This document shows, in pieces, positions 1 to 64,000 of a stretch of 64,000 nucleotides of DNA; position 1 is the stretch's first letter, and the number at the start of each line of letters is the position of its first letter. The stretch covers positions 17,613 to 81,612 of the forward strand of contig PQAL01000033.1 of assembly GCA_003105035.1 (NCBI GenBank), in the 5' to 3' direction. The stretch is from Anaerolineales bacterium. GTDB taxonomy: Bacteria > Chloroflexota > Anaerolineae > Anaerolineales > UBA4823. The position numbers and the translations under genes are program-made. The notes under the pieces are model-generated. The model made no database searches. It was not told the DNA's origin and was given only the letters and a program-made list of their open reading frames with translations.

Positions 1-228
1 GTCCAGCACATCCCGCCCACTCACCTCGTCCATGAAGAGGAGGACGGCAAGTTCATCGATTATATTGCCAGGCACCTTTTCATTCAGATCATCGACCACG
101 GCATCGAGCACCGTACCAACATCACCACCATCCTCAGCAGTCTCGGTCTCCCCACCCCCGAAGTGGATGGCTGGGGTTATCTATTTTCACATCCGGAGCG
201 GTTTGAGTTGAAGGAAGGTACCCTGTAA
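1..228 (+). CDS. DinB-like protein, C-terminal end (partial)
   Basis: Open from the window edge in frame 1 to TAA at 226-228, giving 75 residues. The visible part has a basic/His segment (DHGIEHRTNI, about residues 37-46) followed by LGLPTPEVDGWGY. This His-rich C-terminal helix ending in a xxDGWxY-type motif is typical of DinB-superfamily four-helix proteins, which often bind a metal through three His residues. The function of most members is unknown; some are thiol transferases. The N-terminus lies outside the window, so the family call rests on the last helix only. Confidence 0.6.
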   Translation, partial: VQHIPPTHLVHEEEDGKFIDYIARHLFIQIIDHGIEHRTNITTILSSLGLPTPEVDGWGYLFSHPERFELKEGTL

Positions 229-282
229 GCTACACGGGATACCTATCGTGCAAGCAATAGAAGAATTATGAAAAGCCTACAT

Positions 283-864
283 TTAAACCCTTAGCGAGCC
301 ACGGAACCCCCTGACGCCATAGTAAGATTCTGCGCCGTTGTGATACACGAAGACATGGTCGTAGCGGCGATCGGCAAAGATGGCGCCGCCGAGTTTTCTA
401 ATTTCAGCAGGTGTTTTCAACCAGCTCGACGTCTTCGTATCGAAATTTCCAAGTTTCTGCAACTCCCGATATTGGTCTTCCGTTAATGGCTCAATGCCCA
501 TGGCAGCTGCCATATCGATAACGTTACCTTCCGGATGCAGCCCTTCCTTTTCTCTTTCCTCCTGCCCTTCGTGGTCATAACAAGACTTTCTGCGGCCTTT
601 AGGGGTTTCCGCCGAACAATCATAAAAAATGTATTCCCCAGTTATTTGATCATGGCCAACAACGTCTGGTTCACCGCCAGTTCTTTCCATTTCATTGAGT
701 GACCACAGTTTTTCAGGATTCGCTTCCAGCTTTGCCTGTACTTTAGCCCATTCAAGAGCTTTATGGCGGCTCTTGTTTTTCTCAAAACGGGCTTTCAATG
801 TTCCAAGGAGTTCTTCATGTTGTTCTGCTGACAACTCTTTTTTTATGCTATTTATGTTGTTCAT
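283..864 (-). CDS. DUF4256 family protein
   Basis: A 193-residue soluble protein starting MNNINSIKKELSAEQ. It has the family pattern: an N-terminal helix with a LLGTLKARFEKNKSRH segment, a central ETGGEP-like region (here RTGGEPDVVG), the FYDCSAETPKGRRKSC block, and a C-terminal LGGAIFADRRYDHVFVYHNG segment. Length matches the usual 180-195 residues. The biochemical role of DUF4256 is not known. The gene is transcribed toward the DinB-like gene and stands alone. No signal peptide or membrane helix is visible. Confidence 0.85.
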   Translation of the reverse strand: MNNINSIKKELSAEQHEELLGTLKARFEKNKSRHKALEWAKVQAKLEANPEKLWSLNEMERTGGEPDVVGHDQITGEYIFYDCSAETPKGRRKSCYDHEGQEEREKEGLHPEGNVIDMAAAMGIEPLTEDQYRELQKLGNFDTKTSSWLKTPAEIRKLGGAIFADRRYDHVFVYHNGAESYYGVRGFRGSLRV

Positions 865-1114
865 ATCTTTATTTTATCCTTGTTGAATTGGCGCATCAAG
901 CGATTATTTACCTTAATTTATTTCATAAACTCATCAACGGAAGCATCAAGCTCCCTGGCGAGTTTCTCCTCATTTCATTCGCCAATTTATGGCGAAGGTA
1001 CTAATATGATGCAAACTGCTCCAATTAGTGATAAAAATTGAGGGGTATATTTTGTTGAACAGAGGGTTAGTATTATTTTCCTCCTCCTTCGACCAAGGCT
1101 GTGGTCCATTTTAA

Positions 1115-1474
1115 ACTGGCTATATCAATAAGATTCAGGATGAATATGTGCTGGCCAACACGACCGAGCAGATGGCAGAATTCTTTATCCCTATTAAAGG
1201 CGCCTCTGAAGCATTGAGCTATGCACATATGATGACCGGTCTCCAGGCGGAATTCGAGCCTTCGTTCGACCCATCGCTTCGCTATTTGCAAGAATCCATC
1301 CAGGGAACACTCGTTACTGAAGCAGATGGGAGATACATCATGAATTTATATTAATCAAGAGGATGCGGTTGTGAACCGTGGATGACTTCTGAAGTCATGC
1401 TCGAGGCAGCCCGGGATGGAACGATCACCTGGAAATCTGCCAGGCCGGTTTACTTTACCACGGGCTTCAGCTGA
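1115..1474 (+). pseudogene. Gene remnant interrupted by a stop
   Basis: One frame reads a protein-like sequence from about 1115 (INKIQDEYVLANTTEQMAEF) to a TAA at 1352-1354. The same frame then continues 39 codons (EPWMTSEVMLEAARDGTITW in the middle) to TGA at 1472-1474. The sequence has balanced, protein-like composition but no good start codon or ribosome site. I read it as the decayed remnant of a gene rather than a live one. I do not recognise the family. Nothing else is visible between 865 and 1585. Confidence 0.35.
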
Positions 1475-1585
1475 GCTGATTGAGTTGCTGCTCAAGTGCT
1501 GATTCTAATGACACCAATTGTCACTTGACCATTGCTGCGTTGGGCAGAGATTACCTTTCTCCGGGCATGTGTGGCTGTGAATTGG

Positions 1586-2269
1586 TTAACTTACTACGGC
1601 TTCTATCGGGAAAGCACCAGGGTTCTTCGAGTAGAGCTCAACCAACTTTTCGTCATTATGCCCGTGGATCTGCTCGAGAAATGGGAAATCGTCCGGGCCG
1701 ACATCCAGCCTGGCCAGCGGGCTGGCCGCTCGCTCACTGATCCAATGAGGAAAAACAACCTGGACGCCCAGGATTTGATGGGCTTCTTCTTGGACGAAAT
1801 CGTCCCGCGGTAGGATGTAGATCATCCCCTGGCACCAGGGTTCTTGCTCCTTGACCGATTGGGTGATCGAGAAAAAATACATCGGCTCACTCAGCTGGCC
1901 AGGGGCTGAGCAAACCTGCAGGCAGGAATTGAACAAGCTCAATTCCCGGAAGCGCTTACGGTCGATAATGGCAAAGTAAATCACCCAGATGCCGTCTGTG
2001 GTAGCGTAGATCGCCTGTTGGTTGCTGAATGCACGCTGATCCTTTGCCTGGCGGGGTTCGACCGTGTTGATCTCCTGGTTCTGCGAGCCATGCAGCACCA
2101 GCTCTTTGCTATCGCACAGGTAGGTTAGGAATTCCCATTTGGGGTACGGCAGCCGGTAATCAACCAGCCCGCCAGATGGAGTGGCTTGCCACAAAGCTTC
2201 AAAAGCGGCCATTTTCTCAGGATTCAAGGTAAAGGTTGGCCTGGACAAGAGATAAGACGGTTTTTCCAT
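1586..2269 (-). CDS. Hypothetical protein with LHGS...YAT motif
   Basis: A 227-residue soluble protein from ATG 2269; a TTG start at 2293 is also possible. It is not firmly recognised. A central segment reads VLHGSQNQEINTVEPRQAKD followed by QAIYATTDGIWVIYFAIID. This LHGS...EPR...YATxD arrangement resembles small proteins with a suspected ADP-ribosyltransferase-like fold, but that is a motif impression only. It has no signal peptide, and a Cys pair (CLQVC) lies near the middle. Its 3' end overlaps the non-coding debris before 1585. Confidence 0.55.
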   Translation of the reverse strand: MEKPSYLLSRPTFTLNPEKMAAFEALWQATPSGGLVDYRLPYPKWEFLTYLCDSKELVLHGSQNQEINTVEPRQAKDQRAFSNQQAIYATTDGIWVIYFAIIDRKRFRELSLFNSCLQVCSAPGQLSEPMYFFSITQSVKEQEPWCQGMIYILPRDDFVQEEAHQILGVQVVFPHWISERAASPLARLDVGPDDFPFLEQIHGHNDEKLVELYSKNPGAFPIEAVVS

Positions 2270-2619
2270 AAGCGTTTTCAGGGTTACAATCAAATAATGC
2301 CGGTCTACACGTTATGGTCGCCTCAGTCCCAACGACGTCCGTACCATTAGCCCGGTTTCATACAGGCCAAAAAAAACCAAAGCATCATGTAACATATTCC
2401 CAAAGTTCACTTTCCAACGGAAACTGAGTGCCTGAATTATAGTGCATATCCACCTGCTCCCATCCGCAAGCGTGAATAACTCCCTGTTCGCCTTGCAGGC
2501 AAGTATCTCTTCATGGATCGGCCAAGCAGGAATTCACCATCACGAAAATACACTCTACCCTGGGATTGATGGCAGATATCGCCCACCATCCTGATTAGAA
2601 TCTATTAATCCCTTGCCTA

Positions 2620-2648
2620 TTGACATCTCCATTGGTTGGAATTATAAA
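2620..2648 (+). promoter_or_regulatory. Consensus sigma-70-type promoter of the sugar operon
   Basis: TTGACA at 2620-2625 and TATAAA at 2643-2648 are separated by exactly 17 bases. The predicted start near 2655 leaves a short leader before the small open frame at 2673. This is one of the clearest promoters in the window and would drive the peptide, binding protein, permeases and GH13 gene. The rest of the 2294-2619 gap shows nothing I can support. Confidence 0.75.
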
Positions 2649-2672
2649 TTTTAGCACGTGTAAGGGGTGAAA

Positions 2673-2831
2673 ATGAAACAGAGCATGTGCTGTAGCAATG
2701 TTGTGTTCCGTATCTATCAGGTGATCACTGGACTTGGTCTTGTTGCACTCACCTTATTGTTCGCTGTGCAGGTTTTACAGCGTATCTCTGCATATCACCC
2801 CAGGGAGGAGGAAGAGGAAATTCTGTTGTAA
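2673..2831 (+). CDS. 52-residue single-span membrane peptide
   Basis: ATG 2673 follows an AAGGGG ribosome site at 2662-2667 and lies about 18 bases after the predicted transcription start. The product starts MKQSMCCSNVVFRIYQ, has one hydrophobic span (about residues 17-37, VITGLGLVALTLLFAVQVLQ) and an acidic tail with five Glu in a row. It is the first gene of the sugar-transport operon, 58 bases before the binding-protein gene. I do not recognise it. It could be a small transporter accessory subunit or a leader peptide. Confidence 0.55.
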   Translation: MKQSMCCSNVVFRIYQVITGLGLVALTLLFAVQVLQRISAYHPREEEEEILL

Positions 2832-2889
2832 TCCTATATTCAGATTCGCTGTTCGTCTCACAATTTACTAAAAATGATGGAGGAAAGAA

Positions 2890-4248
2890 ATGTTAAAAAC
2901 CTACAAAATTATCGGCAGTTTGGTGCTCGTTGTCATGTTGGCATCGGCATGTGCATCAGCTACGCCAACACAGAGTATAGCTGAAACACCAACTGCAACC
3001 ACCGCAGCGGGAGCCGAAGCTACTGCCGTGCCCCCAACCCCAGCACCGACCGCAGCAGGCACCATCGATTGTGGTGGAGCAAAGTCGGGTGACACGATCA
3101 CCGTGATGTACCAGTGGACAGGAAATGAAGAATCCCTGTTCAACAACATCATGGCACCCTTCGTGGCAGCCTGTGGGGTTAAGCTCTCAGCTACATCCAC
3201 GCGTGACAGTGCCGTGTTGGATACCGCTGTCAAGAGCACCCCACCTGACGTGCTGTTCTGGCCCACTACTTCGCCACTCGCCTTGTATACCAGCCAGTTG
3301 CAAGATCTGACCTCCCTAGGAGTAGATCCCAGCAACTATGCGGACTACTGGCTCAAGCTCGGCACGGTCGACGGAAAGCTGTTGACCCTACCTGCCAAGA
3401 CCGATATCAAGACCATCATCTGGTATAACCCGGCGCAATTCGCAGCCAACGGCTATACCGTACCTACCACGCTGGATGAGCTTAACACGCTGGTTGATAA
3501 GATGGTTGCCAACGGCCAGGTGCCATGGGCCATGGGCTTTGAATCAGGACCAGCCACGGGCTGGACCGGTTCAGACTTCATCCAGGACATCCTGCTGGCT
3601 CAAAAGGGGCCGGATTACGTCAGCGGGATCATCAATGGCAGCGTCCCCTACAATGATCCAGGTGTGGTGGCAGCTTACCAGCAGTACGTCAAGTGGGCTT
3701 CTGATCCGAAGTATACGGTTGGTGGCGCCGACGGCACAGTCAATACCAACTTTGCTGACGCCTTGCTGCAGCCCTTCTCCGACCCACCCAAGGCTATGAT
3801 GGTCAAGCAGTCAGGTTTTGCGGGTGGTAACATCGCTGCGAAATATCCAAACCTGAAATACGGTACCGACTATGCCTTCTTTGGCTTCCCCGGCGCCCAA
3901 GGCGTGCAGGGAGGTGCTGACTATATGTACGCGTTCAACAACACGCCAGCCGTGATGGCTATGCTCAGCTACATCACAGGGCCAGTGGGAGCGGCCAACT
4001 GGGCTGCCACCGGCTTTGCGCTTGATCCAAATAAGCTGGCTTCAGGCAAATATCTCGACCCACAGCTGGCTGATATGGCCAAGATTCTGGAAAGTGCCAA
4101 GGGCTTCACCCCTGATATCGGTGATACCATTGGTGGAACCTTTGGTAACGCTGAATGGACGGCAATCATCAACACCGTTCAAGGAAAAGATATCCCGACT
4201 GAGCTAGCGACAGTAGCCGCCGCTCAAGCCGCATCACTCAAGAAATAA
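2890..4248 (+). CDS. ABC sugar transporter substrate-binding lipoprotein (CUT1)
   Basis: A 452-residue extracytoplasmic solute-binding protein, family 1 (MalE/alpha-glucoside type). It starts MLKTYKIIGSLVLVVMLASAC with a lipobox Cys at about residue 21, then a Thr/Pro/Ala-rich linker. Family features include the WTGNEESLFNNIMAPF opening strand-helix, the DVLFWP segment and the PAKTDIKTIIWYNPAQF hinge region. A strong site (GGAGGAAAG) precedes ATG 2890. Two Cys (CGGAKSG and AACGV) bracket the first lobe and may form a disulfide. The GH13 gene downstream suggests an alpha-glucoside or trehalose/maltose-like ligand; this is inferred. Confidence 0.9.
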   Translation: MLKTYKIIGSLVLVVMLASACASATPTQSIAETPTATTAAGAEATAVPPTPAPTAAGTIDCGGAKSGDTITVMYQWTGNEESLFNNIMAPFVAACGVKLSATSTRDSAVLDTAVKSTPPDVLFWPTTSPLALYTSQLQDLTSLGVDPSNYADYWLKLGTVDGKLLTLPAKTDIKTIIWYNPAQFAANGYTVPTTLDELNTLVDKMVANGQVPWAMGFESGPATGWTGSDFIQDILLAQKGPDYVSGIINGSVPYNDPGVVAAYQQYVKWASDPKYTVGGADGTVNTNFADALLQPFSDPPKAMMVKQSGFAGGNIAAKYPNLKYGTDYAFFGFPGAQGVQGGADYMYAFNNTPAVMAMLSYITGPVGAANWAATGFALDPNKLASGKYLDPQLADMAKILESAKGFTPDIGDTIGGTFGNAEWTAIINTVQGKDIPTELATVAAAQAASLKK

Positions 4249-4259
4249 CTCCTCAAAAT

Positions 4260-4290
4260 GGGGGCGTGTATGACCAGCACGCCCCCTTTT
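4260..4290 (+). terminator. Intercistronic hairpin with T-tract after the binding-protein gene
   Basis: GGGGGCGTG at 4260-4268 pairs perfectly with CACGCCCCC at 4278-4286 across a 9-base loop, followed by TTTT. It lies 11 bases after the binding-protein stop and before the permease genes. Such hairpins commonly lower downstream transcription or protect the upstream message, giving more binding protein than permease. Confidence 0.8.
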
Positions 4291-4315
4291 CAATTTCATA
4301 GTGGGAGGGATGCTC

Positions 4316-5227
4316 ATGGTTCCGAAGATAATGAAACAAGGCGGCTTGGCTCCCCTGGTGTACCTCGCTCCAGCCATGCTGATCATGCTGATTTTCATCA
4401 TCTACCCGACTTTCAATACGGTGTACTTGAGCTTTCGGGACAAAAGCGGGGCGAATTCAGCGGCTGCGTCTTGCGTGGCGGGAGAGCCGTGCTGGGGTGT
4501 GTTTGAGAATTACCGCTACGCCCTCACCAACCAGTTGATGCTGACTGCGCTGCGTAACAACGCCCTATGGCTGGTCTTGATGGTGCCGGGTGTGGTCGCG
4601 GTGGGCTTATTATTCGCATTGCTGGCCGACCGCGTGAAGTACGAGGGGCTGGCTAAATCGATCATCTTCATGCCCATGGCGATTTCCTTTATCGGGGCGG
4701 GTGTTATCTGGCGCTTCGTTTACTACATCCAAACCGGCGGAGGCCCGCAGATTGGCTTGCTAAATGCCACCCTGGTCAAGCTGGGCTTCCAACCGGTGGC
4801 TTTTTTAAGCGATTCACGCATCAATAATTTTGCCTTGATGCTGGTGGGGGTATGGCTGTGGGCGGGGTTCTGCATGACCATCCTTTCTGCAGCGATCAAA
4901 GGTTTGCCATCCGAGGTGATCGAAGCCAGTCGCGTGGATGGTGCAAACGAGTGGAATGTGTTCTGGCGGGTGATGTTCCCCATGATCTTACCCACGATCG
5001 TGGTGGTCACCACTACCATGGTGATCAACGTCCTGAAGATATTCGATATCGTATTCGTCATGACCGGTGGGAATTTCGGCACCGAGGTTATCGCCAACCG
5101 CATGTTCCAGCTGATCGTTACTGATACAGGGAAATCGATGGCGATCGCAGTGCTGCTCATCATCCTGACGATACCGGTGATGATCTTCAACGTTCAGCGC
5201 TTCCGCGCTGAGGAGGCGGCCCGATGA
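4316..5227 (+). CDS. ABC sugar transporter permease, MalF-like
   Basis: A 303-residue inner-membrane permease starting MVPKIMKQGG at ATG 4316, with GGGAGG at 4303-4308 as ribosome site; upstream in-frame starts overlap that site. It has six predicted membrane spans. The EAA loop, which contacts the ATPase, lies at about residues 200-222 (EVIEASRVDGANEWNVFWRV). The first external loop contains two Cys (SCVAGEPCWG). Its stop overlaps the next start (ATGA at 5224). No ATPase gene is in the operon, so a shared MsmX/UgpC-type ATPase encoded elsewhere is presumed. Confidence 0.9.
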   Translation: MVPKIMKQGGLAPLVYLAPAMLIMLIFIIYPTFNTVYLSFRDKSGANSAAASCVAGEPCWGVFENYRYALTNQLMLTALRNNALWLVLMVPGVVAVGLLFALLADRVKYEGLAKSIIFMPMAISFIGAGVIWRFVYYIQTGGGPQIGLLNATLVKLGFQPVAFLSDSRINNFALMLVGVWLWAGFCMTILSAAIKGLPSEVIEASRVDGANEWNVFWRVMFPMILPTIVVVTTTMVINVLKIFDIVFVMTGGNFGTEVIANRMFQLIVTDTGKSMAIAVLLIILTIPVMIFNVQRFRAEEAAR

Positions 5228-6441
5228 ACCCACTTGCCCGCTTGAACAAGTTTTTCGGCCGTTTGCCACTTCACCTTATAGTTATCCTCATGATCGTCTT
5301 ATGGGTGATCCCCACATTGGGATTGTTTGTAACTTCCTTTCGACCTCGCCTGGCGGTGAGCGAGACAGGCTGGTGGACAGTTTTCTCACCCGTCAAAGCA
5401 ACCGGCCAGGGTGAATATGATACCTATTGTGCCTCCTGCCATGGGACGGACGGGAAGAAGATCCCCACCGCCGACCTGTCGGATCCTAAGGTATCCGGTC
5501 AATATACACGTTCGATCAACCTGCTAATTGATTTGCAAAAACCGGTCAATGGAGGCACTCACTTAGTTAACCCCACGCTGCCAACCAACGCAGCACAGGC
5601 ACAAGACATCCTGGCCCCCATCCTCACCTATATGCAAACGCTGTCAGGCAGCGAAGCAGCCAGCCAGGCACGCTTCACCCTGAGCAATTATGTGGATGCC
5701 CTGGTGGGCTATAAGGGAACTGCTGATTACCAGAGTGACTGTAAGAATAAGGTAGCCAGCACCCTGGCGGTGATGTCTTGCACCGCCAAGGACCTGCTTA
5801 ATCCAGCTGGCATGGGCCGGGCGTTTATCAACACCATCTGGGTGGCTATCCCATCCACATTATTGCCGGTATTTTTCGGGGCACTGGCGGCATACGGTTT
5901 CGCCTGGCTTGATTTTCGCGGCCGCATGTGGCTGTTCGCCTTGCTGGTGGGTTTGCAGATCATCCCCTTGCAAATGACTCTGGTGCCTATTGCCCGCCTG
6001 TATGTACGCTTAGGCTTGCAGGGCTCCTTTTTTGGAGTGTGGTTTTTCCATACCGGCTTCGGTCTGCCCTACGCCATATTCTTGTTGTGGAATTTCATGA
6101 AAAATTTGCCGCGCGAGATCTTTGAATCGGCTTACCTTGATGGAGCTTCGCATCTGACAGCTTTCAGGACGCTGGCGTTGCCACTGACCATGCCGGCCAT
6201 CGCTTCCCTGGCCATCTTCCAATTCCTGTGGATCTGGAACGATTTTTTGGTCGCCAAGGTCTTCCTCTCCAGCAAACCTGTGCTGACTGTTCAGATCACC
6301 AACCTGATCGACCCAATGGGCGGCAACTGGAATATCCTCACCGGGGCAGCCTTTCTCTCCTTCATCATTCCGATGGCGGTCTTTTTTACCTTCCAGAAAT
6401 TCTTCACGCGCGGCATGTTATCGGGTTCAGTGAAAGGTTAA
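5224..6441 (+). CDS. ABC sugar transporter permease, MalG-like, with inserted cytochrome-c-like segment
   Basis: A 405-residue permease; usual MalG-type proteins have about 275-300. TM1 is at residues 15-36 and the core resumes at [10 protein letters not shown] (151). The EAA loop is at about 298-320 ([20 protein letters not shown]). Between TM1 and the core, residues about 58-146 form an insert with the haem-c motif CASCHG (C69, C72, H73), preceded by GEYDTY and ending in a helix [10 protein letters not shown], the usual cytochrome c layout. A Met axial ligand in a GMP-type motif is absent; GGTHLV could offer His. A second short insert (about 161-195) carries two Cys. The reading frame is continuous. 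Transport role is from family; haem binding is inferred. Confidence 0.85.
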
Positions 6442-6449
6442 ACTCTGAC

Positions 6450-8111
6450 ATGCCGAACCAGCCCTGGTACATGAATGCAATTTTTTATGAAGCCCCGGTC
6501 AAGGCCATTTTGGACAGTAATGGCGATGGCAAGGGTGACCTGGCAGGGCTGGCTCAAAAATTAAATTACTTTGCCGACCTGGGGGTGGATTGCCTGTGGC
6601 TGAACCCGATCTATCCCTCCCCGCTCAAGGATGATGGCTATGATATCTCAGATTACTGTGCCATCCACCCCGATTACGGCAGCCTGGAGGATTTTAAACG
6701 CTTGCTAGAAGGGGTGCACAAGAAAGGGTTGCGCCTGATCCTCGACCTGGTGGTGAACCATACCTCCGACCAGCACCCATGGTTCCAGGCAGCCCGGTCA
6801 TCCAGAGCTTCACTCTACCGTGATTATTACGTCTGGTCTGATAATGACCAAAAGTATGCCAGTGCGCGCATTATCTTCGTGGATACGGAGAAATCCAACT
6901 GGACCTGGGACCCGCTGGCCCGACAATATTTCTGGCACCGTTTTTACTCGCACCAACCCGACCTGAACTTCGACAACCCTGCAGTACGCTATGAGATGCT
7001 GAGCGTAATGAAGTTCTGGCTTGACCTGGGGATTGATGGCTTCAGGGTGGACGCCGTGCCGTACCTGTTTGAGCGCGAGGGCACTTCGTGCGAGAACTTG
7101 CCGGAAACTCATGTATTCCTCAAGGAAATGCGTGCTTTTGTGGAAGCGAAATACCCCGGGCGCATCCTGTTGTGTGAAGCCAATCAATGGCCGCAGGATG
7201 TGCGAGCCTACTTCGGCAGGCTGAAAGCGGGTGAAGCGGGAGAGTTTCACATGGCATTCCATTTCCCGCTCATGCCGCGCCTGTTCATGGCGCTCCGCCA
7301 ACACGATGCTTCCCCCATTCGCTGGGTGCTGGATAACACACCCAGCATCCCAGACAGTGCCCAATGGTGCACCTTCTTACGCAACCATGACGAGTTGACC
7401 CTGGAAATGGTAACCGAGGAGGAGCGCCAGTGGATGTGGCGGGAGTACGCCCCGGACCCGCGCATGCGCCTGAACCTGGGTATCCGCCGCCGTTTGGCAC
7501 CCCTGCTGGATAACGACCGGCGGCAGATTGAGCTGGCCAACGCGCTGCTGTTCAGCCTGCCAGGTGCGCCGATCATTTATTACGGCGATGAAATTGGCAT
7601 GGGCGATAATATATGGCTACCCGACCGGGATGGCGTGCGTACCCCCATGCAGTGGGAGGATAGGCCCTCGGCAGGTTTCTCAAATTCGGCTCACCCCTAC
7701 TCCCCGCTGATCGCCCAACCCCCGTTTGACTACCATGTGGTTAATGTGGCTGCTCAGCGCAATGACCCAGACTCACTATGGTATGCCATGCAGGATCTGA
7801 TCAGGTTGCGGAAAAGCCACCCGGTGCTCGCGGCTGGCGAGCTGACCTGGATAGAGACGGGCAAGCAGGAGGTGTTGGCATTTGAGCGTCGGAATCAAGA
7901 GGAGCGATTGCTGGTGGTGCATAACCTGAGCCCTGAGGCACAGCATGTGGAGATGGATGTGGAGGGGGAAAGACAAGTGTGGAAAGACTTGCTGTCTGGA
8001 AAGGTTTATCCAGGTAGAGATGTTGTAGATCACCAGCCTGAGAAAAAACCACCCACGAGGGTAAGCCTAGGGTTAGAATTATCCCCGTGTCAGTACCTGT
8101 GGTTAAAGTAG
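6450..8111 (+). CDS. GH13 alpha-glucosidase / trehalose synthase-like (TreS family)
   Basis: A 553-residue cytoplasmic enzyme. ATG 6450 gives [20 protein letters not shown], the TreS-type start. The family block [14 protein letters not shown] follows. Catalytic residues are in place: nucleophile D201 (GFRVDAV), acid/base E243 (LLCEANQW) and D314 (FLRNHDELT). TreS interconverts maltose and trehalose; close relatives are plain alpha-glucosidases, and sequence alone does not separate them here. It lies 8 bases after the permease gene, so it probably acts on the imported sugar. A decayed relative of its 3' end lies at 18645-18875. Confidence 0.88.
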
Positions 8112-8498
8112 AGCCAGGATATGATCAAAGGGGGCATGCGAAATTTTTTTATCTTCAACATACTTTATGATAATAAAGGAAATGTCATCGATAAATCACA
8201 TATATAGATAATTAGGATCAAGAAAGCACGAAGCTGTAATGTTATAAAGGGAAAATCTTATCGATATCTGCGAGAAAATGATTTTTGGGGGCTACGCAGT
8301 CGTTTAGTAAAATGGAAAGAAAGAACCTCCATGCATCGTATGACATCAGCTTCATTATTCGCTCACGATTGATGACAGCGAGATATCGCATATATAATAT
8401 CGACAATATCATAATTCTGTGATAATATAAAGACCAAGCGATTTGTAGTAGAAACTCTTTTTACAATTCATGGGTAATTGTAATTTGGCGGTGATGAT

Positions 8499-8585
8499 CC
8501 AACAGGTGATTTGGTCGCTGCGCTGAAATTAGCAACCTGTTTGGGGAGCCAGTAGCGAAACCGGCCGGTTCAGGTCGGTTTTTTT
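8499..8585 (+). promoter_or_regulatory. Structured leader element with terminator-like end
   Basis: CCAACAGGT (8499-8507) pairs with ACCTGTTTGG (8535-8544) with one bulged base. A second hairpin follows, AACCG (8559-8563) with CGGTT (8576-8580), and then seven T. A stem plus intrinsic terminator about 240 bases upstream of the oxidase gene suggests a cis-acting attenuator or a small RNA. It does not match a riboswitch class I can name. The flanking stretches 8112-8498 and 8586-8825 are AT-rich with no gene visible. Confidence 0.4.
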
Positions 8586-8825
8586 AATCTGTTTTTATCA
8601 AACATCATATATTAAGGAGGGCGTCACCCAATGTAGGATTGAAATATACAACCGAAATATTTGTATTTGAATATCCGCTCGTTTGTTCATGAATAATTGT
8701 CTCACTGCGAAAATCGTTATTGGTTAGAAAATTTTCCCAAAACTTAATATGATGAGTGATGCGATTTCTTCCCAAATTTTACGGCTAAACAAATCATTTA
8801 TTACTTTCTAAACCGAGGAGGAAAA

Positions 8826-11147
8826 ATGTTATCAAGGAAAGGTTTCATAAAGATATCCATGGCTGGGGGGGCAGCTGCTTATGTTGCCAGCCAGGCAGGC
8901 TTTCGACACTTAGCCCGGGCAGCACAGTCGCCCCAAATTCCCCTGGCTGGCAGCGCCATCCCACAATTTGTCGATCCATTACCTGGGTTGGGTGACCTTG
9001 GGGCAATCGTCGCCGATTCAGGCCAGATTGAGCTGCAGATGACTGAGTTTCAAACCCAGGTTCTCCCTACGGGTATGCCTGCCACGTGGGTGTGGGGCTA
9101 CCTGCAATCTGGCCAAACCAGCCGCGCCACTTATCTTGGTCCGGTGATCCTTGCCACGCGCGACCAGCCGACTGAAGTGAAATATGTGAATAATCTGGGT
9201 TCAGCCGCAACGACCAACGTACTGGCATATAGATACTCCACCGACCAGACTTTACACTGGGCTGATCCATTAAATGGCGAAGCCAATATGTGGAATCATA
9301 TGGCCATGCCTCCTGCACCGGGTTCTGAAGGGGCTGCTAACTATTCGGGTCCGATCCCAGCAGTCGTGCATCTGCATGGTGGTGAAGTACCTCCCACGCT
9401 GGATGGCGGTCCGGATGCCTGGATGACCAGCGATGGCATATACAAGGGTCACAGTTTCTACAGCAAGGATGGTGCAACAGCATCCAATTATCATATATAT
9501 CGCTATCCTAATAGCCAGGAGGGTTCATCGATCTGGTTCCATGACCATACCCTGGGTGCTACACGCCTGAATGTTTTCTGCGGATTGGCAGGGGCCTACC
9601 TGATCCTTGATCCAACCAATGACCCAACGAACCTGCCGGAAGGGCCGATCCCATTAATCATCCAGGATCGCATGTTCGATACCAACGGGCAGTTGTTTTT
9701 CCCAGCTGATAGTGCGGGTGGTTTCCTATGGGCACTGAATCCGGAACACCCCTATTGGGTTCCTGAGTTCATTGGCGATGTGATCTGTGTGAATGGCAAA
9801 GCCTGGCCTTATCTGAATGTGGACCCAAAGCGATACACATTCCTGTTTTTGAATGGCTCGAATGCACGCACCTATGAAATGGCCCTGGTAGATCCTGTGT
9901 CAGGTAATCCGGGTCCAGCCCTATGGGTGATCGGCACCGATGGTGGTTACCTGGACAAGCCCGTACAGGTTGGGCCAGCGGCTGGGAAAAATAACAAGCT
10001 GGTGATCATGTCTGGCGAACGCTATACGGTGATCATCGATTTCGCTGGCTATCAGGCAGGGGTGGTCGGGCCCAATGGATTGGCATACTCGGGGACATGG
10101 TTACTGAAAAATTCTGCCAAGGCTCCATATCCGGCGGGTGTTGCCCCTAAAGGCGGAACAACAGGGCAAATCATGCAGTTCAGGGTTACTGGCACACCAG
10201 GTACGGATACCAGTTTCAATCCCGCCACACCCGTGGTTACCCTGCGGGGTGGTTTCGGACAAGGTCCTGCCCTGGTCAGGCTGGTTAATCCTGCTGCTGG
10301 TACAGTGGCTGCAGGAGTAACGGTAAACAAAACTCGCCAGCTGACCTTGAATGAGGTCATGGAAATGCCACAAAATGCAATAGACCCGGTGACTGGTTTG
10401 CTGACCGCCTACCCGGGTGGACCACTGGAGATACTGGTGAACAACACCAAGTGGAGCGGTGAGCGGATCACTGGTGTGGACGCAAATGGAATGTATATGA
10501 TGGAGCCGATTCCTGGTTTCACTTTAGATGGTACAGGAAAAAACTATCTTTCAGAGCTACCCAATGAAGGCGAAACCGAGGTGTGGGAGATCATCAACCT
10601 GACAGCGGACGCCCATCCGATCCATCTCCATCTTGTCCAATTCCAGCTAATGAACCGCCAGAATTTTGATAAGAGGAAATACTCCGTAGCCTATGCCGCA
10701 GCCTTCCCCGGTGGCGGCTATGACCCGATGACCCAGGCACCATACGCTCCTGGGGTTTACATACCCGGTTTTGGCCCACCCCTTCCCTATGGTACGGGTT
10801 CTGTGGTGGGTGGAAACCCGGATATAAATGCGAAGGATCCGAAAGGCAAACTGCTCTATCTGAAAGGCACACCCAACCTGCCCTTGCCACAGGAGACAGG
10901 CTGGAAGGATACCGTGATGGTACTTCCTGGTCAGGTGACCCGTTTTGTGGTTCGCTGGGCACCCACCGACCTGCCAGCCAGTACTCCGGCAGCAGATGCC
11001 TACTTCCCATTCGACCCGGATGGCGGGCATGGGTACGTCTGGCACTGCCATATCGTTGATCATGAAGATAATGAAATGATGCGCCCTGATGCGGTCACCC
11101 CAAATCCGAATGCTTCACGAAGTTATGTCCAGGGTGTGGATTACTAA
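8826..11147 (+). CDS. Multicopper oxidase, CotA/bilirubin-oxidase-like, exported
   Basis: A 773-residue protein with all four copper motifs: HLH at 182-184, HDH at 239-241, HPIHLH at 597-602 and HCHIVDHEDNEMM at 740-751. The N-terminus LSRKGFIKISMAGGAAAYVA looks like a Tat signal with RK in place of RR. Such enzymes oxidise phenols, metals or bilirubin with reduction of O2 to water, outside the membrane. It is longer than CotA (about 510), partly from loops between the cupredoxin domains. A strong GAGGAGG site precedes ATG 8826. It is monocistronic, ending at a hairpin at 11194. Confidence 0.92.
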   Translation: MLSRKGFIKISMAGGAAAYVASQAGFRHLARAAQSPQIPLAGSAIPQFVDPLPGLGDLGAIVADSGQIELQMTEFQTQVLPTGMPATWVWGYLQSGQTSRATYLGPVILATRDQPTEVKYVNNLGSAATTNVLAYRYSTDQTLHWADPLNGEANMWNHMAMPPAPGSEGAANYSGPIPAVVHLHGGEVPPTLDGGPDAWMTSDGIYKGHSFYSKDGATASNYHIYRYPNSQEGSSIWFHDHTLGATRLNVFCGLAGAYLILDPTNDPTNLPEGPIPLIIQDRMFDTNGQLFFPADSAGGFLWALNPEHPYWVPEFIGDVICVNGKAWPYLNVDPKRYTFLFLNGSNARTYEMALVDPVSGNPGPALWVIGTDGGYLDKPVQVGPAAGKNNKLVIMSGERYTVIIDFAGYQAGVVGPNGLAYSGTWLLKNSAKAPYPAGVAPKGGTTGQIMQFRVTGTPGTDTSFNPATPVVTLRGGFGQGPALVRLVNPAAGTVAAGVTVNKTRQLTLNEVMEMPQNAIDPVTGLLTAYPGGPLEILVNNTKWSGERITGVDANGMYMMEPIPGFTLDGTGKNYLSELPNEGETEVWEIINLTADAHPIHLHLVQFQLMNRQNFDKRKYSVAYAAAFPGGGYDPMTQAPYAPGVYIPGFGPPLPYGTGSVVGGNPDINAKDPKGKLLYLKGTPNLPLPQETGWKDTVMVLPGQVTRFVVRWAPTDLPASTPAADAYFPFDPDGGHGYVWHCHIVDHEDNEMMRPDAVTPNPNASRSYVQGVDY

Positions 11148-11193
11148 TCACAAGTAAAATAATAGTTTACTCAAGCCATATTACGATAAAACT

Positions 11194-11227
11194 GACAGAC
11201 AGGCTGCCAATTTGGAGCCTGTCTGTC
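11194..11227. terminator. Perfect 12-bp hairpin after the multicopper oxidase gene
   Basis: GACAGACAGGCT (11194-11205) pairs with AGCCTGTCTGTC (11216-11227) across a 10-base loop. No long T-run follows, so it may act by mRNA stabilisation or as a weak bidirectional terminator. Confidence 0.6.
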
Positions 11228-11439
11228 TATTGGTAGCCTTTATTTATTCAGGGGATAATTTTCGTCAGGTTCCGAGCTTTGGTAGATGGCATTGCGTATC
11301 AAACAAGTCCAATAATGTCCAGCCTTCACCATCGCCGTCCTATCTAGTAAAGAACTAAAAACCAAGCATCTTGTGTGGCGAGGATTGGTGGTTGCATATA
11401 GTATGGCTGCCTTGATACCTAGTATTCTCAGGCGGCACC

Positions 11440-11483
11440 TCTTAGATATTGATGCGGTCGAGGGTTCGAATCCTTTCAAGCTA
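11440..11483 (+). pseudogene. tRNA-like remnant (T-arm)
   Basis: The T-stem/loop GAGGG-TTCGAAT-CCTTT at 11460-11476 has the standard seven-base loop, and an upstream CTTAGAT at 11441-11447 resembles an anticodon loop (UAG). No matching 5' acceptor strand to CAAGCTA (11477-11483) is found, and the D-arm is not recognisable. I therefore read it as the 3' debris of a tRNA gene, possibly a former integration site, not a working tRNA. The stretch 11484-11731 shows nothing. Confidence 0.35.
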
Positions 11484-11731
11484 ACTAAAGGTGTATCTGT
11501 AACATAAGCGATGAATCATGAATATATTTCCTTGATCCTTATTTGAGGTGATGCGTCAAAACCGATATCTGATAAGAGCCTACCAAGTAGATAGTCACCT
11601 TATATCTACCTTATGATGAGCTGAAAGCAGCTATTCGTCCGAGCAATTATCCGTATCCAACTGTAATATTATATGTGCCTGGATAGAGGATGCGTGGATC
11701 CTGTATTGCATTATTGGCCCTGGAACACCAC

Positions 11732-14700
11732 CTATTCTACAATCACCCAATCGCTATTGCTGCGGCCAAACACTTCCGGCGAGTACATCTCTTCCGCTTT
11801 GCTGGGCGGCACGACAAAAGTGCCAGGCGTGGTGGCGCGTGCGATATATGTGTATTCATATACCCCATCCCACAGCAGGGAGGTGAAAGCCTCGGCCCGG
11901 TCGTCGCGCAGGTTCTGGTGTTCATACCAGGTACCCCACCACCACCAGCCGTAGTGTAGCGTGGATGGATCCACCTGTGGTGTGCCGGGTGAAACAGCCA
12001 GTGCGGGATTGATGATCTCCAGGCCCGCTGGCAAGGGGTCGACCAGCGCCACGTGGTAGCGGCGGTTATCGGCCACCATCGTGATGCGCACCCGCACACG
12101 CGCTCCTGCCTTGATATGCCAGACACCATCACTGTCCTGGGAGACATCCTCAGGGTTGTCAACCGCCTCATAGCGGCGTTGGATGACAAAACCCATATCG
12201 AGAGCCTTCAGGTTGAGGTCCGTTGGGGCATAGCGTAATCCGAGCCGGTAATATAACCGCCCTGCTCCTTCCTTGCTGATGATCAAATCCTGAGTGCCGC
12301 CGCCTGAAGAGGTTTCGGAAAGCACATAGGTCATAGGGATGAGTGTCTCGTGAATTTCGGTGGTGCGGCCCACGAACTCGCTACTGCCTGTATACGTATC
12401 GCCCAGCCACACACGGGCCACAAAATCCGGGGTTTCTGCTTCAAAGGTGCGGAAATAGCGGTCCAAGGCCAGCAGGACAAAGACATTTTCCTGGGTGTTG
12501 CCCCAGCGCCCTTTGGTGCGATGCGCCAGCAGCCCATTGACCACCTTCGGGATCAGGTCACTCTGTGGATTGTCTTCCATCAGCGCATCCAGCAGGATGG
12601 CATCCGTGCGGCGGTCTGAACTGAGCAACAGGTAGGTCTGGTCGTCATATGCAGTGGTGAAGTTTGCCGCCCCGGCTGTCTCGACCACGTGATTATTCAC
12701 AAATAAGCGGATCTCATCGAGCTGTGAATTGTTATCGATGACCGGCCAGAGCCACCCGATGACTTCCATCGTCAGGTTATCGATCCCCACCTCGCTTAAC
12801 AGTCGCTGGGCTTTTTGGGCATCACGGTCATCTGCAAGGTTGCGCACGTACAGGGCATACGCGCTCAGGGCATGGCGCGTTTGCGCGCTATACCAGGATG
12901 GGTAATGGGTTTCGATTTCACGCAGGTAATTTACTGCGCCTTGCAGCATCTCTGCAGGTATCTCGAAGCCCTTGTCCCTGGCGCGTACCAGCGCATGTGC
13001 AACATGGATGGTGTTGAAGGGAATGGATTCAAAGCCCTGCCGCCAGTAGGGGAAACCCCCATCGTAATTTTGCATGCCCTGCAGGCGCTTGATGTCACGG
13101 TCGACCGCGGATTGCATCTCTTCAGGCGTGGGCAAACCATCGGCCTTGAAGGCGGTCAGCACGTCGCGCAGGGCCGCTACAGCCAGCATACGCGAGGCCA
13201 GTTGTTCCGAACACTCGAATGGATAAGAGGCCAGGTACAGCACGGCATCCGTGAGGGCCTGCAGCGCGGTGGAGGAGGTGTTGATCTCCAGGCCGCCATA
13301 TTGCGAGAAGACCCCGTTTGGATAAAGCACCGGCTGAGCGATCACGCCTTCATCGATCACACCGTAAGTTGCGAAGGCTTCAGTGCTAGCGGGAGTATAA
13401 ACCGGGAGCTCTACGACTGCTGCATCGGCGTAGGATCCAGAGATGGCAGCAATTTGAATGCGGGCTGTGCCTGCCATTTGCGTGCTGGCTGGAAAGCGCA
13501 CTTCCACGCGCTCATTCGCCGGGACCATCACGCGCAGGCCAGCCTGGGCAAGCTCAAGGTTGGTGGCCCGTGCAACCACTTCGACCAGCATGGGCTCATC
13601 AGTTTGATTCTGTAATACTACGGGCAGTTCGAACTTGTCGCCAAAGTTAAGGAAGCGCGGCGGTGAAGGGCGAACCATCAATGGCAGGCGAGCGGTGATG
13701 TTCGACTCGCCCAGGCCAAACTGGCGCCCTGTCTCATCCACCGCCACCACCATCACACGATAGCGCGTCAGGTTATCCGGAAGCTTGATCGACACACGTG
13801 CCTCGCCATTGGAGCCGGTGCGTACCGTTGGAGCGAATGTGGCCAATGGGTTGAAGTCTGAGCGCACAGTTATGGAAGATGGATGATCTTCCATAGACTT
13901 TGAGGCCTCCGCTGCAGGAGCAAGCGCAGCTTGCATGACCACTTGCGTGGGATATGCCGCGCCTGCATAATCCATCATGCGTTCTCCCTCCACGGCCAGG
14001 TTTTTAGCCGATGCCAGAAGGATGCTGCTGCGGCCGTAGACGCTCATCACCCCTGAGTCCCTCTCAGTATAAAAGACACCCAGCGGATCAGCCATCTGGT
14101 AGCTCGTCAGCGCCAGGATGGCTTCGTCAACCACCACCACTGCCAGTTCAGCATTGGCTACCGGCTCACCATGGGCATCCTTCAAGAGAATGGATAGTGT
14201 GGTTTCACCGCCAGGTTCGAGCTGGGTTTCATCAGGTGTCACCTGCAAGGCCAGCTTACGCTCCAGGGGTGGGATGCTCAGGTTCAGCTGTGCCGTGGCA
14301 AACGCCGGTCGGGGATCGACATCATGCAGAGTTTCTCCCGTTTCGCTGGTGCGCGGTGCAGAACCGACCAGGTCCACCTGGATGTTCAGGTTGGGGATAT
14401 ATTCTGCCTCGATCGGGATGGTTAATGTCGTGGAGCCATCCTCGATAGAGAAGCGGGTGGTATACACGAACCCACTCCGTCCGACGGTGAGCAGCCCTTC
14501 TGCTGGTGAAAACGGGGATTGCACCAGGATTTGAGCGGTATCACCCACTTGGTAGGTCTGCTTATCGGGTATCAATGTCACCTGTTCCTGTTCCACGTTT
14601 CGGGCGGGGGGTTGCTGGCCTCCACTGACCCAACGGGTGAAGCGTGTTTGATTTTTACGATTCAGTTCATCGCTGACCACCGCCGTGATTCGATAACTTC

Positions 14701-17700
14701 CACCGATGGGGGTCTTGAAGGAGCAGGAATCCGGCTCGAGTTTTGAGAGCATGGTGCACTTTTGGACATCCACTTCTACTTCGCCCCAGGTGCCATCCTG
14801 TAATTTCCATTCCAGGCGGGCAGCGGTGATCAACACCGGGCGCTCTGCCACTGGAATACCATCCAGGTCGGTCACGATGAAATCTACCTTGATCGGGATG
14901 CCTTTCTCGACGAAATAGCGCTCACTGCGCAGGCCGATGTAGAGATCCGCGGGGTGAACCAGCAAGGAGGTAGTGCTTGCCCAAGCCTGGCGATTTACGT
15001 CCATCACCGTGGCCTGCGCAATCACGCTCATCGGCTGCGGATTTTGCTCTGCCTGGCCTTCCTGGTTGAAGTCGAGCTGTATATAATGCTTACCCGATGC
15101 GTCCGTTTTTCCCGTAAATGTCTCGATCTTGGTTTCATTCTCTGAGGCGAAATAATCGTAACGATAGGTGTCCCACCACCATGGGTGCCATTCGCCAAAG
15201 ATAAAATCAGGCCAGTTGGGCGGGTTATAAGTGCTGGGCGAGGTACTCACCTCCCAGTTCACCTCGGCATCCGGTAGAGCGCCACCTGCATAATACTTGG
15301 CTTCAACCACGAGCGATGCATTCCCTCCCGCGAAATAAGGTCCCGCTGTCTCGCTGCGGGCCGAGATTTCAAATTCTGGCCGGCGAAATTCCTGGATCTG
15401 GAAGACATGGCTGTAGCCGGTCTCATCCAGCCCGCTCAAGCTTCCTTGAGCCGATAGATTCAAATAAGCCGTCCCCAGGTTCACCAAATTTGGTATCGTA
15501 AAGACGAAATCAAAACCTCCCAGGGCATTCACCTCTGCCTGTCCTGAGCCAATGGCATTGCCCTGCGAGTCTGTGAGAGTGTAGGACACCGAGCTAACTC
15601 CACTTCCCACCAGGCTAATATCTCCATTCTGTCTGCCGCCCACACGCCGCATCCAGCCTTTAATATGCAAATCTTCGCCAGGTTTGTACATCTGGCGGTC
15701 ATCAAATACATACCAGTGTAAAGAGTCACTAGGGGAGCTGGGTCCCCAGCCGTAATCCTCCCAGTAATTCATGGAGTGCAGCAGCATGGCGGTATCCTTG
15801 CCCCTGTTGGCAAGCAGGTACAATGCGCCATTCGGAATGGTGAAGCGTACCGTGCCGTCCGCGCCAGTGGTGAATTTGTCCGCGCTAAGGTGCGGTTGGA
15901 TGCTAACGCCTTCCAGGGGCGCACCGTCTTTGAGGTCGGTTGTCCAGACGAGCATATCGGCGTAATCGGTATAGGCATCAATCCCAATTTGGGTGACCTG
16001 TACCCAGGCGTTAATCGTCTGTGAATATCTCTGCCATTTCTCATTCTCAGTTTCGAAGAGCCCCTTGGGTGGCTCGATGATCACCACCAGGTGACCAAAG
16101 CCATTCTTCAAATAGGGTTGCAGCTCAATATTCACTTCCGACAACGTATCCACCGGAAGATCCAGGCTGATGGTCTTTTCGAATACCTTCATGCCCGGCA
16201 CCTGAACAGCTCTGTCCGATTGCTGCCATTCACGCAGATATTTCGTGAATGCCTCCCAATCACTGGGTTGGACGGAATAGATCCTGACGGCAAGCTTGCT
16301 GTAATTGATGGCATATACGGAAAATACAGGTTTCTTCTGGGCTGGGTCGAGGGTGACAAAGAACTGGTTGGTGCTGAACAAACGCGGCTCAGCTTTACCC
16401 ACTTTGATACTCACCTGCTGATCTTTACCCAAGGTCTGCCCAAAGATATCCTTGAGCTTGGCTGAAAGGGTGATGGTGTAAGTGGTCTGGCCCTTGGTCT
16501 CACCGCTGATGCTGATCATATCGCCATAGACATTGACGCTCATCCCCGGGATTTCAGGTTTGACGCGCAGCATCTCCTGGGTGAAAGATCCCGTGTCAAG
16601 CGGGTTATTGAAGCGGATGTAGAATGGCGTCAGGGGTGGGCACGGACTGTTGCCCCAGCTGCACCCATAATCCACGATTCTCAATGGCGCATAGGTAGAG
16701 AACCCAAAAGACTGCGCTGAGGCGGTGACCAGTGGACCTTCAGCTGAAGGTGTGCCTGGACCAATCGTGATCGAAATCGATGTTTCAGTAGGCAAGGGTT
16801 GCGTGGCTTTAAGGACTAGCCAGCGCCCTGCTTGCGCATTCTTGACATACTGGCTGACCTGCTTGTCTTTTTCGATCTCTGCTGAAGTGGCTAGGGATAG
16901 CTCTTGTTGTTCACTGCCCGCATAGAGCTGGATTGTCTCCAAGACCGCACCCGGGTTGATGCGTTGGTCGAAGCTGACGAAAATGAGCGGCTGCAATGGT
17001 TGCGGTGTGTTTTGCGGATACAGGGTGACTACTTTCGGTGCAGGGGTCGTGAAAGTCCACGTGACAGGTTCTGCAAGCACCCCGCCGGTGACAGATTTGG
17101 TCCCAGCGGGGATGGTGACGGTGAAGGATGTCGCTTTAGGCAGGCGGTCGATTTCTTCCGACTCGTACTCGAAGGTGAGCGTCTTTGCCCCGAGCCAGCG
17201 CCAAATGCCCGGTAGCTGTGGCTCAATTTGGACCGGGACAGATTCAGCCGCCAGGTCTTCGAGGGTCCCAAGCGGCACCATCGGTTGACTGAAGGTGATG
17301 GAAACAAATGGCGCTAAAGGGATTTCTCCCTCGGGGGCAAAGCGCAGCACTTTCAACGGCTCGGTCAGTTCAACCTCGGGCGTGGGTGACACTTCATCGG
17401 GTGGAAATTGATCCTGGATGGTCTTTCCCGGGCGGGGAGGCGGCAACAATTCAACCGGGTAGCTGAATTCGGTCTGCTCGCCTGTCGAAACCGGCAGGAC
17501 AGGCAGGCGTGCGAAAATCGTCTCGATCTCTTGAGCGGTAAGGGGTTCATATGTCGCTCTTGGGATGGGTACAGGTGTTTGATTTTGGGCCTGGCCCTGG
17601 CTGAGCCCAACCCGGATGTTGTAATCCGCTCCGGCGTTAGCAGAATTTCCTTCAACGGAGTCGGTCGTTCCCGTCTGGATCGTGAAAGGCATGGGTGTCT

Positions 17701-17824
17701 CCTCTCCTTTGTCAGTAAAGATTGGCAGGATGAGTTTCCAGGCAATTAGCACGAATGCGGGTATTATAACCAGCAGCGGGATGAAGTGCTTGTAGTTAAA
17801 TCGAGACTTTCGATCTGCGCTCAT
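11732..17824 (-). CDS. Bacterial alpha-2-macroglobulin family protein
   Basis: A 2030-residue envelope protein. One N-terminal anchor (FIPLLVIIPAFVLIAWKLIL, about residues 14-33) is followed by an Ig-like/MG-domain array, a bait-like stretch and the thioester domain with C1538-S-E-Q1541 (FECSEQLASR). Bacterial members trap attacking proteases through a Cys-Gln thioester and often partner with PBP1C; no pbpC gene is next to it here. It appears intact, with an alpha/alpha toroid region after the thioester and a receptor-like C-terminal domain. The start MSADRKSRFNYKH is the first Met before the anchor. It is monocistronic. Confidence 0.92.
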   Translation of the reverse strand: MSADRKSRFNYKHFIPLLVIIPAFVLIAWKLILPIFTDKGEETPMPFTIQTGTTDSVEGNSANAGADYNIRVGLSQGQAQNQTPVPIPRATYEPLTAQEIETIFARLPVLPVSTGEQTEFSYPVELLPPPRPGKTIQDQFPPDEVSPTPEVELTEPLKVLRFAPEGEIPLAPFVSITFSQPMVPLGTLEDLAAESVPVQIEPQLPGIWRWLGAKTLTFEYESEEIDRLPKATSFTVTIPAGTKSVTGGVLAEPVTWTFTTPAPKVVTLYPQNTPQPLQPLIFVSFDQRINPGAVLETIQLYAGSEQQELSLATSAEIEKDKQVSQYVKNAQAGRWLVLKATQPLPTETSISITIGPGTPSAEGPLVTASAQSFGFSTYAPLRIVDYGCSWGNSPCPPLTPFYIRFNNPLDTGSFTQEMLRVKPEIPGMSVNVYGDMISISGETKGQTTYTITLSAKLKDIFGQTLGKDQQVSIKVGKAEPRLFSTNQFFVTLDPAQKKPVFSVYAINYSKLAVRIYSVQPSDWEAFTKYLREWQQSDRAVQVPGMKVFEKTISLDLPVDTLSEVNIELQPYLKNGFGHLVVIIEPPKGLFETENEKWQRYSQTINAWVQVTQIGIDAYTDYADMLVWTTDLKDGAPLEGVSIQPHLSADKFTTGADGTVRFTIPNGALYLLANRGKDTAMLLHSMNYWEDYGWGPSSPSDSLHWYVFDDRQMYKPGEDLHIKGWMRRVGGRQNGDISLVGSGVSSVSYTLTDSQGNAIGSGQAEVNALGGFDFVFTIPNLVNLGTAYLNLSAQGSLSGLDETGYSHVFQIQEFRRPEFEISARSETAGPYFAGGNASLVVEAKYYAGGALPDAEVNWEVSTSPSTYNPPNWPDFIFGEWHPWWWDTYRYDYFASENETKIETFTGKTDASGKHYIQLDFNQEGQAEQNPQPMSVIAQATVMDVNRQAWASTTSLLVHPADLYIGLRSERYFVEKGIPIKVDFIVTDLDGIPVAERPVLITAARLEWKLQDGTWGEVEVDVQKCTMLSKLEPDSCSFKTPIGGSYRITAVVSDELNRKNQTRFTRWVSGGQQPPARNVEQEQVTLIPDKQTYQVGDTAQILVQSPFSPAEGLLTVGRSGFVYTTRFSIEDGSTTLTIPIEAEYIPNLNIQVDLVGSAPRTSETGETLHDVDPRPAFATAQLNLSIPPLERKLALQVTPDETQLEPGGETTLSILLKDAHGEPVANAELAVVVVDEAILALTSYQMADPLGVFYTERDSGVMSVYGRSSILLASAKNLAVEGERMMDYAGAAYPTQVVMQAALAPAAEASKSMEDHPSSITVRSDFNPLATFAPTVRTGSNGEARVSIKLPDNLTRYRVMVVAVDETGRQFGLGESNITARLPLMVRPSPPRFLNFGDKFELPVVLQNQTDEPMLVEVVARATNLELAQAGLRVMVPANERVEVRFPASTQMAGTARIQIAAISGSYADAAVVELPVYTPASTEAFATYGVIDEGVIAQPVLYPNGVFSQYGGLEINTSSTALQALTDAVLYLASYPFECSEQLASRMLAVAALRDVLTAFKADGLPTPEEMQSAVDRDIKRLQGMQNYDGGFPYWRQGFESIPFNTIHVAHALVRARDKGFEIPAEMLQGAVNYLREIETHYPSWYSAQTRHALSAYALYVRNLADDRDAQKAQRLLSEVGIDNLTMEVIGWLWPVIDNNSQLDEIRLFVNNHVVETAGAANFTTAYDDQTYLLLSSDRRTDAILLDALMEDNPQSDLIPKVVNGLLAHRTKGRWGNTQENVFVLLALDRYFRTFEAETPDFVARVWLGDTYTGSSEFVGRTTEIHETLIPMTYVLSETSSGGGTQDLIISKEGAGRLYYRLGLRYAPTDLNLKALDMGFVIQRRYEAVDNPEDVSQDSDGVWHIKAGARVRVRITMVADNRRYHVALVDPLPAGLEIINPALAVSPGTPQVDPSTLHYGWWWWGTWYEHQNLRDDRAEAFTSLLWDGVYEYTYIARATTPGTFVVPPSKAEEMYSPEVFGRSNSDWVIVE

Positions 17825-18024
17825 GTGTCATGCCCTCCTCATCTAAGACGCTTCAGCCGAAAGTCAAGTTCCCTGAATATCGGCAGGTTCACCAGGATAA
17901 GCATTATAAAATCATCATCAGTAGGTGCAATAATGGTGCCCTTGATCAGAACTAGGGCATGGATGAAAAGTACGGCTCGTAAAAGGGGTGGTTTTGACTC
18001 AGAGGCACATCATGATAATACTGA

Positions 18025-18288
18025 TCAGTACACTTGCAGATCTGTTTCACATCTATAGCTTCCCCGATGGTCAGGCGTGCTTGTATACTCCGCACGGGCC
18101 TGGTCGGCGTAGGCATCCTGGAAATTGCCGATCACAATGTCCTGCACACCCGAATCACGCAGGTTAAGCGCGAAAGGACGGCCGAGATTACCACATCCCA
18201 AGACACCTATCCTTTCCCCCACCAGGGCTTGTGGATCTGCATCTTTTTCGGCGAAGATACGCAATGGAGCTGGAATGTCACTGGACAT
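18025..18288 (-). pseudogene. Truncated ketol-acid reductoisomerase-like gene
   Basis: It starts after a good GGGAGG site with MSSDIPAPLRIFAEKDADPQ and then a Rossmann motif IGVLGCGNLGRPFALNLRDS, matching the NADP-binding N-terminus of IlvC-type enzymes. After residue about 70 the frame goes out: TIGEAIDVKQIC, the expected continuation, is readable in another frame from about 18077 down. No catalytic domain follows. It is a 5' fragment with a frameshift. Nothing else is supported in 17825-18024 or 18289-18640. Confidence 0.7.
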
Positions 18289-18644
18289 ATTTTTCCTCCC
18301 ATCTGGCTTATTTCAGCCGAATGAACCATTTTGATCAGGTGAATAGTTAGCTCGCTAAACTACTGAATTGCAATTAATTCCACCGGGTATGAATACTTGA
18401 TAATTGGTAGTCCCTATTCCAAACAAACAGGGCCAATATTGCTGGCTTAGATTGAATGCTGTTTCCATTCCTAATTTGCAATCTCGGTTCGCAGACAGGT
18501 GAGTTTTTTTAGACTACTTCTTTCCGCTTTTATTGAACAAGATTGCTACCATCAACCTGAAACTCAGGCTGATTCATGCCACCAGAGATCGGCTAATTCG
18601 CAAGCAAGAGGGTACCCATAATAATTATATACTGTTCACAACAC

Positions 18645-18875
18645 AGCGTCGGTGCTGCCGATTACAAACAGGTTCCTGCAAGGCTGCGGGAAAGTCATCT
18701 TTGATTCGGCAATGGTGAGATGAATTGGATGGAGATGGTCTAGAAGGAGATCATGGCATTTCAGCGGGTGGATATTACGGAGAAGTTGATGGTGGAGCAT
18801 AACCTGAGCCCGGAGGCCCAGTAAGTTGAATTGTGGCTGGATGGGGATAGATAGTACTGGACTGGCCTGCTGTAA
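18645..18875 (+). pseudogene. Decayed 3' fragment of a GH13/TreS-like gene
   Basis: One frame reads RLRESH, then [23 protein letters not shown], broken by in-frame stops (TGA, TAG, TAA, TAG). It aligns without gaps at protein and DNA level with the C-terminal end of the intact enzyme encoded at about 7790-7990 ([26 protein letters not shown]). The differences are spread out, so this is an old paralogue or a remnant of a duplication, not a recent copy. Confidence 0.75.
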
Positions 18876-19010
18876 ACTCTGCTTTTAAAGAATACCCCAT
18901 CCCAATACCCCATTTATAACCCATTCAGGGGCTGATATTTCAGCCTCTTTTATTTATTATAGGGACGTAAGTCCTAAACACGGACTTCACGGCAAATAAG
19001 GGAGGTGTAG

Positions 19011-19286
19011 ATGAAATCAAAACGCACGAATCAAACTAACACTTATTGTATCCAGGTAAAAGAAAAGCTGGATCTGCATATCATGAACAGCTTTGGCGAC
19101 ATTACTCTCACCTCCCTGGATGATGGAAGGACTCTGCTCGTCGGTCCATATGTCGACCAATCTGCCTTGCGAGGATTATTAGACCAGCTTTGGAACCTAA
19201 ATATCACCATAATATCGGTGGAAAAGATCGAAAATGAAAACCAACAAGCGACAAGGATTTTTGAACAAGGTCAAGGAGAAACATAA
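19011..19286 (+). CDS. Small hypothetical protein upstream of ABC exporter
   Basis: A 91-residue soluble protein with GGGAGGTG as ribosome site. Its core reads SFGDITLTSLDDGRTLLVGP then VDQSALRGLLDQLWNLNITI. This pattern occurs in small Chloroflexota proteins beside transporters, as I recall it; no function is known to me. Its stop overlaps the next ATG by one base (TAATG at 19284-19288), so it is translationally coupled to the ABC ATPase and may regulate or assist it. Confidence 0.7.
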   Translation: MKSKRTNQTNTYCIQVKEKLDLHIMNSFGDITLTSLDDGRTLLVGPYVDQSALRGLLDQLWNLNITIISVEKIENENQQATRIFEQGQGET

Positions 19287-20293
19287 TGGATACCAATCTG
19301 ATACAAGAAGTCAAACTGAACTGGGTTTTGAATGAAAACATGCCTTCTGTCATCGAGACACACGGCCTAACCAAGACCTATAAGGGTGTTGAAGCTCTCA
19401 AGCCACTCGATCTGCAGGTACAGAAGAACTCGATCTGCGGCTTTCTGGGACCCAACGGGGCTGGAAAGACTACCACCATCAAATTACTGCTGGGCCTGGC
19501 GAGACCGACGGGAGGCAGCGCGCGCGTGTTTGGCAAGGACATCGTAAAAGAAAACGATGAGATCCGCCGCCGGGTCGGCTATCTAGCTCAGGACCCGCGC
19601 TTCTACGATTACATGACCGCTCGGGAAACCCTGCGCTTCACTGCCCGCTTCTTCTACACCGGACCCAAGGCGGAGATCGAAAGCCGTGTCACCGAAATCC
19701 TGGATCTGGTGGGCTTGGCGGATAAGGCCGATCGCCCGATCAAAGGCTTCTCGGGTGGGGAACGACAGCGCCTGGGCATCGCCCAGGCCCAGGTCAACTA
19801 CCCCGACCTGCTGATCCTGGACGAACCTGCTGCCAACCTCGACCCAATCGGGCGGAAGGATGTGCTGGAGGTGATGGACCGGCTGCGCAAGTACACCACC
19901 ATCTTCTACTCCACCCACATCCTGGATGATGTCCAGCGCGTCAGCGACACGGTCATCATCCTGAACCGGGGCGCACTGGTCGCCCACGACCAGATCGAGG
20001 AGTTGCTGGCCCGGGGCCAGGCGTGCGCCTTCACCCTGACCGTCAAAGGGGACAGTGCTTCGGTGGAAGCCCGCCTGCGCAGTCAGCCCTGGGTGACCGG
20101 CATTGAGATGTTATCAAAGAACGGCAGGGTCAGCTGGCAGGTCCGGGTTACCGATCCAGACCTGGCAGAAGCCCAACTGGCGCCGCTGGCGCTGGCTGGC
20201 GGCAATGTCACGCTCTGTGAATTTGGACGCAAACCCCAAAACCTTGAGGATGTTTTTATGACCATTGTAAAGGAGAGCAACCATGACCACTAA
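19286..20293 (+). CDS. ABC transporter ATP-binding protein (ABC-2 exporter)
   Basis: A 335-residue ATPase. Walker A GPNGAGKTT is at residues 55-63, the signature FSGGERQ at 155-161 and Walker B LLILDE at 175-180. AAGGAG precedes ATG 19286; this start adds 18 residues before the usual MPSVIETHGLTKTYKG beginning, which is a possible alternative at 19340. The C-terminal 90 residues form the regulatory tail seen in CcmA-type ATPases. It pairs with the ABC-2 permease whose start overlaps its 3' end by 11 bases. The substrate is unknown. Confidence 0.93.
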   Translation: MDTNLIQEVKLNWVLNENMPSVIETHGLTKTYKGVEALKPLDLQVQKNSICGFLGPNGAGKTTTIKLLLGLARPTGGSARVFGKDIVKENDEIRRRVGYLAQDPRFYDYMTARETLRFTARFFYTGPKAEIESRVTEILDLVGLADKADRPIKGFSGGERQRLGIAQAQVNYPDLLILDEPAANLDPIGRKDVLEVMDRLRKYTTIFYSTHILDDVQRVSDTVIILNRGALVAHDQIEELLARGQACAFTLTVKGDSASVEARLRSQPWVTGIEMLSKNGRVSWQVRVTDPDLAEAQLAPLALAGGNVTLCEFGRKPQNLEDVFMTIVKESNHDH

Positions 20294-21086
20294 TACGATT
20301 TCACTGACCCCGCGCCGCGAGCGCGGCTGGCGGATGGGCTTGGGCAACATGCTTGCCAAGGAAATTGGCTCCTGGCTGCGGACGCGGCGGGGATGGGTGC
20401 AGTGTTTGATCGCCCTGCTTCTGTTGAACGGCACGATGGCATTGAATCTGCGAGATAACATGAGTGGGACTCAGAACGCGATCTTGTCCTTCTTGGTGGC
20501 AGCGGCGCTCTGTGTGCCGTTTGCCGCCGTCATTCTGGCGCAGGATTCGATCCTGGGCGAGAAGCACTCGGGGACGGCGGCGTGGGTGCTCTCGAAGCCG
20601 CTGTGCCGGCCGGTCTACGTGCTGGCGAAGGTGTTCGCACATGGGCTGGGCTTGCTGGTGGCATGGATCGTGGTCCCCGGCACGGTGGCCTACCTCCAGC
20701 TCGCAAAGCCTTTGGGCGGCTTCCTCACGCCGCTGCGCTTCGCCGGGGTCTTGGGGCTGGATTACCTAAACCTGCTCTTCTTCCTGACGCTGGCGCTGAT
20801 GTTGGCCACGCTCTTCAACGGCCGCGGGCCGGTGCTGGGGATCAGCCTGGTGCTGGCGTGGTCAGCGCTGCCATTCGTGGCAGGGCCAATCCACCAATAT
20901 GCGCCTTGGCTGTATGACATCCTGCCGTGGCAGCTGTTGATTGACTTTAACTTCAACCAGCCCCTGGCAGCCTATTTGATGAATGGCCAACCGCTGCCGA
21001 CGGTTGTCCCGATCATCGCGACCGTGCTGTGGTGCGTGCTATTCGTCGGAGTAGCCATCTGGCGCATCGGCCGGGAAGAGTTCTAA
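20283..21086 (+). CDS. ABC-2 type transporter permease
   Basis: A 267-residue membrane protein with about six spans. It begins with a cytoplasmic basic stretch, then MLAKEIGSWLRTRRGWVQC, typical of ABC-2 permeases. The conserved motif DSILGEKHSGTAAWVLSKPL, found just after the second span in this family, is present. It overlaps the ATPase gene by 11 bases, so the two form one exporter with the 91-residue protein. The substrate cannot be inferred. The operon ends at the hairpin 21093-21123. Confidence 0.9.
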   Translation: MTTNTISLTPRRERGWRMGLGNMLAKEIGSWLRTRRGWVQCLIALLLLNGTMALNLRDNMSGTQNAILSFLVAAALCVPFAAVILAQDSILGEKHSGTAAWVLSKPLCRPVYVLAKVFAHGLGLLVAWIVVPGTVAYLQLAKPLGGFLTPLRFAGVLGLDYLNLLFFLTLALMLATLFNGRGPVLGISLVLAWSALPFVAGPIHQYAPWLYDILPWQLLIDFNFNQPLAAYLMNGQPLPTVVPIIATVLWCVLFVGVAIWRIGREEF

Positions 21087-21092
21087 TTCAGA

Positions 21093-21123
21093 GACCTGGC
21101 AGGTATGCAAGATCTGCCAGGTC
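21093..21123. terminator. Hairpin after the ABC-2 operon
   Basis: GACCTGGCAG (21093-21102) pairs perfectly with CTGCCAGGTC (21114-21123). There is no T-tract, so termination strength is uncertain; it may mainly protect the mRNA 3' end. Confidence 0.55.
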
Positions 21124-21219
21124 GATATAACGAGAAAAAATCGTAGCTTCCTGACCTAGAAGAGGAATTGCCAGGAATTTATGCACTGTTAGGCTAATTG
21201 ATTTTTGTATGAGGGCAAA

Positions 21220-22092
21220 ATGAAATCTATATCCTTAACCAACACAATGGTGGATGCGAATGAGAGAACTTTTCCCAGACTCGTGGCCACACTACAATCC
21301 ACGCTGCTGGTATTCTTCCTGTTTTTCCCGGTCACTTTCATACAGCTGTTTCTACATGAAGGAGGGCATGCCTTGGTTCACCTGATCGAAGGATATCCTG
21401 TCCAGTTTTTATATGCTCACCCCTTCTCGTTTATTGGCTATGTTAGGCCGGGAGGTGACTACTATAACATCTGGAGCCACGCCTCGGGAACAATTTTTGA
21501 GATACTTGTTTCGGCAGCGATTTTTATATTATTGTGGAAGTGGCGCTCATTTTATACACTGCCTCTCCTGTTGGTCTTCCCTTGGATTGCACTTTATGAT
21601 GGGTTGGGTGGACTATTAAGTGGACCGGGTGATGACTATAATTTATTGAGGATCACTGGGTGGTCACCGATACCTTTTTATGCCATCGACTTGATCCTGA
21701 TCGTTGTGGGGATTTTCTTCCTTTCATCGCTCTTCCCTCTACTCAGCTTAAAGCCTGAGGATAGGAAATCTCTCTTTGTGCTGCCAGCTGGGATGTTGTT
21801 ATACTCAGCCGTCGGGTTGCTCATTGCGCTTGCCCTCGTTCCTGGCTCACCCATCGACGTTCAATTCGACGTGGGGCAGGAAATCATCATGTCTGCCCGA
21901 TACCGTCCCATCTTTATGGGATCGATTGGGCTGCTGCTGGCATTGATCTATGGCAGCCTGTACCGTGTTACATATAAAAGGCTTCCTGCCATGTTAAGAA
22001 CGGAGGGATTATGCCTCTGCTGGAGAGATCTCATTTATCCAGGTGTACTTTTTATCATCAGCCTGGTCCTGGGATTGATCGTTATTCTTTAG
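21220..22092 (+). CDS. M50-like membrane metalloprotease-type protein
   Basis: A 290-residue protein with about seven spans. HEGGH at residues 46-50 (LFLHEGGHALVHL) gives an HExxH zinc motif at the edge of the second span. GGLLSGPGDDYNLL further on can supply the third ligand (Asp), as in site-2-protease/M50 relatives. An AGGG site lies just before ATG 21220; a TTG 15 bases earlier is possible. Substrate and role are unknown. It follows the ABC-2 operon but is separated by a hairpin, so it is probably independent. Confidence 0.7.
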   Translation: MKSISLTNTMVDANERTFPRLVATLQSTLLVFFLFFPVTFIQLFLHEGGHALVHLIEGYPVQFLYAHPFSFIGYVRPGGDYYNIWSHASGTIFEILVSAAIFILLWKWRSFYTLPLLLVFPWIALYDGLGGLLSGPGDDYNLLRITGWSPIPFYAIDLILIVVGIFFLSSLFPLLSLKPEDRKSLFVLPAGMLLYSAVGLLIALALVPGSPIDVQFDVGQEIIMSARYRPIFMGSIGLLLALIYGSLYRVTYKRLPAMLRTEGLCLCWRDLIYPGVLFIISLVLGLIVIL

Positions 22093-22333
22093 GAGCTTCA
22101 ACAATAAAAATACCCCATCAATACCCCTTATAGGGCCTGCTTTTTGAGGATTGAAGATTTATCATATAAATCGAAAAGCGAAAAGCGTGAATTCTAGATT
22201 ATCTACAATTCGTGGATAAAAAGGAGGGTGATTAAATATGAGATGTCAAAAAAAGAAACGACAAATATCATCAGTAATACAAAAATTCTTTCGATAGAGA
22301 AAATAAAAAGTGTCTCAAATTTTGGAGGAAGAA

Positions 22334-23863
22334 ATGAAGGAGAAAATCATTTATATTTTTTGGAGCGTCGTGTTTTTGTTAGCAGGCGCAGGTTTACTGG
22401 TGGGTTATATAGATTATAAAGAGATACCGGAAAAGACCTGGTTCATTGTAGAGGTCGTTGCAAGTGCAGCCTTCGTAGTTACATACTTCTTGGCTGGAAC
22501 TAAAAAATGGGGTTGGCTCCTACCAGCATTTGTTTTGGCGGGTATGGCGGTTGATTTGAGCACCGAGCTCTACCACACCTTCCTGTCTCAGCCAAACGGT
22601 GTGCCCATTATGATCGGTGTTGCTCTCTGGTTTCTTACCGGCTTTTTGATGGATCACAAGCGCTGGGGATTGCTGATTCCGGCATATATCCTGGTCTTTG
22701 CTGCGGTAGAAACTGCCATTAATACGATGATCGTACCCTCGATTCTGTATGGTGTGCAAAATACATCAATCCTGTATGCATTAACCTCAGGTGCTGGTAC
22801 TATGTTCATGCTGGCGCTGCCTTTCTTCGTCGTGTATTTTGTCTCGAAGAAGAGCTGGTGGGCGATCATCCCAGCTGGGCTTCTGGCCAGCATTGCGGTA
22901 ATGCTTTCCCTTACGATCCTGGTTCCAGGTGAACGAACTGAACATAACGGCCTGTACAGCGGTGTGTTGTTATTGGGCTTCGCGATGACCTTCGGAATTC
23001 TGTGGCTGAGACGCAAAACCCAACCCACAGATTGGTCAAAATTCCCGGCAGTAGGTTTACTCGCGTTGTCTATCCTGGCCTTCATCCAGGGTGATGCCTG
23101 GAATAGACTTTCCGAACAGACCTCTATTGCTTTCGCAGTAGCCTCTGCCATCTTCTTAATTGCCTACCTGGTACACGGTCTCCGCAAGTGGGGCTGGCTG
23201 TTCCCAGTATTGATCTGTGCAGCCATTGCAGTAACCATGTGGATGCTCAGTAATAATATTGGCGATACCCCATGGATAGGCTTACCCATTCTGGCGAGTG
23301 TTGCCCTGCCTTTTTACATTGGCTTTGCCTTAGAGCCGAAGAACCGCGGGCTGCTTATCCCGGCATTCGTAATGACCATGTTAATGGTCATATCGATGGC
23401 CACGGATTCAGACTATGAAGGCGTAGTGGTGATGTTTACCTTCTCGTTGCCTTTTTTTGCTGTTTCTTTCTGGTCGAGGAAGAATTGGTGGGCATTCATC
23501 CCTGCCGGTGTCTTCGCCAGTATCGGTATAGTCGCATTACTTGACATCGTCGTCCCGCAACCGGACTATACTGCTCCGCCATTTACTATGGAATGGGGTG
23601 TGTATACATGGGTGTTGTTCCTCGGTTTTGCACTCACATTCGCCATTCCGTGGTTACTTCGCAAGGACCAGCCTTCCAGCTGGACGAAATTCCCGGCAGT
23701 GGGTTTCCTGGCACTTTCCATCTTGAACTTAATCCTGGCTGAGAGATTTCAAGAATACTGGCTGGCCGTGATCATGTTCGTTATCGCAGGGCTTTTCATA
23801 CTCGCAATCCTGGATATAAAGATGGCAGTCGCAGGTCAGCAATCGCGAGAAATCAAGGTGTAA
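22334..23863 (+). CDS. Polytopic membrane protein with internal duplication
   Basis: A 509-residue protein, ATG 22334 after GGAGGA. It has about 14-16 hydrophobic spans. The motif [KR][KNS]xWxxxIPA recurs six times: KKWGWLLPA, KRWGLLIPA, KSWWAIIPA, RKWGWLFPV, KNRGLLIPA, KNWWAFIPA. After each third copy comes a longer segment, GFAMTFGILWLRRKTQP or GFALTFAIPWLLRKDQP, then FPAVGLLALSIL. The protein is therefore two copies of a roughly 210-residue unit, each with three shorter repeats. No family function is known to me. A related motif (LWWALIPT) occurs in the protein encoded at 40043-40546. Confidence 0.75.
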   Translation: MKEKIIYIFWSVVFLLAGAGLLVGYIDYKEIPEKTWFIVEVVASAAFVVTYFLAGTKKWGWLLPAFVLAGMAVDLSTELYHTFLSQPNGVPIMIGVALWFLTGFLMDHKRWGLLIPAYILVFAAVETAINTMIVPSILYGVQNTSILYALTSGAGTMFMLALPFFVVYFVSKKSWWAIIPAGLLASIAVMLSLTILVPGERTEHNGLYSGVLLLGFAMTFGILWLRRKTQPTDWSKFPAVGLLALSILAFIQGDAWNRLSEQTSIAFAVASAIFLIAYLVHGLRKWGWLFPVLICAAIAVTMWMLSNNIGDTPWIGLPILASVALPFYIGFALEPKNRGLLIPAFVMTMLMVISMATDSDYEGVVVMFTFSLPFFAVSFWSRKNWWAFIPAGVFASIGIVALLDIVVPQPDYTAPPFTMEWGVYTWVLFLGFALTFAIPWLLRKDQPSSWTKFPAVGFLALSILNLILAERFQEYWLAVIMFVIAGLFILAILDIKMAVAGQQSREIKV

Positions 23864-23932
23864 ATCGGATTATACGATCAATGCGATTTCATCAATGAAT
23901 GCAGTGGCATTTCATGCCATAGAATTAGGCAG

Positions 23933-23965
23933 ACAACCACCTCCTTCCCAGTCGGAGGTGGTTGT
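23933..23965. terminator. Perfect 12-bp hairpin after the duplicated membrane-protein gene
   Basis: ACAACCACCTCC (23933-23944) pairs with GGAGGTGGTTGT (23954-23965) across 9 bases. Only a short T-rich stretch follows. It lies between convergent genes (the gene ending at 23863 and the one ending at 24170) and could serve both. Confidence 0.6.
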
Positions 23966-24169
23966 TCTATAGAAATGCACTTTTATGTAACGAAAACTCG
24001 ATGAGCACAGATGGGTAATCCACACACAGCGGCTCCTCATATTTAGATTTACGGTTTGATATCCTCTTTTCCTGATAAATTCCTTGCTGGAGGCTTGTTT
24101 TAGTTTGTCTTCTTCCTTTTAGATTACGGAAGAATATTGTGTAACTGGTTAAACCACTTTATTCATCCA

Positions 24170-25399
24170 TCAGCTCCCAGTGATCACCTCAGCCAGGTAT
24201 TGGGCTGATTCTTTGATCCCTAACAGGAAACCAGTGCTAAATTTATTCATCCAGTTCAAACCAATGAAATATAAACCTGGATACCTGGTAACTCCTCGAT
24301 CGGTCGCAGGATACCTGTATTCATCCAGGATCGGTAGCTGCACCAGGGAGTAATCCGCCAGGTAACCGGTGGCCCAGATGATGGTGCTGATCCCTTCGGC
24401 GGCCAGGTCGAGCGACTGGCGGACGGGCACCCGGTAACCATCATCAAGCACTGCCAGTTCCTCCGGTGGAAGCACCAACCCATTGGCCTGAATGTACTTT
24501 TCGATTTGAGCGATTACCGTGGTGTAAAAAGCATCGGATTTGGTCAGGTTCTCTTGCAGGTCGGGGGCGAAAATCATTTTTCCATCTTCAAAGCCGCGTG
24601 TGTGCCCCAACAGGATGAGCCCATCCCGGCTGAACTTGTGCAGGTTGATATCATGGCCGCCGGCTGCCCCGGTGATATGTGGGGAGGCGAAGAAGCGCTC
24701 CTTGGGTGAGTTCAGGTTAGCCACCGTGCGGTCGAGGAATCCGATGCGGGTGAACCAGATGAAGATATCCAACCCGCGGTAGCGCCGGGGAGCCCGCCCC
24801 GAAGTGCAGGTTGCTAAAAACACCTTTCGACCTGCCTGGTTCAGCTCCTCGGCAAGCTGGCAGCCCGATTGGGCAGACCCCACGACCAGTACCGCACCTG
24901 GCGGCAGGCCCTGCGGGTTGCGGTATTCATCCGAAGCAATCTGCAGAATAGATTGCGGAATCTGCCTGGCATACGGAGGAATGATCACCTGATGATACAG
25001 GCCTGTGGCGATGACCACATTTTGCGAGGCGATCGTCCCTGTATCTGTCGTGGTCCGGTAGCGGTACTGGTCATCGGTCGCTTCAACCTGCCTCGCTTCG
25101 CTCGCGTAGCGGACGTTGGGATTGAAAACCTGTGTGTAGGCTTCGAAGCGGCGCACGATCTCGTCTTTCGGCATGAAGTTGTCCGGCTCAGGTCCAGAGT
25201 ATTCCCCCCCGGGCAGCTTGAAGGCCCAATTGGGTGAATTCAACGTAAAAGAATCCCAGCGCCGGTTACGCCAGGCATCGGCGGGTTGGCTGGATTTTTC
25301 CAGGATGATATGCTCCCTGCCGGCCTGGGTCAGGAAGTAGCTGAGTGACAAACCGGCCTGGCCCCCACCGATGATGACTATTTCGTATTTTTCTATCAA
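24170..25399 (-). CDS. Flavin-containing monooxygenase-like oxidoreductase (CzcO/FMO type)
   Basis: A 409-residue soluble flavoprotein. The FAD Rossmann motif GGGQAG is at residues 11-16 and the NADPH-site motif VVGSAQSGCQLAEEL near 173. The IWATGYLADYSLV segment at the C-terminal side is the ATG motif typical of FMO-like enzymes. Members oxygenate small S/N compounds or ketones; the substrate is not predictable. A GGAGGC site precedes the start. The gene is solitary. The gap 25400-26025 holds only short open frames I cannot support. Confidence 0.85.
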   Translation of the reverse strand: MIEKYEIVIIGGGQAGLSLSYFLTQAGREHIILEKSSQPADAWRNRRWDSFTLNSPNWAFKLPGGEYSGPEPDNFMPKDEIVRRFEAYTQVFNPNVRYASEARQVEATDDQYRYRTTTDTGTIASQNVVIATGLYHQVIIPPYARQIPQSILQIASDEYRNPQGLPPGAVLVVGSAQSGCQLAEELNQAGRKVFLATCTSGRAPRRYRGLDIFIWFTRIGFLDRTVANLNSPKERFFASPHITGAAGGHDINLHKFSRDGLILLGHTRGFEDGKMIFAPDLQENLTKSDAFYTTVIAQIEKYIQANGLVLPPEELAVLDDGYRVPVRQSLDLAAEGISTIIWATGYLADYSLVQLPILDEYRYPATDRGVTRYPGLYFIGLNWMNKFSTGFLLGIKESAQYLAEVITGS

Positions 25400-26034
25400 T
25401 GGAATGCCTCCTTGCTAATCTTGGTTTCCCCTGAACAATACAATAAAGACCTATATTATCATATTTATATGAGAAGATAGTAAATGGTTGCCAGTATTCA
25501 GCTAAATGTGCTTGAAAAATGTATCATACTGCCCACAGAATATTGGAGGAGCGTGCTATGCTGTCTGTGGATATCATTCCGAGCTGTGATATCGATCTGG
25601 CGATTTTATCCCGACCCGTAACCCAGCCTAATTGGACAATACTATGGATTGGCTTCTGTGCTCCATACTACAGATGGACATTGAGGCAATTCAGATATAG
25701 ATAACCTGTAACATTATGGTGATTTTTGTTCATAATATACAACACAGAAAGCTTTTTCCCCCTTAGAATTTTTCCTGTGAACGGAAAAAGCCATGGATAC
25801 AAAACCCACCGGCTCAACCAATTTTGCTCGCTGACCGACAACGAATATCAGCAAACCTCGAATTAGGGCTTTAATATTAAGCTCAAGTAACCTCTGGGTC
25901 TCCCAGTCAGGGAAGTGAAGAATTGGTTTTTTCAATTATTATTACTTATATCATCATAATTCTCTATAATATGATATATTTGGCATTAATATCGATTTGA
26001 TAGTGAAAACACAAATCTAAAAGAAATGACAATT

Positions 26035-26991
26035 ATGATTCATAAAATAATTTTTTCAGTATTCTTCCTTGGAACTTTGGCGGCATGCGCCAAATCCTCT
26101 ACTCTTGGGGATATCACTCCCACCTCTATAAAAACCACACCTATTACCAATCGAGTTGCTCCGACTAAGGAAACTATCATCGTTCCATCGATCCCTGAGA
26201 GTATCCTGGCGTCACCAACCCCCAAATCCCATCTTGAGATGGCTGACCTTTCCAATTTCCTGACCGCCTGGAACAGTGCTGACGTGGAGATAATTCGCTC
26301 CCTCTACACGCAGGATGCTAGGTATTACCCGGAATCGGAGATGCAAAACCTCTATCACCAACAGGCAATCGATGTACTGGTGTCAGACCCTTCCTTTGCT
26401 GAGAAGGTCGTAGCACATGATGGGATGACCTTGCGTATCGTTTCTAGCCCGATGATGATCTACAGTAAATTGGTTGCATTCCTGTATCGTTGGGAGAATG
26501 ACTTCGAAGGATATGATGGTGCTGCCCTTCTGCGGTATGAGGATAATAAAATTTTCCTGCACTGCTACATTGAAGCCAGCCAACTGACGCCCAATCCAAT
26601 TGATGATACCAACTACGTTGATTACATCAACCTGGATAATTTGATGAAGATTTGGGCGGATGCTGACCAGAATGCTGCGCAGGAAATTTACAGTAAAAAT
26701 ATCATCTTCCTCAGTGATGAGGATTTAGCTCAGGCATCGTGGCGTGATTTTTCAGTTCCCCCCAGCACGAAACAATTATTGACCCAGTTTAGCGGCTGGA
26801 ATCCAACCATAATCGGGACACCGCAACGGGTCGGAGACCTGGTAATTCTTGCCTGGCATTGGGAAGCGTTTGATTATCCAAAAGGTTATGGAGTTCGCCT
26901 GCTCCAGTATAAGGATGCGCAAATATCAGCTGACATCCGTTATGCCATTCGTCCGTGGGAAGCAGATGGCAAGCCATTTATGAGTCCGTGA
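26035..26991 (+). CDS. Lipoprotein with two SnoaL/NTF2-like domains
   Basis: A 318-residue protein beginning MIHKIIFSVFFLGTLAAC, with lipobox Cys at residue 18 and a Thr/Pro/Ser linker. Two related modules follow: DLSNFLTAWNSADVEIIRSLYTQDARYY (about 80-107) and LDNLMKIWADADQNAAQEIY (about 200). This is the NTF2/SnoaL pattern of a long helix followed by a substrate-pocket sheet. Such domains bind small ligands or serve as stability modules. An ATG 9 bases upstream (26026) is possible. No clear operon partner. Confidence 0.65.
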   Translation: MIHKIIFSVFFLGTLAACAKSSTLGDITPTSIKTTPITNRVAPTKETIIVPSIPESILASPTPKSHLEMADLSNFLTAWNSADVEIIRSLYTQDARYYPESEMQNLYHQQAIDVLVSDPSFAEKVVAHDGMTLRIVSSPMMIYSKLVAFLYRWENDFEGYDGAALLRYEDNKIFLHCYIEASQLTPNPIDDTNYVDYINLDNLMKIWADADQNAAQEIYSKNIIFLSDEDLAQASWRDFSVPPSTKQLLTQFSGWNPTIIGTPQRVGDLVILAWHWEAFDYPKGYGVRLLQYKDAQISADIRYAIRPWEADGKPFMSP

Positions 26992-27491
26992 AACAAATAA
27001 TTGATAGACCCTGTGACGACCAGGAATGTACCTGAGCAGGTACCATTTCAGCAATGGACCTGTGAGAGATGCGCCATCCCATGGCATACTCAAGTCATCT
27101 AGTTTTTAAAATCCATATTATTCAGGATAAGTAGTTGTAAATAATAAGGGAGTCCTCCGTAAAATTGCCCAACTTATTATTTTTGTCGGATTACCTTCCT
27201 TATGCTTTTTCGGTTTGCCTGTAGTGGAACAAGCACTGCCACTGTGGCGGGCGTATCGGTGAAAACCGCACCACCAAGCGCTATATCATCACCTACAGCC
27301 GGAGCAACATGATGGGGGAAGGCCAAGCGGCAGGGTGATGAATTTACATACATTATCTTCGAGCCGTAGAGCCACTGGCAGAGGCAGGTGATTAACGCTA
27401 GCAGGCCCGGGAGATGGAGATGGGCATCCAGTTTGAGGTGCGCCAGCCTGGCTTGCTGCCTGTAAACTACAATGCGGTGTGTGAAAACCAG
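26992..27491. other. Non-coding stretch with possible gene debris
   Basis: No intact gene is seen. Short protein-like pieces occur in shifting frames, such as CHCGGRIGENRTTKRYIITY near 27235 and EMGIQFEVRQPGLLPVNYNA near 27420, separated by stops. They may be remains of one lost gene; I cannot name it. Confidence 0.3.
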
Positions 27492-28109
27492 CTAGCCTTG
27501 CTCGGATTTGCTCCTTGTATAATGCCGGCGTGCCTTGGCGCGGTTGCCACAGGATTCCATCGAACACCAGCGCCGGGAGTGATTTTTACTCATATCGACG
27601 AAAAGGTAGCCACAGCCCCGGTCATCTTCGCACTCCCTCACGCGCTGAACGGTCTCGGAGGTCAGCAGATCAGCTGCCGCCAGGCCCACCGTCCAGGTAA
27701 TCAGGCGGGTGTCATCTCCGCCCGCATTCCATTGCCACTGCAGTCTCTCGCCTGCCTGGACGAGGGTGCGGTGCGCCATGGCATCTTTGACCACGGAGTT
27801 CAAAATACCCAGATCTTTATCTGCCAGGGGCATACCCGCATAACGATTGGAGAAGATATGGTAAATGGCTTCCCTGAGCTGGATGGCAGCTTCATAGGCA
27901 GGCTGGGTGACTGAAGGATTTTCAATAGCCAGCCGGGATAATTGATCGGCTGCCTCAGCAGTAAGTAGATTTGCAGCCCTGGCAAAGCTTACCAGGTCTG
28001 AAAAGCTGTGCAGGCTTTCCTGCGGATGCTCACTGGCGTGCCAGTTGCTGGTGTTGGCAAAATCCAGGCAGATGTTACCAGCTTCCAGATCATATGAATC
28101 TTCACTCAT
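27492..28109 (-). CDS. CGNR zinc-finger protein with ABATE domain (putative regulator)
   Basis: A 205-residue protein. The N-terminal ABATE domain includes LCLDFANTSNW-like sequence (ICLDFANTSNWHAS), and the C-terminal zinc finger reads CEDDRGCGYLFVDMSKN followed by RRWCSMESCGNRAKARRHY. The two Cys pairs of the CGNR finger are intact. The family is thought to act as stress-responsive DNA-binding regulators. It is divergent from the EamA exporter operon with about 140 bases between, which includes a strong promoter on the other strand, so it may control that operon. Confidence 0.9.
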   Translation of the reverse strand: MSEDSYDLEAGNICLDFANTSNWHASEHPQESLHSFSDLVSFARAANLLTAEAADQLSRLAIENPSVTQPAYEAAIQLREAIYHIFSNRYAGMPLADKDLGILNSVVKDAMAHRTLVQAGERLQWQWNAGGDDTRLITWTVGLAAADLLTSETVQRVRECEDDRGCGYLFVDMSKNHSRRWCSMESCGNRAKARRHYTRSKSEQG

Positions 28110-28134
28110 TTATCACCTAACCTTCAAAAACCAC

Positions 28135-28192
28135 TTGACAGGTTATAATTTTTATGCTACTATCTAACCATCAATACTATTATAGCTGGTTA
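28135..28192 (+). promoter_or_regulatory. Promoter and inverted repeat for the EamA operon
   Basis: TTGACA (28135-28140) and TACTAT (28158-28163) are 17 bases apart. Just downstream, TAACCA (28165-28170) and TGGTTA (28187-28192) form an inverted repeat overlapping the expected transcription start. It is a candidate operator, perhaps for the divergent CGNR regulator. Confidence 0.55.
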
Positions 28193-28251
28193 TGAGGTGA
28201 AAGTCAAGGGGTACCAGCACCAAAGGGGATAAGCAAGACAAGAGGTGTGAC

Positions 28252-28509
28252 ATGGTGAGAATCGGTTTTGATCCTGGTTTGGAAGCAGAGCAGCAACATC
28301 GCGAGCTGATTAAGCAAAGCGAATACTACCGTTTATTACAGACTGGGTCACCAGCATTGCGTGGTAGACCCAGTAACCATTTGAGGATCCTGGCGCAATT
28401 GGGCACCCGACTGGCCATGTTCGGGTCTGCTCTGGAAGAGCGGTACGGCCAACCATCTGAGCTTTTGCCACGGGAAAACCCGGCTGGCATGGATGATGGT
28501 ATCTCCTAG
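28252..28509 (+). CDS. Small hypothetical protein in the EamA operon
   Basis: An 85-residue, Arg/Gln/Glu-rich soluble protein with no recognised family. Its N-terminal half is a predicted helix (LEAEQQHRELIKQSEYYRLL) and it then reads RPSNHLRILAQLGTRLAMFG. It lies in the leader of the EamA exporter gene: its stop (TAG 28507-28509) is one base before the likely exporter start. Translational coupling is likely. The ribosome site (AGAGGTG) is moderate. Confidence 0.55.
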   Translation: MVRIGFDPGLEAEQQHRELIKQSEYYRLLQTGSPALRGRPSNHLRILAQLGTRLAMFGSALEERYGQPSELLPRENPAGMDDGIS

Positions 28510-28510
28510 G

Positions 28511-29461
28511 ATGAACATCATGAAAACACGCATGTGGTTGGCCTTGTTCATTTTATATATTGCCTGGGGGACGACCTACCTGGCGATTCGCTATGCCGTC
28601 GAAACGATCCCGCCATTCTTTGTGGCCGGGGTACGCTTTCTGCTGGCTGGCCTGGTCTTGTATCTCTGGCGGCGCCTGGCAGGCGACCCAGCCCCATCAC
28701 TGAGACTGTGGCGTTCAGCCTCGATCAGCGGAATTTTATTGTTGGTGGGCGGTATCGGTGGCCTGACCCTGGCGGAGCAGGTTGTACCTTCCGGGATGGC
28801 GGCATTGATCGTGGCAGCCACACCGCTATGGGTGATCCTGATTGAGGCCGTTCGCCCGGGTGGGCAGCGTCCCAGCCTACGTACATTGTCAGGTGTGCTC
28901 ATCGGCCTAGTGGGTATCTTCCTCCTGTTGGGTTCCCACCAAGCGGAGATCAGTCACGCGGGTAATGAAATGTTGGGGATCATCATCCTGTTCGCCGCTG
29001 GGTTATCGTGGGCAGGGGGCTCAATTTATACTCACAACCTGCCCAAGGGAGGTTTTCCATTACTAGAAACTGGCATGCAGCTGCTCGTGGGAAGTGCTGG
29101 CTCGTTTTTGCTGGGTTTGCTTATGGGAGAAGCCCGCGGGTTTAATCTCAGGGTGGTCAGCCTGCAGTCTGCGTTTGGAGTAGGTTACCTGGTCGTTGTC
29201 GGGTCGCTAATCGGCTATGTTTGCTACACATGGCTGCTGCGTGTTGCGCCTACTTCGCTGGTGATGACCTACGCGTACGTCAACCCCCTGGTGGCAGTGC
29301 TGCTGGGGACGTTGCTGGCGGGCGAGGTACTCACCTCCATGATGCTGGTCGCCACCCCATTGATCCTGGGTGCAATTGGGTTGATCCACTGGCACCAGCC
29401 GGAACAGAAGCCACACGCCGTCGCTCAGGTTAGCATGGAAGCTTCCCCGGGGTGCGATTAG
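28511..29461 (+). CDS. EamA/DMT-family exporter
   Basis: A 316-residue inner-membrane protein with ten predicted spans in two EamA repeats. The first begins FILYIAWGTTYLAIRYAVET; the second begins after residue about 155 (AAGLSWAGGSIYTHNLPKGG). Characteristic features are the WGTTYLAIR motif in TM1 and ALIVAATPLWVILIEA in TM4. The family exports amino acids or drugs; the substrate is unknown. Starts at 28511, 28520 or 28493 are possible. It shares a promoter with the 85-residue protein and faces the CGNR regulator. Confidence 0.9.
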   Translation: MNIMKTRMWLALFILYIAWGTTYLAIRYAVETIPPFFVAGVRFLLAGLVLYLWRRLAGDPAPSLRLWRSASISGILLLVGGIGGLTLAEQVVPSGMAALIVAATPLWVILIEAVRPGGQRPSLRTLSGVLIGLVGIFLLLGSHQAEISHAGNEMLGIIILFAAGLSWAGGSIYTHNLPKGGFPLLETGMQLLVGSAGSFLLGLLMGEARGFNLRVVSLQSAFGVGYLVVVGSLIGYVCYTWLLRVAPTSLVMTYAYVNPLVAVLLGTLLAGEVLTSMMLVATPLILGAIGLIHWHQPEQKPHAVAQVSMEASPGCD

Positions 29462-29510
29462 CCCGATGGGTTGGGAAAAGCACGACGGGGATGAGGTGAA
29501 TTTGATGGTC

Positions 29511-29547
29511 ATTGCTTCAACCAGCGATGTATGCTGGTTGAAGCAAT
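29511..29547. terminator. Perfect 15-bp hairpin after the EamA gene
   Basis: ATTGCTTCAACCAGC (29511-29525) pairs with GCTGGTTGAAGCAAT (29533-29547) over a 7-base loop. The outer arm GAAGCAAT matches the repeat family at 47990-48310 and 53047-53321, so it may be a member of that family acting as terminator. Confidence 0.6.
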
Positions 29548-29594
29548 CTTCAAGAGACGAGCGTATTCGACTTGCACATAGGATTGTTTCAGCA

Positions 29595-29707
29595 GTAGGT
29601 TGGGGTGACCTGGTACGCACTTTACCGGTTGAGGGCTGCTTTTGCCCGAAACCCAACACTCTTTATGTAGACGTTGGGTTTCACATAAACCGTTCAACCC
29701 AACCTAC
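29595..29707. repeat. Nested inverted-repeat element (MITE/REP-like)
   Basis: The ends GTAGGTTGGG (29595-29604) and CCCAACCTAC (29698-29707) are perfect 10-bp inverted repeats. Inside, GAAACCCAAC (29648-29657) pairs with GTTGGGTTTC (29673-29682). GTAGGTTGGGTT-type elements with AACCCAAC cores are scattered in many bacterial genomes. It sits between EamA and trpS, which are convergent. No transposase is present. Confidence 0.7.
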
Positions 29708-29743
29708 CAACTCGAGCGCCCTCCTCGCAACACCTTATCGTTG

Positions 29744-30838
29744 TTATTTATACTCCATGTGCATCACCTGTCTCACTTCACGCAGCGTCTGCTCACCCAC
29801 CTGGCGTGCCTGCCTCACCCCTGCATCCAGCATCGTTTGAAGGTAATCCCGATCCCCTTCAAACTGCCTGCGCCTGAGGCGGATCGGGCGGAGATACTCA
29901 TTGAGTGATTCAGTCAACATTTTTTTTAGGTTTTCGCCACCACCAGCCCCGATGCTCTCTGCAATGGCTGAAGGCGCTTCTCCGGTCACCAGGCTGATCA
30001 AGGTGAGCAGGTTGGCTACTTCCGGCCGGTGAAGCGGGTCATAGGTGATGTGCTTGTCGGCATCTGTTTTGGCTTTCTTGATCAGGGCGGCAGTCTCATC
30101 TTCTGTGGCTGCCAGCTCGATGGAATTATGCCTGCTCTTGCTCATTTTTTTCGAGCCGTCCAACCCCAGGATGAGGGGTGCATTGCTTAATAATGCCTGT
30201 GGTTCAGGGAATACAGGCACTTCACCGGTATAGCGCTCGTTGAACCGACGGGCAATCGTGCGGGTTACTTCCACATGGGGTAGCTGGTCTTTTCCCACCG
30301 GCACCACGTTACCCTTGCAGAACAAGATATCGGCTGCCTGGTGCACGGGATACGTATACATCCCGGCATTGATCTGGCTACGCCCGGCAGCCTGGATCTC
30401 ATCCTTCACCGTAGGGTTGCGGTTCAGCTCAGCAATGGTTACTAAAGTCAGGAAGGGCAGCAACAGTTGGTTGAGCTCAGGCACATGGCTGTGTGGGAAG
30501 ATGAATGTCCTGCCATCCTCAGGGTCAATGCCCACCGATAAGTAATCGATGGCCAGCTGCAGGGTGTTCTCAGCGATGGTCTCCGAGCTGTCACGGTCGG
30601 TCAACACCTGGTAATCGGCGATGACGATATACGTCTGGACACCCAGGCGCTCAAGGCGCAGGCGGTTCAGCAACGACCCGAACAGGTGGCCCACATGCAG
30701 GCGCCCGGTCGGGCGATCGCCGGTCAACACCCGGTAATTCCCTGGGTGGACGGGCAGGTCGGCTTCGAGGGCCTGGCTGCGTTTCAGGGTAGCCTGGTAG
30801 GAAGTGTAATCAATCTCCCCGGAATCGAGTTTATCCAT
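29744..30838 (-). CDS. trpS: Tryptophan-tRNA ligase
   Basis: A 364-residue class I aminoacyl-tRNA synthetase that charges tRNA-Trp. The HIGH-type motif is HVGH at residues 48-51 (RPTGRLHVGHLFGSL) and the KMSKS loop is at 231-235 (DGSKKMSKSRHNS). YPVHQAADILFCKG and VVPVGKDQLPHVE are diagnostic of TrpRS. An N-terminal extension of about 35 residues (MDKLDSGEIDYTSYQATLKR) precedes the usual start. A GGAGGGG ribosome site precedes the ATG. It is complete; a second TrpRS elsewhere in the genome cannot be excluded. Confidence 0.96.
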   Translation of the reverse strand: MDKLDSGEIDYTSYQATLKRSQALEADLPVHPGNYRVLTGDRPTGRLHVGHLFGSLLNRLRLERLGVQTYIVIADYQVLTDRDSSETIAENTLQLAIDYLSVGIDPEDGRTFIFPHSHVPELNQLLLPFLTLVTIAELNRNPTVKDEIQAAGRSQINAGMYTYPVHQAADILFCKGNVVPVGKDQLPHVEVTRTIARRFNERYTGEVPVFPEPQALLSNAPLILGLDGSKKMSKSRHNSIELAATEDETAALIKKAKTDADKHITYDPLHRPEVANLLTLISLVTGEAPSAIAESIGAGGGENLKKMLTESLNEYLRPIRLRRRQFEGDRDYLQTMLDAGVRQARQVGEQTLREVRQVMHMEYK

Positions 30839-30885
30839 AATTCACTCTCACCCCTCCGAGAGATTATAGTTGTATTTTTAAGGTT

Positions 30886-31698
30886 TTAAGTCCAGATTTC
30901 GAGCAGCATCATTAGAGCGAAACCAGCCATGGCTGCCACAGTGGGCAGGTTGGTATTGCCTTCCCGCTGGCACTCCGGGATGAGCTCCTCCACCACCACG
31001 TAGAACATGGCACCGGCAGCGAACGACATGGCATAGGGGAGAAGTGGGGTGATGGCGATCACCGCCGCGGCACCAACCACGCCAGCAATCGGTTCTACCA
31101 TACCCGAGAATTGCCCATACCAGAAGCTCTTGCCGACTGACATACCTTCCCTTCTGAGTGGCAAAGCGATGGCCATCCCTTCGGGGAAGTTCTGAATGCC
31201 AATGCCCACCGCCAACGCGATGGCACTCGCCAGGCTCACCTGGTGGGTGAGTGAAGCAGCCGCACCGAAGGCCACACCCACCGCCAGGCCTTCAGGGATA
31301 TTATGCAGGGTCACTGCCAGCATGAGCAGCGTGCTGCGTTTCCAGCTGGTAGGCACCCCTTCAATATCAGCGTCCGGAAACCCCAGGTGTAAGTGCGGGA
31401 GCAGGCGGTCAATCAGCCATAGTACACCACCACCCAGAAGAAAACCCACCACGGGGGGGAACCATACCGGCATTGGACCGCCTTGGGATAATTCCACAGA
31501 GGGGGCCAGCAAGGACCAGTATGCAGCCGCGATCATCACCCCCGCGGCAAACCCAAGCATGGCATTCAGGAACCGATTGCTTACTCGCCTGGTCAAGAAC
31601 ACCGTGCATGCTCCCAATCCAGTGAGGGCCCAGGTAAATAGCGTGGCGATCAGTGCCTGCACTACCGGGCTTAAGGTAATGAATTTATCGATGATCAA
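30886..31698 (-). CDS. ZIP family metal transporter (ZupT-like)
   Basis: A 270-residue membrane protein with eight predicted spans. The metal-binding helices carry HNIPEGLAVGVAFG (TM4) and QNFPEGMAIALPL (TM5). A His-containing loop, RLLPHLHLGFPDADIEG, lies between TM3 and TM4. ZIP proteins import zinc, iron or manganese. The start is TTG 31698 with GGAG upstream. It is transcribed in the same direction as trpS and 47 bases upstream of it, so cotranscription is possible. Confidence 0.9.
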   Translation of the reverse strand: MIIDKFITLSPVVQALIATLFTWALTGLGACTVFLTRRVSNRFLNAMLGFAAGVMIAAAYWSLLAPSVELSQGGPMPVWFPPVVGFLLGGGVLWLIDRLLPHLHLGFPDADIEGVPTSWKRSTLLMLAVTLHNIPEGLAVGVAFGAAASLTHQVSLASAIALAVGIGIQNFPEGMAIALPLRREGMSVGKSFWYGQFSGMVEPIAGVVGAAAVIAITPLLPYAMSFAAGAMFYVVVEELIPECQREGNTNLPTVAAMAGFALMMLLEIWT

Positions 31699-31777
31699 GT
31701 GATACTCCGGCCTCTTAATAATGCAAATATTCGATCGAGCATTTAGATAATTGACTCAGCAACGAGCTTACCAACGC

Positions 31778-32185
31778 TTACACTTTTGCCATGGGGAGAT
31801 TGGTCCCGCAATATGGGCAGTCAGCGGATTGCGGCCCAGTCCACTTCACCTCGTGCCCGCGGACAGGGCCATTGCAGCTCGGGCAGGCCTGTGGGAGCAG
31901 CTCCAGGTGGTGCTCCACCGCGGTTGGGGCAGGTGGCCTTTCAATTGGCGCAACAGTGGGCTGACTAGATGGTGAATTCGGCACTTCTTCAGCCTTTTCT
32001 TGATAGGCTGTAGGAATATAGCGCCTCAGCAAGGCTTCATAGATAGCGCTGATGGCGATCAGTACCAGGATGCCAGGGAAAAATGGCCCCCTGGAAAACA
32101 GATAATACAGCCCTCCAGCCCACAGGATGATATGGAAGATCTGCCAGATGCCTACCAGTTGCCGCTTGGTTTTATTATCGCTCAT
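31778..32185 (-). CDS. Small membrane protein with C-terminal zinc ribbon
   Basis: A 135-residue protein. Two hydrophobic spans (FHIILWAGGLYYLFS and FFPGILVLIAISAIYEALL) are followed by a Pro/Ser/Thr linker and a four-Cys ribbon, CPSCNGPV ... CPYCGTNLP. The layout is a membrane anchor plus a cytoplasmic zinc ribbon. No specific role is known. It is transcribed in the direction of the ZIP gene, 80 bases upstream of it. Confidence 0.7.
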   Translation of the reverse strand: MSDNKTKRQLVGIWQIFHIILWAGGLYYLFSRGPFFPGILVLIAISAIYEALLRRYIPTAYQEKAEEVPNSPSSQPTVAPIERPPAPTAVEHHLELLPQACPSCNGPVRGHEVKWTGPQSADCPYCGTNLPMAKV

Positions 32186-32262
32186 CGTTTTTCTCCAAAA
32201 GATGCTATCCCGTCCAGTTTAGCATCATTCCTAATTTGGGTAGATTTTAATAAGCATTATTT

Positions 32263-33297
32263 TTAGTACGATGATCTACCCTGACACAGATTGTCCAAGG
32301 CTTTTTGTGCTTCCATCGCTAACTGCTGTTGATGCGTGGTCTTGCTGTCTTTTAATTCTGCCAAGACGATTTGTAATGCCATCTGATAAGCCCGGTTGAA
32401 GCTCTGCTCGGGGGGCAGCGCAATATCTGGTGTCACGCCGATCCCTTCCCAGTCTGTACCGGTGAGTGGGCTGAGGCTGCAGCCGATGGGAATGAAAGCC
32501 TCGAAGTGGGGTGAGATCCGGTAGGATGCCCCTGGATGGGCACCTCCATCGGTTTTCTCGCCGATGATCACTCCGCGTTTTCGGGTGTGCAGGATGAAAG
32601 CCATCTCTTCGCCGGCTGAGAATGTTTTTTTGCTGGTGAGCAAAAATATTGGCGTGTCAGGGAAGCGCCTTCCAGGTATGTATGGCAGTGTCCAGAACTG
32701 CTGGGTGAGATCATCATCCCGCCAGTAGATGCTGTCCAGCAAGAGGGGTTCTTCATCGAACAGGTAAGTGCACACCAGGGCCACCATGCCCGGATAGCCC
32801 CCGGTGCAGTTACGCAGGTCGATAATCACTGCTGAACAGGATGATAGATATTTCATTGCTTCAACTGCTGTCTCTCCACCCCAGGCTGGGCGATGAAAAT
32901 AGTGGATGTCGACATAGCCGATATTCCCAGGCAGCCTTTCAAGCATATGGAAACCATAATGGTCCAGCCGGGCTTCTTCCTTTCGTGCAGCCTGCCAGGT
33001 TGGGTCTAACCTCAGTGCCTCGGTGTTCTCAGGTAATACCTGGGCGTGCCATCTGACCCATAAATGTTCATCGTGATTCACTTCCTGCAGTTGCAGGGTC
33101 AGCCCAAGGGCAAACAGCGAACCCGAATCGAGGTTTTCAAACGCACCCTCCTGCAGGCACTTGAGCAAATATTTGCTGATCTGCTCAGCCTGATCGGGGA
33201 AGACATAGCATGCTTTCAGCTTTTCACAAAGCGTTACAATGATTTCTAGCTTTGTTTTGGAATTTATGGTTTCGTTATCCTGTCTCATGGTAGGCAT
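32263..33297 (-). CDS. S41 family peptidase (tail-specific protease / IRBP-like)
   Basis: A 344-residue soluble enzyme, lacking signal peptide and PDZ domain. The N-terminal helical region (KLEIIVTLCEKLKACYVFPD) is the IRBP-like module. The core has AVIIDLRNCTGGYPGMVALV, then the nucleophile Ser in KKTFSAGEEMAF and the strand GVIIGEKTDGGAHPGASY. It ends with the usual WEGIGVTPDIALP. It cleaves peptide bonds with a Ser/Lys-type site; the target is unknown. It stands alone between two other minus-strand genes. Confidence 0.85.
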   Translation of the reverse strand: MPTMRQDNETINSKTKLEIIVTLCEKLKACYVFPDQAEQISKYLLKCLQEGAFENLDSGSLFALGLTLQLQEVNHDEHLWVRWHAQVLPENTEALRLDPTWQAARKEEARLDHYGFHMLERLPGNIGYVDIHYFHRPAWGGETAVEAMKYLSSCSAVIIDLRNCTGGYPGMVALVCTYLFDEEPLLLDSIYWRDDDLTQQFWTLPYIPGRRFPDTPIFLLTSKKTFSAGEEMAFILHTRKRGVIIGEKTDGGAHPGASYRISPHFEAFIPIGCSLSPLTGTDWEGIGVTPDIALPPEQSFNRAYQMALQIVLAELKDSKTTHQQQLAMEAQKALDNLCQGRSSY

Positions 33298-33324
33298 ATC
33301 ATACTCAACCCAAACGCTTTTCCT

Positions 33325-33924
33325 TTAGATACGCGGCACCCAGCCAGGCACGCGCTGCCGGTATGCCTCCCAGGTATCTCCAAACTCAATAAAAAGGGCT
33401 GCCTCCTCCTTGTGAGCGCGATAGATCAGCCCGAACATCATGATAGCATAAACCAGCATCGTCCAGGTGAGGTACATCAGTAAGCCTCCCCAGCAGGCCA
33501 GGATCACCCCCAGGTACATGGGGTGCCGGATGTAGGCGAATGGTCCACTGGTGACCAGCTTATGGTCCTGTTGTAAGCGAACCCCGAACCCGCTCGAGGC
33601 GTTGAAATTCGACCCCAGTGTGTGCATACCCCACAAATAGAGCAACAGGCTGGGGAAGTACAGGACTGCTCCGAGTAAGAGGATGATAAACTCAGCTATC
33701 GAGCTCAAGTGAACCGGCAGGGGCTTCCAGATCACCACTGCCAAAGCGATGAAAAACAGGCTTGCCACAGCCAGGTAGGATGTGCGCAGGATTATTTTTG
33801 ATGAACCTGTCTCCAGGCCTGATGGACGCTCTTGTGCCCGAAGGATTTGGTAAATGGCAAATACCAGGCAGGCAATACCAGCCACCCCGCCCAAGAACTT
33901 CAGGAAATATTCAATCGTAATCAC
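33325..33924 (-). CDS. Isoprenylcysteine carboxyl methyltransferase-like membrane protein
   Basis: A 199-residue protein with about five spans. The diagnostic C-terminal block is GPFAYIRHPMYLGVILACWG followed by EEAALFIEFGDTWEAYRQRV. It forms the SAM-binding region of ICMT/PEMT-type integral methyltransferases. Bacterial members have varied or unknown substrates; bacterial lipids are one option. It lies 27 bases upstream of the S41 gene on the same strand, so the two may be cotranscribed. Confidence 0.85.
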   Translation of the reverse strand: MITIEYFLKFLGGVAGIACLVFAIYQILRAQERPSGLETGSSKIILRTSYLAVASLFFIALAVVIWKPLPVHLSSIAEFIILLLGAVLYFPSLLLYLWGMHTLGSNFNASSGFGVRLQQDHKLVTSGPFAYIRHPMYLGVILACWGGLLMYLTWTMLVYAIMMFGLIYRAHKEEAALFIEFGDTWEAYRQRVPGWVPRI

Positions 33925-34032
33925 GGCACAGATATACTCGATGTTATCGTGTTTACTGGCATTGAAGAATTGAGAAAAAATATACTCAATTCTAGTATGA
34001 AACGATCTTTTACACCAATATTTATTAAAAAG

Positions 34033-34065
34033 AAGCAGCGATCGTGATCCAACCGATCGCTGCTT
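34033..34065 (-). terminator. Strong intrinsic terminator of the MBG-repeat gene
   Basis: AAGCAGCGATCG (34033-34044) pairs with CGATCGCTGCTT (34054-34065) with a 9-base loop. On the minus strand it is followed by CTTTTT. On the plus strand it is followed by TTCTG. It lies 18 bases past the stop of the gene at 34084. Confidence 0.85.
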
Positions 34066-34083
34066 TTCTGTTAGTTTATCAGG

Positions 34084-36156
34084 TTACCACCTTAGTATTA
34101 TCGGCGCATAAATCGTAATCATCTGTTTCGTGATCTCATTTGTAACTGTGCCGCCTTGGTCGTTATAGTTGCCGGTTTCATCTGTAAATATCCAGGAGTC
34201 AGTGTAGATGCCGACTTCTGTGTGGGTCGTACCCGCTAGATCCAGGCCTGCCAGCTGCTCCTGCTCAACTCCCAAGCAGCTGCCCGTTGCAGTATGGGCT
34301 AGCCCGTCGTATGCTACTTTATAGGGTGTGACTGTGCACACTGCGTCAGCTTTACTGATCTCAATATCCACGCTGCCAGATGCATCGCTGTAATTCCCGC
34401 TGGCATCGCTGAATGTCCAGTCGGCTGTCCCACCTGGGACGTTGGTGTAGGAATCGCCCAGGTCGACACCGGCGAGCGGTTTGTCATCCACGCCCAGGCA
34501 TTCGCCCGACGCCCCGTGAGCTTCACTGTCATACACGCCGGTCCAGCCTTCGATGGTGCAGGTGGCAGTAGCCTTGCTGATCTCATTTGTCAGCGGGCCA
34601 CTCTGGTCGGAATAATTCGCATTGGTGAACGTCCAGGTATCGTCATATGAGCCAGCATTGGTATGGATGGTTCCACTGAGGTCCAAGCCGGTCAACTCTT
34701 CACCGGTCACCCCTGTGCAGCTGCCCGTTGCGGTGTGCGCGGTACCATCATAGGTAACATCATAGGCGGTCACTTCACACACAGCAGCTGCTTTATTGAT
34801 TGTATTCACAATGGTGCCATCCTGATCCGTGTAGTTTTCGGTTGTATCCGTAAAGGTCCACGCATCCGTATAGCTGCCGGCAGCGATGTGAGTGGTTCCG
34901 CTCAGGTCGAGCCCAGCCAATTCCTCATCATGAACCCCCACGCAGGAGCCTGTGGCAGTGTGTTCCTCGCCGTTGAAAGTAACATCATAGGGGGTTACCG
35001 TGCACTGTGCTTCTGCAGGGGTGATCTCAAGGAAGTTACCCGTGTAGGTCAGGTCATAATCGGCCGTGACTGCCAGGGTACCCCGGGTGATGGCATACTG
35101 CCCAACGATCTCACCTGCATCCCTGGTAAGCGTACCTGTGAAGGTATCATCGAAAACCAGCTCGGGGGTATAGTCGTAGGTAAATTCAGGATCTTGGTCG
35201 CCGTAGACCTTGGTCTGCGGGTCGGCTGTCACAGCCAGCGGTCTGCGCTGGACAGACACATTTTGATAGGCAGAATTGGGGGCAAAATAGGTTCCTCCAT
35301 CATATGAAGCAGTGAGCTTGTGGATTTCACTCCCCACCGCACCGGGCGTATACGTGGTAGTGCAGGTTGCAGTGCCTTCCTGGCCATCTAAGTTACATGG
35401 GTTGGGAGAGAAACTACCGCTTCCGTCAGAAGTCCAATTAATGTCCCCATCGGGTGTTACCGATCCCCCAATATGGGTCACGGTTACCTGGCAGGTCAGG
35501 CTGTCACCATAGGTGACCACTGGCGTCCCATCTCCGCAAGACACGCTCATATCGGAGGTAAACACGTAATAGACTGTGATCTGCATATTGTCCACTTCTG
35601 CTTGACGGTTATTATTTCCATTATTTGTCCTTGAAACAGATATCACAGCCCCGAAATTCGTGTTGTTGACATCCTCTGGGAGCCAGGACTCACCCCATAA
35701 ATCTGTCGGTCCGCCGTAGGTTACTAAAGTAAAAGCGGTCGTCCAGATTGTGGAGGTCAAGGCCCTATTCTCCCCAATGATTGAGCCATTTTTTACAAGT
35801 TTGACGACATTGTCATAGACGCCCGCATTGTGATCACTCACAGCGCGATTGATGGTTAACTCAATTCCTGTGATGGTCGCCTCGGGAGGCACATTGAAAC
35901 CGAATTCCGATCCTTGGAGGTAATTTGAGGTCACACGTCCAATCAATAACGCTGAAGCGGTGATAGTATCCTGATCTGAAATGTTACCTGGATTTTGCCA
36001 GGCAACAGTCCCGATCCCGGTAACATTCGTGCCGACTGCGGGATAATTCGGCCCAACCGAATCCGCCATGGCTTTCGAAGCCGGCAAAGCTACAATCAGT
36101 GTGAGAATGACGATAGCACCTGCCACAAATGCAAAGATTGACTTCAATAATTTCAT
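34084..36156 (-). CDS. Secreted MBG/Ig-repeat surface protein
   Basis: A 690-residue exported protein. Signal peptide LLKSIFAFVAGAIVILTLIV is at about residues 3-22, cleaved near ASKAMADS. Residues 36-197 form a jelly-roll-like domain of unknown family, 200-302 an Ig-like Big_3 type, and 304-380 an MBG domain (KVYGDQDPEFTYDYTPELVF). Four imperfect 72-residue repeats follow at about 385-455, 456-528, 529-601 and 602-677, each with YDGxxHTATGSCxGV and Cys pairs. It ends in ITIYAPIILRW, a short hydrophobic tail, with no LPxTG. Probably an adhesin or sheath protein. Confidence 0.8.
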   Translation of the reverse strand: MKLLKSIFAFVAGAIVILTLIVALPASKAMADSVGPNYPAVGTNVTGIGTVAWQNPGNISDQDTITASALLIGRVTSNYLQGSEFGFNVPPEATITGIELTINRAVSDHNAGVYDNVVKLVKNGSIIGENRALTSTIWTTAFTLVTYGGPTDLWGESWLPEDVNNTNFGAVISVSRTNNGNNNRQAEVDNMQITVYYVFTSDMSVSCGDGTPVVTYGDSLTCQVTVTHIGGSVTPDGDINWTSDGSGSFSPNPCNLDGQEGTATCTTTYTPGAVGSEIHKLTASYDGGTYFAPNSAYQNVSVQRRPLAVTADPQTKVYGDQDPEFTYDYTPELVFDDTFTGTLTRDAGEIVGQYAITRGTLAVTADYDLTYTGNFLEITPAEAQCTVTPYDVTFNGEEHTATGSCVGVHDEELAGLDLSGTTHIAAGSYTDAWTFTDTTENYTDQDGTIVNTINKAAAVCEVTAYDVTYDGTAHTATGSCTGVTGEELTGLDLSGTIHTNAGSYDDTWTFTNANYSDQSGPLTNEISKATATCTIEGWTGVYDSEAHGASGECLGVDDKPLAGVDLGDSYTNVPGGTADWTFSDASGNYSDASGSVDIEISKADAVCTVTPYKVAYDGLAHTATGSCLGVEQEQLAGLDLAGTTHTEVGIYTDSWIFTDETGNYNDQGGTVTNEITKQMITIYAPIILRW

Positions 36157-36386
36157 AGATAAGATCTCCTCTGTTTTCTAGGTTTAAATCTGCAAGAGTA
36201 TACCGGAGAAAAACATGCCGACTCCTAACAAATTTGTTATTAACGTGCAAGGATTATGCCGGAATCAGCCCAGCCGGCAAAAAGATGGTTTTTTTTCCTG
36301 GCAGATTAAAACCAGGGGTTTTCATCTATCCGATGATGCTCAATCCCCCAAATGAATAGGCAATGCTCCAAGCGTTGCGCTGAGAT

Positions 36387-38018
36387 TTATTTTTCCATCA
36401 CCAATTTAAAGATATTTCCTGAATGCGCCAGCGCCCAGATATTGCCCTGCAAGTCATGCTCGATATCACTGATCCAGCCATAACCGGCAATATCGGTGGT
36501 GATGGGCTGCCATTCCAATCCTTTTCGCAGAGCAGTGAAATCGCCCCCCAGGATAACCTCGCCAGTCGGTGCAGCGGTCAAGGCGTAGATCCCCCCTGTT
36601 AATGGTGGGGTGGCTACTCTCAGCCACTGGCTCCCATCCCAGCGGAAGAGTGCCCCGCGCGTATCTGATTGGTCACGGGCCACTTCGATCCCCCCAGCCC
36701 AAAGAGTGCCATCCGCTGCCCGGACCAATGAATACAGGTGATCAGCACCTGGCATAACGCTCCCTGACCATTCCTTGCCATCCCAGTGAAACGCCATCGC
36801 TCCCAGGTCTGAGCCACCCATTGCGAAAACATCATTTTGCCCCACCTGTAACACCGCATTCAGCCCGCAGTTGCAGTCTGGGAACGCAGTCTCCTCCACC
36901 AGGTCAGTGCCATCCCAATGCAGGGCATAGGGCGTGAACCTGCCATCAATACCCTGCATGGCACCCACCATCCAGGCTTCGTCCTTTGAGACGGCATCCA
37001 CGGCATACAAGATCTGAGTTGACCCACCTGGGCCTTCACCAGGAGCATGGTATGGGAGTACCTCGCTCCAGGTGTTGCCATCCCAGGCCAATACCGCAGC
37101 GCCATCGCCAACTGCCCAGCCGCCCGTCAGGTTGGAAAATCCCAGGTCAAACAATGGGTGAGCCGCAGGCGAGTCGACCTGCTTCCATTGCTGGCCTTCC
37201 AGGTGGAAGATGATCCCATCATCGCCAACCGTCCAGGCCTGGCCGTCTGGGGTGAAAGCCAGGGCATTCAATGGGACCGAGTAGGAGATCAGGCATATGC
37301 CGAGTGTGCCAGCAGCATCCTGGCACACCCAGCGGTTCGGGGCGTTGATCACATCGCCATACCACGGATCAGGGATAAGCTCGAATGTCGCCAGCACCGC
37401 TTCGGCGGCCTGGGTGCAAGCTTCATGATCGGTGCCTGGGGTCATTTGGTAACACGTGGCATCTTCGCCCGTGCCGGTACAATAGTTTGCATACAATAAT
37501 GTTCCTGCCTGGCTGACCCGCTTCACATGGAAGGTGGTTGCACCGAATGCCCGGTTGAATTGCTCCACCTGGTAACCGGCAGTGTTCTGCTCAGCCGCGG
37601 GCTCCAGCTTGCAGTCATAGTTGGTGCGGCTGGATAACGAATAAGCCATGCTTGTCGCGTAGAATGAGTTCAATAGCCAGGCTTGTGGGTCGTATTCCAT
37701 GGTCACCAGGTTGGCTGGCGTGGCCAGCTTGGCGGAGGTCGGCCGGTCGATGAGCAAATCCGTGCTGCCCACGGTGGGCGTAACCAGGCCGCCCCTTGGC
37801 AGGGTGACGATGGGGGTGGAGGTGTTTCGTGGGGTGCGGGTGGGTTTCAGTGGTGGAGTGGGTGAGGGCGTCCAGGTGGGGAGCATGATCGCCCGTGGTG
37901 TGCTGCTGGGCGTGACCGGGGTGGGTGGCTGGGGTGTGGTCGTCGAAGCTGGTGAAGGTGCTGCACAACTCACGATAAAGAAGATGAGTAAGAACAGGGA
38001 AATATTGATCTTTTTCAT
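36387..38018 (-). CDS. Lipoprotein with beta-propeller-like repeats
   Basis: A 543-residue lipoprotein starting MKKINISLFLLIFFIVSCAA (lipobox Cys 18). A long Pro/Thr/Ser linker with TPTWTPSPTPP-like sequence follows. The C-terminal two-thirds has repeated blades: ALAFTPDGQAWTVGDDGIIF, DLGFSNLTGGWAVGDGAAVL, AVDAVSKDEAWMVGAMQGID and VGQNDVFAMGGSD. The W-x-V-G motif per blade is like photosystem-II-stability-type (Ycf48-like) or kelch-like propellers. Role unknown. Its ATG overlaps the HIT gene stop (ATGA), so it is translationally coupled. GGGAGG precedes the start. Confidence 0.8.
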   Translation of the reverse strand: MKKINISLFLLIFFIVSCAAPSPASTTTPQPPTPVTPSSTPRAIMLPTWTPSPTPPLKPTRTPRNTSTPIVTLPRGGLVTPTVGSTDLLIDRPTSAKLATPANLVTMEYDPQAWLLNSFYATSMAYSLSSRTNYDCKLEPAAEQNTAGYQVEQFNRAFGATTFHVKRVSQAGTLLYANYCTGTGEDATCYQMTPGTDHEACTQAAEAVLATFELIPDPWYGDVINAPNRWVCQDAAGTLGICLISYSVPLNALAFTPDGQAWTVGDDGIIFHLEGQQWKQVDSPAAHPLFDLGFSNLTGGWAVGDGAAVLAWDGNTWSEVLPYHAPGEGPGGSTQILYAVDAVSKDEAWMVGAMQGIDGRFTPYALHWDGTDLVEETAFPDCNCGLNAVLQVGQNDVFAMGGSDLGAMAFHWDGKEWSGSVMPGADHLYSLVRAADGTLWAGGIEVARDQSDTRGALFRWDGSQWLRVATPPLTGGIYALTAAPTGEVILGGDFTALRKGLEWQPITTDIAGYGWISDIEHDLQGNIWALAHSGNIFKLVMEK

Positions 38019-38449
38019 GACTGACCTCCCAGCTGCTTACGCAGCAGCTCCGCATTGTGCCGCAATTCATCCCGCGATGGCAGCTTGAAGTACTCGGGGC
38101 TGAAGCGCAGGTGATGACCATCACCTCGGTAACGCGGGATCACATGCAGGTGGACGTGCAGCACTTCCTGGCCGGCTGGCCGGCCATCCGCCAGGAACAG
38201 ATTTACCCCCTCACATGGCAATCCGCTCAGGCGTAAAGCTGAATCTAACCGTTGTGCCATCCTGAACATGTGCCCCAGCGTAGCCGCCTCCACACTTGCA
38301 AGCAGCTCGGAGTGGGCCAACGGTACCACCAATACGTGGCCCGGGTTCACCGGGTGGATGTCAAGGAACGCCGCGCAGAAGTCGTCGCGATCGATAAATT
38401 CTGCGGGTGCTTCACCGGCGAGGATGGCGCAGAAGATGCAAGGGGGCAT
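38015..38449 (-). CDS. HIT family nucleotide hydrolase
   Basis: A 144-residue HIT protein. Zn-type Cys pair CIFCAI is at residues 4-7 and the active site is H98-V-H100-L-H102-V. The catalytic His is H100, acting on the alpha-phosphate of AMP-linked substrates such as AppNp or nucleoside phosphoramidates. Length fits the Hint/HinT branch (110-150). It is the first gene of a two-gene unit with the propeller lipoprotein; the pairing is unusual and probably not functional. Confidence 0.93.
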   Translation of the reverse strand: MPPCIFCAILAGEAPAEFIDRDDFCAAFLDIHPVNPGHVLVVPLAHSELLASVEAATLGHMFRMAQRLDSALRLSGLPCEGVNLFLADGRPAGQEVLHVHLHVIPRYRGDGHHLRFSPEYFKLPSRDELRHNAELLRKQLGGQS

Positions 38450-38555
38450 AAAGGCTCCGCAATTTTGATTGCCTGGTCAACTTCAGTACCAGATGCACAA
38501 TCTTCTTGCTGGATATTCTCGAGCGCCAAGCGGGGATCATCTATCCCTCTCAGCG

Positions 38556-39170
38556 CTACGCCATACCCGCAGTTCTCAGGGCGTTGGCAAGGTCCTCAGC
38601 GATCATCGTGACCTTGCTCTTCTCGATCCCGAAGCTAGGGCCTGCCTGCAGGTAGGAAGGGAAGACTTTCATACCGTGGTAGCTGAACTGGCCTGAGCGG
38701 ATCTTGTAGGTCGATCCCGCTGGAATCACGCGTGGCTCAGCATGGCGTTTGGCGATGGCATTCATGGCCTTGATGGCCACATCACCCATCAATAATAAGA
38801 CACTCAGGTTGGGAAAAAGTCCAATCTCCCGTTCGAGCAATGCTGAGCAATGGGTGACCGTGCTCGTCGCCACAGCATACTCGTACTTACCGCACTTTAC
38901 CGCGCTGGTCAGGTAGATGCCCATCTCCAGTAAATCCTGGATGTTGCTGATGTGGGCTCCGGCTTCCTGGAAAGCGCGCACGGTGGTGCGGGCGAAGAGT
39001 GCCTCGCATGGGCCGTAGTAGTAATCCCTGGGATCACTGGGGGCGGTTTCGGAGATCAGCATGATCTTGATCCTGGAAGGGTCAAGGTCAAGATCGGGCA
39101 CCATGTAGCTTTCCTGGCGTGCCTCGCTGCACGGGAAATCGATACACTGAACATGATCGGCAGTACGCAT
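38556..39170 (-). CDS. Uracil-DNA glycosylase-superfamily protein
   Basis: A 204-residue protein from ATG 39170, which follows AAGGAG; an in-frame ATG 13 codons upstream lacks a ribosome site. The fold motifs are IKIMLISETAPSDPRDYYYG (active-site loop region), NLSVLLLMGDVAIKAMNAIA and GMKVFPSYLQAGPSF (the HPS-type DNA-binding loop position). Some family-4/5 members carry an FeS cluster; here only three Cys are seen, so none is predicted. It could act on uracil or another damaged base; the exact substrate is not clear. Confidence 0.7.
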   Translation of the reverse strand: MRTADHVQCIDFPCSEARQESYMVPDLDLDPSRIKIMLISETAPSDPRDYYYGPCEALFARTTVRAFQEAGAHISNIQDLLEMGIYLTSAVKCGKYEYAVATSTVTHCSALLEREIGLFPNLSVLLLMGDVAIKAMNAIAKRHAEPRVIPAGSTYKIRSGQFSYHGMKVFPSYLQAGPSFGIEKSKVTMIAEDLANALRTAGMA

Positions 39171-39342
39171 GGGATGCTCCTTCCGAGATATCCGGTTGTC
39201 GCGGATCACTGATATCTAGATTATAAGGTTATTTCCATTCACCGGGGAGACTCCCTTGGAAAACAGCACGAGAGCGACTCATGAACCAGGTAGTTAATCC
39301 AATATGACCAACGCAATGGTCTGGAATTTATCTCGGGTACCT

Positions 39343-39789
39343 TTAGTGGCTGGTTGATCCTTTCAAGCTGATAACCATCTGGGCAGCATCACCCACGTAG
39401 CCTGTGCACTGCTCGATTTGCCCTTTTTCCTTGAAACCTGCCTGCCCTTCAGGCGTCCCAAGATGCACACCGGTGAGCTCAAGGCAGTTTATTGAACCAT
39501 ACCGTTGTGTAAATTGTGCTAAAAATTCCCTGACCGCACGATAACAGGGGTCGATGGAGTCAACAGGTTCATCTCGACCTAACAGCAAGCCAATCGCCAG
39601 GATACCCCCGCTGACCGCGCCACACATACCGCCTGTGCGTGCCACGCCGCTGCACAACCCGCTCGCAATACGGGGGATCAGCTCATTTTGCAGGTGCTCG
39701 TGCTCAGCGACCGCCAGCAGCACGCTCTCCGCTCAGTAGTAGCCGCTGTTGAACATCTCCCTGGCTCGATTGGATAGCTCAATTTCCAT
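39343..39789 (-). CDS. C_GCAxxG_C_C family redox protein, candidate selenoprotein
   Basis: A 148-residue protein if the TGA at 39733-39735 is read through. The start is ATG 39789, with GAGGT at the right distance. It begins MEIELSNRAREMFNSGYY, then UGA at codon 19, then AESVLLAVAE. Family members have Cys here (Y-[NY]-C-A-E-S). Downstream are the expected CGAVSG motif (GLCSGVARTGGMCGAVSG), INCLEL and EQCTGYVGDAA. A SECIS-like hairpin lies at 39700-39723. The family is thought to be redox active. If UGA is not decoded as selenocysteine, the gene is broken; a shorter start at GTG 39723 would lose the first redox Cys. Confidence 0.65.
39700..39735 (-). promoter_or_regulatory. UGA codon plus SECIS-like hairpin
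   Basis: On the minus strand, UGA (39735-39733) is followed by 20 bases to an apical GGUC loop (39712-39709). Stem: GUGCU (39723-39719) with AGCAC (39704-39700), a two-base bulge on the 5' side, then UGGC with GCUG. Bacterial SECIS elements have an apical loop starting with G, 16-37 bases after the UGA; both conditions are met. The hairpin is not experimentally supported. Confidence 0.5.
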
Positions 39790-40042
39790 AGAATAACCTC
39801 ATTAAAAATAGTATATACCAAAAATCCATGTAACCTGATGGGTTTATCTGACCTACCGTGTCGAGAAACAACTAGCTGGTCCAATGACGATTGATCTGTA
39901 GCGCAGGTGAGCATGGAAAATCACAGGAGTGTGAGTTGCAGAGCTCCAAATCCTGCCGGTTCCAACTCTGACAGATATGATGTTGTGACTTTCGATTCAA
40001 CGCACGTGATGGAACGAACAATCCTTCAATAAATGTGCGGCT

Positions 40043-40546
40043 TTACTTGCTGACAGACTTGCGGAATGATTGCCAGATCAGGTAGCCAATCAGAGCGATC
40101 TCCAGGACAATAAAAAAGATTTTCCAGATTAGATCAAGCGGTAGCATCAGGAAGCCAACCAGTAGTGTAATGATCGCGATCACAAACAAGACGAATTTGG
40201 CAGTTGGTCTCTTCAGAATAATTCCCATGATCGCAGCACCCAGACCCATGGTGACAACCCCGTAGGGAGAGCTTCCACTGGCATCCTTGGGTGTGAAATA
40301 GGCAACGATACCGGTGGCGAGCAGGACGACCATCGCCATCGTGGGTATCAGCGCCCACCATAATCCCTCTCTATCAATGGAATACACCCAATAGAAAGCA
40401 ATCCCCAGGATGAACAGGCAAATTATGAACATGGCAAAATCATAGTCAGGCAGCCAATTTTGCTGGATCAGCCAAACAGCAATCGCCAGGAAGCCTCCCC
40501 CCACAAGGACAACCCACCAGTTTCGTTTATTAATTGACTTTTCCAT
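40043..40546 (-). CDS. Five-span membrane protein of unknown function
   Basis: A 167-residue hydrophobic protein, ATG after GGGAGG. About five spans follow a basic start MEKSINKRNWW. The segment YSIDREGLWWALIPTMAMVV resembles the repeat unit [KR]xxxWxxxIPA of the 509-residue protein encoded at 22334-23863. It could belong to the same loosely defined family of membrane modules. Role unknown. The intergenic stretch 40547-41078 shows no gene. Confidence 0.65.
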   Translation of the reverse strand: MEKSINKRNWWVVLVGGGFLAIAVWLIQQNWLPDYDFAMFIICLFILGIAFYWVYSIDREGLWWALIPTMAMVVLLATGIVAYFTPKDASGSSPYGVVTMGLGAAIMGIILKRPTAKFVLFVIAIITLLVGFLMLPLDLIWKIFFIVLEIALIGYLIWQSFRKSVSK

Positions 40547-41078
40547 CTTTCGCCCTCCCGTTTTGAAAATCCCCGTCTGCCATCGATGAGTGAGTAGAGT
40601 CCGAGCAGTGAATCGATATTAATCTAACCTAGATTCCAGATCGAATAAATTCGACCAATATTTTCAGCTTTAAGAGTGATGATTTTGACAATCTTAGTTT
40701 AAGTTTAGCATCGTTTCCTACAGCATGCATTAAATATAGTGATCCACTTTCACAAACTCAGGCATAGAAAACTGTTTTTTCTGGTAGGTTTACATCAAAA
40801 CATCAGATTGAGATATGAAGGATAATATTTTTCAGACAGGCTTTGTTCATACATATCTTGATAAGGAGATTTCTCAGAAAGCTTCATCACCCCTCTTCTC
40901 ACCGTTTTGATGATCTTCCCCACCAAGAAAATGTACTTCAATCGGAATGCTCTGCTTTGATTGATTCGGGGACGTGAAATCTGGGATATTTAAAGTTATT
41001 ACCGAAGGATCGCAGAGTCCACAAACCAGATGGCAGTAGATGAAAGATCAAGAAATTAATCCTTTGTATCTTCGTGAT

Positions 41079-41375
41079 TCATATTTCCAAGGACTCAAAT
41101 AAATCTGCCCATTCTGGGTTCATGTGCTCAATCAGGCTCACCCGCTGCTTTTTCCCAGCCCGCTTGAGCTGTTTTTCGCGCAACCGGGCGGCTCCATCGT
41201 CTTCCACTGGCTCGTAGTACACCAGGCGCACCAGGTTGTAGCGGCGCGTGTATACGCCACCGTTCCCCGAGCGATGCTGAGTCACCCGGCGTTTCAAGTT
41301 GCCAGTACGACCGGTGTACAGCTTGCTGTGTTGCTCATCGGTCATGATATAGACGCAATATTGTGGGTCTGGCAT
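41079..41375 (-). CDS. GIY-YIG nuclease domain protein
   Basis: A 98-residue single-domain protein of the UPF0213 type. The motif appears as YCVYIMTDEQHSKLYTGRT (GIY and YIG halves), the catalytic Arg is in LKRRVTQH, and the Glu is in LREKQLKRA. Such proteins are thought to cut branched or damaged DNA. Size matches the usual 90-100 residues. It stands alone. Confidence 0.93.
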   Translation of the reverse strand: MPDPQYCVYIMTDEQHSKLYTGRTGNLKRRVTQHRSGNGGVYTRRYNLVRLVYYEPVEDDGAARLREKQLKRAGKKQRVSLIEHMNPEWADLFESLEI

Positions 41376-41458
41376 TCAGATCACTATTAATTATACAGTC
41401 TACTGCTAGGTAGAAGAATCGATCGTCTTCTATAGGGAATCTATGTACCCAGGTTACC

Positions 41459-41863
41459 TCACCTTGGTTTCAGCCACCTGTACAACAGCCAGGCTACCAG
41501 CACTGCCATGCCAATCCACACCAGCACGATGATGGCTGCGGCGACCTTGTTGGCGGGCTTCGCCTGTGCGATGATTTCTTTCGCATTATCCCGGCTGTCT
41601 GCCATCACCTGGGGTGGGATCATCTTTACCGCCAGGTAGGCGCCCAGGGGGATGAGTAGCAGGTCATCCAGGTAGCCCAGGACGGGGATTGGGTCGGGGA
41701 TCAGGTCAATCGGGCTGAAGGCATACCCAACCACCACTACCGCAAACACTTTGGCGTACCATGGAGTGCGGGGGTCTTTATAGGCCAGGTAGAGGGCGTA
41801 CACCTCTGCTTTGAGGCCTCGGGCATGCTCCTTCCATTTCTCGATGAGTTCGCTCATATTCAC
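41459..41863 (-). CDS. YkvA-type DUF1232 membrane protein
   Basis: A 134-residue protein. The DUF1232 core reads TPWYAKVFAVVVVGYAFSPI DLIPDPIPVLGYLDDLL, with the conserved SPIDLIPD motif. A C-terminal span (AAAIIVLVWIGMAVLVAWLL) gives a second membrane anchor. The family's function is unknown. It is divergent from the GNAT gene at 41922. Confidence 0.9.
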   Translation of the reverse strand: MNMSELIEKWKEHARGLKAEVYALYLAYKDPRTPWYAKVFAVVVVGYAFSPIDLIPDPIPVLGYLDDLLLIPLGAYLAVKMIPPQVMADSRDNAKEIIAQAKPANKVAAAIIVLVWIGMAVLVAWLLYRWLKPR

Positions 41864-41921
41864 TCGCAGTCAGATTATAATGGGAAAGTTCCATCACCCC
41901 TTCGAATGGCTGCATCCGATC

Positions 41922-42893
41922 ATGAATCTGGCTGAGATAAACATCCTACCCGCTGAATCCCCCGCTCACTTTACCGCCATAGCGGCTTTGATGAACCTGG
42001 TAGAGACTGAGCCAAACACGGCTGAATCGCTGGCTGAGTGGTATGCCAGGCAAGTCGCGGATGGAGGCAGGCTGGCAGTCGCCCTGGCACCCGATGGTCA
42101 GGTGCTGGGTTTTAACGGCATCTACCGTGCTTATACTAACCTGGAAGGTAATTACGGCTGCTACCTGGTCGTCAGCCCCGATGTGTGCCGGCATGGCCTG
42201 GGCAGCCGTTTGTTCGAAGATCTCCTATCCCAGGCGGCGAAGCTCAAGGTTCGCACCCTGCGCACACGGGTCAGGGATGACTGCGAGCCAGGGATTCACT
42301 TCACTAATCAGCGCGGCTTTCACCTAAAATATCACAGCATCGAGATGATGCTCGACCTGGAGCGTTGGGATGAACGGCTGTATGAACCTATCCTGAATTC
42401 CCTGCGCGAGCAAGGTTTTCGCTTTTCCAGTATGGCTGAGGAGGGCGATACACAGGCAGCCCGCCTCAAGCTATATGCCTTGAATAACGGAGCGGCTGCC
42501 ACCGACCCCGGCTCGGATGGCATCGCCCCCTGGTCAACCTTCGAGGAATTCGAGCAGGACGTGTGCAGCTCATCGTGGTATCACCCTGATGCCCAGATAG
42601 TTGCCATCGACACTCGCACGGGTGAGTGGGCGGCCATGAGTGCCATCACCGTATTCGATGGCTCCGACCACGCATATAACCTGTTCACCGGTACGGATAT
42701 CCACTACCGAGGCCGCAAGCTGGCCCAGGCCGTCAAAACACTGGCCTTACGGAGGGCGCGCAAATTCGGGGTCAGCACGGTGCGTACCAGCCATACATCG
42801 AAAAATGCACCCATGATCGCTATCGACACGAAGCTCGGATACGTACGCACTCCAGGGGTGCTGGTAATGGAAAAGGACTTGGCGAATGGCTGA
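41922..42893 (+). CDS. Double-domain GNAT N-acetyltransferase
   Basis: A 323-residue protein starting MNLAEINILPAESPAHF; a start at 41880 is possible. The first GNAT domain has a V/Q-x-x-R/G-x-G/A loop in VVSPDVCRHGLGSRLFEDLL (about residues 83-102). The second domain (FTGTDIHYRGRKLAQAVKTL, near 245-265) has RGRKLAQ at the CoA loop. Two tandem GNAT modules occur in mycothiol-synthase-like and other enzymes; the substrate is unknown. Its stop overlaps the following gene start by eight bases, so it is coupled to a glycosyltransferase-like gene. Confidence 0.85.
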   Translation: MNLAEINILPAESPAHFTAIAALMNLVETEPNTAESLAEWYARQVADGGRLAVALAPDGQVLGFNGIYRAYTNLEGNYGCYLVVSPDVCRHGLGSRLFEDLLSQAAKLKVRTLRTRVRDDCEPGIHFTNQRGFHLKYHSIEMMLDLERWDERLYEPILNSLREQGFRFSSMAEEGDTQAARLKLYALNNGAAATDPGSDGIAPWSTFEEFEQDVCSSSWYHPDAQIVAIDTRTGEWAAMSAITVFDGSDHAYNLFTGTDIHYRGRKLAQAVKTLALRRARKFGVSTVRTSHTSKNAPMIAIDTKLGYVRTPGVLVMEKDLANG

Positions 42894-44553
42894 GGCAACC
42901 CTGGCTGCCAGTAAACGGGTGGAAGGATCCTGGCTGAGGCGCAACTGGATCTATGCTCCACTGCTCATCGGCGTCTTGATCATGCTGCCCCGCCTGATTT
43001 CAGCGAACTTCGGCTTGATGGACGATGGCAGGGCGCTGAGCATCGCCCAGGGCTTGCTGCAGGGTAAATTCGACCTGAGCTGGGATGTGGTCGCCGGCCG
43101 AGCCAGGCCAATCTACTGGCTGGCTTTCGCTTTCTGGTACCTGCTGGTGGGAGCCCATCCCTTCTGGTACTTCCTGGGCAACCTGATCGTTTTTTCGACC
43201 ACAACTTTCCTGCTCATCCACCTGGTGCAGACCCTGGGTGGCTCAAAGCTGCAGGCATTTCTAACCGGTTTCGTGTTCGTGCTCAGCACTTCAGTGATTG
43301 AGAACATCTACACCCTGTCGAAGGCTGAGAATTTTCAAATCATGCTGATGGTCAGTGCGCTCAGCCTGGCCGTGCTGGCTGGGCGGGCATCGAAGAGCAC
43401 TCAGGTATGGATGCTGCTCGCCGCATCAAGCGTGATCCTCCTGGTGGCGTGTTTCACCAAGGAGAGTACCATCCTGCTCTTGCCCACCGGCCTGGTCTGG
43501 TGGGTAATCGCCTGGATGGGCAGAAAGATGCACTTCCCGGCTGCCCAATTTGTGCAAAAAACGGCAGGCTTTGTCGTCTTGCCCAGCCTGGTGAGCGCGG
43601 TCATTTTTTACCTGGGCCGCACCGCGTTCCTGAGCTCGTCCAAGATCCTCGGGGTAGGCCAATCTTCGGGGTATTCATTTACTGCCGGCAGTATCCTGGA
43701 TGGGTTCATCCGCTGGGGTGGCTGGATCCTGCGCGATTTCATCTGGCTGATCCCCATGACCCTGATCGTGTTGGTCTGGTGCCTGGTCAGGCGCAAGCTG
43801 CCAGCCTCCGGATTGTGGTGGCTGGCGCTGGTCTGGATGGGCTTTTGGCTGGGCATGTACATTCCCTGGCGCTTTGCCGTCGAATATTACCTGCTACCGT
43901 TCGCTGCCGGAACGGCAGTAATTTCTGGGGTGCTGCTGGCTGAGCTGGTGGAAATGGCCCGTCAGGCATCTGTGGCCTGGAAGAGCGTGGGGGTGATTTC
44001 CTTGATCCTCACCGGCTGCCTTTTATTGACTTCCCAGGCTAATAGTTTTACCGATGCTGCGATTCAGCTCGCCCAGGATTCGGCCAATACCCGTTTGATG
44101 GAATATATCGCCAAGAACGCCCCCCAAAATGGCCGGGTGGTGGTCAACCTGCAGATTGCCAATGAATACATCGAACAAATGCAGCTGACGCTGGCCATTA
44201 CCTACAAGCGGCCCGACTTGCAGCTGGTCAATTACTCGGGTGAAGACCTGGCCCGGTTAAAATCTACAACCCCGGGACTATTTTTCGTGGTAGCCGAGCT
44301 GGCCAACCAGCCCAAGATGACCGTACGCATGGGATTGGATGAGCCCAGCCTGAAAACCTGGAATGCGGCAGTGATGCCAGAGTTAGCCACCTGGAACAAG
44401 GTGTTCCAGGTCAGCGAATCGCCGCACATTTTACCGGTTAACTTCCCCAGGCTGCTGTGCGCGATAGTCAACCGCGGCAGTTATTGTTCGGCCAGCGAAC
44501 CGCTGGTGGACCCATCCCACCTGTTTTACCAGTGGTCAGTATATACACCCTGA
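42886..44553 (+). CDS. GT-C type membrane glycosyltransferase-like protein
   Basis: A 555-residue protein with about ten spans and a C-terminal extracytoplasmic domain from about residue 390. The first external loop after TM1 carries NFGLMDDGRALSIAQ, the Asp-Asp position expected for GT39/GT-C enzymes using polyprenyl-linked sugars. The C-terminal domain starts DAAIQLAQDSANTRLMEYIA. Role is inferred as cell-envelope glycosylation. It overlaps the GNAT gene by eight bases. Confidence 0.7.
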   Translation: MAEATLAASKRVEGSWLRRNWIYAPLLIGVLIMLPRLISANFGLMDDGRALSIAQGLLQGKFDLSWDVVAGRARPIYWLAFAFWYLLVGAHPFWYFLGNLIVFSTTTFLLIHLVQTLGGSKLQAFLTGFVFVLSTSVIENIYTLSKAENFQIMLMVSALSLAVLAGRASKSTQVWMLLAASSVILLVACFTKESTILLLPTGLVWWVIAWMGRKMHFPAAQFVQKTAGFVVLPSLVSAVIFYLGRTAFLSSSKILGVGQSSGYSFTAGSILDGFIRWGGWILRDFIWLIPMTLIVLVWCLVRRKLPASGLWWLALVWMGFWLGMYIPWRFAVEYYLLPFAAGTAVISGVLLAELVEMARQASVAWKSVGVISLILTGCLLLTSQANSFTDAAIQLAQDSANTRLMEYIAKNAPQNGRVVVNLQIANEYIEQMQLTLAITYKRPDLQLVNYSGEDLARLKSTTPGLFFVVAELANQPKMTVRMGLDEPSLKTWNAAVMPELATWNKVFQVSESPHILPVNFPRLLCAIVNRGSYCSASEPLVDPSHLFYQWSVYTP

Positions 44554-44671
44554 CCCCACGAATCCCAGGTCAGCTGCCCTTGCTGAAGTTTAGCTGGTTA
44601 GTTCCAGTTTCTCTCTTTCCAAAAAAGTGTAAAATTACTATGGACAGAGACTGGCTGGGTTGGAGGGTGAT

Positions 44672-45124
44672 ATGGGAGTGATTAAATTTATCCTGCGTCT
44701 CATCGGTTGGCTGGTGACCATCATCGTGCAATATGCTGGCTCAATGCTGGTTATCTTCCTTTTTTCGGTTATCTTCGCTGGTGTAGATACCATCTCGCGC
44801 CTGGGCTGGCTGGCCTTGTTGCTGATGATCTGGGTCGGCTATATGATCGGGATCAACCTGGTTGGGATGGTTGCCCTGCGTTGGGTTTGGAAGGATACCC
44901 GACAATTGGGTAGACTCCGCTTGCTCGGTTCAGCCATCGGGGCACTTATCCCCCTGCTAATCCTCTTGCCGATCGGATATAGTGTGCCCGTGGGTGATGC
45001 TGGTACAAGATTCTACGATCTGGTCACCAACAATTGGCAGCCAATACTGGCCCAGGCATCCTTCTTTGCTGGGATCCTCGGTTATTACATCCCGGGACTG
45101 ATTAAAACCAGCCCTGTTCCTTAA
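44672..45124 (+). CDS. Four-span membrane protein, unknown
   Basis: A 150-residue hydrophobic protein. ATG 44672 follows GGAGG at good spacing. Spans at about residues 5-25, 28-48, 60-80 and 95-115; the last part (FYDLVTNNWQPILAQASFFA) also looks membrane-associated. No family is recognised. It starts 118 bases after the glycosyltransferase-like gene and may share its transcript. Confidence 0.65.
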   Translation: MGVIKFILRLIGWLVTIIVQYAGSMLVIFLFSVIFAGVDTISRLGWLALLLMIWVGYMIGINLVGMVALRWVWKDTRQLGRLRLLGSAIGALIPLLILLPIGYSVPVGDAGTRFYDLVTNNWQPILAQASFFAGILGYYIPGLIKTSPVP

Positions 45125-45168
45125 AACAAATCTCTGAGCGTTACCACAACCTGCGGCAGAGCGGTTGC

Positions 45169-45468
45169 ATGAGCATCTACATTCGCCCCCCCGATGATGT
45201 TTACTGGCATTTCAGGCGTCTGAAGACCCATGAGCAGGTCGGGGCAGAATACACCAGCCACGAGGATGGTTGCCTCTACCGGGTAAGCGCCGAACGGTGT
45301 ATTTGTCGCGTGATCGATGGAATAGAGCAGCCCACGATCGATAGCCTTCCAGTCAGGCTACCCGCGGGTGCCCATGTGCTCACCGGCAGCGGTTGGGGCT
45401 TCCATATGCATATCTCCGTCTTTTACCAGCAGGTTATTGCAGCTTCGCCGAAGAAAGCTGATGAATAG
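45169..45468 (+). CDS. Hypothetical 99-residue protein
   Basis: A soluble protein MSIYIRPPDDVYWHFRRLKT ending SPKKADE. It has a Cys pair (RCICRV) and a His-rich end GWGFHMHISVFYQQV. No family is recognised. The start lacks a strong ribosome site. It lies 44 bases after the membrane-protein gene. Confidence 0.5.
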   Translation: MSIYIRPPDDVYWHFRRLKTHEQVGAEYTSHEDGCLYRVSAERCICRVIDGIEQPTIDSLPVRLPAGAHVLTGSGWGFHMHISVFYQQVIAASPKKADE

Positions 45469-45577
45469 CTGGCTAGGCTGATCCGATCAACAGCTTTCGC
45501 TTCCAGTAAATCGTTAATCGTTTTATTTGCTCAGTACCCCCCCTCGGTGTTCGAACCATGCTACATGCCTAGGGATG

Positions 45578-46159
45578 TCATTGCTTGGCGAGAACGTCCT
45601 GATTTTCTCTCAACCCCTGCAATGCAGTGCTCCATGCGACCAGCTTGTCCAGCAAGGTATTGAGCAGCTGCGTGTGCTTTTCGTTGGGTTTGAACACTAT
45701 CATATTTTCGAAATCGAGGCGGGTGTTGAACATCACTTGGGGCCGGATATCTGCCACGTGGACCTCACCCATCACCAGTCGCAGCTGTTCAACCGCACGT
45801 GCCCCGCCAGCCGAGCCATAGCTGACAAACCCGGCAGCTTTATCGTTCCATTCATAAAACAAGTAATCGATGGCGTTCTTGAGCACGCCTGGGATGCCGT
45901 GGTTGTATTCACCGGTGACAAATAGAAAACCGTCAAACGACGCAATTTTCTCTGACCAGGCCCTGGCATATTCAGGGATGCCCTTTCTAAGCGAAGGTGG
46001 ATACGGCTCATCGAAGAATGGCAGGTCATAATCTCTCAAATCCACCAGCTCATACTCTGCATCCTTACGGAGGTTGGCGATTTCGTACGCCCATCTGGCA
46101 ACAGTCTCGCTTTTGCGGTTCGGGCGGGTGGTCCCTATGATGATTGCGATTTTTAACAT
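45578..46159 (-). CDS. NADPH-dependent FMN reductase family protein
   Basis: A 193-residue flavodoxin-like protein starting MLKIAIIIGTTRPNRKSETV at ATG 46159; a longer start lacks a ribosome site. FMN-phosphate loop: GTTRPNRKSE. The second FMN loop is FVTGEYNHGIPGVLKNAIDY, diagnostic for this family. YGSAGGARAVEQLR lies in the third. It reduces FMN or quinones/azo compounds with NAD(P)H. It stands alone. Confidence 0.92.
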   Translation of the reverse strand: MLKIAIIIGTTRPNRKSETVARWAYEIANLRKDAEYELVDLRDYDLPFFDEPYPPSLRKGIPEYARAWSEKIASFDGFLFVTGEYNHGIPGVLKNAIDYLFYEWNDKAAGFVSYGSAGGARAVEQLRLVMGEVHVADIRPQVMFNTRLDFENMIVFKPNEKHTQLLNTLLDKLVAWSTALQGLRENQDVLAKQ

Positions 46160-46259
46160 CTCGGCACTCTTTTCATTTATCCAAACATTTCCTATGTATA
46201 GATGCTGGGTAAATATCAAAGGATGCAGTGATGTCAGCGGCTAGAGATACTGATCCGTG

Positions 46260-47081
46260 TCATTTTTGCTTACGGCTGATGATCAGCATATGCTCACTCA
46301 TCGCCACGCCACCCGGATGGGTACAGGTGCGGTAATGCGTCTGGAGCCAGCTGCTAAAACGCTTCTCATCCCTGGCAAGGCGGTTAAATTCCCGGATATG
46401 CTGGGTGCTGATGCCCTCTAATCCGGCCAGCTCGAGGATTGCCAGGTCGGGACGGGAAAATTCACCTAGCAGCTCCTCAGGCAAGTAAAAATGGCAGGCT
46501 GTGAAGCCGCGTTCACCGTGATAATCCCCTGACTCGCGCAGCAGCTCGAAGTGCGGCATATCGAGCTCCACCTGTGACTCGATTAAGATGACCACCAAGA
46601 CCGCCAGGCGGCCGATCACCGATACGAACAGGGGTGAACCAGGTTTTACCACCCGCACCAGCTCGCTGATGGCCTGCTGCCGGCCAGCCGGGTCCAGCAC
46701 GTGGGATAGCGGCCCTCCCGTACAGATGACCGCATCGAATGTATTCTCCGCATACCTGGACAGGTCAACGATCGATCCGCAGGCAATCTCCTTGACCCTA
46801 TCCTGAATGCCGTACCTTCTGACCATCCGCCGTGCAAAATCGAGATTAGCCTGGGTGGCATCCAGCAGTACCATCTGATAGCCGCGCTGGGCCAACTCGA
46901 GAGTGTATCGCCCCGGTCCACCGCCCGCATCCAGGATCAAACCCTGTGCAGGCAGATACTTTTCCAGGAAGTGCAAGGTGGTATTCAGCTCCAGGCGGTG
47001 GTAGGGATTCTTCACCAACCGGCGCCACTCGCTGTGGACACTCTCACTATAAAATTGCTTGACCAGATCCTCACTCTTCAT
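46260..47081 (-). CDS. Class I SAM-dependent methyltransferase
   Basis: A 273-residue cytoplasmic enzyme starting MKSEDLVKQFYSESV. Motif I is LILDAGGGPGRYTLELAQRG, motif II QMVLLDATQANLDFARRMV, and the post-I/II block AVICTGGPLSHVLDP. The substrate is unknown; it resembles the YrrT/UbiE-like branch. It stands between the FMN reductase and a small basic protein gene on the same strand but with clear gaps. Confidence 0.9.
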   Translation of the reverse strand: MKSEDLVKQFYSESVHSEWRRLVKNPYHRLELNTTLHFLEKYLPAQGLILDAGGGPGRYTLELAQRGYQMVLLDATQANLDFARRMVRRYGIQDRVKEIACGSIVDLSRYAENTFDAVICTGGPLSHVLDPAGRQQAISELVRVVKPGSPLFVSVIGRLAVLVVILIESQVELDMPHFELLRESGDYHGERGFTACHFYLPEELLGEFSRPDLAILELAGLEGISTQHIREFNRLARDEKRFSSWLQTHYRTCTHPGGVAMSEHMLIISRKQK

Positions 47082-47292
47082 ACAATGCACCCATAAAGTC
47101 AAACCCGGTAGGAAGCGGATTGGAGGGTTTTCAGGCTTCTCGTGCAGTAGAAACGAAATGTGAGAGGCTGCGAAACGATCGCATAGCCTCCCACATTCAT
47201 ACTCAACTGGTCGTCAGGCGCGCTCATTTGCTGCGTGCAGAATGGTCGCGTAGGACGACGAACGATTATTGGTTTACAGAAAAGATTCCCTA

Positions 47293-47418
47293 CTACCCTA
47301 TACCGGTGGAGGTTTTCTTCTTTTCTTCCTTGAGTTTGCGTTTTTCCTTCAGCGTGTGCTGGGGTTTCTTCTTCTGCTGCTTTCTACCTTTGTCGGCTTT
47401 TCCACCAGATCCAGCCAT
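47293..47418 (-). CDS. 41-residue lysine-rich small protein
   Basis: Starts MAGSGGKADKGRKQQKKKP and ends KKTSTGIG. ATG 47418 follows AAGGAG at eight bases. About 40% of residues are Lys/Arg, so it may bind nucleic acid or the ribosome. Short Lys-rich proteins of this style are often missed in annotation. No Cys, no span. I do not recognise a family. Confidence 0.6.
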   Translation of the reverse strand: MAGSGGKADKGRKQQKKKPQHTLKEKRKLKEEKKKTSTGIG

Positions 47419-47451
47419 ATATGATTCTCCTTCCAAGTAGGATGGGGTAAA

Positions 47452-47826
47452 TTATAGCATGGCATCGGATTTACGTGAGGTCGAAATTGGCATCCCTGCC
47501 CGGCCTTCAACCCATAGCTGCCAGACGAGGATCAGCTCAACCAGCTTGGCAATGGGCGCCAGGGGGTACGACCAGATACCTGAGGAAGCGCTGATGATGA
47601 CGTATAGCGCTATGGTGAGGATGGTGTATCCAATGAATACCGGTCGAACGAGACGGTGGACTGGCTCGGGCAAGTTGAGCGGCAGATAGAGCAGACCCAG
47701 CAAGCCCAGGTAACCCAGTGCGTTCAAAAGGAACATGGTAAAGAGTAACCCAGTTCCTGTGGTAAAAAAGTAGACATGAATCCCTGCCGTAATCAGGGTG
47801 AGTAAGATAATCAAGTTGCGTCGCAT
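47452..47826 (-). CDS. Four-span small membrane protein
   Basis: A 124-residue protein, ATG after AAGGAGG. Four spans: LIILLTLITAGIHVYFFTTG, LFTMFLLNALGYLGLLGLLY, LVRPVFIGYTILTIALYVII and LAPIAKLVELILVWQLWV. No family known to me. It is upstream of the 41-residue gene in the same direction with 33 bases between, so the two may be cotranscribed. Confidence 0.75.
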   Translation of the reverse strand: MRRNLIILLTLITAGIHVYFFTTGTGLLFTMFLLNALGYLGLLGLLYLPLNLPEPVHRLVRPVFIGYTILTIALYVIISASSGIWSYPLAPIAKLVELILVWQLWVEGRAGMPISTSRKSDAML

Positions 47827-47989
47827 AGTTTAACCTCCTTGGCGAATCAACATGGGTTTTATATCCCCCGTCCAGCCGGGCACCCGGCTGGAAGATAAGC
47901 TTTAGATGCCAAGGAGAAGTAGAAGTCGCGAAAAAAGAAAATGACAACAGATCATGAATGCAGGTTACGTTGATTACCCAGATTGCTCT

Positions 47990-48310
47990 GATTTGTTGTC
48001 ATCGCGAGACCTGCGCCTTTTGCAGGTCGAAGCAATCTTCAATGGGAATTAATACGAAATCTACATGCAAGTATATTTGGTCTCTGATGGTGAAGTGACG
48101 TCCAGGGTCTTAATGAACAATGCTGTTCGTTGAAGATTGCCTCGTCAGTCGGTCGTAAAGAATGACCTCCTTCCTCGCAAGGACATGGGCTGTCTACCTG
48201 TTCCCACAAAAAGGTGGATTCCGCAATGAGAATTTGTGTCATTGCGATGAGCGTTTTTTGCGAAGAAGCAATCTTCATTGGACATTGGAGATCTACATAC
48301 AGTCATGTAC
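47990..48310. repeat. Cluster of GAAGCAATC-type intergenic repeats
   Basis: Three diverged units in either orientation. Unit 1 is GTCATCGCGAG ... GACCTGC/GCAGGTC hairpin ... GAAGCAATCTTC (about 48000-48040). Unit 2 is inverted, GAAGATTGCCTCGTC ... GACCTCC ... CTCGCAAGGAC (48130-48187). Unit 3 is GTCATTGCGATGAG ... GAAGAAGCAATCTTC (48238-48280). The GTCATTGCGAG ... GAAGCAATC pattern is a widespread intergenic repeat in Chloroflexota and other phyla. A fourth, weaker copy is near 48450. No gene is seen in 47827-48575. Confidence 0.65.
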
Positions 48311-48575
48311 GGGCAGAGAATGGTATTAAATAGATTTCTTCTCCCCCTCTCTGCGCGTGGCATGAATCCTACGATCAGATAGCGCACAGGCTTACTCACG
48401 CCATAAAATCAAACGGAGTTTCTCCACCAAAAACCATAGAGGATTCCGCAATGACTGTAAGGGTCATCGCGCAGAGTGTATGTTATGCTGGTGCAAAAAC
48501 TGATTAGCCTGCATGCGTAATACACATGCAGGCTAGCATTGAATTATTGAAGTAGTTGAAGTACTTTTCTCTAGC

Positions 48576-49403
48576 TTATTTATCCTTCAAAAATTCCAAT
48601 ACAGCCTCATTGAACTTATCTGGAGCCATATCCAAAATATCCGGTGTAGCAGGCCCCAGTGTTGTTAGCTGGGCGTTGGGGATCTTATCCACGAGCTCCT
48701 GGTAGGTTTCGACACGGTTGATCCAGTCAGTCTCTCCAGATACGATCATCGTGGGTGTTTTGATGGAACCCAACTGCTCATCAGTAAAGTTTGGTTCAGT
48801 GAGCATCATGTTTATATATTTCTCGACGAATGCATCCAGATTCCCGGGTTCAGGCAGCTTGGACTGGTATTCCGCACTCGCCCAGAAATCCCTCATCCCT
48901 TCCACGGTAGACGTCTTCAGGATATCCAGGATTTCAGTCGTCATCGACTGCGGGTTAGCGATTGGCCCCAGAGACACAAGCGCCGACAGGCGGTCTGAAT
49001 GATTGATGGCCACATCGAGACCAATGATGGCGCCATCACCACTGCCAACAACCGCAGCTTTGTCGATTCCCAGGTAATCCATCAGCTTGATCATATCTTC
49101 AGCCATCATGTGGTAGCTGACCTCGCCATCCATCCCGGTCGTTCGGCACATGCCGCGCGCCTCGGGTGTGATCACGTTATATGTCTGCGAATATAGCTCG
49201 GCTTTATTCGCCCAGAAATCAGCGCACCAAAAACCAGGTCCAAGCAGGAGTAGGGGTTTCCCCGTTCCTGCACCTTCGAAGTACATGGTGATGTCACCCA
49301 GCTGGGCGGTGCCCGTACCCACAAATGGCGTAGGGGTGGCTTTAGACTGGCAGCCGGTTAATAGGATCAACAACACACAGGCAATATACAGTGTTTTCTT
49401 CAT
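48576..49403 (-). CDS. Lipoprotein alpha/beta-hydrolase-fold protein lacking catalytic Ser and His
   Basis: A 275-residue lipoprotein from ATG 49403 (GGAGGGG before it); MKKTLYIACVLLILLTGC gives lipobox Cys 18. The fold is clear: oxyanion-loop LLGPGFWCADFW, then VVGSGDGAIIGLDVA where relatives have GWSDGG. At the nucleophile position G122 replaces Ser. The C-terminal region expected to carry the His (GASHF in relatives) reads LGPATPDILDM. The acid position SGETDW is kept. It is therefore probably non-catalytic, or the enzyme uses another residue. Role unknown; a ligand-binding or scaffold protein is likely. Confidence 0.8.
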   Translation of the reverse strand: MKKTLYIACVLLILLTGCQSKATPTPFVGTGTAQLGDITMYFEGAGTGKPLLLLGPGFWCADFWANKAELYSQTYNVITPEARGMCRTTGMDGEVSYHMMAEDMIKLMDYLGIDKAAVVGSGDGAIIGLDVAINHSDRLSALVSLGPIANPQSMTTEILDILKTSTVEGMRDFWASAEYQSKLPEPGNLDAFVEKYINMMLTEPNFTDEQLGSIKTPTMIVSGETDWINRVETYQELVDKIPNAQLTTLGPATPDILDMAPDKFNEAVLEFLKDK

Positions 49404-49621
49404 CTTCCCCTCCCTGATTTCTTGAACAATTGAAATTGGTCTCAGGTTAGCCGGTCGATGCAGTCGGCTTGATGCTGGAGCCATGTCCCCGAAGACTTAC
49501 GCGATACTTACTCGATGTCAGTATTCAAAATTTCGAAATAATATTCAATAGGGAATTTCACCGATAATGTCGATGACATTATGGATTCAGTCTGGCAAAC
49601 CAGACATCCGGTGTAAAATGA

Positions 49622-52129
49622 ATGCAGTCAACGGCATTTGCCATGGCTGCCTCAACTGACCAACCAAGCATAACGAAGATATACCAGCCCGGCGTCATAC
49701 TGGGCCTGTTCCTGCTCTCAACCGCCACCCTGGCGTTTGAGATCAACCTGACCCGGCTGTTCTCGGTGGCCCAGTTCTATCACTTCGCCTTCATGATCGT
49801 GAGCATCGCACTTCTAGGTTACGGTGCCAGCGGGTCGGTGCTGACCATCTCTCCCAGGCTACGAGGGGTCGATCCCCGGCGTAGCTTGATGTGGCTATCG
49901 CTGGCGACTGCTGCAAGTATCCTGGGTGCATACATACTGGTCAACTGGCTACCATTTGACTCTTACAGCCTGATGGTGGACCGCAAACAGGGGTTGATCC
50001 TGCTGCTGCATTACACCGCCCTGGCTTTGCCGTTCTTCTTCAGCGGGATCGCCCTGGCGATCTTACTGGCGAGGTACCCCACTCGAGTTGGAGCCACCTA
50101 TGCGGTCAACCTGCTTGGTTCGGCAGTTGGATGCGTGATCGCACTCCTGGCGCCCTCTGCCCTGGGTGGCGAGGGGATGGTTACCCTGTGCACCTTGTTG
50201 GCTTGCACGGCAAGCTTGTGCGTTACCAGTACCCGCCAGCTGTTTCGACCCACCAGCATCGCGATGATGGCACTGCTGCTGTTTGCAATGGCTGACCTGG
50301 CCTCCCGGATTTCCGGGCAGGGAGGAATTGCCCTTCTCAGGCTGCACATCTCCCCCTACAAAAGCCTGTCGTTTGCGCTTCAGGTACCCGGCTCGCAGGA
50401 TATCTACCAGAAGTGGAATGCATATTCACGCGTGGATGTTGTGCAGAGTGGGGGAATCCATTCCGTCCCCGGCCTGAGTTACCGCTATCTGCAACCGCTG
50501 CCCACAATGGATGGCCTGTTGGTTGATGGTGATGACCTCAGCCCGATCGTCCGATCTACCAGCGACGGCCAATTCACTTCCTTTCTACCTGCTGCCCTGG
50601 CTTTTGAGCTGCGCCCGCAGGGTTCTACCCTGGTGCTCGAGCCGCATGGCGGATTGGACGTTCTAACAGCTTTGTTTCTTGGGGGTGGTAAAGTAACTTG
50701 CGTGGAACCCAATCCGCTGATTGTGAAGGCTTCCTCGATCTATCACGATCCCCGCCTGGAGGTTCACCAGGAGTCTGGGCGTAGTTACCTGCAGCACTCG
50801 CCGGGGAAATTCGATATCATCCTGCTTTCCCTGAACTCTTCATTCCACCCGGTGCAATCGGGTGCGTATACCCTGGCTGAGGACTACCGCTATACGCTCG
50901 AAGCATTCCAGGAGATGCTCTCACACCTCAATCCCGGAGGGTTGCTGGTGGCCATGCGTTGGCTGCAGGAGCCTCCCAGCGAAGACCTGCGCCTGTTTGC
51001 CCTGGCAGTCACTGCCATCGAGAATTCTGGGGGGTCGGCTGAACAGCAGGTCATCGCCCTGCGAGGGTATAACACGGTCACGGTATTGGCAAAGAATGGT
51101 AGCTTTTCACCGGTTGAATTGGAAACGGTGCGCGAGTTTGCCAGGCAGCGGGCATATGACCTGATCTACATGCCAGGCATCCAGGCAGCTGAAACCAATC
51201 TATACAACATCCTGCCTGAATCCATCTATTACGCCACCTACCTGAGCCTGCTTCAGGCACAGCCCCGAAAGGCATTCTACGCCGCATACACGTATGATGT
51301 GGAGCCACCCAGCGATGATCACCCCTTCTTCGGGCATTATTTTAAATGGGGGCAAACGCCACAGATCATTGCCGAATTCGGCAGAGCCTGGCTGCCTTTT
51401 GGGGGTGGAGGATATTTTGTCATCCTGGCGGTGCTCGCACTGGCGTTCTTCCTGGCAGCCCTGCTGATCGTGCTACCGGTGATCATCTGGAAATACAAGC
51501 GAAAAAATGAAACGGATAAAGCCTCACCTTTTATCCTGCGTAACCTGGTGTACTTTAGCTTGCTTGGCTTTGCCTTCCTGTTCGTGGAAATTCCCCTGTT
51601 GCAGCGCTTCATCCTCTACCTGGAACACCCGGCTTATGCGGTCAGCACCGTTTTATTTGCATTATTGTCCTTCTCAAGTTTGGGTAGCATGGCAAGCAGG
51701 AGACTCTCACTGCGCATAGCTCTCATCCCGTTGGTCATATTGATTCTGCTTATGCCGGTGTTCCTGCCTCAGCTGATGCGCCTTACCCTGGGTCTGCCTC
51801 TGGCCGGCCGGTTGGTGATCACCGTGCTGGCCCTGGCACCCTTGGGCTTCCTGATGGGCGTGCCCTTCCCCGGAGGAATCCACCTACTGGAAGGTAGTAG
51901 TCAGCCAACCAGGCAGAATGGCGATAATGGCACCCCAGGCTCTGATATCGCCTGGATCTGGGCAGTCAATGGGGCGGCTTCAGTCGTCGCGCCCATCCTG
52001 GCCGCCTTGCTGGCGCTAACCTATGGCTTCAGCCTGGTTTTGTGGCTGGGTGGATCCTGCTATCTGGGTGCCTTGATTACGGTATGGGTGTGGCCTCGCC
52101 CTGGTGCTCCTCAGTGCCTTCCCCTGTGA
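49622..52129 (+). CDS. Membrane-bound spermidine-synthase-like protein
   Basis: An 835-residue protein. N-terminal spans (ILGLFLLSTATLAFEINLTRLFSVAQFYHF, first six helices) are followed by a soluble Rossmann methyltransferase/aminopropyltransferase-like domain at about 330-480 (LGGGKVTCVEPNPLIVKASS; then FDIILLSLNSSFHP) and by more spans to the end. This spans-SpeE-spans layout occurs in Chloroflexota; true polyamine synthesis is not established for these. The ALGYGAS-like segment LLGYGASGSVLTI is typical. The gene is convergent with the PCMT lipoprotein gene and overlaps it by 53 bases. Confidence 0.8.
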   Translation: MQSTAFAMAASTDQPSITKIYQPGVILGLFLLSTATLAFEINLTRLFSVAQFYHFAFMIVSIALLGYGASGSVLTISPRLRGVDPRRSLMWLSLATAASILGAYILVNWLPFDSYSLMVDRKQGLILLLHYTALALPFFFSGIALAILLARYPTRVGATYAVNLLGSAVGCVIALLAPSALGGEGMVTLCTLLACTASLCVTSTRQLFRPTSIAMMALLLFAMADLASRISGQGGIALLRLHISPYKSLSFALQVPGSQDIYQKWNAYSRVDVVQSGGIHSVPGLSYRYLQPLPTMDGLLVDGDDLSPIVRSTSDGQFTSFLPAALAFELRPQGSTLVLEPHGGLDVLTALFLGGGKVTCVEPNPLIVKASSIYHDPRLEVHQESGRSYLQHSPGKFDIILLSLNSSFHPVQSGAYTLAEDYRYTLEAFQEMLSHLNPGGLLVAMRWLQEPPSEDLRLFALAVTAIENSGGSAEQQVIALRGYNTVTVLAKNGSFSPVELETVREFARQRAYDLIYMPGIQAAETNLYNILPESIYYATYLSLLQAQPRKAFYAAYTYDVEPPSDDHPFFGHYFKWGQTPQIIAEFGRAWLPFGGGGYFVILAVLALAFFLAALLIVLPVIIWKYKRKNETDKASPFILRNLVYFSLLGFAFLFVEIPLLQRFILYLEHPAYAVSTVLFALLSFSSLGSMASRRLSLRIALIPLVILILLMPVFLPQLMRLTLGLPLAGRLVITVLALAPLGFLMGVPFPGGIHLLEGSSQPTRQNGDNGTPGSDIAWIWAVNGAASVVAPILAALLALTYGFSLVLWLGGSCYLGALITVWVWPRPGAPQCLPL

Positions 52130-52868
52130 AGGGTACAAACCTGACCCCTCCCAGGTTATATCCTTTTAGCTCACCGCCTTCATAAGCGAACTTCCACAGG
52201 CTCTGCACACACCCGGGTGGTCCAATGGGGATGACGATACGCCCCTCCGGGCTGAGCTGTTCCACCAGGGGGGCAGGCAGGTGGTCGGGGGCGGCGGTCA
52301 CGATGATGGCATCATAGGGGGCAAATTCCTCCCACCCGTAATATCCATCCCCCTGTTTGGCGTGGATGCCGGTATATCCTAATTCGGCCAGGAGTTTCGC
52401 GGCTTTGTCTGCCAGCTCGGGCACGATTTCGATTGTATACACTTCCACTCCCATATCTGATAGGACAGCCGCCTGGTAACCTGAACCCGTACCGATCTCC
52501 AGCACCCGCTCGCCAGGCTGGAGCTCGAGCAGCTCGGTCATCCAGGCCACGATATAGGGTTGGGAGATGGTCTGGCCGTACCCAATGGGCAGGGGGTGGT
52601 TGGCATATGCCTGTTCCAGGTACTCAGCGGGGACAAAAGCATGACGGGGGACAACTTCCATGGCATGCAAGACCTTTTCATCCTTAATCCCCATGGCTTT
52701 GATGTCGTCCAACAAAGCTGCACGTTGCTCTGCATATGGGCCGCCAGATTCTTGTGGAGTGGGGGATGGTTCTTCTGAGGTAGAGGATGTGGTCGGGGCA
52801 GCTGGGGCAGCACAGGCGATCAGCAGGATGGGTAGCAGCAAGATACTGGCTACCCTCGCAGTGTACAT
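52077..52868 (-). CDS. Exported lipoprotein protein-L-isoaspartate O-methyltransferase
   Basis: A 263-residue protein from ATG 52868. It starts MYTARVASILLLPILLIACA, with lipobox Cys 19, and has a Ser/Thr/Pro linker. The PCMT domain then shows YGQTISQPYIVAWMTELLEL and motif I VLEIGTGSGYQAAVLSDMG. AAPDHLPAPLVEQLSPEGRI is also typical. PCMT repairs isoaspartyl residues with SAM. SAM is not expected outside the membrane, so export is odd; the lipobox may be real or mark a fusion. An upstream start (52907) lacks a ribosome site. Confidence 0.85.
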   Translation of the reverse strand: MYTARVASILLLPILLIACAAPAAPTTSSTSEEPSPTPQESGGPYAEQRAALLDDIKAMGIKDEKVLHAMEVVPRHAFVPAEYLEQAYANHPLPIGYGQTISQPYIVAWMTELLELQPGERVLEIGTGSGYQAAVLSDMGVEVYTIEIVPELADKAAKLLAELGYTGIHAKQGDGYYGWEEFAPYDAIIVTAAPDHLPAPLVEQLSPEGRIVIPIGPPGCVQSLWKFAYEGGELKGYNLGGVRFVPFTGEGTEEHQGEATPIP

Positions 52869-53046
52869 TTTCCAACCTTCATACTTTGGCGAGCATTGAT
52901 TATTCATGACCGCACGGTTGATTGAAAACGATTATAACAATGAATTATCACCAGAGATGATGACTATCAGGATTTTATTGCACTTAGCGGTCACCCGGAG
53001 GTTCTTTGAGGGGTTTTTACGACGGGGCAATCCGCTTATTGCAGAA

Positions 53047-53321
53047 AAGAGCAATAAGCTCTCTGATGAGCCTAGGCACAGAATTGATGGTGGAAGATTG
53101 CTTCTTCGTTCGGTCAAAAAGAACCTGACCTCACTCATCGCAATGACGATCGCGCCTCGTTGCGCGGAGCGGTTTTTGCGACATGGCAATCTTCATGTCG
53201 CATGAAAGAGCAATAAGCCCTCGGACAGGTCCAAACACAGGATTGGAAATGGAAGATTGCTTCTTCGTTCGGTCAGAAAGAACCTGACCTCACTCATTGC
53301 AATGACAATCGCGTCTCGTTG
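53047..53321. repeat. Direct-repeat pair of a 116-bp intergenic unit
   Basis: Two copies, 53047-53162 and 53206-53321, begin AAGAGCAATAAGC and share GGAAGATTGCTTCTTCGTTC ... GACCTCACTCAT[CT]GCAATGAC ... CTCGTTG. They are clearly similar over their whole length. A related shorter piece (GGTTTTTACGACGGGGCAAT) sits at 53009-53028, and GGTTTTTGCGACATGGCAAT at 53171-53190. The unit belongs to the same family as the cluster at 47990-48310. No gene is credible in 52908-53505. Confidence 0.75.
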
Positions 53322-53505
53322 TCTCACCTTCACATCGCTAGGGTTAGCTGTCGTTCGGTCAGAACCCCTGCGCACTAAGACCGTGCAGGTGACCTCACTA
53401 TTCACTAAATCCCAAAGAGCGGGACTTATGAGAGGAGTTAATACTGATAAATCTTTGAGTCCTTCGTGGTTAAACTTCCTGACTGAGCTGTGGAAATCTG
53501 TAGTC

Positions 53506-54249
53506 TCATTCCCAGCGGAAAGTCTTGAGCGAGATGAGCAGGCTGATAAGGAGCATGCCGGTTAAGACCAGGACATCGGTTACATGCAAACGCCAAGGGT
53601 CACCCACCCACAAGCCGCGCAACAGATTGACCACGTATGTAAGGGGTAGGAACGCACCGACCTTTTTGATCGCCTCAGGCAGCAGCTCGCGTGGGAAACC
53701 TGCGCCGGATAGGAACAGCATCGGGTACAGGATCACCATGCCCACCACCTGGGCAGTGCGAGCCGTGGGCAGTAAGCCAGCCAGGATGAAGCCAAGCGCA
53801 AAAAAGCTCAGCAAGCTCAATATGAAGCCCAGCAACACGAAAAAAGCATTGCCTTCAAAGCGCAAGTGATAAACCACCTTCCCGGCGATGATGAGGATCA
53901 GCATGCCCAACAGGGTCATCAGAAACAGGACGATCACCTGGGCTACCAGCACGGTCATTGGGTTGATGGGAGTGGTGCGCAACCGGCGCAGGATGCCCTT
54001 TTCACGGTAGGACGTCACGGTAATCGTCAGGCCCACCAGGCTGGTGGTGGCAATGATCATGGCGGTGTATGCCGGCACAGAGATATCCACAGTGCCCTGG
54101 CCATTAAAGTATTGGCTGGGAGTGTTCCCGTAAATCGAGCCGAAGATAAACAGCAGCATCAGGGGGAAGATCAGGGTAAAGAATGCTCCTACCGGCTCGC
54201 GCAGGAACAGCTTGATCTCCATCCAGGTCATCTTGAGCAGGCTTTTCAT
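53506..54249 (-). CDS. ABC-2 type transporter permease
   Basis: A 247-residue membrane protein with six spans, starting MKSLLKMTWMEIKLFLREPV at ATG 54249 after GAGGTG. ABC-2 motif: VSYREKGILRRLRTTPINPM in the loop after TM2, typical of drug/antibiotic exporters. The stop of the ATPase gene overlaps the ribosome site, so they are coupled. The substrate is unknown; many DrrB/NatB-like exporters share this form. Confidence 0.93.
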   Translation of the reverse strand: MKSLLKMTWMEIKLFLREPVGAFFTLIFPLMLLFIFGSIYGNTPSQYFNGQGTVDISVPAYTAMIIATTSLVGLTITVTSYREKGILRRLRTTPINPMTVLVAQVIVLFLMTLLGMLILIIAGKVVYHLRFEGNAFFVLLGFILSLLSFFALGFILAGLLPTARTAQVVGMVILYPMLFLSGAGFPRELLPEAIKKVGAFLPLTYVVNLLRGLWVGDPWRLHVTDVLVLTGMLLISLLISLKTFRWE

Positions 54250-54257
54250 CGTACACC

Positions 54258-55178
54258 TCAATCTTTCATCTCGCGCCCGGTCAATTTCAGGAAAACATCT
54301 TCCAGGGTCGCCCCTTCAGAGCGCATATTACGGAATTGGACACCCAGGCTGGTCAGAAGCAGCACGACCTCGCTGACCTGTGCTCCCTGGCTACCATCCC
54401 CACGTAGCACCACAGTATTGCCCTGCACGTCAATGTGACCGCACTGCTCCAACTTATCCAGGACCTCCGCCGGCAGGAGACGGTCCACAGTGAAGGTGAG
54501 GGTTTCTCCACCGCCATAATTGCTGATCAGCTCCGCGGGAGTGTCGAGGGCAACAATCCGTCCATGATCGATAATCGCCACCCGGTCACATAGCCGCTCG
54601 GCTTCTTCCATGTAGTGCGTGGTTAACAGGATGGTCTTACCCTGTTCTCGGACTCGGAGAACCAAGTCCCAAATGGCGTGGCGAGCTTGTGGGTCTAAAC
54701 CGGTGGTCAGCTCATCCAGGAAGATTAGCTGAGGGTTGGGTAGGAGTGCCAGGGCAATGAACAGGCGCTGCTTCTGCCCGCCGGATAGTTTTGCGAATGC
54801 ACTATTCCGCTTATCTTCCAAACCAAGCTCGACCAATAGCTGCTGCCAGCTGGTAGCCTCGGGGTAGAAGGAGCTGTAAAGATCCAATGCTTCCCAAACC
54901 TTCATCCGCTCGGGCAGGTTGGATTGTTGGAGCTGCATCCCCGTGTGCATGTGCAGATAATGGCTTTCATGCTGTGGATCGACATTCAGTACGGTCAATT
55001 GACCACGGTCGGGTTTCCGTAAACCCTCTAGGCATTCGATTGTAGTGGTTTTACCAGCGCCATTTGGGCCTACCATTCCAAAGATTTCGCCCTGATAAAC
55101 TTGAAAACTGATCTCATCTACGGCGATGGTCTCTCCATAGGCTTTAGATAATCCTTCAACATTCACAACGGCGTCCAT
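54258..55178 (-). CDS. ABC transporter ATP-binding protein (drug-exporter type)
   Basis: A 306-residue ATPase: Walker A GPNGAGKTT at 37-45, signature LSGGQKQ at 131-137, Walker B LIFLDE at 151-156 with DELTTGLD in place of the usual DEPTxGLD. A DrrA-like C-terminal tail of about 80 residues ends in EGATLEDVFLKLTGREMKD. It works with the downstream permease. It starts 12 bases after the regulator gene in the same operon. Confidence 0.94.
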   Translation of the reverse strand: MDAVVNVEGLSKAYGETIAVDEISFQVYQGEIFGMVGPNGAGKTTTIECLEGLRKPDRGQLTVLNVDPQHESHYLHMHTGMQLQQSNLPERMKVWEALDLYSSFYPEATSWQQLLVELGLEDKRNSAFAKLSGGQKQRLFIALALLPNPQLIFLDELTTGLDPQARHAIWDLVLRVREQGKTILLTTHYMEEAERLCDRVAIIDHGRIVALDTPAELISNYGGGETLTFTVDRLLPAEVLDKLEQCGHIDVQGNTVVLRGDGSQGAQVSEVVLLLTSLGVQFRNMRSEGATLEDVFLKLTGREMKD

Positions 55179-55190
55179 GGCAGTATCCTT

Positions 55191-55484
55191 TTACTTGTTT
55201 TTTAGTATTGCCTCCAGGGCTGCGACATGTTCTGCGAAGACTTTCCGCCCTTCAGGTGTGGCTGACACATAGGTACGCGGTTTGCGTTCTACAAAGATCT
55301 TGTTGATGGAGATATAACCTGATTCTTCCAATTTCCGCAGGTGGGCACCCAGGTTGCCATCGGTCACTTCAAGGAGATCACGCAGATAGGTAAACTCCAA
55401 CTCTTCTTTTGGAGAAAGCGTGACCAAGGCAGCCATGATACGCAGCCGTACAGTTTGGTGGATTGTTTCATTCAGCTCTGCCAT
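55191..55484 (-). CDS. Winged-helix regulator (ArsR/MarR-like, HTH_34 type)
   Basis: A 97-residue protein from ATG 55484. It starts MAELNETIHQTVRLRIMAAL and has the wing-helix block EFTYLRDLLEVTDGNLGAHL RKLEESGYI, then a basic wing KIFVERKPRTYVSATPEG. Such small dimeric repressors control their own operon and an adjacent ABC exporter. Two bases separate it from the preceding gene. The longer upstream open frame is rejected because it overlaps the neighbour. Its likely operator is the palindrome at 56087-56096. Confidence 0.9.
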   Translation of the reverse strand: MAELNETIHQTVRLRIMAALVTLSPKEELEFTYLRDLLEVTDGNLGAHLRKLEESGYISINKIFVERKPRTYVSATPEGRKVFAEHVAALEAILKNK

Positions 55485-55486
55485 GT

Positions 55487-56056
55487 CTACCACCTGTAAC
55501 GGATATAGATCCCAAGGGCGATCATCCCCCCGCCGCCCAGAATTGCCATCCACAAGAAGAAATATCCGGGTAGTAAGAAGTATCCGATTAGAGAGAGAGC
55601 AAACAACCCCAAACCCCACCATACGGACGCAAAGGAAAGCAACAGTCCCATGGCTACCCAACCAACCGTGGAGAAAAGGATGATCATCAAGGCCAGCTGC
55701 TTCGCATCAACTGGCCAGGAGATAGCGACCGCTGCGTAACAGTAGATAAATAGCAGCAGCCAGAAAAACGCTATTCGCTTTCCGGTGGTTGGCGCAGCTG
55801 ACAAGCGTACCCCCCGGTTCATCCTGGCCCCGATGATCGCGGAGATAACCGCACCCACGATATCGAGGCTGATCCAAGCATATCTGGCCGCCTGAGCTGG
55901 GAGGAACTGCGAGCCGAGAAAGCCGAACATCCAGATGACACCCCAGAGGATGAGGAATTTATAGGCACCGCTGGAGGAAATTGCCCGGCGAGTTTTCTGC
56001 ATCATGTTTTGGACTGCGGTCAGGGCTTCTTCGGCTTCAGTAGGTGTGATGTTCAT
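55487..56056 (-). CDS. Membrane protein in the exporter operon
   Basis: A 189-residue protein. An N-terminal soluble helix (EAEEALTAVQNMMQKTRRAI) is followed by about five spans. No named family is recognised, but a pattern of small membrane protein, winged-helix regulator, ABC ATPase and ABC-2 permease in one operon is common in Chloroflexota as I recall it. It is the first gene after the promoter at 56109-56137 and may sense the signal controlling the operon. Confidence 0.75.
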   Translation of the reverse strand: MNITPTEAEEALTAVQNMMQKTRRAISSSGAYKFLILWGVIWMFGFLGSQFLPAQAARYAWISLDIVGAVISAIIGARMNRGVRLSAAPTTGKRIAFFWLLLFIYCYAAVAISWPVDAKQLALMIILFSTVGWVAMGLLLSFASVWWGLGLFALSLIGYFLLPGYFFLWMAILGGGGMIALGIYIRYRW

Positions 56057-56086
56057 TGATTAATCCTTTAGAGTAGTATTTATTTT

Positions 56087-56137
56087 AGAGCGCTCTGTAA
56101 TATAGAGTATTATACATCAAAAAACAGAAGAAGTCAA
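56087..56137 (-). promoter_or_regulatory. Promoter and operator-like palindrome of the exporter operon
   Basis: On the minus strand TTGACT (56137-56132) and TATAAT (56114-56109) are 17 bases apart. AGAGCGCTCT (56087-56096), a perfect 10-bp palindrome, lies just past the expected start near 56102. It is the natural binding site candidate for the winged-helix repressor encoded at 55191-55484. Confidence 0.75.
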
Positions 56138-56238
56138 TCCTGAGTTAAAAAATGGATACCCGGGGATTATATCGACGGAAATTTGGTCAGGCTGGAATTA
56201 ATCAAAATTTACTCCAGGCTGGCCGTATTGGATAAACC

Positions 56239-57273
56239 TTATGGGTTAACCAGATCGAGATGAAAGGAAAATGCCTTATCGTAAGCCTGGCCGATGACGA
56301 TGCTGATATCCCCACTGCTCATGTTATACACCGAAGACCATTGGGTGATGCCTTGTTTTACATCAGAAAGCAGCTTGAGAGCCGCAGAGGTATCGAGCTG
56401 CCCACCAGAGGCGGTCAGTTGCTCGTTGAGCTTATGGTAGCGTGGGCAGCCCCCATCACCCTCGGCGATGCAACGCAGGTGGTTGGTGGCCAAATGCCAG
56501 GGAGATTCATTGGGTAAAACAACCATTTCACCATTAAAAAATTCCACCAGCACCGCTTTTCCACTTGGGTCAGCGATCAGGTAGTGAATGGGTGGCCCAC
56601 CGGAGAACATGACATTAAATTGTTTAAAGATTGACAGGGCCTGCTCGACATTGCGGGCATGATCGAGCACCTGGCGGATGATTCCGATGGATCCGATATC
56701 CGGCCGAGAAGAGTCATAGCTGGCATCGTCTATATATTCTTCCGGAATAGCCGCCATCCCGATGGCTAGTCCATATTCGTTCATCCCATCAAAAGGCAAA
56801 GCAGGCGCGTTGAGCATGGCGTCCTGGTAGGTCGTCTGGAGGTTCTGCAATGCTGCAGCTTTTTCTGCAGGGATGCCCAGGAAGGTCAGGTCGACCATGC
56901 TAACCGAGGCATATCCATCCGGTGGATCGGTGAAGAGCAGCAGTGCCGGGCTATACTCCCAATCGAAGTTACGACCATAGAACATATCTGCCGGAAACCC
57001 CATGGCAGCGAACAGTGCGCAGGCAAATTGGCTTTGCCCTGGCAGGCTAGTGCTGATCTTTGGGTAAACGTAGTCTCCGATATAGCGCATGACATAAAAT
57101 GGATACTCATCCAGCTGCTCAAGGCTGCTCAGCGTGGCTGCAGTATCCGCAGGTGCACTGCCTTGCTCGGCAGTTGGTGAAACTACCTGTGCGATTGTGG
57201 GCTCTGCTGGGGGTGTGGCGGTGCTGCAAGCAGAAAGCAGTATGAGCAAAATGATTATCTTCAGGAAGCGCAT
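56239..57273 (-). CDS. Lipoprotein Ntn-hydrolase (choloylglycine hydrolase/C45-like)
   Basis: A 344-residue lipoprotein: MRFLKIIILLILLSAC (lipobox Cys 16), then a Thr/Pro linker. The Ntn part has FACALFAAMG with C85 as candidate nucleophile, then GRNFDWEYSP (the xRNxD motif), then FDGMNEYGLAIGMAAIPE and a later VEQALSIFKQFNV. This is the linear-amide C-N hydrolase/acyl-CoA:6-APA acyltransferase-like fold. The family cleaves N-acyl amides such as bile salts or penicillin; the substrate here is unknown. It has a good GAGGTC site. Confidence 0.8.
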   Translation of the reverse strand: MRFLKIIILLILLSACSTATPPAEPTIAQVVSPTAEQGSAPADTAATLSSLEQLDEYPFYVMRYIGDYVYPKISTSLPGQSQFACALFAAMGFPADMFYGRNFDWEYSPALLLFTDPPDGYASVSMVDLTFLGIPAEKAAALQNLQTTYQDAMLNAPALPFDGMNEYGLAIGMAAIPEEYIDDASYDSSRPDIGSIGIIRQVLDHARNVEQALSIFKQFNVMFSGGPPIHYLIADPSGKAVLVEFFNGEMVVLPNESPWHLATNHLRCIAEGDGGCPRYHKLNEQLTASGGQLDTSAALKLLSDVKQGITQWSSVYNMSSGDISIVIGQAYDKAFSFHLDLVNP

Positions 57274-57401
57274 GATGACCTCAACCCGAGCTTAAGTAAC
57301 GAATTACGGATATTTCGGCTTGTAGGATAAAGATAGTGCATCCTAAGCTGGTGATGCAGCTACAAAAACCGACCCGATTTGATTAATCTACTTGGAATAA
57401 C

Positions 57402-58412
57402 TCATGCAGGTTCAGTAATTAGCTCGCGTAACCAGCGATAAGCCAGTTTCTCTTCTTCAGCGACCCAGATGAACCCCGCGGCTGCGGCCATGAGATCATT
57501 GGCATGGATTGCCTGGGCAATTTTGGGGATGATAGACAGAACCCACTGGAAATGGGCAATCGGCTGGCTAAAATCCAATTCGGCAGCCCCTCCAGCTTCA
57601 ACCAGGAAGGTGATATAAAGGTCACGCCCGGCTGTGAGGTGGTTCCCTAGGTTATCGGGAGGTGAATTCAGGTATTCTCGCACCTGCTGCAGGCAACGCT
57701 GGCTGGCTTCCTGGCCAAGCTCCTCCGGCCAGGCGTGAATCTCACGCCCCAGCTTTTGCATGGCGGGGATGCCCAGCATGCTCAGCGGTGGTTCCAGCAT
57801 TAATTGACACTGGTCGGCAATCGCCTGCTTGATTAGCTTATCCGTGGGGTCGAGCTCTTCCGGTATGTTCAGGATGGTAAGGCGGTTACGCTTGCCCATG
57901 CCTGGCACATTGACATCCCATGCCAGCTCCAGCTCAGCCAAAGGAATGTCCTGAATTTCCTGCTGGCCCGTATCAAGCACATAAGCATTCTGGTCGTCAT
58001 AACCTACCAGCAACAGGAAATGGATGGGGATGTGGCGTTGGTGGTAAATAGCAGGATAGAAAGGCAGGTGGTACATGTCCAGGGGACCCAGGATGGGAGG
58101 CGTATGCTCATCAAGGGCTGCCCGGGCTTTATTCCAAGAGTATTTGAAGGAGCGGTCCTCAACCGCGATGAAATCCGCCTTGAATAAGCCCGCCAGGTAG
58201 GCATGCTGGCGTGGGCTGGCAGTACCCCAATAGACCTGGCGGGGTGGGTTGGCTACATTAATTCGCAGGTAGGCAAAACCACCCCCCTGGCCGAGCCCAT
58301 GCACGAACTCGTTCGACCAGTCACGACCGGTACGCCACTGCACCAGGTCACGAATGCCGTTGACCGGGCACATACCGGGTGCGATGCGGTGTGGTAAGCG
58401 CAGAGGCTGCAT
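57402..58412 (-). CDS. BtrH N-terminal / DUF4872 protein
   Basis: A 336-residue soluble protein. The BtrH_N part includes GMCPVNGIRDLVQWRTG (Cys 15, likely nucleophile) and FVHGLGQGGGFAYLR. IPIHFLLLVGYDDQNAYVLD follows with the His of a cysteine-peptidase-like fold. The C-terminal DUF4872 region begins near residue 190. BtrH is an acyl-ACP:aminoglycoside acyltransferase in butirosin synthesis. Free-standing members in other bacteria may have other peptides or acyl targets; no biosynthetic genes are near. GGAAGGAA is a good ribosome site. Confidence 0.8.
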   Translation of the reverse strand: MQPLRLPHRIAPGMCPVNGIRDLVQWRTGRDWSNEFVHGLGQGGGFAYLRINVANPPRQVYWGTASPRQHAYLAGLFKADFIAVEDRSFKYSWNKARAALDEHTPPILGPLDMYHLPFYPAIYHQRHIPIHFLLLVGYDDQNAYVLDTGQQEIQDIPLAELELAWDVNVPGMGKRNRLTILNIPEELDPTDKLIKQAIADQCQLMLEPPLSMLGIPAMQKLGREIHAWPEELGQEASQRCLQQVREYLNSPPDNLGNHLTAGRDLYITFLVEAGGAAELDFSQPIAHFQWVLSIIPKIAQAIHANDLMAAAAGFIWVAEEEKLAYRWLRELITEPA

Positions 58413-58663
58413 CGATATTTCCTTCCTTAGATATGTCGGTGCCTTAATTATATCCGTCAGTGGCAGAACAGGGCGAAGCTGGAGGGAATATAGGCATCAG
58501 TGATGCAGATAGAGATGAAGCGCTGATCTCGTTATTATTTCCAAGGGGTGAGGATAGACGGTATCACCAGTGCAGATGAAAGCAGGGCAGATGTAGTTGC
58601 CTGATGCGGCCACTCTCTTCATCTATAGCTGTGTTTATAGACCTGAACGTTTAGCTTCTGACT

Positions 58664-59326
58664 TCAATCCAGGAGCAGCGGTTTCATGGGTGCCCAGTGA
58701 TCCTTCCATACCACCGGCACCAGCTCAGCGATGACCTGCGGTGGGAAGAAAGCGGCCATGGTCATCCGGTCGGGGTATTCGAGGTTATATAAGATAAATG
58801 GCACCACCCAGTAAGCTGGCTCAGAATGCTCCTGGCTATGCTTGCTGGTAGCCTGGCTGATACGCCCCTGCTCCTCCAGGCTTAGCACCGCCTGGATGGC
58901 CGCTTCATCAAAATATCGTTCTTCCGACTGGTAGTGTGACGGCCATAGATTGGAGATCTTTTCAATAATAGTAACGATTGTGGATGTCGAATTCATAGGA
59001 TCAGCCGATAACCCGCTGATAAGTGTGGGTAATCGATCGAGCTGGCGGGAAAACTGATGATGCTCGGCAGCCAGCCTGGAATAGGGTGCCGATGGGATTA
59101 CCTTACTTAGCTCAGGAAAGCCAATCAGGTCTTCACCAGTGTGGTGCGAGCTAAGGACGGTCATCATGCAGTGTAGGTAACTGGCATACCCGGTCAGCTC
59201 GGTTGGGTCAACAAACCCGTGTTGCATGTGTTCTTTCCCCGTGCTCAGGCTGACATCGATTGAGCGGGTGATCACTTTATGGATACGTGCCAGGTCCTGG
59301 GCAAAATTGGGTGTGGGTTGATTCAT
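58664..59326 (-). CDS. Hemerythrin-like (HHE) domain protein
   Basis: A 220-residue protein, ATG 59326 after a perfect AGGAGG. Metal ligands are visible in SSHHTGEDLIGFPEL, AAEHHQFSRQL and HYQSEERYFDE, the helices of an HHE di-iron four-helix bundle, preceded by a helix IHKVITRSIDVSL with His. Such proteins bind O2 or handle reactive nitrogen/oxygen species. The C-terminal 50 residues are not conserved. It is solitary; the gap 59327-59664 holds nothing visible. Confidence 0.88.
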   Translation of the reverse strand: MNQPTPNFAQDLARIHKVITRSIDVSLSTGKEHMQHGFVDPTELTGYASYLHCMMTVLSSHHTGEDLIGFPELSKVIPSAPYSRLAAEHHQFSRQLDRLPTLISGLSADPMNSTSTIVTIIEKISNLWPSHYQSEERYFDEAAIQAVLSLEEQGRISQATSKHSQEHSEPAYWVVPFILYNLEYPDRMTMAAFFPPQVIAELVPVVWKDHWAPMKPLLLD

Positions 59327-59664
59327 CAATGACCTCCTTTTTTCGAAGAACTCAGAATGTAAAGATGGCAGGACGAAAAATTCGTAATTCTTGATTCAAT
59401 TCAGCGGGAGGCATTCAGCCATGACCATCGGCATGCAATCCCTCTGCTTAATTAGAATGGTCATCAACACCTTAAAGTATACGGTACAGCCAGACGCGGC
59501 GAGCGAAAGTTAAATAAAGGTTCGGTGAGAATTTTGAAAATATGAGAGGATATTTATTAAGCACATTCCAGCAAGGTGCTATCCTGATCCAGCATGTCTT
59601 GCACATAACAATCAGGTGAGGCTTCTACCCTTCGCTCGTTTAAGAGGATTTCCCTCCTGGGGTT

Positions 59665-60360
59665 TTATTTCAGAAACTCATACAGGAAGAAAATAATGAA
59701 AGCCATCACAACCAGGTAGGGCAGCAGCATCGGGCGCACTGCCTGGTTGAAAAGCGCCTTGTTCATCTCCGCCCGGTTCATATTGCTGATCACCTGGGGA
59801 ACAATCTCGTTCCCGGAGATCGATACAGGGACCTCGCTCTTCTGAAGCCTGCCCAGCACCAGGATTTCTTCATCCGGAGCAATCAAGCGCTCGAAGACCC
59901 GCAGACGCTTGTCAAAGTTTAAAAAGCCCTTGGTCTTTACCCCAATGGATTCCAATAATTCCCGGGTGCTTTCATCGAGCTTATCCAGCAAGTATTCGTT
60001 GTTCATCACCAGGGCAGGTTTTCCTTCCTGGATCTTGATGCGGCCGGTCATATCATCAACCAGGAAGCTGCCGGAGGATTTCTTATAAATTGATCTCCAC
60101 CGTCCGCCTCCCCGGTTACCGCTTTGGTATTCCTGCACCTCCAGCTGCCAATAAGCGCAGTCGGCTTTGCGCAACAGGCTTTTAATGGGCTCACCGTGGA
60201 TCCTGCCGGTTACCTCAACCCATCCCTTGCCGGGCAAGGCGCTGATCCAGGTGGTGGGAATGCGCAAGCTGATGAAGAAATTCCTCAAAGTCGTGGCGGA
60301 ATAGATTAATGGGCCGATGAGGGCGAAAATAATAAAAAGCCAAATGAACCAATTCTGCAT
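59665..60360 (-). CDS. GIDE-domain membrane protein
   Basis: A 231-residue protein from ATG 60360 (GGGAGAG before it). A span near the N-terminus (IWLFIIFALIGPLIYSATTL) and one at the C-terminus (LPYLVVMAFIIFFLYEFL) flank a soluble domain with WVEVTGRIHGEPIKSLLRK then CAYWQLEVQEYQ, SGSFLVDDMTGRIKIQ and ERLIAPDEEILVLGRL. This is the GIDE domain of MUL1-like E3 ligases, but the RING finger is absent. Bacterial members' role is unknown. Confidence 0.7.
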   Translation of the reverse strand: MQNWFIWLFIIFALIGPLIYSATTLRNFFISLRIPTTWISALPGKGWVEVTGRIHGEPIKSLLRKADCAYWQLEVQEYQSGNRGGGRWRSIYKKSSGSFLVDDMTGRIKIQEGKPALVMNNEYLLDKLDESTRELLESIGVKTKGFLNFDKRLRVFERLIAPDEEILVLGRLQKSEVPVSISGNEIVPQVISNMNRAEMNKALFNQAVRPMLLPYLVVMAFIIFFLYEFLK

Positions 60361-60648
60361 TCTTTTACTCTCTCCCTGCTTGGATCCTATTTTATATCCT
60401 GCACATTTATGCTTTGTTTCTGCCAAACTGCAGTGCAATCTTTCAGACTGAATTCATTATAGCATGACCCACATCTCCAGCTTATCTGAGATGCAACAGC
60501 CATTGATCACTGCCATGGTCGTAGGGGATGGTGCAAGGACTGGGTGAGGCACTGGATGAGCGCGACCATGCCCGCGAAGCGTTTGGCTAATTTGCGTGTT
60601 TTAATTCTTGCAAGGAAATGTAATTTCAATTAGGATAACTGATAATCC

Positions 60649-61344
60649 ATGAACGTATACTACAACACTGCCAAAACGATCATCCGCATCTTTCATTTGA
60701 TCTTCAATCAAGATTGCCATACCTTTGGCAAGCTGGATTACCATCGAGGGGCGAAGATTATTGCCGGAAATCACCCGAACGCCACCGATGGGCTATTCCT
60801 ACCCTTCATATTTACCGAGAAATTGCATTTTTTTGTTCAAGGGGATATCTTTGACATCCCCTTCGTCGGCTGGCTGCTCGCCAAAGCTGATCAAATAAAG
60901 GTCACACCTGGGCAGAAACACCTGGCGTTGAAACAGGGTATCCGCCTGCTCGAGAATAACAAGGCGGTGGCGATCTTCCCTGAAGCTGCCCTGAACCCCG
61001 ATGGTCAATCCCTCAAGAGTGCGACGGGGGCGGTGCGGATGTCTTTATATACCCAGGTGCCGATCATCCCGGTCGGGTTTTACGTGCCTCCAAACTATCT
61101 TCGCTATATGGTGCGTGATAAGAACGGGCGCAAGTCGCGCGGGCACTGGCAAAAACGGGGGCATTGCTACGTGCATATCGGGGAAGAATGGCTACCAAGC
61201 ATGGAATTCACTGGGGCCGCAGATCGTGCGACCCTTGATGAACTGACTGAGAGACTGATGCAGAAAATCATGGCTCAAGCTCAGCTGGCGATGCAGGCAT
61301 ATACCAGGGAGTCGGGTTTAGCTACAAAGCTGGCAACGATCTGA
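60649..61344 (+). CDS. 1-acyl-sn-glycerol-3-phosphate acyltransferase-like (PlsC family)
   Basis: A 231-residue protein. The acyltransferase motif is N41-H42-P-N-A-T-D47 (GNHPNATDGL). Motif III is AIFPEAALNPDGQSLKSATGAVRM. N-terminal hydrophobic stretch is short. It transfers a fatty acyl group to lysophosphatidate or a similar acceptor at the inner membrane. Convergent with the Nudix gene three bases later. ATG 60649 lacks a strong ribosome site. Confidence 0.88.
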   Translation: MNVYYNTAKTIIRIFHLIFNQDCHTFGKLDYHRGAKIIAGNHPNATDGLFLPFIFTEKLHFFVQGDIFDIPFVGWLLAKADQIKVTPGQKHLALKQGIRLLENNKAVAIFPEAALNPDGQSLKSATGAVRMSLYTQVPIIPVGFYVPPNYLRYMVRDKNGRKSRGHWQKRGHCYVHIGEEWLPSMEFTGAADRATLDELTERLMQKIMAQAQLAMQAYTRESGLATKLATI

Positions 61345-61347
61345 TGC

Positions 61348-61968
61348 TTATGAAGTTGTTTTCAGAATCCACTTAAGCCAGGTAGCCTGTGGGGGAATGA
61401 TATCGGGTAAGCCGTCAAAATTAGCCCAGAATAAGTCAAAGACCGCGTTATCGACGGTAACGGACCAACTTTCTGGCGTAGGGTCTGGGGCGCTGAACAG
61501 GAAAAAGTGGCGGATGCGCTGGTCAGTCAGGGCTTCATCCGGCACCCAACCCGTAATATTATAGGTGACATAACAAGGGTTTTGAAAGGAGTCATGCTCC
61601 ACATAACGCACCTGAGTGAAGCCTTCTGCCTGGCGCAAGACTTCAACCGGCAGTCCGGCACGGAAATGTGCCCAATCCATGCTGGCGATGTCCGGACGTG
61701 AGTAAACCGTTGTTGAGTGGCTGGTCAGTCGAACTCCAGGGGGTGGTGGGTCATCGGCCTCACCTAGCAGGCGTACGAGCACCAGGCTATCCAGCCCACT
61801 TTCCTCAGCGGCTTCACGGCAGGCGGCTGCCTGGATGTCTTCACCCGGATTAACCGTCCCAGCTGGGATCTGCACACCCACATGCGGATGGTTGAACAAC
61901 AGCAGCTGCGTGCCATTATTGCCCGGACGGGTGATAAAGCAAGTAACCTTATTGACCGCCTTGCTCAT
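61348..61968 (-). CDS. Nudix hydrolase
   Basis: A 206-residue protein. Nudix box G37 x5 E x7 REAAEESGL, residues 37-59. It matches GX5EX7REUXEEXGU exactly. A start at 61968 (MSKAVNKVTCFITRPGNNG) overlaps the upstream phosphotransferase stop as ATGA, so they are coupled. The C-terminal region after residue 90 is longer than usual and holds a second fold-like segment (WSVTVDNAVFDLFWANF). The substrate is unknown. Confidence 0.88.
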   Translation of the reverse strand: MSKAVNKVTCFITRPGNNGTQLLLFNHPHVGVQIPAGTVNPGEDIQAAACREAAEESGLDSLVLVRLLGEADDPPPPGVRLTSHSTTVYSRPDIASMDWAHFRAGLPVEVLRQAEGFTQVRYVEHDSFQNPCYVTYNITGWVPDEALTDQRIRHFFLFSAPDPTPESWSVTVDNAVFDLFWANFDGLPDIIPPQATWLKWILKTTS

Positions 61969-62954
61969 AGCAATGTGAATTCCAGCTCCACATAGGGGAG
62001 GTTGTCTGTGATGCGCCGCGACCTGCCCTGCATGAAATCGCCCACCCAATTTCCCGGTTGGGAGGCCTGCGGGTGGTCGAGTAAATCGGCATAGATGCAC
62101 AGCTCCTTGAGCTTGAGGAACCGGGGTATCTGCCCCAACCAATAGGGGGAAATACTAAATTCCTTTCGGTAGCCAGCCAGGTAATTGGCAAGGAAGGTTT
62201 GGGCAAATTCACGGGCATGCGCTTCGCTCGTGGGATTATCAAGCACCATGCTATCGAAGAGCGCCATGGCTATGTCGATGGCGAACCAGCCCCACTGGCA
62301 ATCATCGAAATCGATGATGACCATACTGCCATCCGGTTTAATGAGGAAGTTGGCGAAGTGCAGGTCATCATGAATCATGCCGAAATCTTCCTGCGAGCGA
62401 GGCAGCTGTTTGAGTTCTTCAATCAGGTCCTGCAGCTGCTGGCGCGCCGGGTCGGAGCTGCCAGTTAATTTTCGCGTAGCTTCCAGAATCTCGTAAGATT
62501 CAAACCAGGTGGGGCGGGTGAGCCCCGGATCCTCTGGCTGGTACCTGGCAGAAATGCGATGAAACTTGCCTGCTGCCCTGCCGATGGATTGGAACAGACT
62601 GGGTGTCCAGGCTGAGACGGGGATGGTTTCCGCCAGGGTACCTTCTACTTTTTCAAAGGCAGTCAACGTGTAGCGCGATCCTTCGAATTCCAGGCTCTCC
62701 ATGAGCAAGCCGTTTCTTGATGTCAGTGGTGAGGTCACTGGCGCAGCGTTGTTCGCCAGGTAGCTGACCCAATCAAGCATGGCCAGGGTCTGGCTGGGGG
62801 GGCAGTCTTCCACGCCAATACGCAGGATGGCCGCCTGATCACCCTGGGTAAATTGGTAGACTGCGTTGTAATGACCCCCGGAAAGCGGGACGAGGCTTTC
62901 AGGCGTGGTGCCATACAGCTGGCAGGCGAGGGCAAGCAGGTCAGGGTGGAGCAT
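61965..62954 (-). CDS. Aminoglycoside/homoserine-kinase-like phosphotransferase (APH family)
   Basis: A 329-residue kinase-like protein from ATG 62954; an upstream in-frame ATG (63017) is possible. The Brenner motif MIHDDLHFANFLI (catalytic Asp near residue 194) and the metal Asp in MVIIDFDDCQWGW (about 213) are intact. Likely phosphorylates a small alcohol or amine. Paired with the Nudix gene by a four-base overlap. Confidence 0.87.
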   Translation of the reverse strand: MLHPDLLALACQLYGTTPESLVPLSGGHYNAVYQFTQGDQAAILRIGVEDCPPSQTLAMLDWVSYLANNAAPVTSPLTSRNGLLMESLEFEGSRYTLTAFEKVEGTLAETIPVSAWTPSLFQSIGRAAGKFHRISARYQPEDPGLTRPTWFESYEILEATRKLTGSSDPARQQLQDLIEELKQLPRSQEDFGMIHDDLHFANFLIKPDGSMVIIDFDDCQWGWFAIDIAMALFDSMVLDNPTSEAHAREFAQTFLANYLAGYRKEFSISPYWLGQIPRFLKLKELCIYADLLDHPQASQPGNWVGDFMQGRSRRITDNLPYVELEFTLL

Positions 62955-63097
62955 ATAGTTGAATTGTACCAGGAGCAGTGCCAGGCAGTTTGGCGAAATG
63001 ATACGTCTAGGTGACATTTGAATATGCCCGCTAACCTGTGTGTCAGAATGGCGACAGAAAATTAATCTCTACTATAATTAATCCATCCGTGGATGGT

Positions 63098-63128
63098 CGT
63101 AGAGACGCAGCACTGCTGCCTCTCTACG
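63098..63128. repeat. Short GTAGAGAC-type hairpin repeat
   Basis: CGTAGAG (63098-63104) pairs with CTCTACG (63122-63128), with inner GCAGC/GCTGC. The form GTAGAGACGCAGC...GCTGC..TCTCTAC is a common short repeat in many bacteria. It lies in the leader between two divergent genes. Confidence 0.5.
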
Positions 63129-63160
63129 AATGACATTATTAAAGACATTGGTTAAAAACT

Positions 63161-64000
63161 ATGATCTCCTATGATATTGTGCTTAACAATGGACGCATCC
63201 TGGATGGCTGTGGCAACCCCTGGTATGAGGGTGACCTGGCGATCCAGGCGGGGAGGATCGCCAAGATTGCCCCACCCGGCACAGCGCGGGGGAAACGAAT
63301 TATCGACCTGGCAGGCAGGTTCGTCTCACCCGGTTTTATTGATATCCACACCCATTCCGACCTGTCCATTCTGGTCAACCGGCGGGCAGAGAGCGTAATC
63401 AGGCAGGGAGTAACCACAGAGCTGATTGGTAACTGCGGGATGAGCCCGGCACCTGTCGCTGAATCCCACCAGGTTGAGCTCAAGCGCTATTGGGGTCCGA
63501 TCTCCGAGCAGGCAGATGTGACTTGGAGCTGGCGTACGTTCGGTGAATACCTGGACACCCTGGAGCAAGGCGGGCTGGGAATCAACATTGCATCATTGGC
63601 GGGGCACGGCGCGCTGCGCATGGCAGTGGTAGGGTTGGAGGAGTGTGCGCCTTCGAAAGCTGAATTAGAGCGCATGCAAGTCATGTTGGAAGAAGCGCTA
63701 CAGGCAGGTGCAGTCGGTTTGTCGACTGGGCTGGTGTATCCACCGGGGTGTTTCGCTAAAACCGAAGAGATTATCGCCCTGGGTAAGGTGGTCGCCAGGT
63801 ACCATGGCTTTTACGCCTCGCACATCCGCGGTGAGCGGGAGACCATCCTGGAGGCCGTAGCAGAAGCAATCCGCATTGGAAAGGAAGCCGGTATCCCGGT
63901 GCAGATCTCGCACAATGCCCCAAAATTTGGGGCATCCCAGGATGCCAGCGCCAACCTGCGTTTGGTGGAGCATGCCCGCCTGGGCGGGCAGGATGTGACT
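63161..64000 (+). CDS. N-acyl-D-amino-acid deacylase family (D-aminoacylase), partial
   Basis: 280 codons from ATG 63161, open at the window end. It starts MISYDIVLNNGRILDGCGNP. The amidohydrolase zinc motif HTHSDLS is at about residues 64-70 (PGFIDIHTHSDLSILV). Further matches: GVTTELIGNCGMSPAP near 87-102, LAGHGALRM, GLSTGLVYPPG near 186-196 and ASHIRGERE near 223. This family releases D-amino acids from N-acyl forms. The C-terminal domain lies outside the window. Confidence 0.92.
   Translation, partial: MISYDIVLNNGRILDGCGNPWYEGDLAIQAGRIAKIAPPGTARGKRIIDLAGRFVSPGFIDIHTHSDLSILVNRRAESVIRQGVTTELIGNCGMSPAPVAESHQVELKRYWGPISEQADVTWSWRTFGEYLDTLEQGGLGINIASLAGHGALRMAVVGLEECAPSKAELERMQVMLEEALQAGAVGLSTGLVYPPGCFAKTEEIIALGKVVARYHGFYASHIRGERETILEAVAEAIRIGKEAGIPVQISHNAPKFGASQDASANLRLVEHARLGGQDVT

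What the first reader, a model, noticed from the sequence alone, without database searches (positions are those of the whole stretch)
5224..6441. Sugar ABC permease with a cytochrome-c-like CxxCH segment in its first external loop
The reading frame of a normal MalG-type permease contains an extra segment of about 90 residues after TM1. It carries Y[12 protein letters not shown] (C69, C72, H73) and ends in a cytochrome-c-like terminal helix. TM1, the EAA loop and the remaining spans are intact and in frame. Cytochrome c folded in this loop would face the outside, where haem c is attached and where the binding protein docks. This would be a transporter with a built-in redox or haem sensor. Family knowledge gives the permease layout; haem binding and function are inference.
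Basis: partly seen in the sequence, partly recalled or inferred. Interest (0 to 1): 0.87.

Follow-up and report, generated by a model that had tools for sequence, protein, structure and literature searches.

The report
Sugar importer carrying a cytochrome c
A membrane protein that helps pump sugar into Anaerolineae bacteria carries a complete cytochrome c (a haem-holding electron-transfer domain) on its outer face; the arrangement is conserved in dozens of species, so sugar uptake there may be wired to the cell's redox state, but this has not been tested.

Summary
ORF 5224-6441 encodes a MalG-type sugar permease with a class I cytochrome c domain (residues ~57-145) in its first external loop, followed by an extended linker with an invariant Cys pair. 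It is not a misassembly or chance. I found 89 distinct cytochrome-bearing relatives, all in Chloroflexota (Anaerolineae), including the cultured Levilinea, Pelolinea and Thermanaerothrix. CxxCH is kept in 89/89, a second His (H113) in 87/89, the Cys pair in 89/89. The operon (binding protein, MalF, MalG-cyt, usually a GH13 enzyme) is conserved. The window's own genome has a Ccm haem-attachment system, as do about 53 of 56 such genomes tested. The cytochrome was gained once and lost at least two or three times; all nine cytochrome-less ingroup genomes lack any detectable CBB3-type cytochrome c. Structure prediction gives a cytochrome c fold between TM1 and TM2 of a MalG/SugB fold. Most likely haem c is attached outside, near the binding-protein docking face, and acts as a redox switch on alpha-glucoside import. 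The anatomy is near certain; the switch is inference. No paper describing such a permease was found. New variant of a known kind, interest 0.73.

The parts
2890..4248 (+). Substrate-binding lipoprotein (sugar SBP) of the same operon; C61 and C95 invariant
   Evidence: ORF; weak matches to sugar SBP models (NF040930, TIGR03851); SBP found upstream of the permease in most relatives; C61/C95 in 70/70 relatives compared
4301..5227 (+). MalF-type partner permease
   Evidence: PF00528 5.5e-15, best NCBIfam GlcT; directly upstream and overlapping by 4 bases
4472..4492 (+). Cys pair C-x5-C-W-G in the first external loop of the MalF-type partner
   Evidence: Present in 99 of 100 partners in cytochrome operons and 9 of 9 cytochrome-less ingroup relatives, absent in 15 of 15 outgroup partners
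5224..6441 (+). MalG-type permease with inserted cytochrome c domain (405 aa)
   Evidence: structure; fold match SugB/MalG
5269..5334 (+). TM1 (residues 16-37), preceded by a positively charged N-terminus
   Evidence: AF2 model; outward orientation of the following loop inferred from MalG topology
5392..5658 (+). Cytochrome c domain (residues 57-145)
   Evidence: PF00034/PF13442, PDB profile hit CcoP 4e-6, structural alignment to cytochromes c
5428..5442 (+). Haem-attachment motif C69-A-S-C72-H73
   Evidence: 89/89 insert-bearing relatives
5560..5562 (+). H113, proposed distal haem ligand (in place of the usual Met)
   Evidence: 87/89 relatives; exceptions L145 (GQMP, classical Met) and L093 (shifted His)
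5671..5802 (+). Linker module after the cytochrome with invariant C173 and C186 (probable disulfide)
   Evidence: 89/89 relatives; also kept in relatives that lack the cytochrome
5809..6438 (+). Permease core, TM2 onwards, with EAA-type loop ESAYLDGA
   Evidence: PF00528, AF2
6450..8111 (+). GH13 enzyme of the operon, trehalose-synthase-like (TreS)
   Evidence: TIGR02456 820 bits against a cut-off of 678; homologue downstream of most relatives

Best explanation
This is the MalG subunit of an alpha-glucoside (maltose/trehalose-type) ABC importer in which a class I cytochrome c domain sits in the TM1-TM2 loop on the outer face. Shown by computation: domain identity, conservation, operon context, and a Ccm (System I) haem-attachment system in the genome. 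Inferred: Ccm attaches haem c to C69/C72 with H73 and H113 as axial ligands. Inferred mechanism: the haem exchanges electrons with respiratory or other extracytoplasmic redox partners, and its oxidation state changes how the binding protein docks on MalG or how the gate opens, so that sugar import follows the availability of electron acceptors. Identity as a haem-bearing importer subunit is about 0.9 likely; the redox-switch mechanism about 0.45.
For: Insert scores as cytochrome c (PF13442 in 66/66 members) and matches CcoP in the PDB by profile (4e-6). AF2 insert model pLDDT 89; every row of the structural alignment list is a c-type cytochrome; full model matches SugB/MalG. CxxCH 89/89, H113 87/89, Cys pair 89/89 at about 45% identity of the inserts, i.e. 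strong purifying selection on haem-binding residues. CcmE/F/A/B/C/H genes in the window's genome on C13; about 53/56 cytochrome-bearing genomes have PF01578. The 9 cytochrome-less ingroup genomes have no PF13442 cytochrome at all, whereas 44/57 bearing genomes have others besides the permease: the domain tends to go where the respiratory class I cytochromes go. MalE N-lobe interacts mainly with MalG (cited in PMC3150292), so the loop lies near the docking face.
Against: No haem, redox potential or transport measurement exists. 13 bearing genomes appear to have no other CBB3-type cytochrome, so a class I partner is not obligatory; Pelolinea keeps the domain beside one 5-haem cytochrome in the 69% of its genome that was read. 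The correlation with other cytochromes rests on few independent losses (at least 2-3). No electron partner is encoded in the operon. AF2 was run without haem, the binding protein or MalF, so contact with the docking face is not shown.
Confidence: 0.5

Rival explanations
1. Haem-bearing electron relay: the domain is a membrane-tethered electron carrier that wires the importer or its binding protein to another redox protein (for example extracellular electron transfer or periplasmic sugar oxidation) and does not regulate transport; the permease is only the anchor.
For: Class I cytochromes c usually transfer electrons; in Chloroflexota cytochrome c domains are found fused to other proteins such as NirK (PMC8756737). 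Absence of other class I cytochromes in the genomes that lost it fits a carrier role.
Against: No redox enzyme is conserved in the operon; a carrier has no need to sit inside one particular sugar permease in every species; 13 bearing genomes lack other CBB3-type cytochromes.
Confidence: 0.2
2. Haem-based gas or ligand sensor: the His/His (or His/open) haem binds O2, NO or a similar ligand and so controls import.
For: Distal His replaces the usual Met in 87/89, as in some ligand-responsive c-type haems (own knowledge).
Against: H113 is nearly invariant, suggesting a stably six-coordinate haem; no signalling domain or partner.
Confidence: 0.13
3. Structural domain: the cytochrome is a folded spacer or docking platform for the binding protein; haem only stabilises it and redox change is irrelevant.
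For: The sister MalG family has a different, non-haem insert in the same loop, so this loop tolerates domains and may need a platform. The paired Cys modules of MalF and MalG persist without the cytochrome.
Against: Relatives work without it (three lineages lost it), and its loss tracks absence of class I cytochromes. Haem-ligand residues are more constrained than most of the rest of the domain.
Confidence: 0.15
4. Assembly artefact, frameshift fusion or chance CxxCH.
For: None found.
Against: 89 distinct proteins from independent assemblies, including the cultured isolates L. saccharolytica, P. submarina (complete genome) and T. daxensis, share the full architecture at 50-69% identity.
Confidence: 0.01

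Closest known systems
MalG / SugB subunits of type I sugar ABC importers (MalFGK2-MalE, LpqY-SugABC)
   Same: PF00528 core, EAA-type loop, fold (best structure hits SugB of LpqY-SugABC and MalG), operon with SBP and MalF-type partner
   Different: Known members have no cytochrome in the TM1-TM2 loop; here about 120 extra residues carry a class I cytochrome c and a Cys pair
Class I cytochromes c of CBB3/CcoP type (PF13442; cytochrome c6, OmcF)
   Same: CxxCH motif in the first helix, terminal helix, profile and fold matches
   Different: Inserted in a sugar permease; the distal Met of the GQMP motif is replaced by His in 87/89; no sequence-identifiable redox partner in the operon
Sister Anaerolineae MalG family with another loop insert (e.g. 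L022, L036)
   Same: Same permease family, insert at the same loop
   Different: About 85 unrelated residues without CxxCH; the MalF partner lacks the Cys pair
CydDC, an ABC transporter that binds haem (own knowledge, not checked here)
   Same: ABC transporter whose transmembrane part binds haem
   Different: Non-covalent haem, no cytochrome c domain, exporter fold

Membership tests
MalG-type permease (PF00528, carbohydrate type I importer) | BPD_transp_1 domain above gathering score | tested here: met
   45.9 bits against 26.4
MalG-type permease (PF00528, carbohydrate type I importer) | EAA coupling loop in frame | tested here: met
   [20 protein letters not shown], conserved across 66 relatives
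MalG-type permease (PF00528, carbohydrate type I importer) | MalG/SugB fold | tested here: met
   Foldseek 8hps_B (SugB) 1.3e-7, 3puv_G (MalG) 1.1e-6
MalG-type permease (PF00528, carbohydrate type I importer) | Partner permease and binding protein encoded alongside | tested here: met
MalG-type permease (PF00528, carbohydrate type I importer) | Works with a MalK-type ATPase | not tested
   No ATPase seen in the operon; genome not searched for a shared MsmK/MalK
Class I cytochrome c | CxxCH haem-attachment motif near the domain's N-terminus | tested here: met
   C69-C72-H73; 89/89 relatives
Class I cytochrome c | Profile membership (PF00034 / PF13442) | tested here: met
   Window insert PF00034 23.3 bits > 21.3; 66/66 members match PF13442 and 44/66 PF00034 at E <= 0.01
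Class I cytochrome c | Cytochrome c fold | tested here: met
   pLDDT 89; all listed structural matches are c-type cytochromes over residues 57-145, best Z 6.3, rmsd 2.9-3.4; single-pair scores are modest and Foldseek E-values weak
Class I cytochrome c | Met as distal haem ligand | tested here: not met
   His at this position in 87/89, Met only in L145; the following Met114 occurs in 43/89 only. His-ligated members exist, so this lowers the subtype claim, not the fold
Class I cytochrome c | Covalent haem in the mature protein | not testable with these tools
   Ccm system present in genome, but haem itself needs the bench

The most novel reading that the evidence does not exclude
An ABC importer gated by a built-in covalent haem: a sugar transporter whose uptake rate is set by the redox state of a cytochrome c inside its own permease subunit, coupling carbon intake directly to respiratory electron flow without a kinase or transcription factor.
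Probability: 0.4. Interest if true: 0.9.

Novelty: new variant of a known kind. Interest (0 to 1): 0.73.

Why it matters
ABC importers are regulated by binding-protein affinity, EIIA-Glc, or regulatory domains on the ATPase. A conserved cytochrome c inside the permease would be a direct physical link between electron transport and nutrient import, and would suggest how Anaerolineae, abundant in sludge and sediments and often described as fermenters although many carry respiratory genes, match sugar uptake to electron acceptors. Cultured strains with the protein exist, so it can be tested.

Tried and rejected
Chance motif or misassembly: rejected by 89 relatives. Search outside the class: an A4 search of 400 genomes of the phylum gave only members of the window's order, and all 80 loci returned from the 85,000-species collection are Chloroflexota (53 weaker ones were not returned). 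So no sign of it elsewhere, but the seeds included the linker and an independent cytochrome fusion elsewhere could be missed. Idea that the cytochrome was simply lost with Ccm: not sufficient, 5 of 9 cytochrome-less genomes still have Ccm, two of them beside a 5-haem cytochrome. MalG-only tree could not reject a single clade of cytochrome-bearing rows (p-AU 0.17); adding MalF rejected it. Outgroup binding proteins could not be fetched, so whether C61/C95 of the SBP are special to this clade is unknown. Foldseek alone gave no E < 0.001 for the insert. Long ~850-aa frames seen at the SBP place in L039 and L046 gave no Pfam match and are probably antisense or readthrough frames. Paper searches found no description, within an open-access library only.

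Full report
Observation. ORF 5224-6441 (+) encodes 405 residues without interruption. Residues 216-396 are a PF00528 permease domain. The first external loop contains [14 protein letters not shown] (C69, C72, H73), and the insert taken alone passes the PF00034 cytochrome c cut-off. The match in the intact protein is weaker (PF13442 20.2 bits, below its cut-off of 27), so a routine annotation of this one sequence could miss it. The insert is about 120 residues longer than the loop of insert-free relatives (405 against 285 aa, L019): a cytochrome of about 88 residues plus a linker with C173 and C186. These four Cys are the only ones in the protein.

Relatives. A search of 61 related genomes gave 12 full-length matches with the insert. 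A class search (26 of 396 genomes give near-full-length matches) and a scan of 85,000 species raised this to 89 distinct cytochrome-bearing proteins, from MAGs and from the cultured strains Levilinea saccharolytica, Pelolinea submarina and Thermanaerothrix daxensis. CxxCH is present in all 89, and no relative was found with the insert but without the motif. H113 is present in 87 of 89, and C173/C186 in all. The residue after H113 is Met in only 43. L145 has the classical GQMP instead of GQPH, and the CcoP alignment places family NGQPH against NGQMP. I therefore propose H113 as distal ligand in place of Met; this is inference from alignment.

Fold. AF2 with 66 relatives gave the insert pLDDT 89 and the full protein pLDDT 85, pTM 0.74. 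Structural alignment lists only c-type cytochromes over residues 57-145, best Z 6.3. These Z values are modest and Foldseek alone was weak, but with the profile hit to CcoP (4e-6) and 66/66 matches to PF13442 the assignment is secure. The full model is closest to SugB of the mycobacterial trehalose importer and to MalG. Haem, MalF and the binding protein were not in the model, so contacts are not shown.

Operon and partners. Binding protein, MalF-type permease, MalG-cyt and, in most loci with enough flank, a GH13 enzyme lie together; the window's GH13 scores as trehalose synthase (TIGR02456). In several relatives a trehalase/GH63-like gene is also present. So alpha-glucosides such as trehalose or maltose are the likely cargo (inference). 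The MalF partner has its own Cys pair, C-x5-C-W-G in the window, in its first external loop: 99 of 100 partners in cytochrome operons, 9 of 9 in cytochrome-less ingroup relatives, 0 of 15 in outgroups. Both permeases therefore gained paired-Cys modules about when the cytochrome arrived, but the Cys pairs outlive it.

Gain and loss. On the MalG core tree the bearing clade is one supported group, with nine cytochrome-less members inside it. MalG alone cannot reject that all bearing rows form one clade (p-AU 0.17), but MalF plus MalG does (p-AU 6e-107, 30 rows). The simplest reading is one gain and at least two or three losses: L076/L077, L154, and a six-row clade. This assumes that the two neighbouring genes share a history.

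Haem supply. The window's genome has CcmE, CcmF, CcmH, a two-haem class I cytochrome, ABC and membrane genes in the places of CcmA and CcmB, and CcmC at one locus (contig C13). PF01578 was found in 37 of 38 and 17 of 19 bearing genomes (one genome was counted twice, so about 53 of 56). The misses are G113 (73% complete), G479 and G486. Among the nine cytochrome-less relatives five have it.

Link to other cytochromes. None of the nine cytochrome-less ingroup genomes has any PF13442 match, whereas 44 of 57 bearing genomes have at least two, one of which should be the permease (Fisher p 1e-5, not corrected for shared descent). The remaining 13 have a single match; for Pelolinea this is the permease itself, for the others it is presumed. 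So the domain is lost only where class I respiratory cytochromes are absent, but absence does not force loss. Loss is also not explained by loss of Ccm alone, since two cytochrome-less genomes keep Ccm next to a 5-haem cytochrome. L. saccharolytica, which carries the protein, encodes alternative complex III, an A-family oxidase, bd oxidase, NirS and NrfA (PMC4653796).

Mechanism. The best-supported reading is a haem-c-bearing importer subunit in which the haem reports or exchanges electrons with the extracytoplasmic redox pool and thereby modulates import. Shown: domain, conservation, location in sequence, haem-attachment genes, correlation with other cytochromes. Inferred: haem occupancy, ligands, nearness to the binding protein (MalE N-lobe interacts mainly with MalG, cited in PMC3150292), and control of transport. 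Relay, gas-sensor and structural readings remain open.

Novelty. No description was found in the open-access library. Both parts are known families; the combination, its conservation and its loss pattern appear undescribed. I rate it a new variant of a known kind.

Noticed in passing
L020, L022, L023, L025, L026, L028-L030, L032-L034, L036 (Anaerolineae relatives): A sister MalG family has a different conserved insert of about 85 residues (PHREW...FEEFREG...WVGNKRLG) in the same TM1-TM2 loop, without CxxCH; this loop seems to be an insertion hotspot. Function unknown.
   Followed up: partly
window 4472-4492 and relatives L078-L157: The MalF-type partner has a clade-specific Cys pair (C-x5-C-W-G here) in its first external loop, matching the Cys pair in MalG; both are absent in outgroups and kept after cytochrome loss.
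   Followed up: partly
L081 and L082 (Levilinea saccharolytica, NZ_LGCM01000045.1): The cytochrome-permease operon occurs twice on one contig with an identical insert region, in opposite orientation near the contig ends: recent duplication or assembly repeat.
   Followed up: no
window 8826-11147 (+): Multicopper oxidase (773 aa, twin-arginine-like start, PhsA/CueO-like) directly downstream of the operon.
   Followed up: no
window 11732-17824 (-): 2030-aa bacterial alpha-2-macroglobulin (MG2, bait region, A2M, MG10 domains).
   Followed up: no
L166 11525-12643, L168 6237-7364, L231 (Pelolinea): A 5-haem exported cytochrome (Cytochrome_C7/MtrC-like in L166) sits beside the Ccm genes in two cytochrome-less relatives; a 5-haem ORF of the same length also occurs in Pelolinea.
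   Followed up: partly
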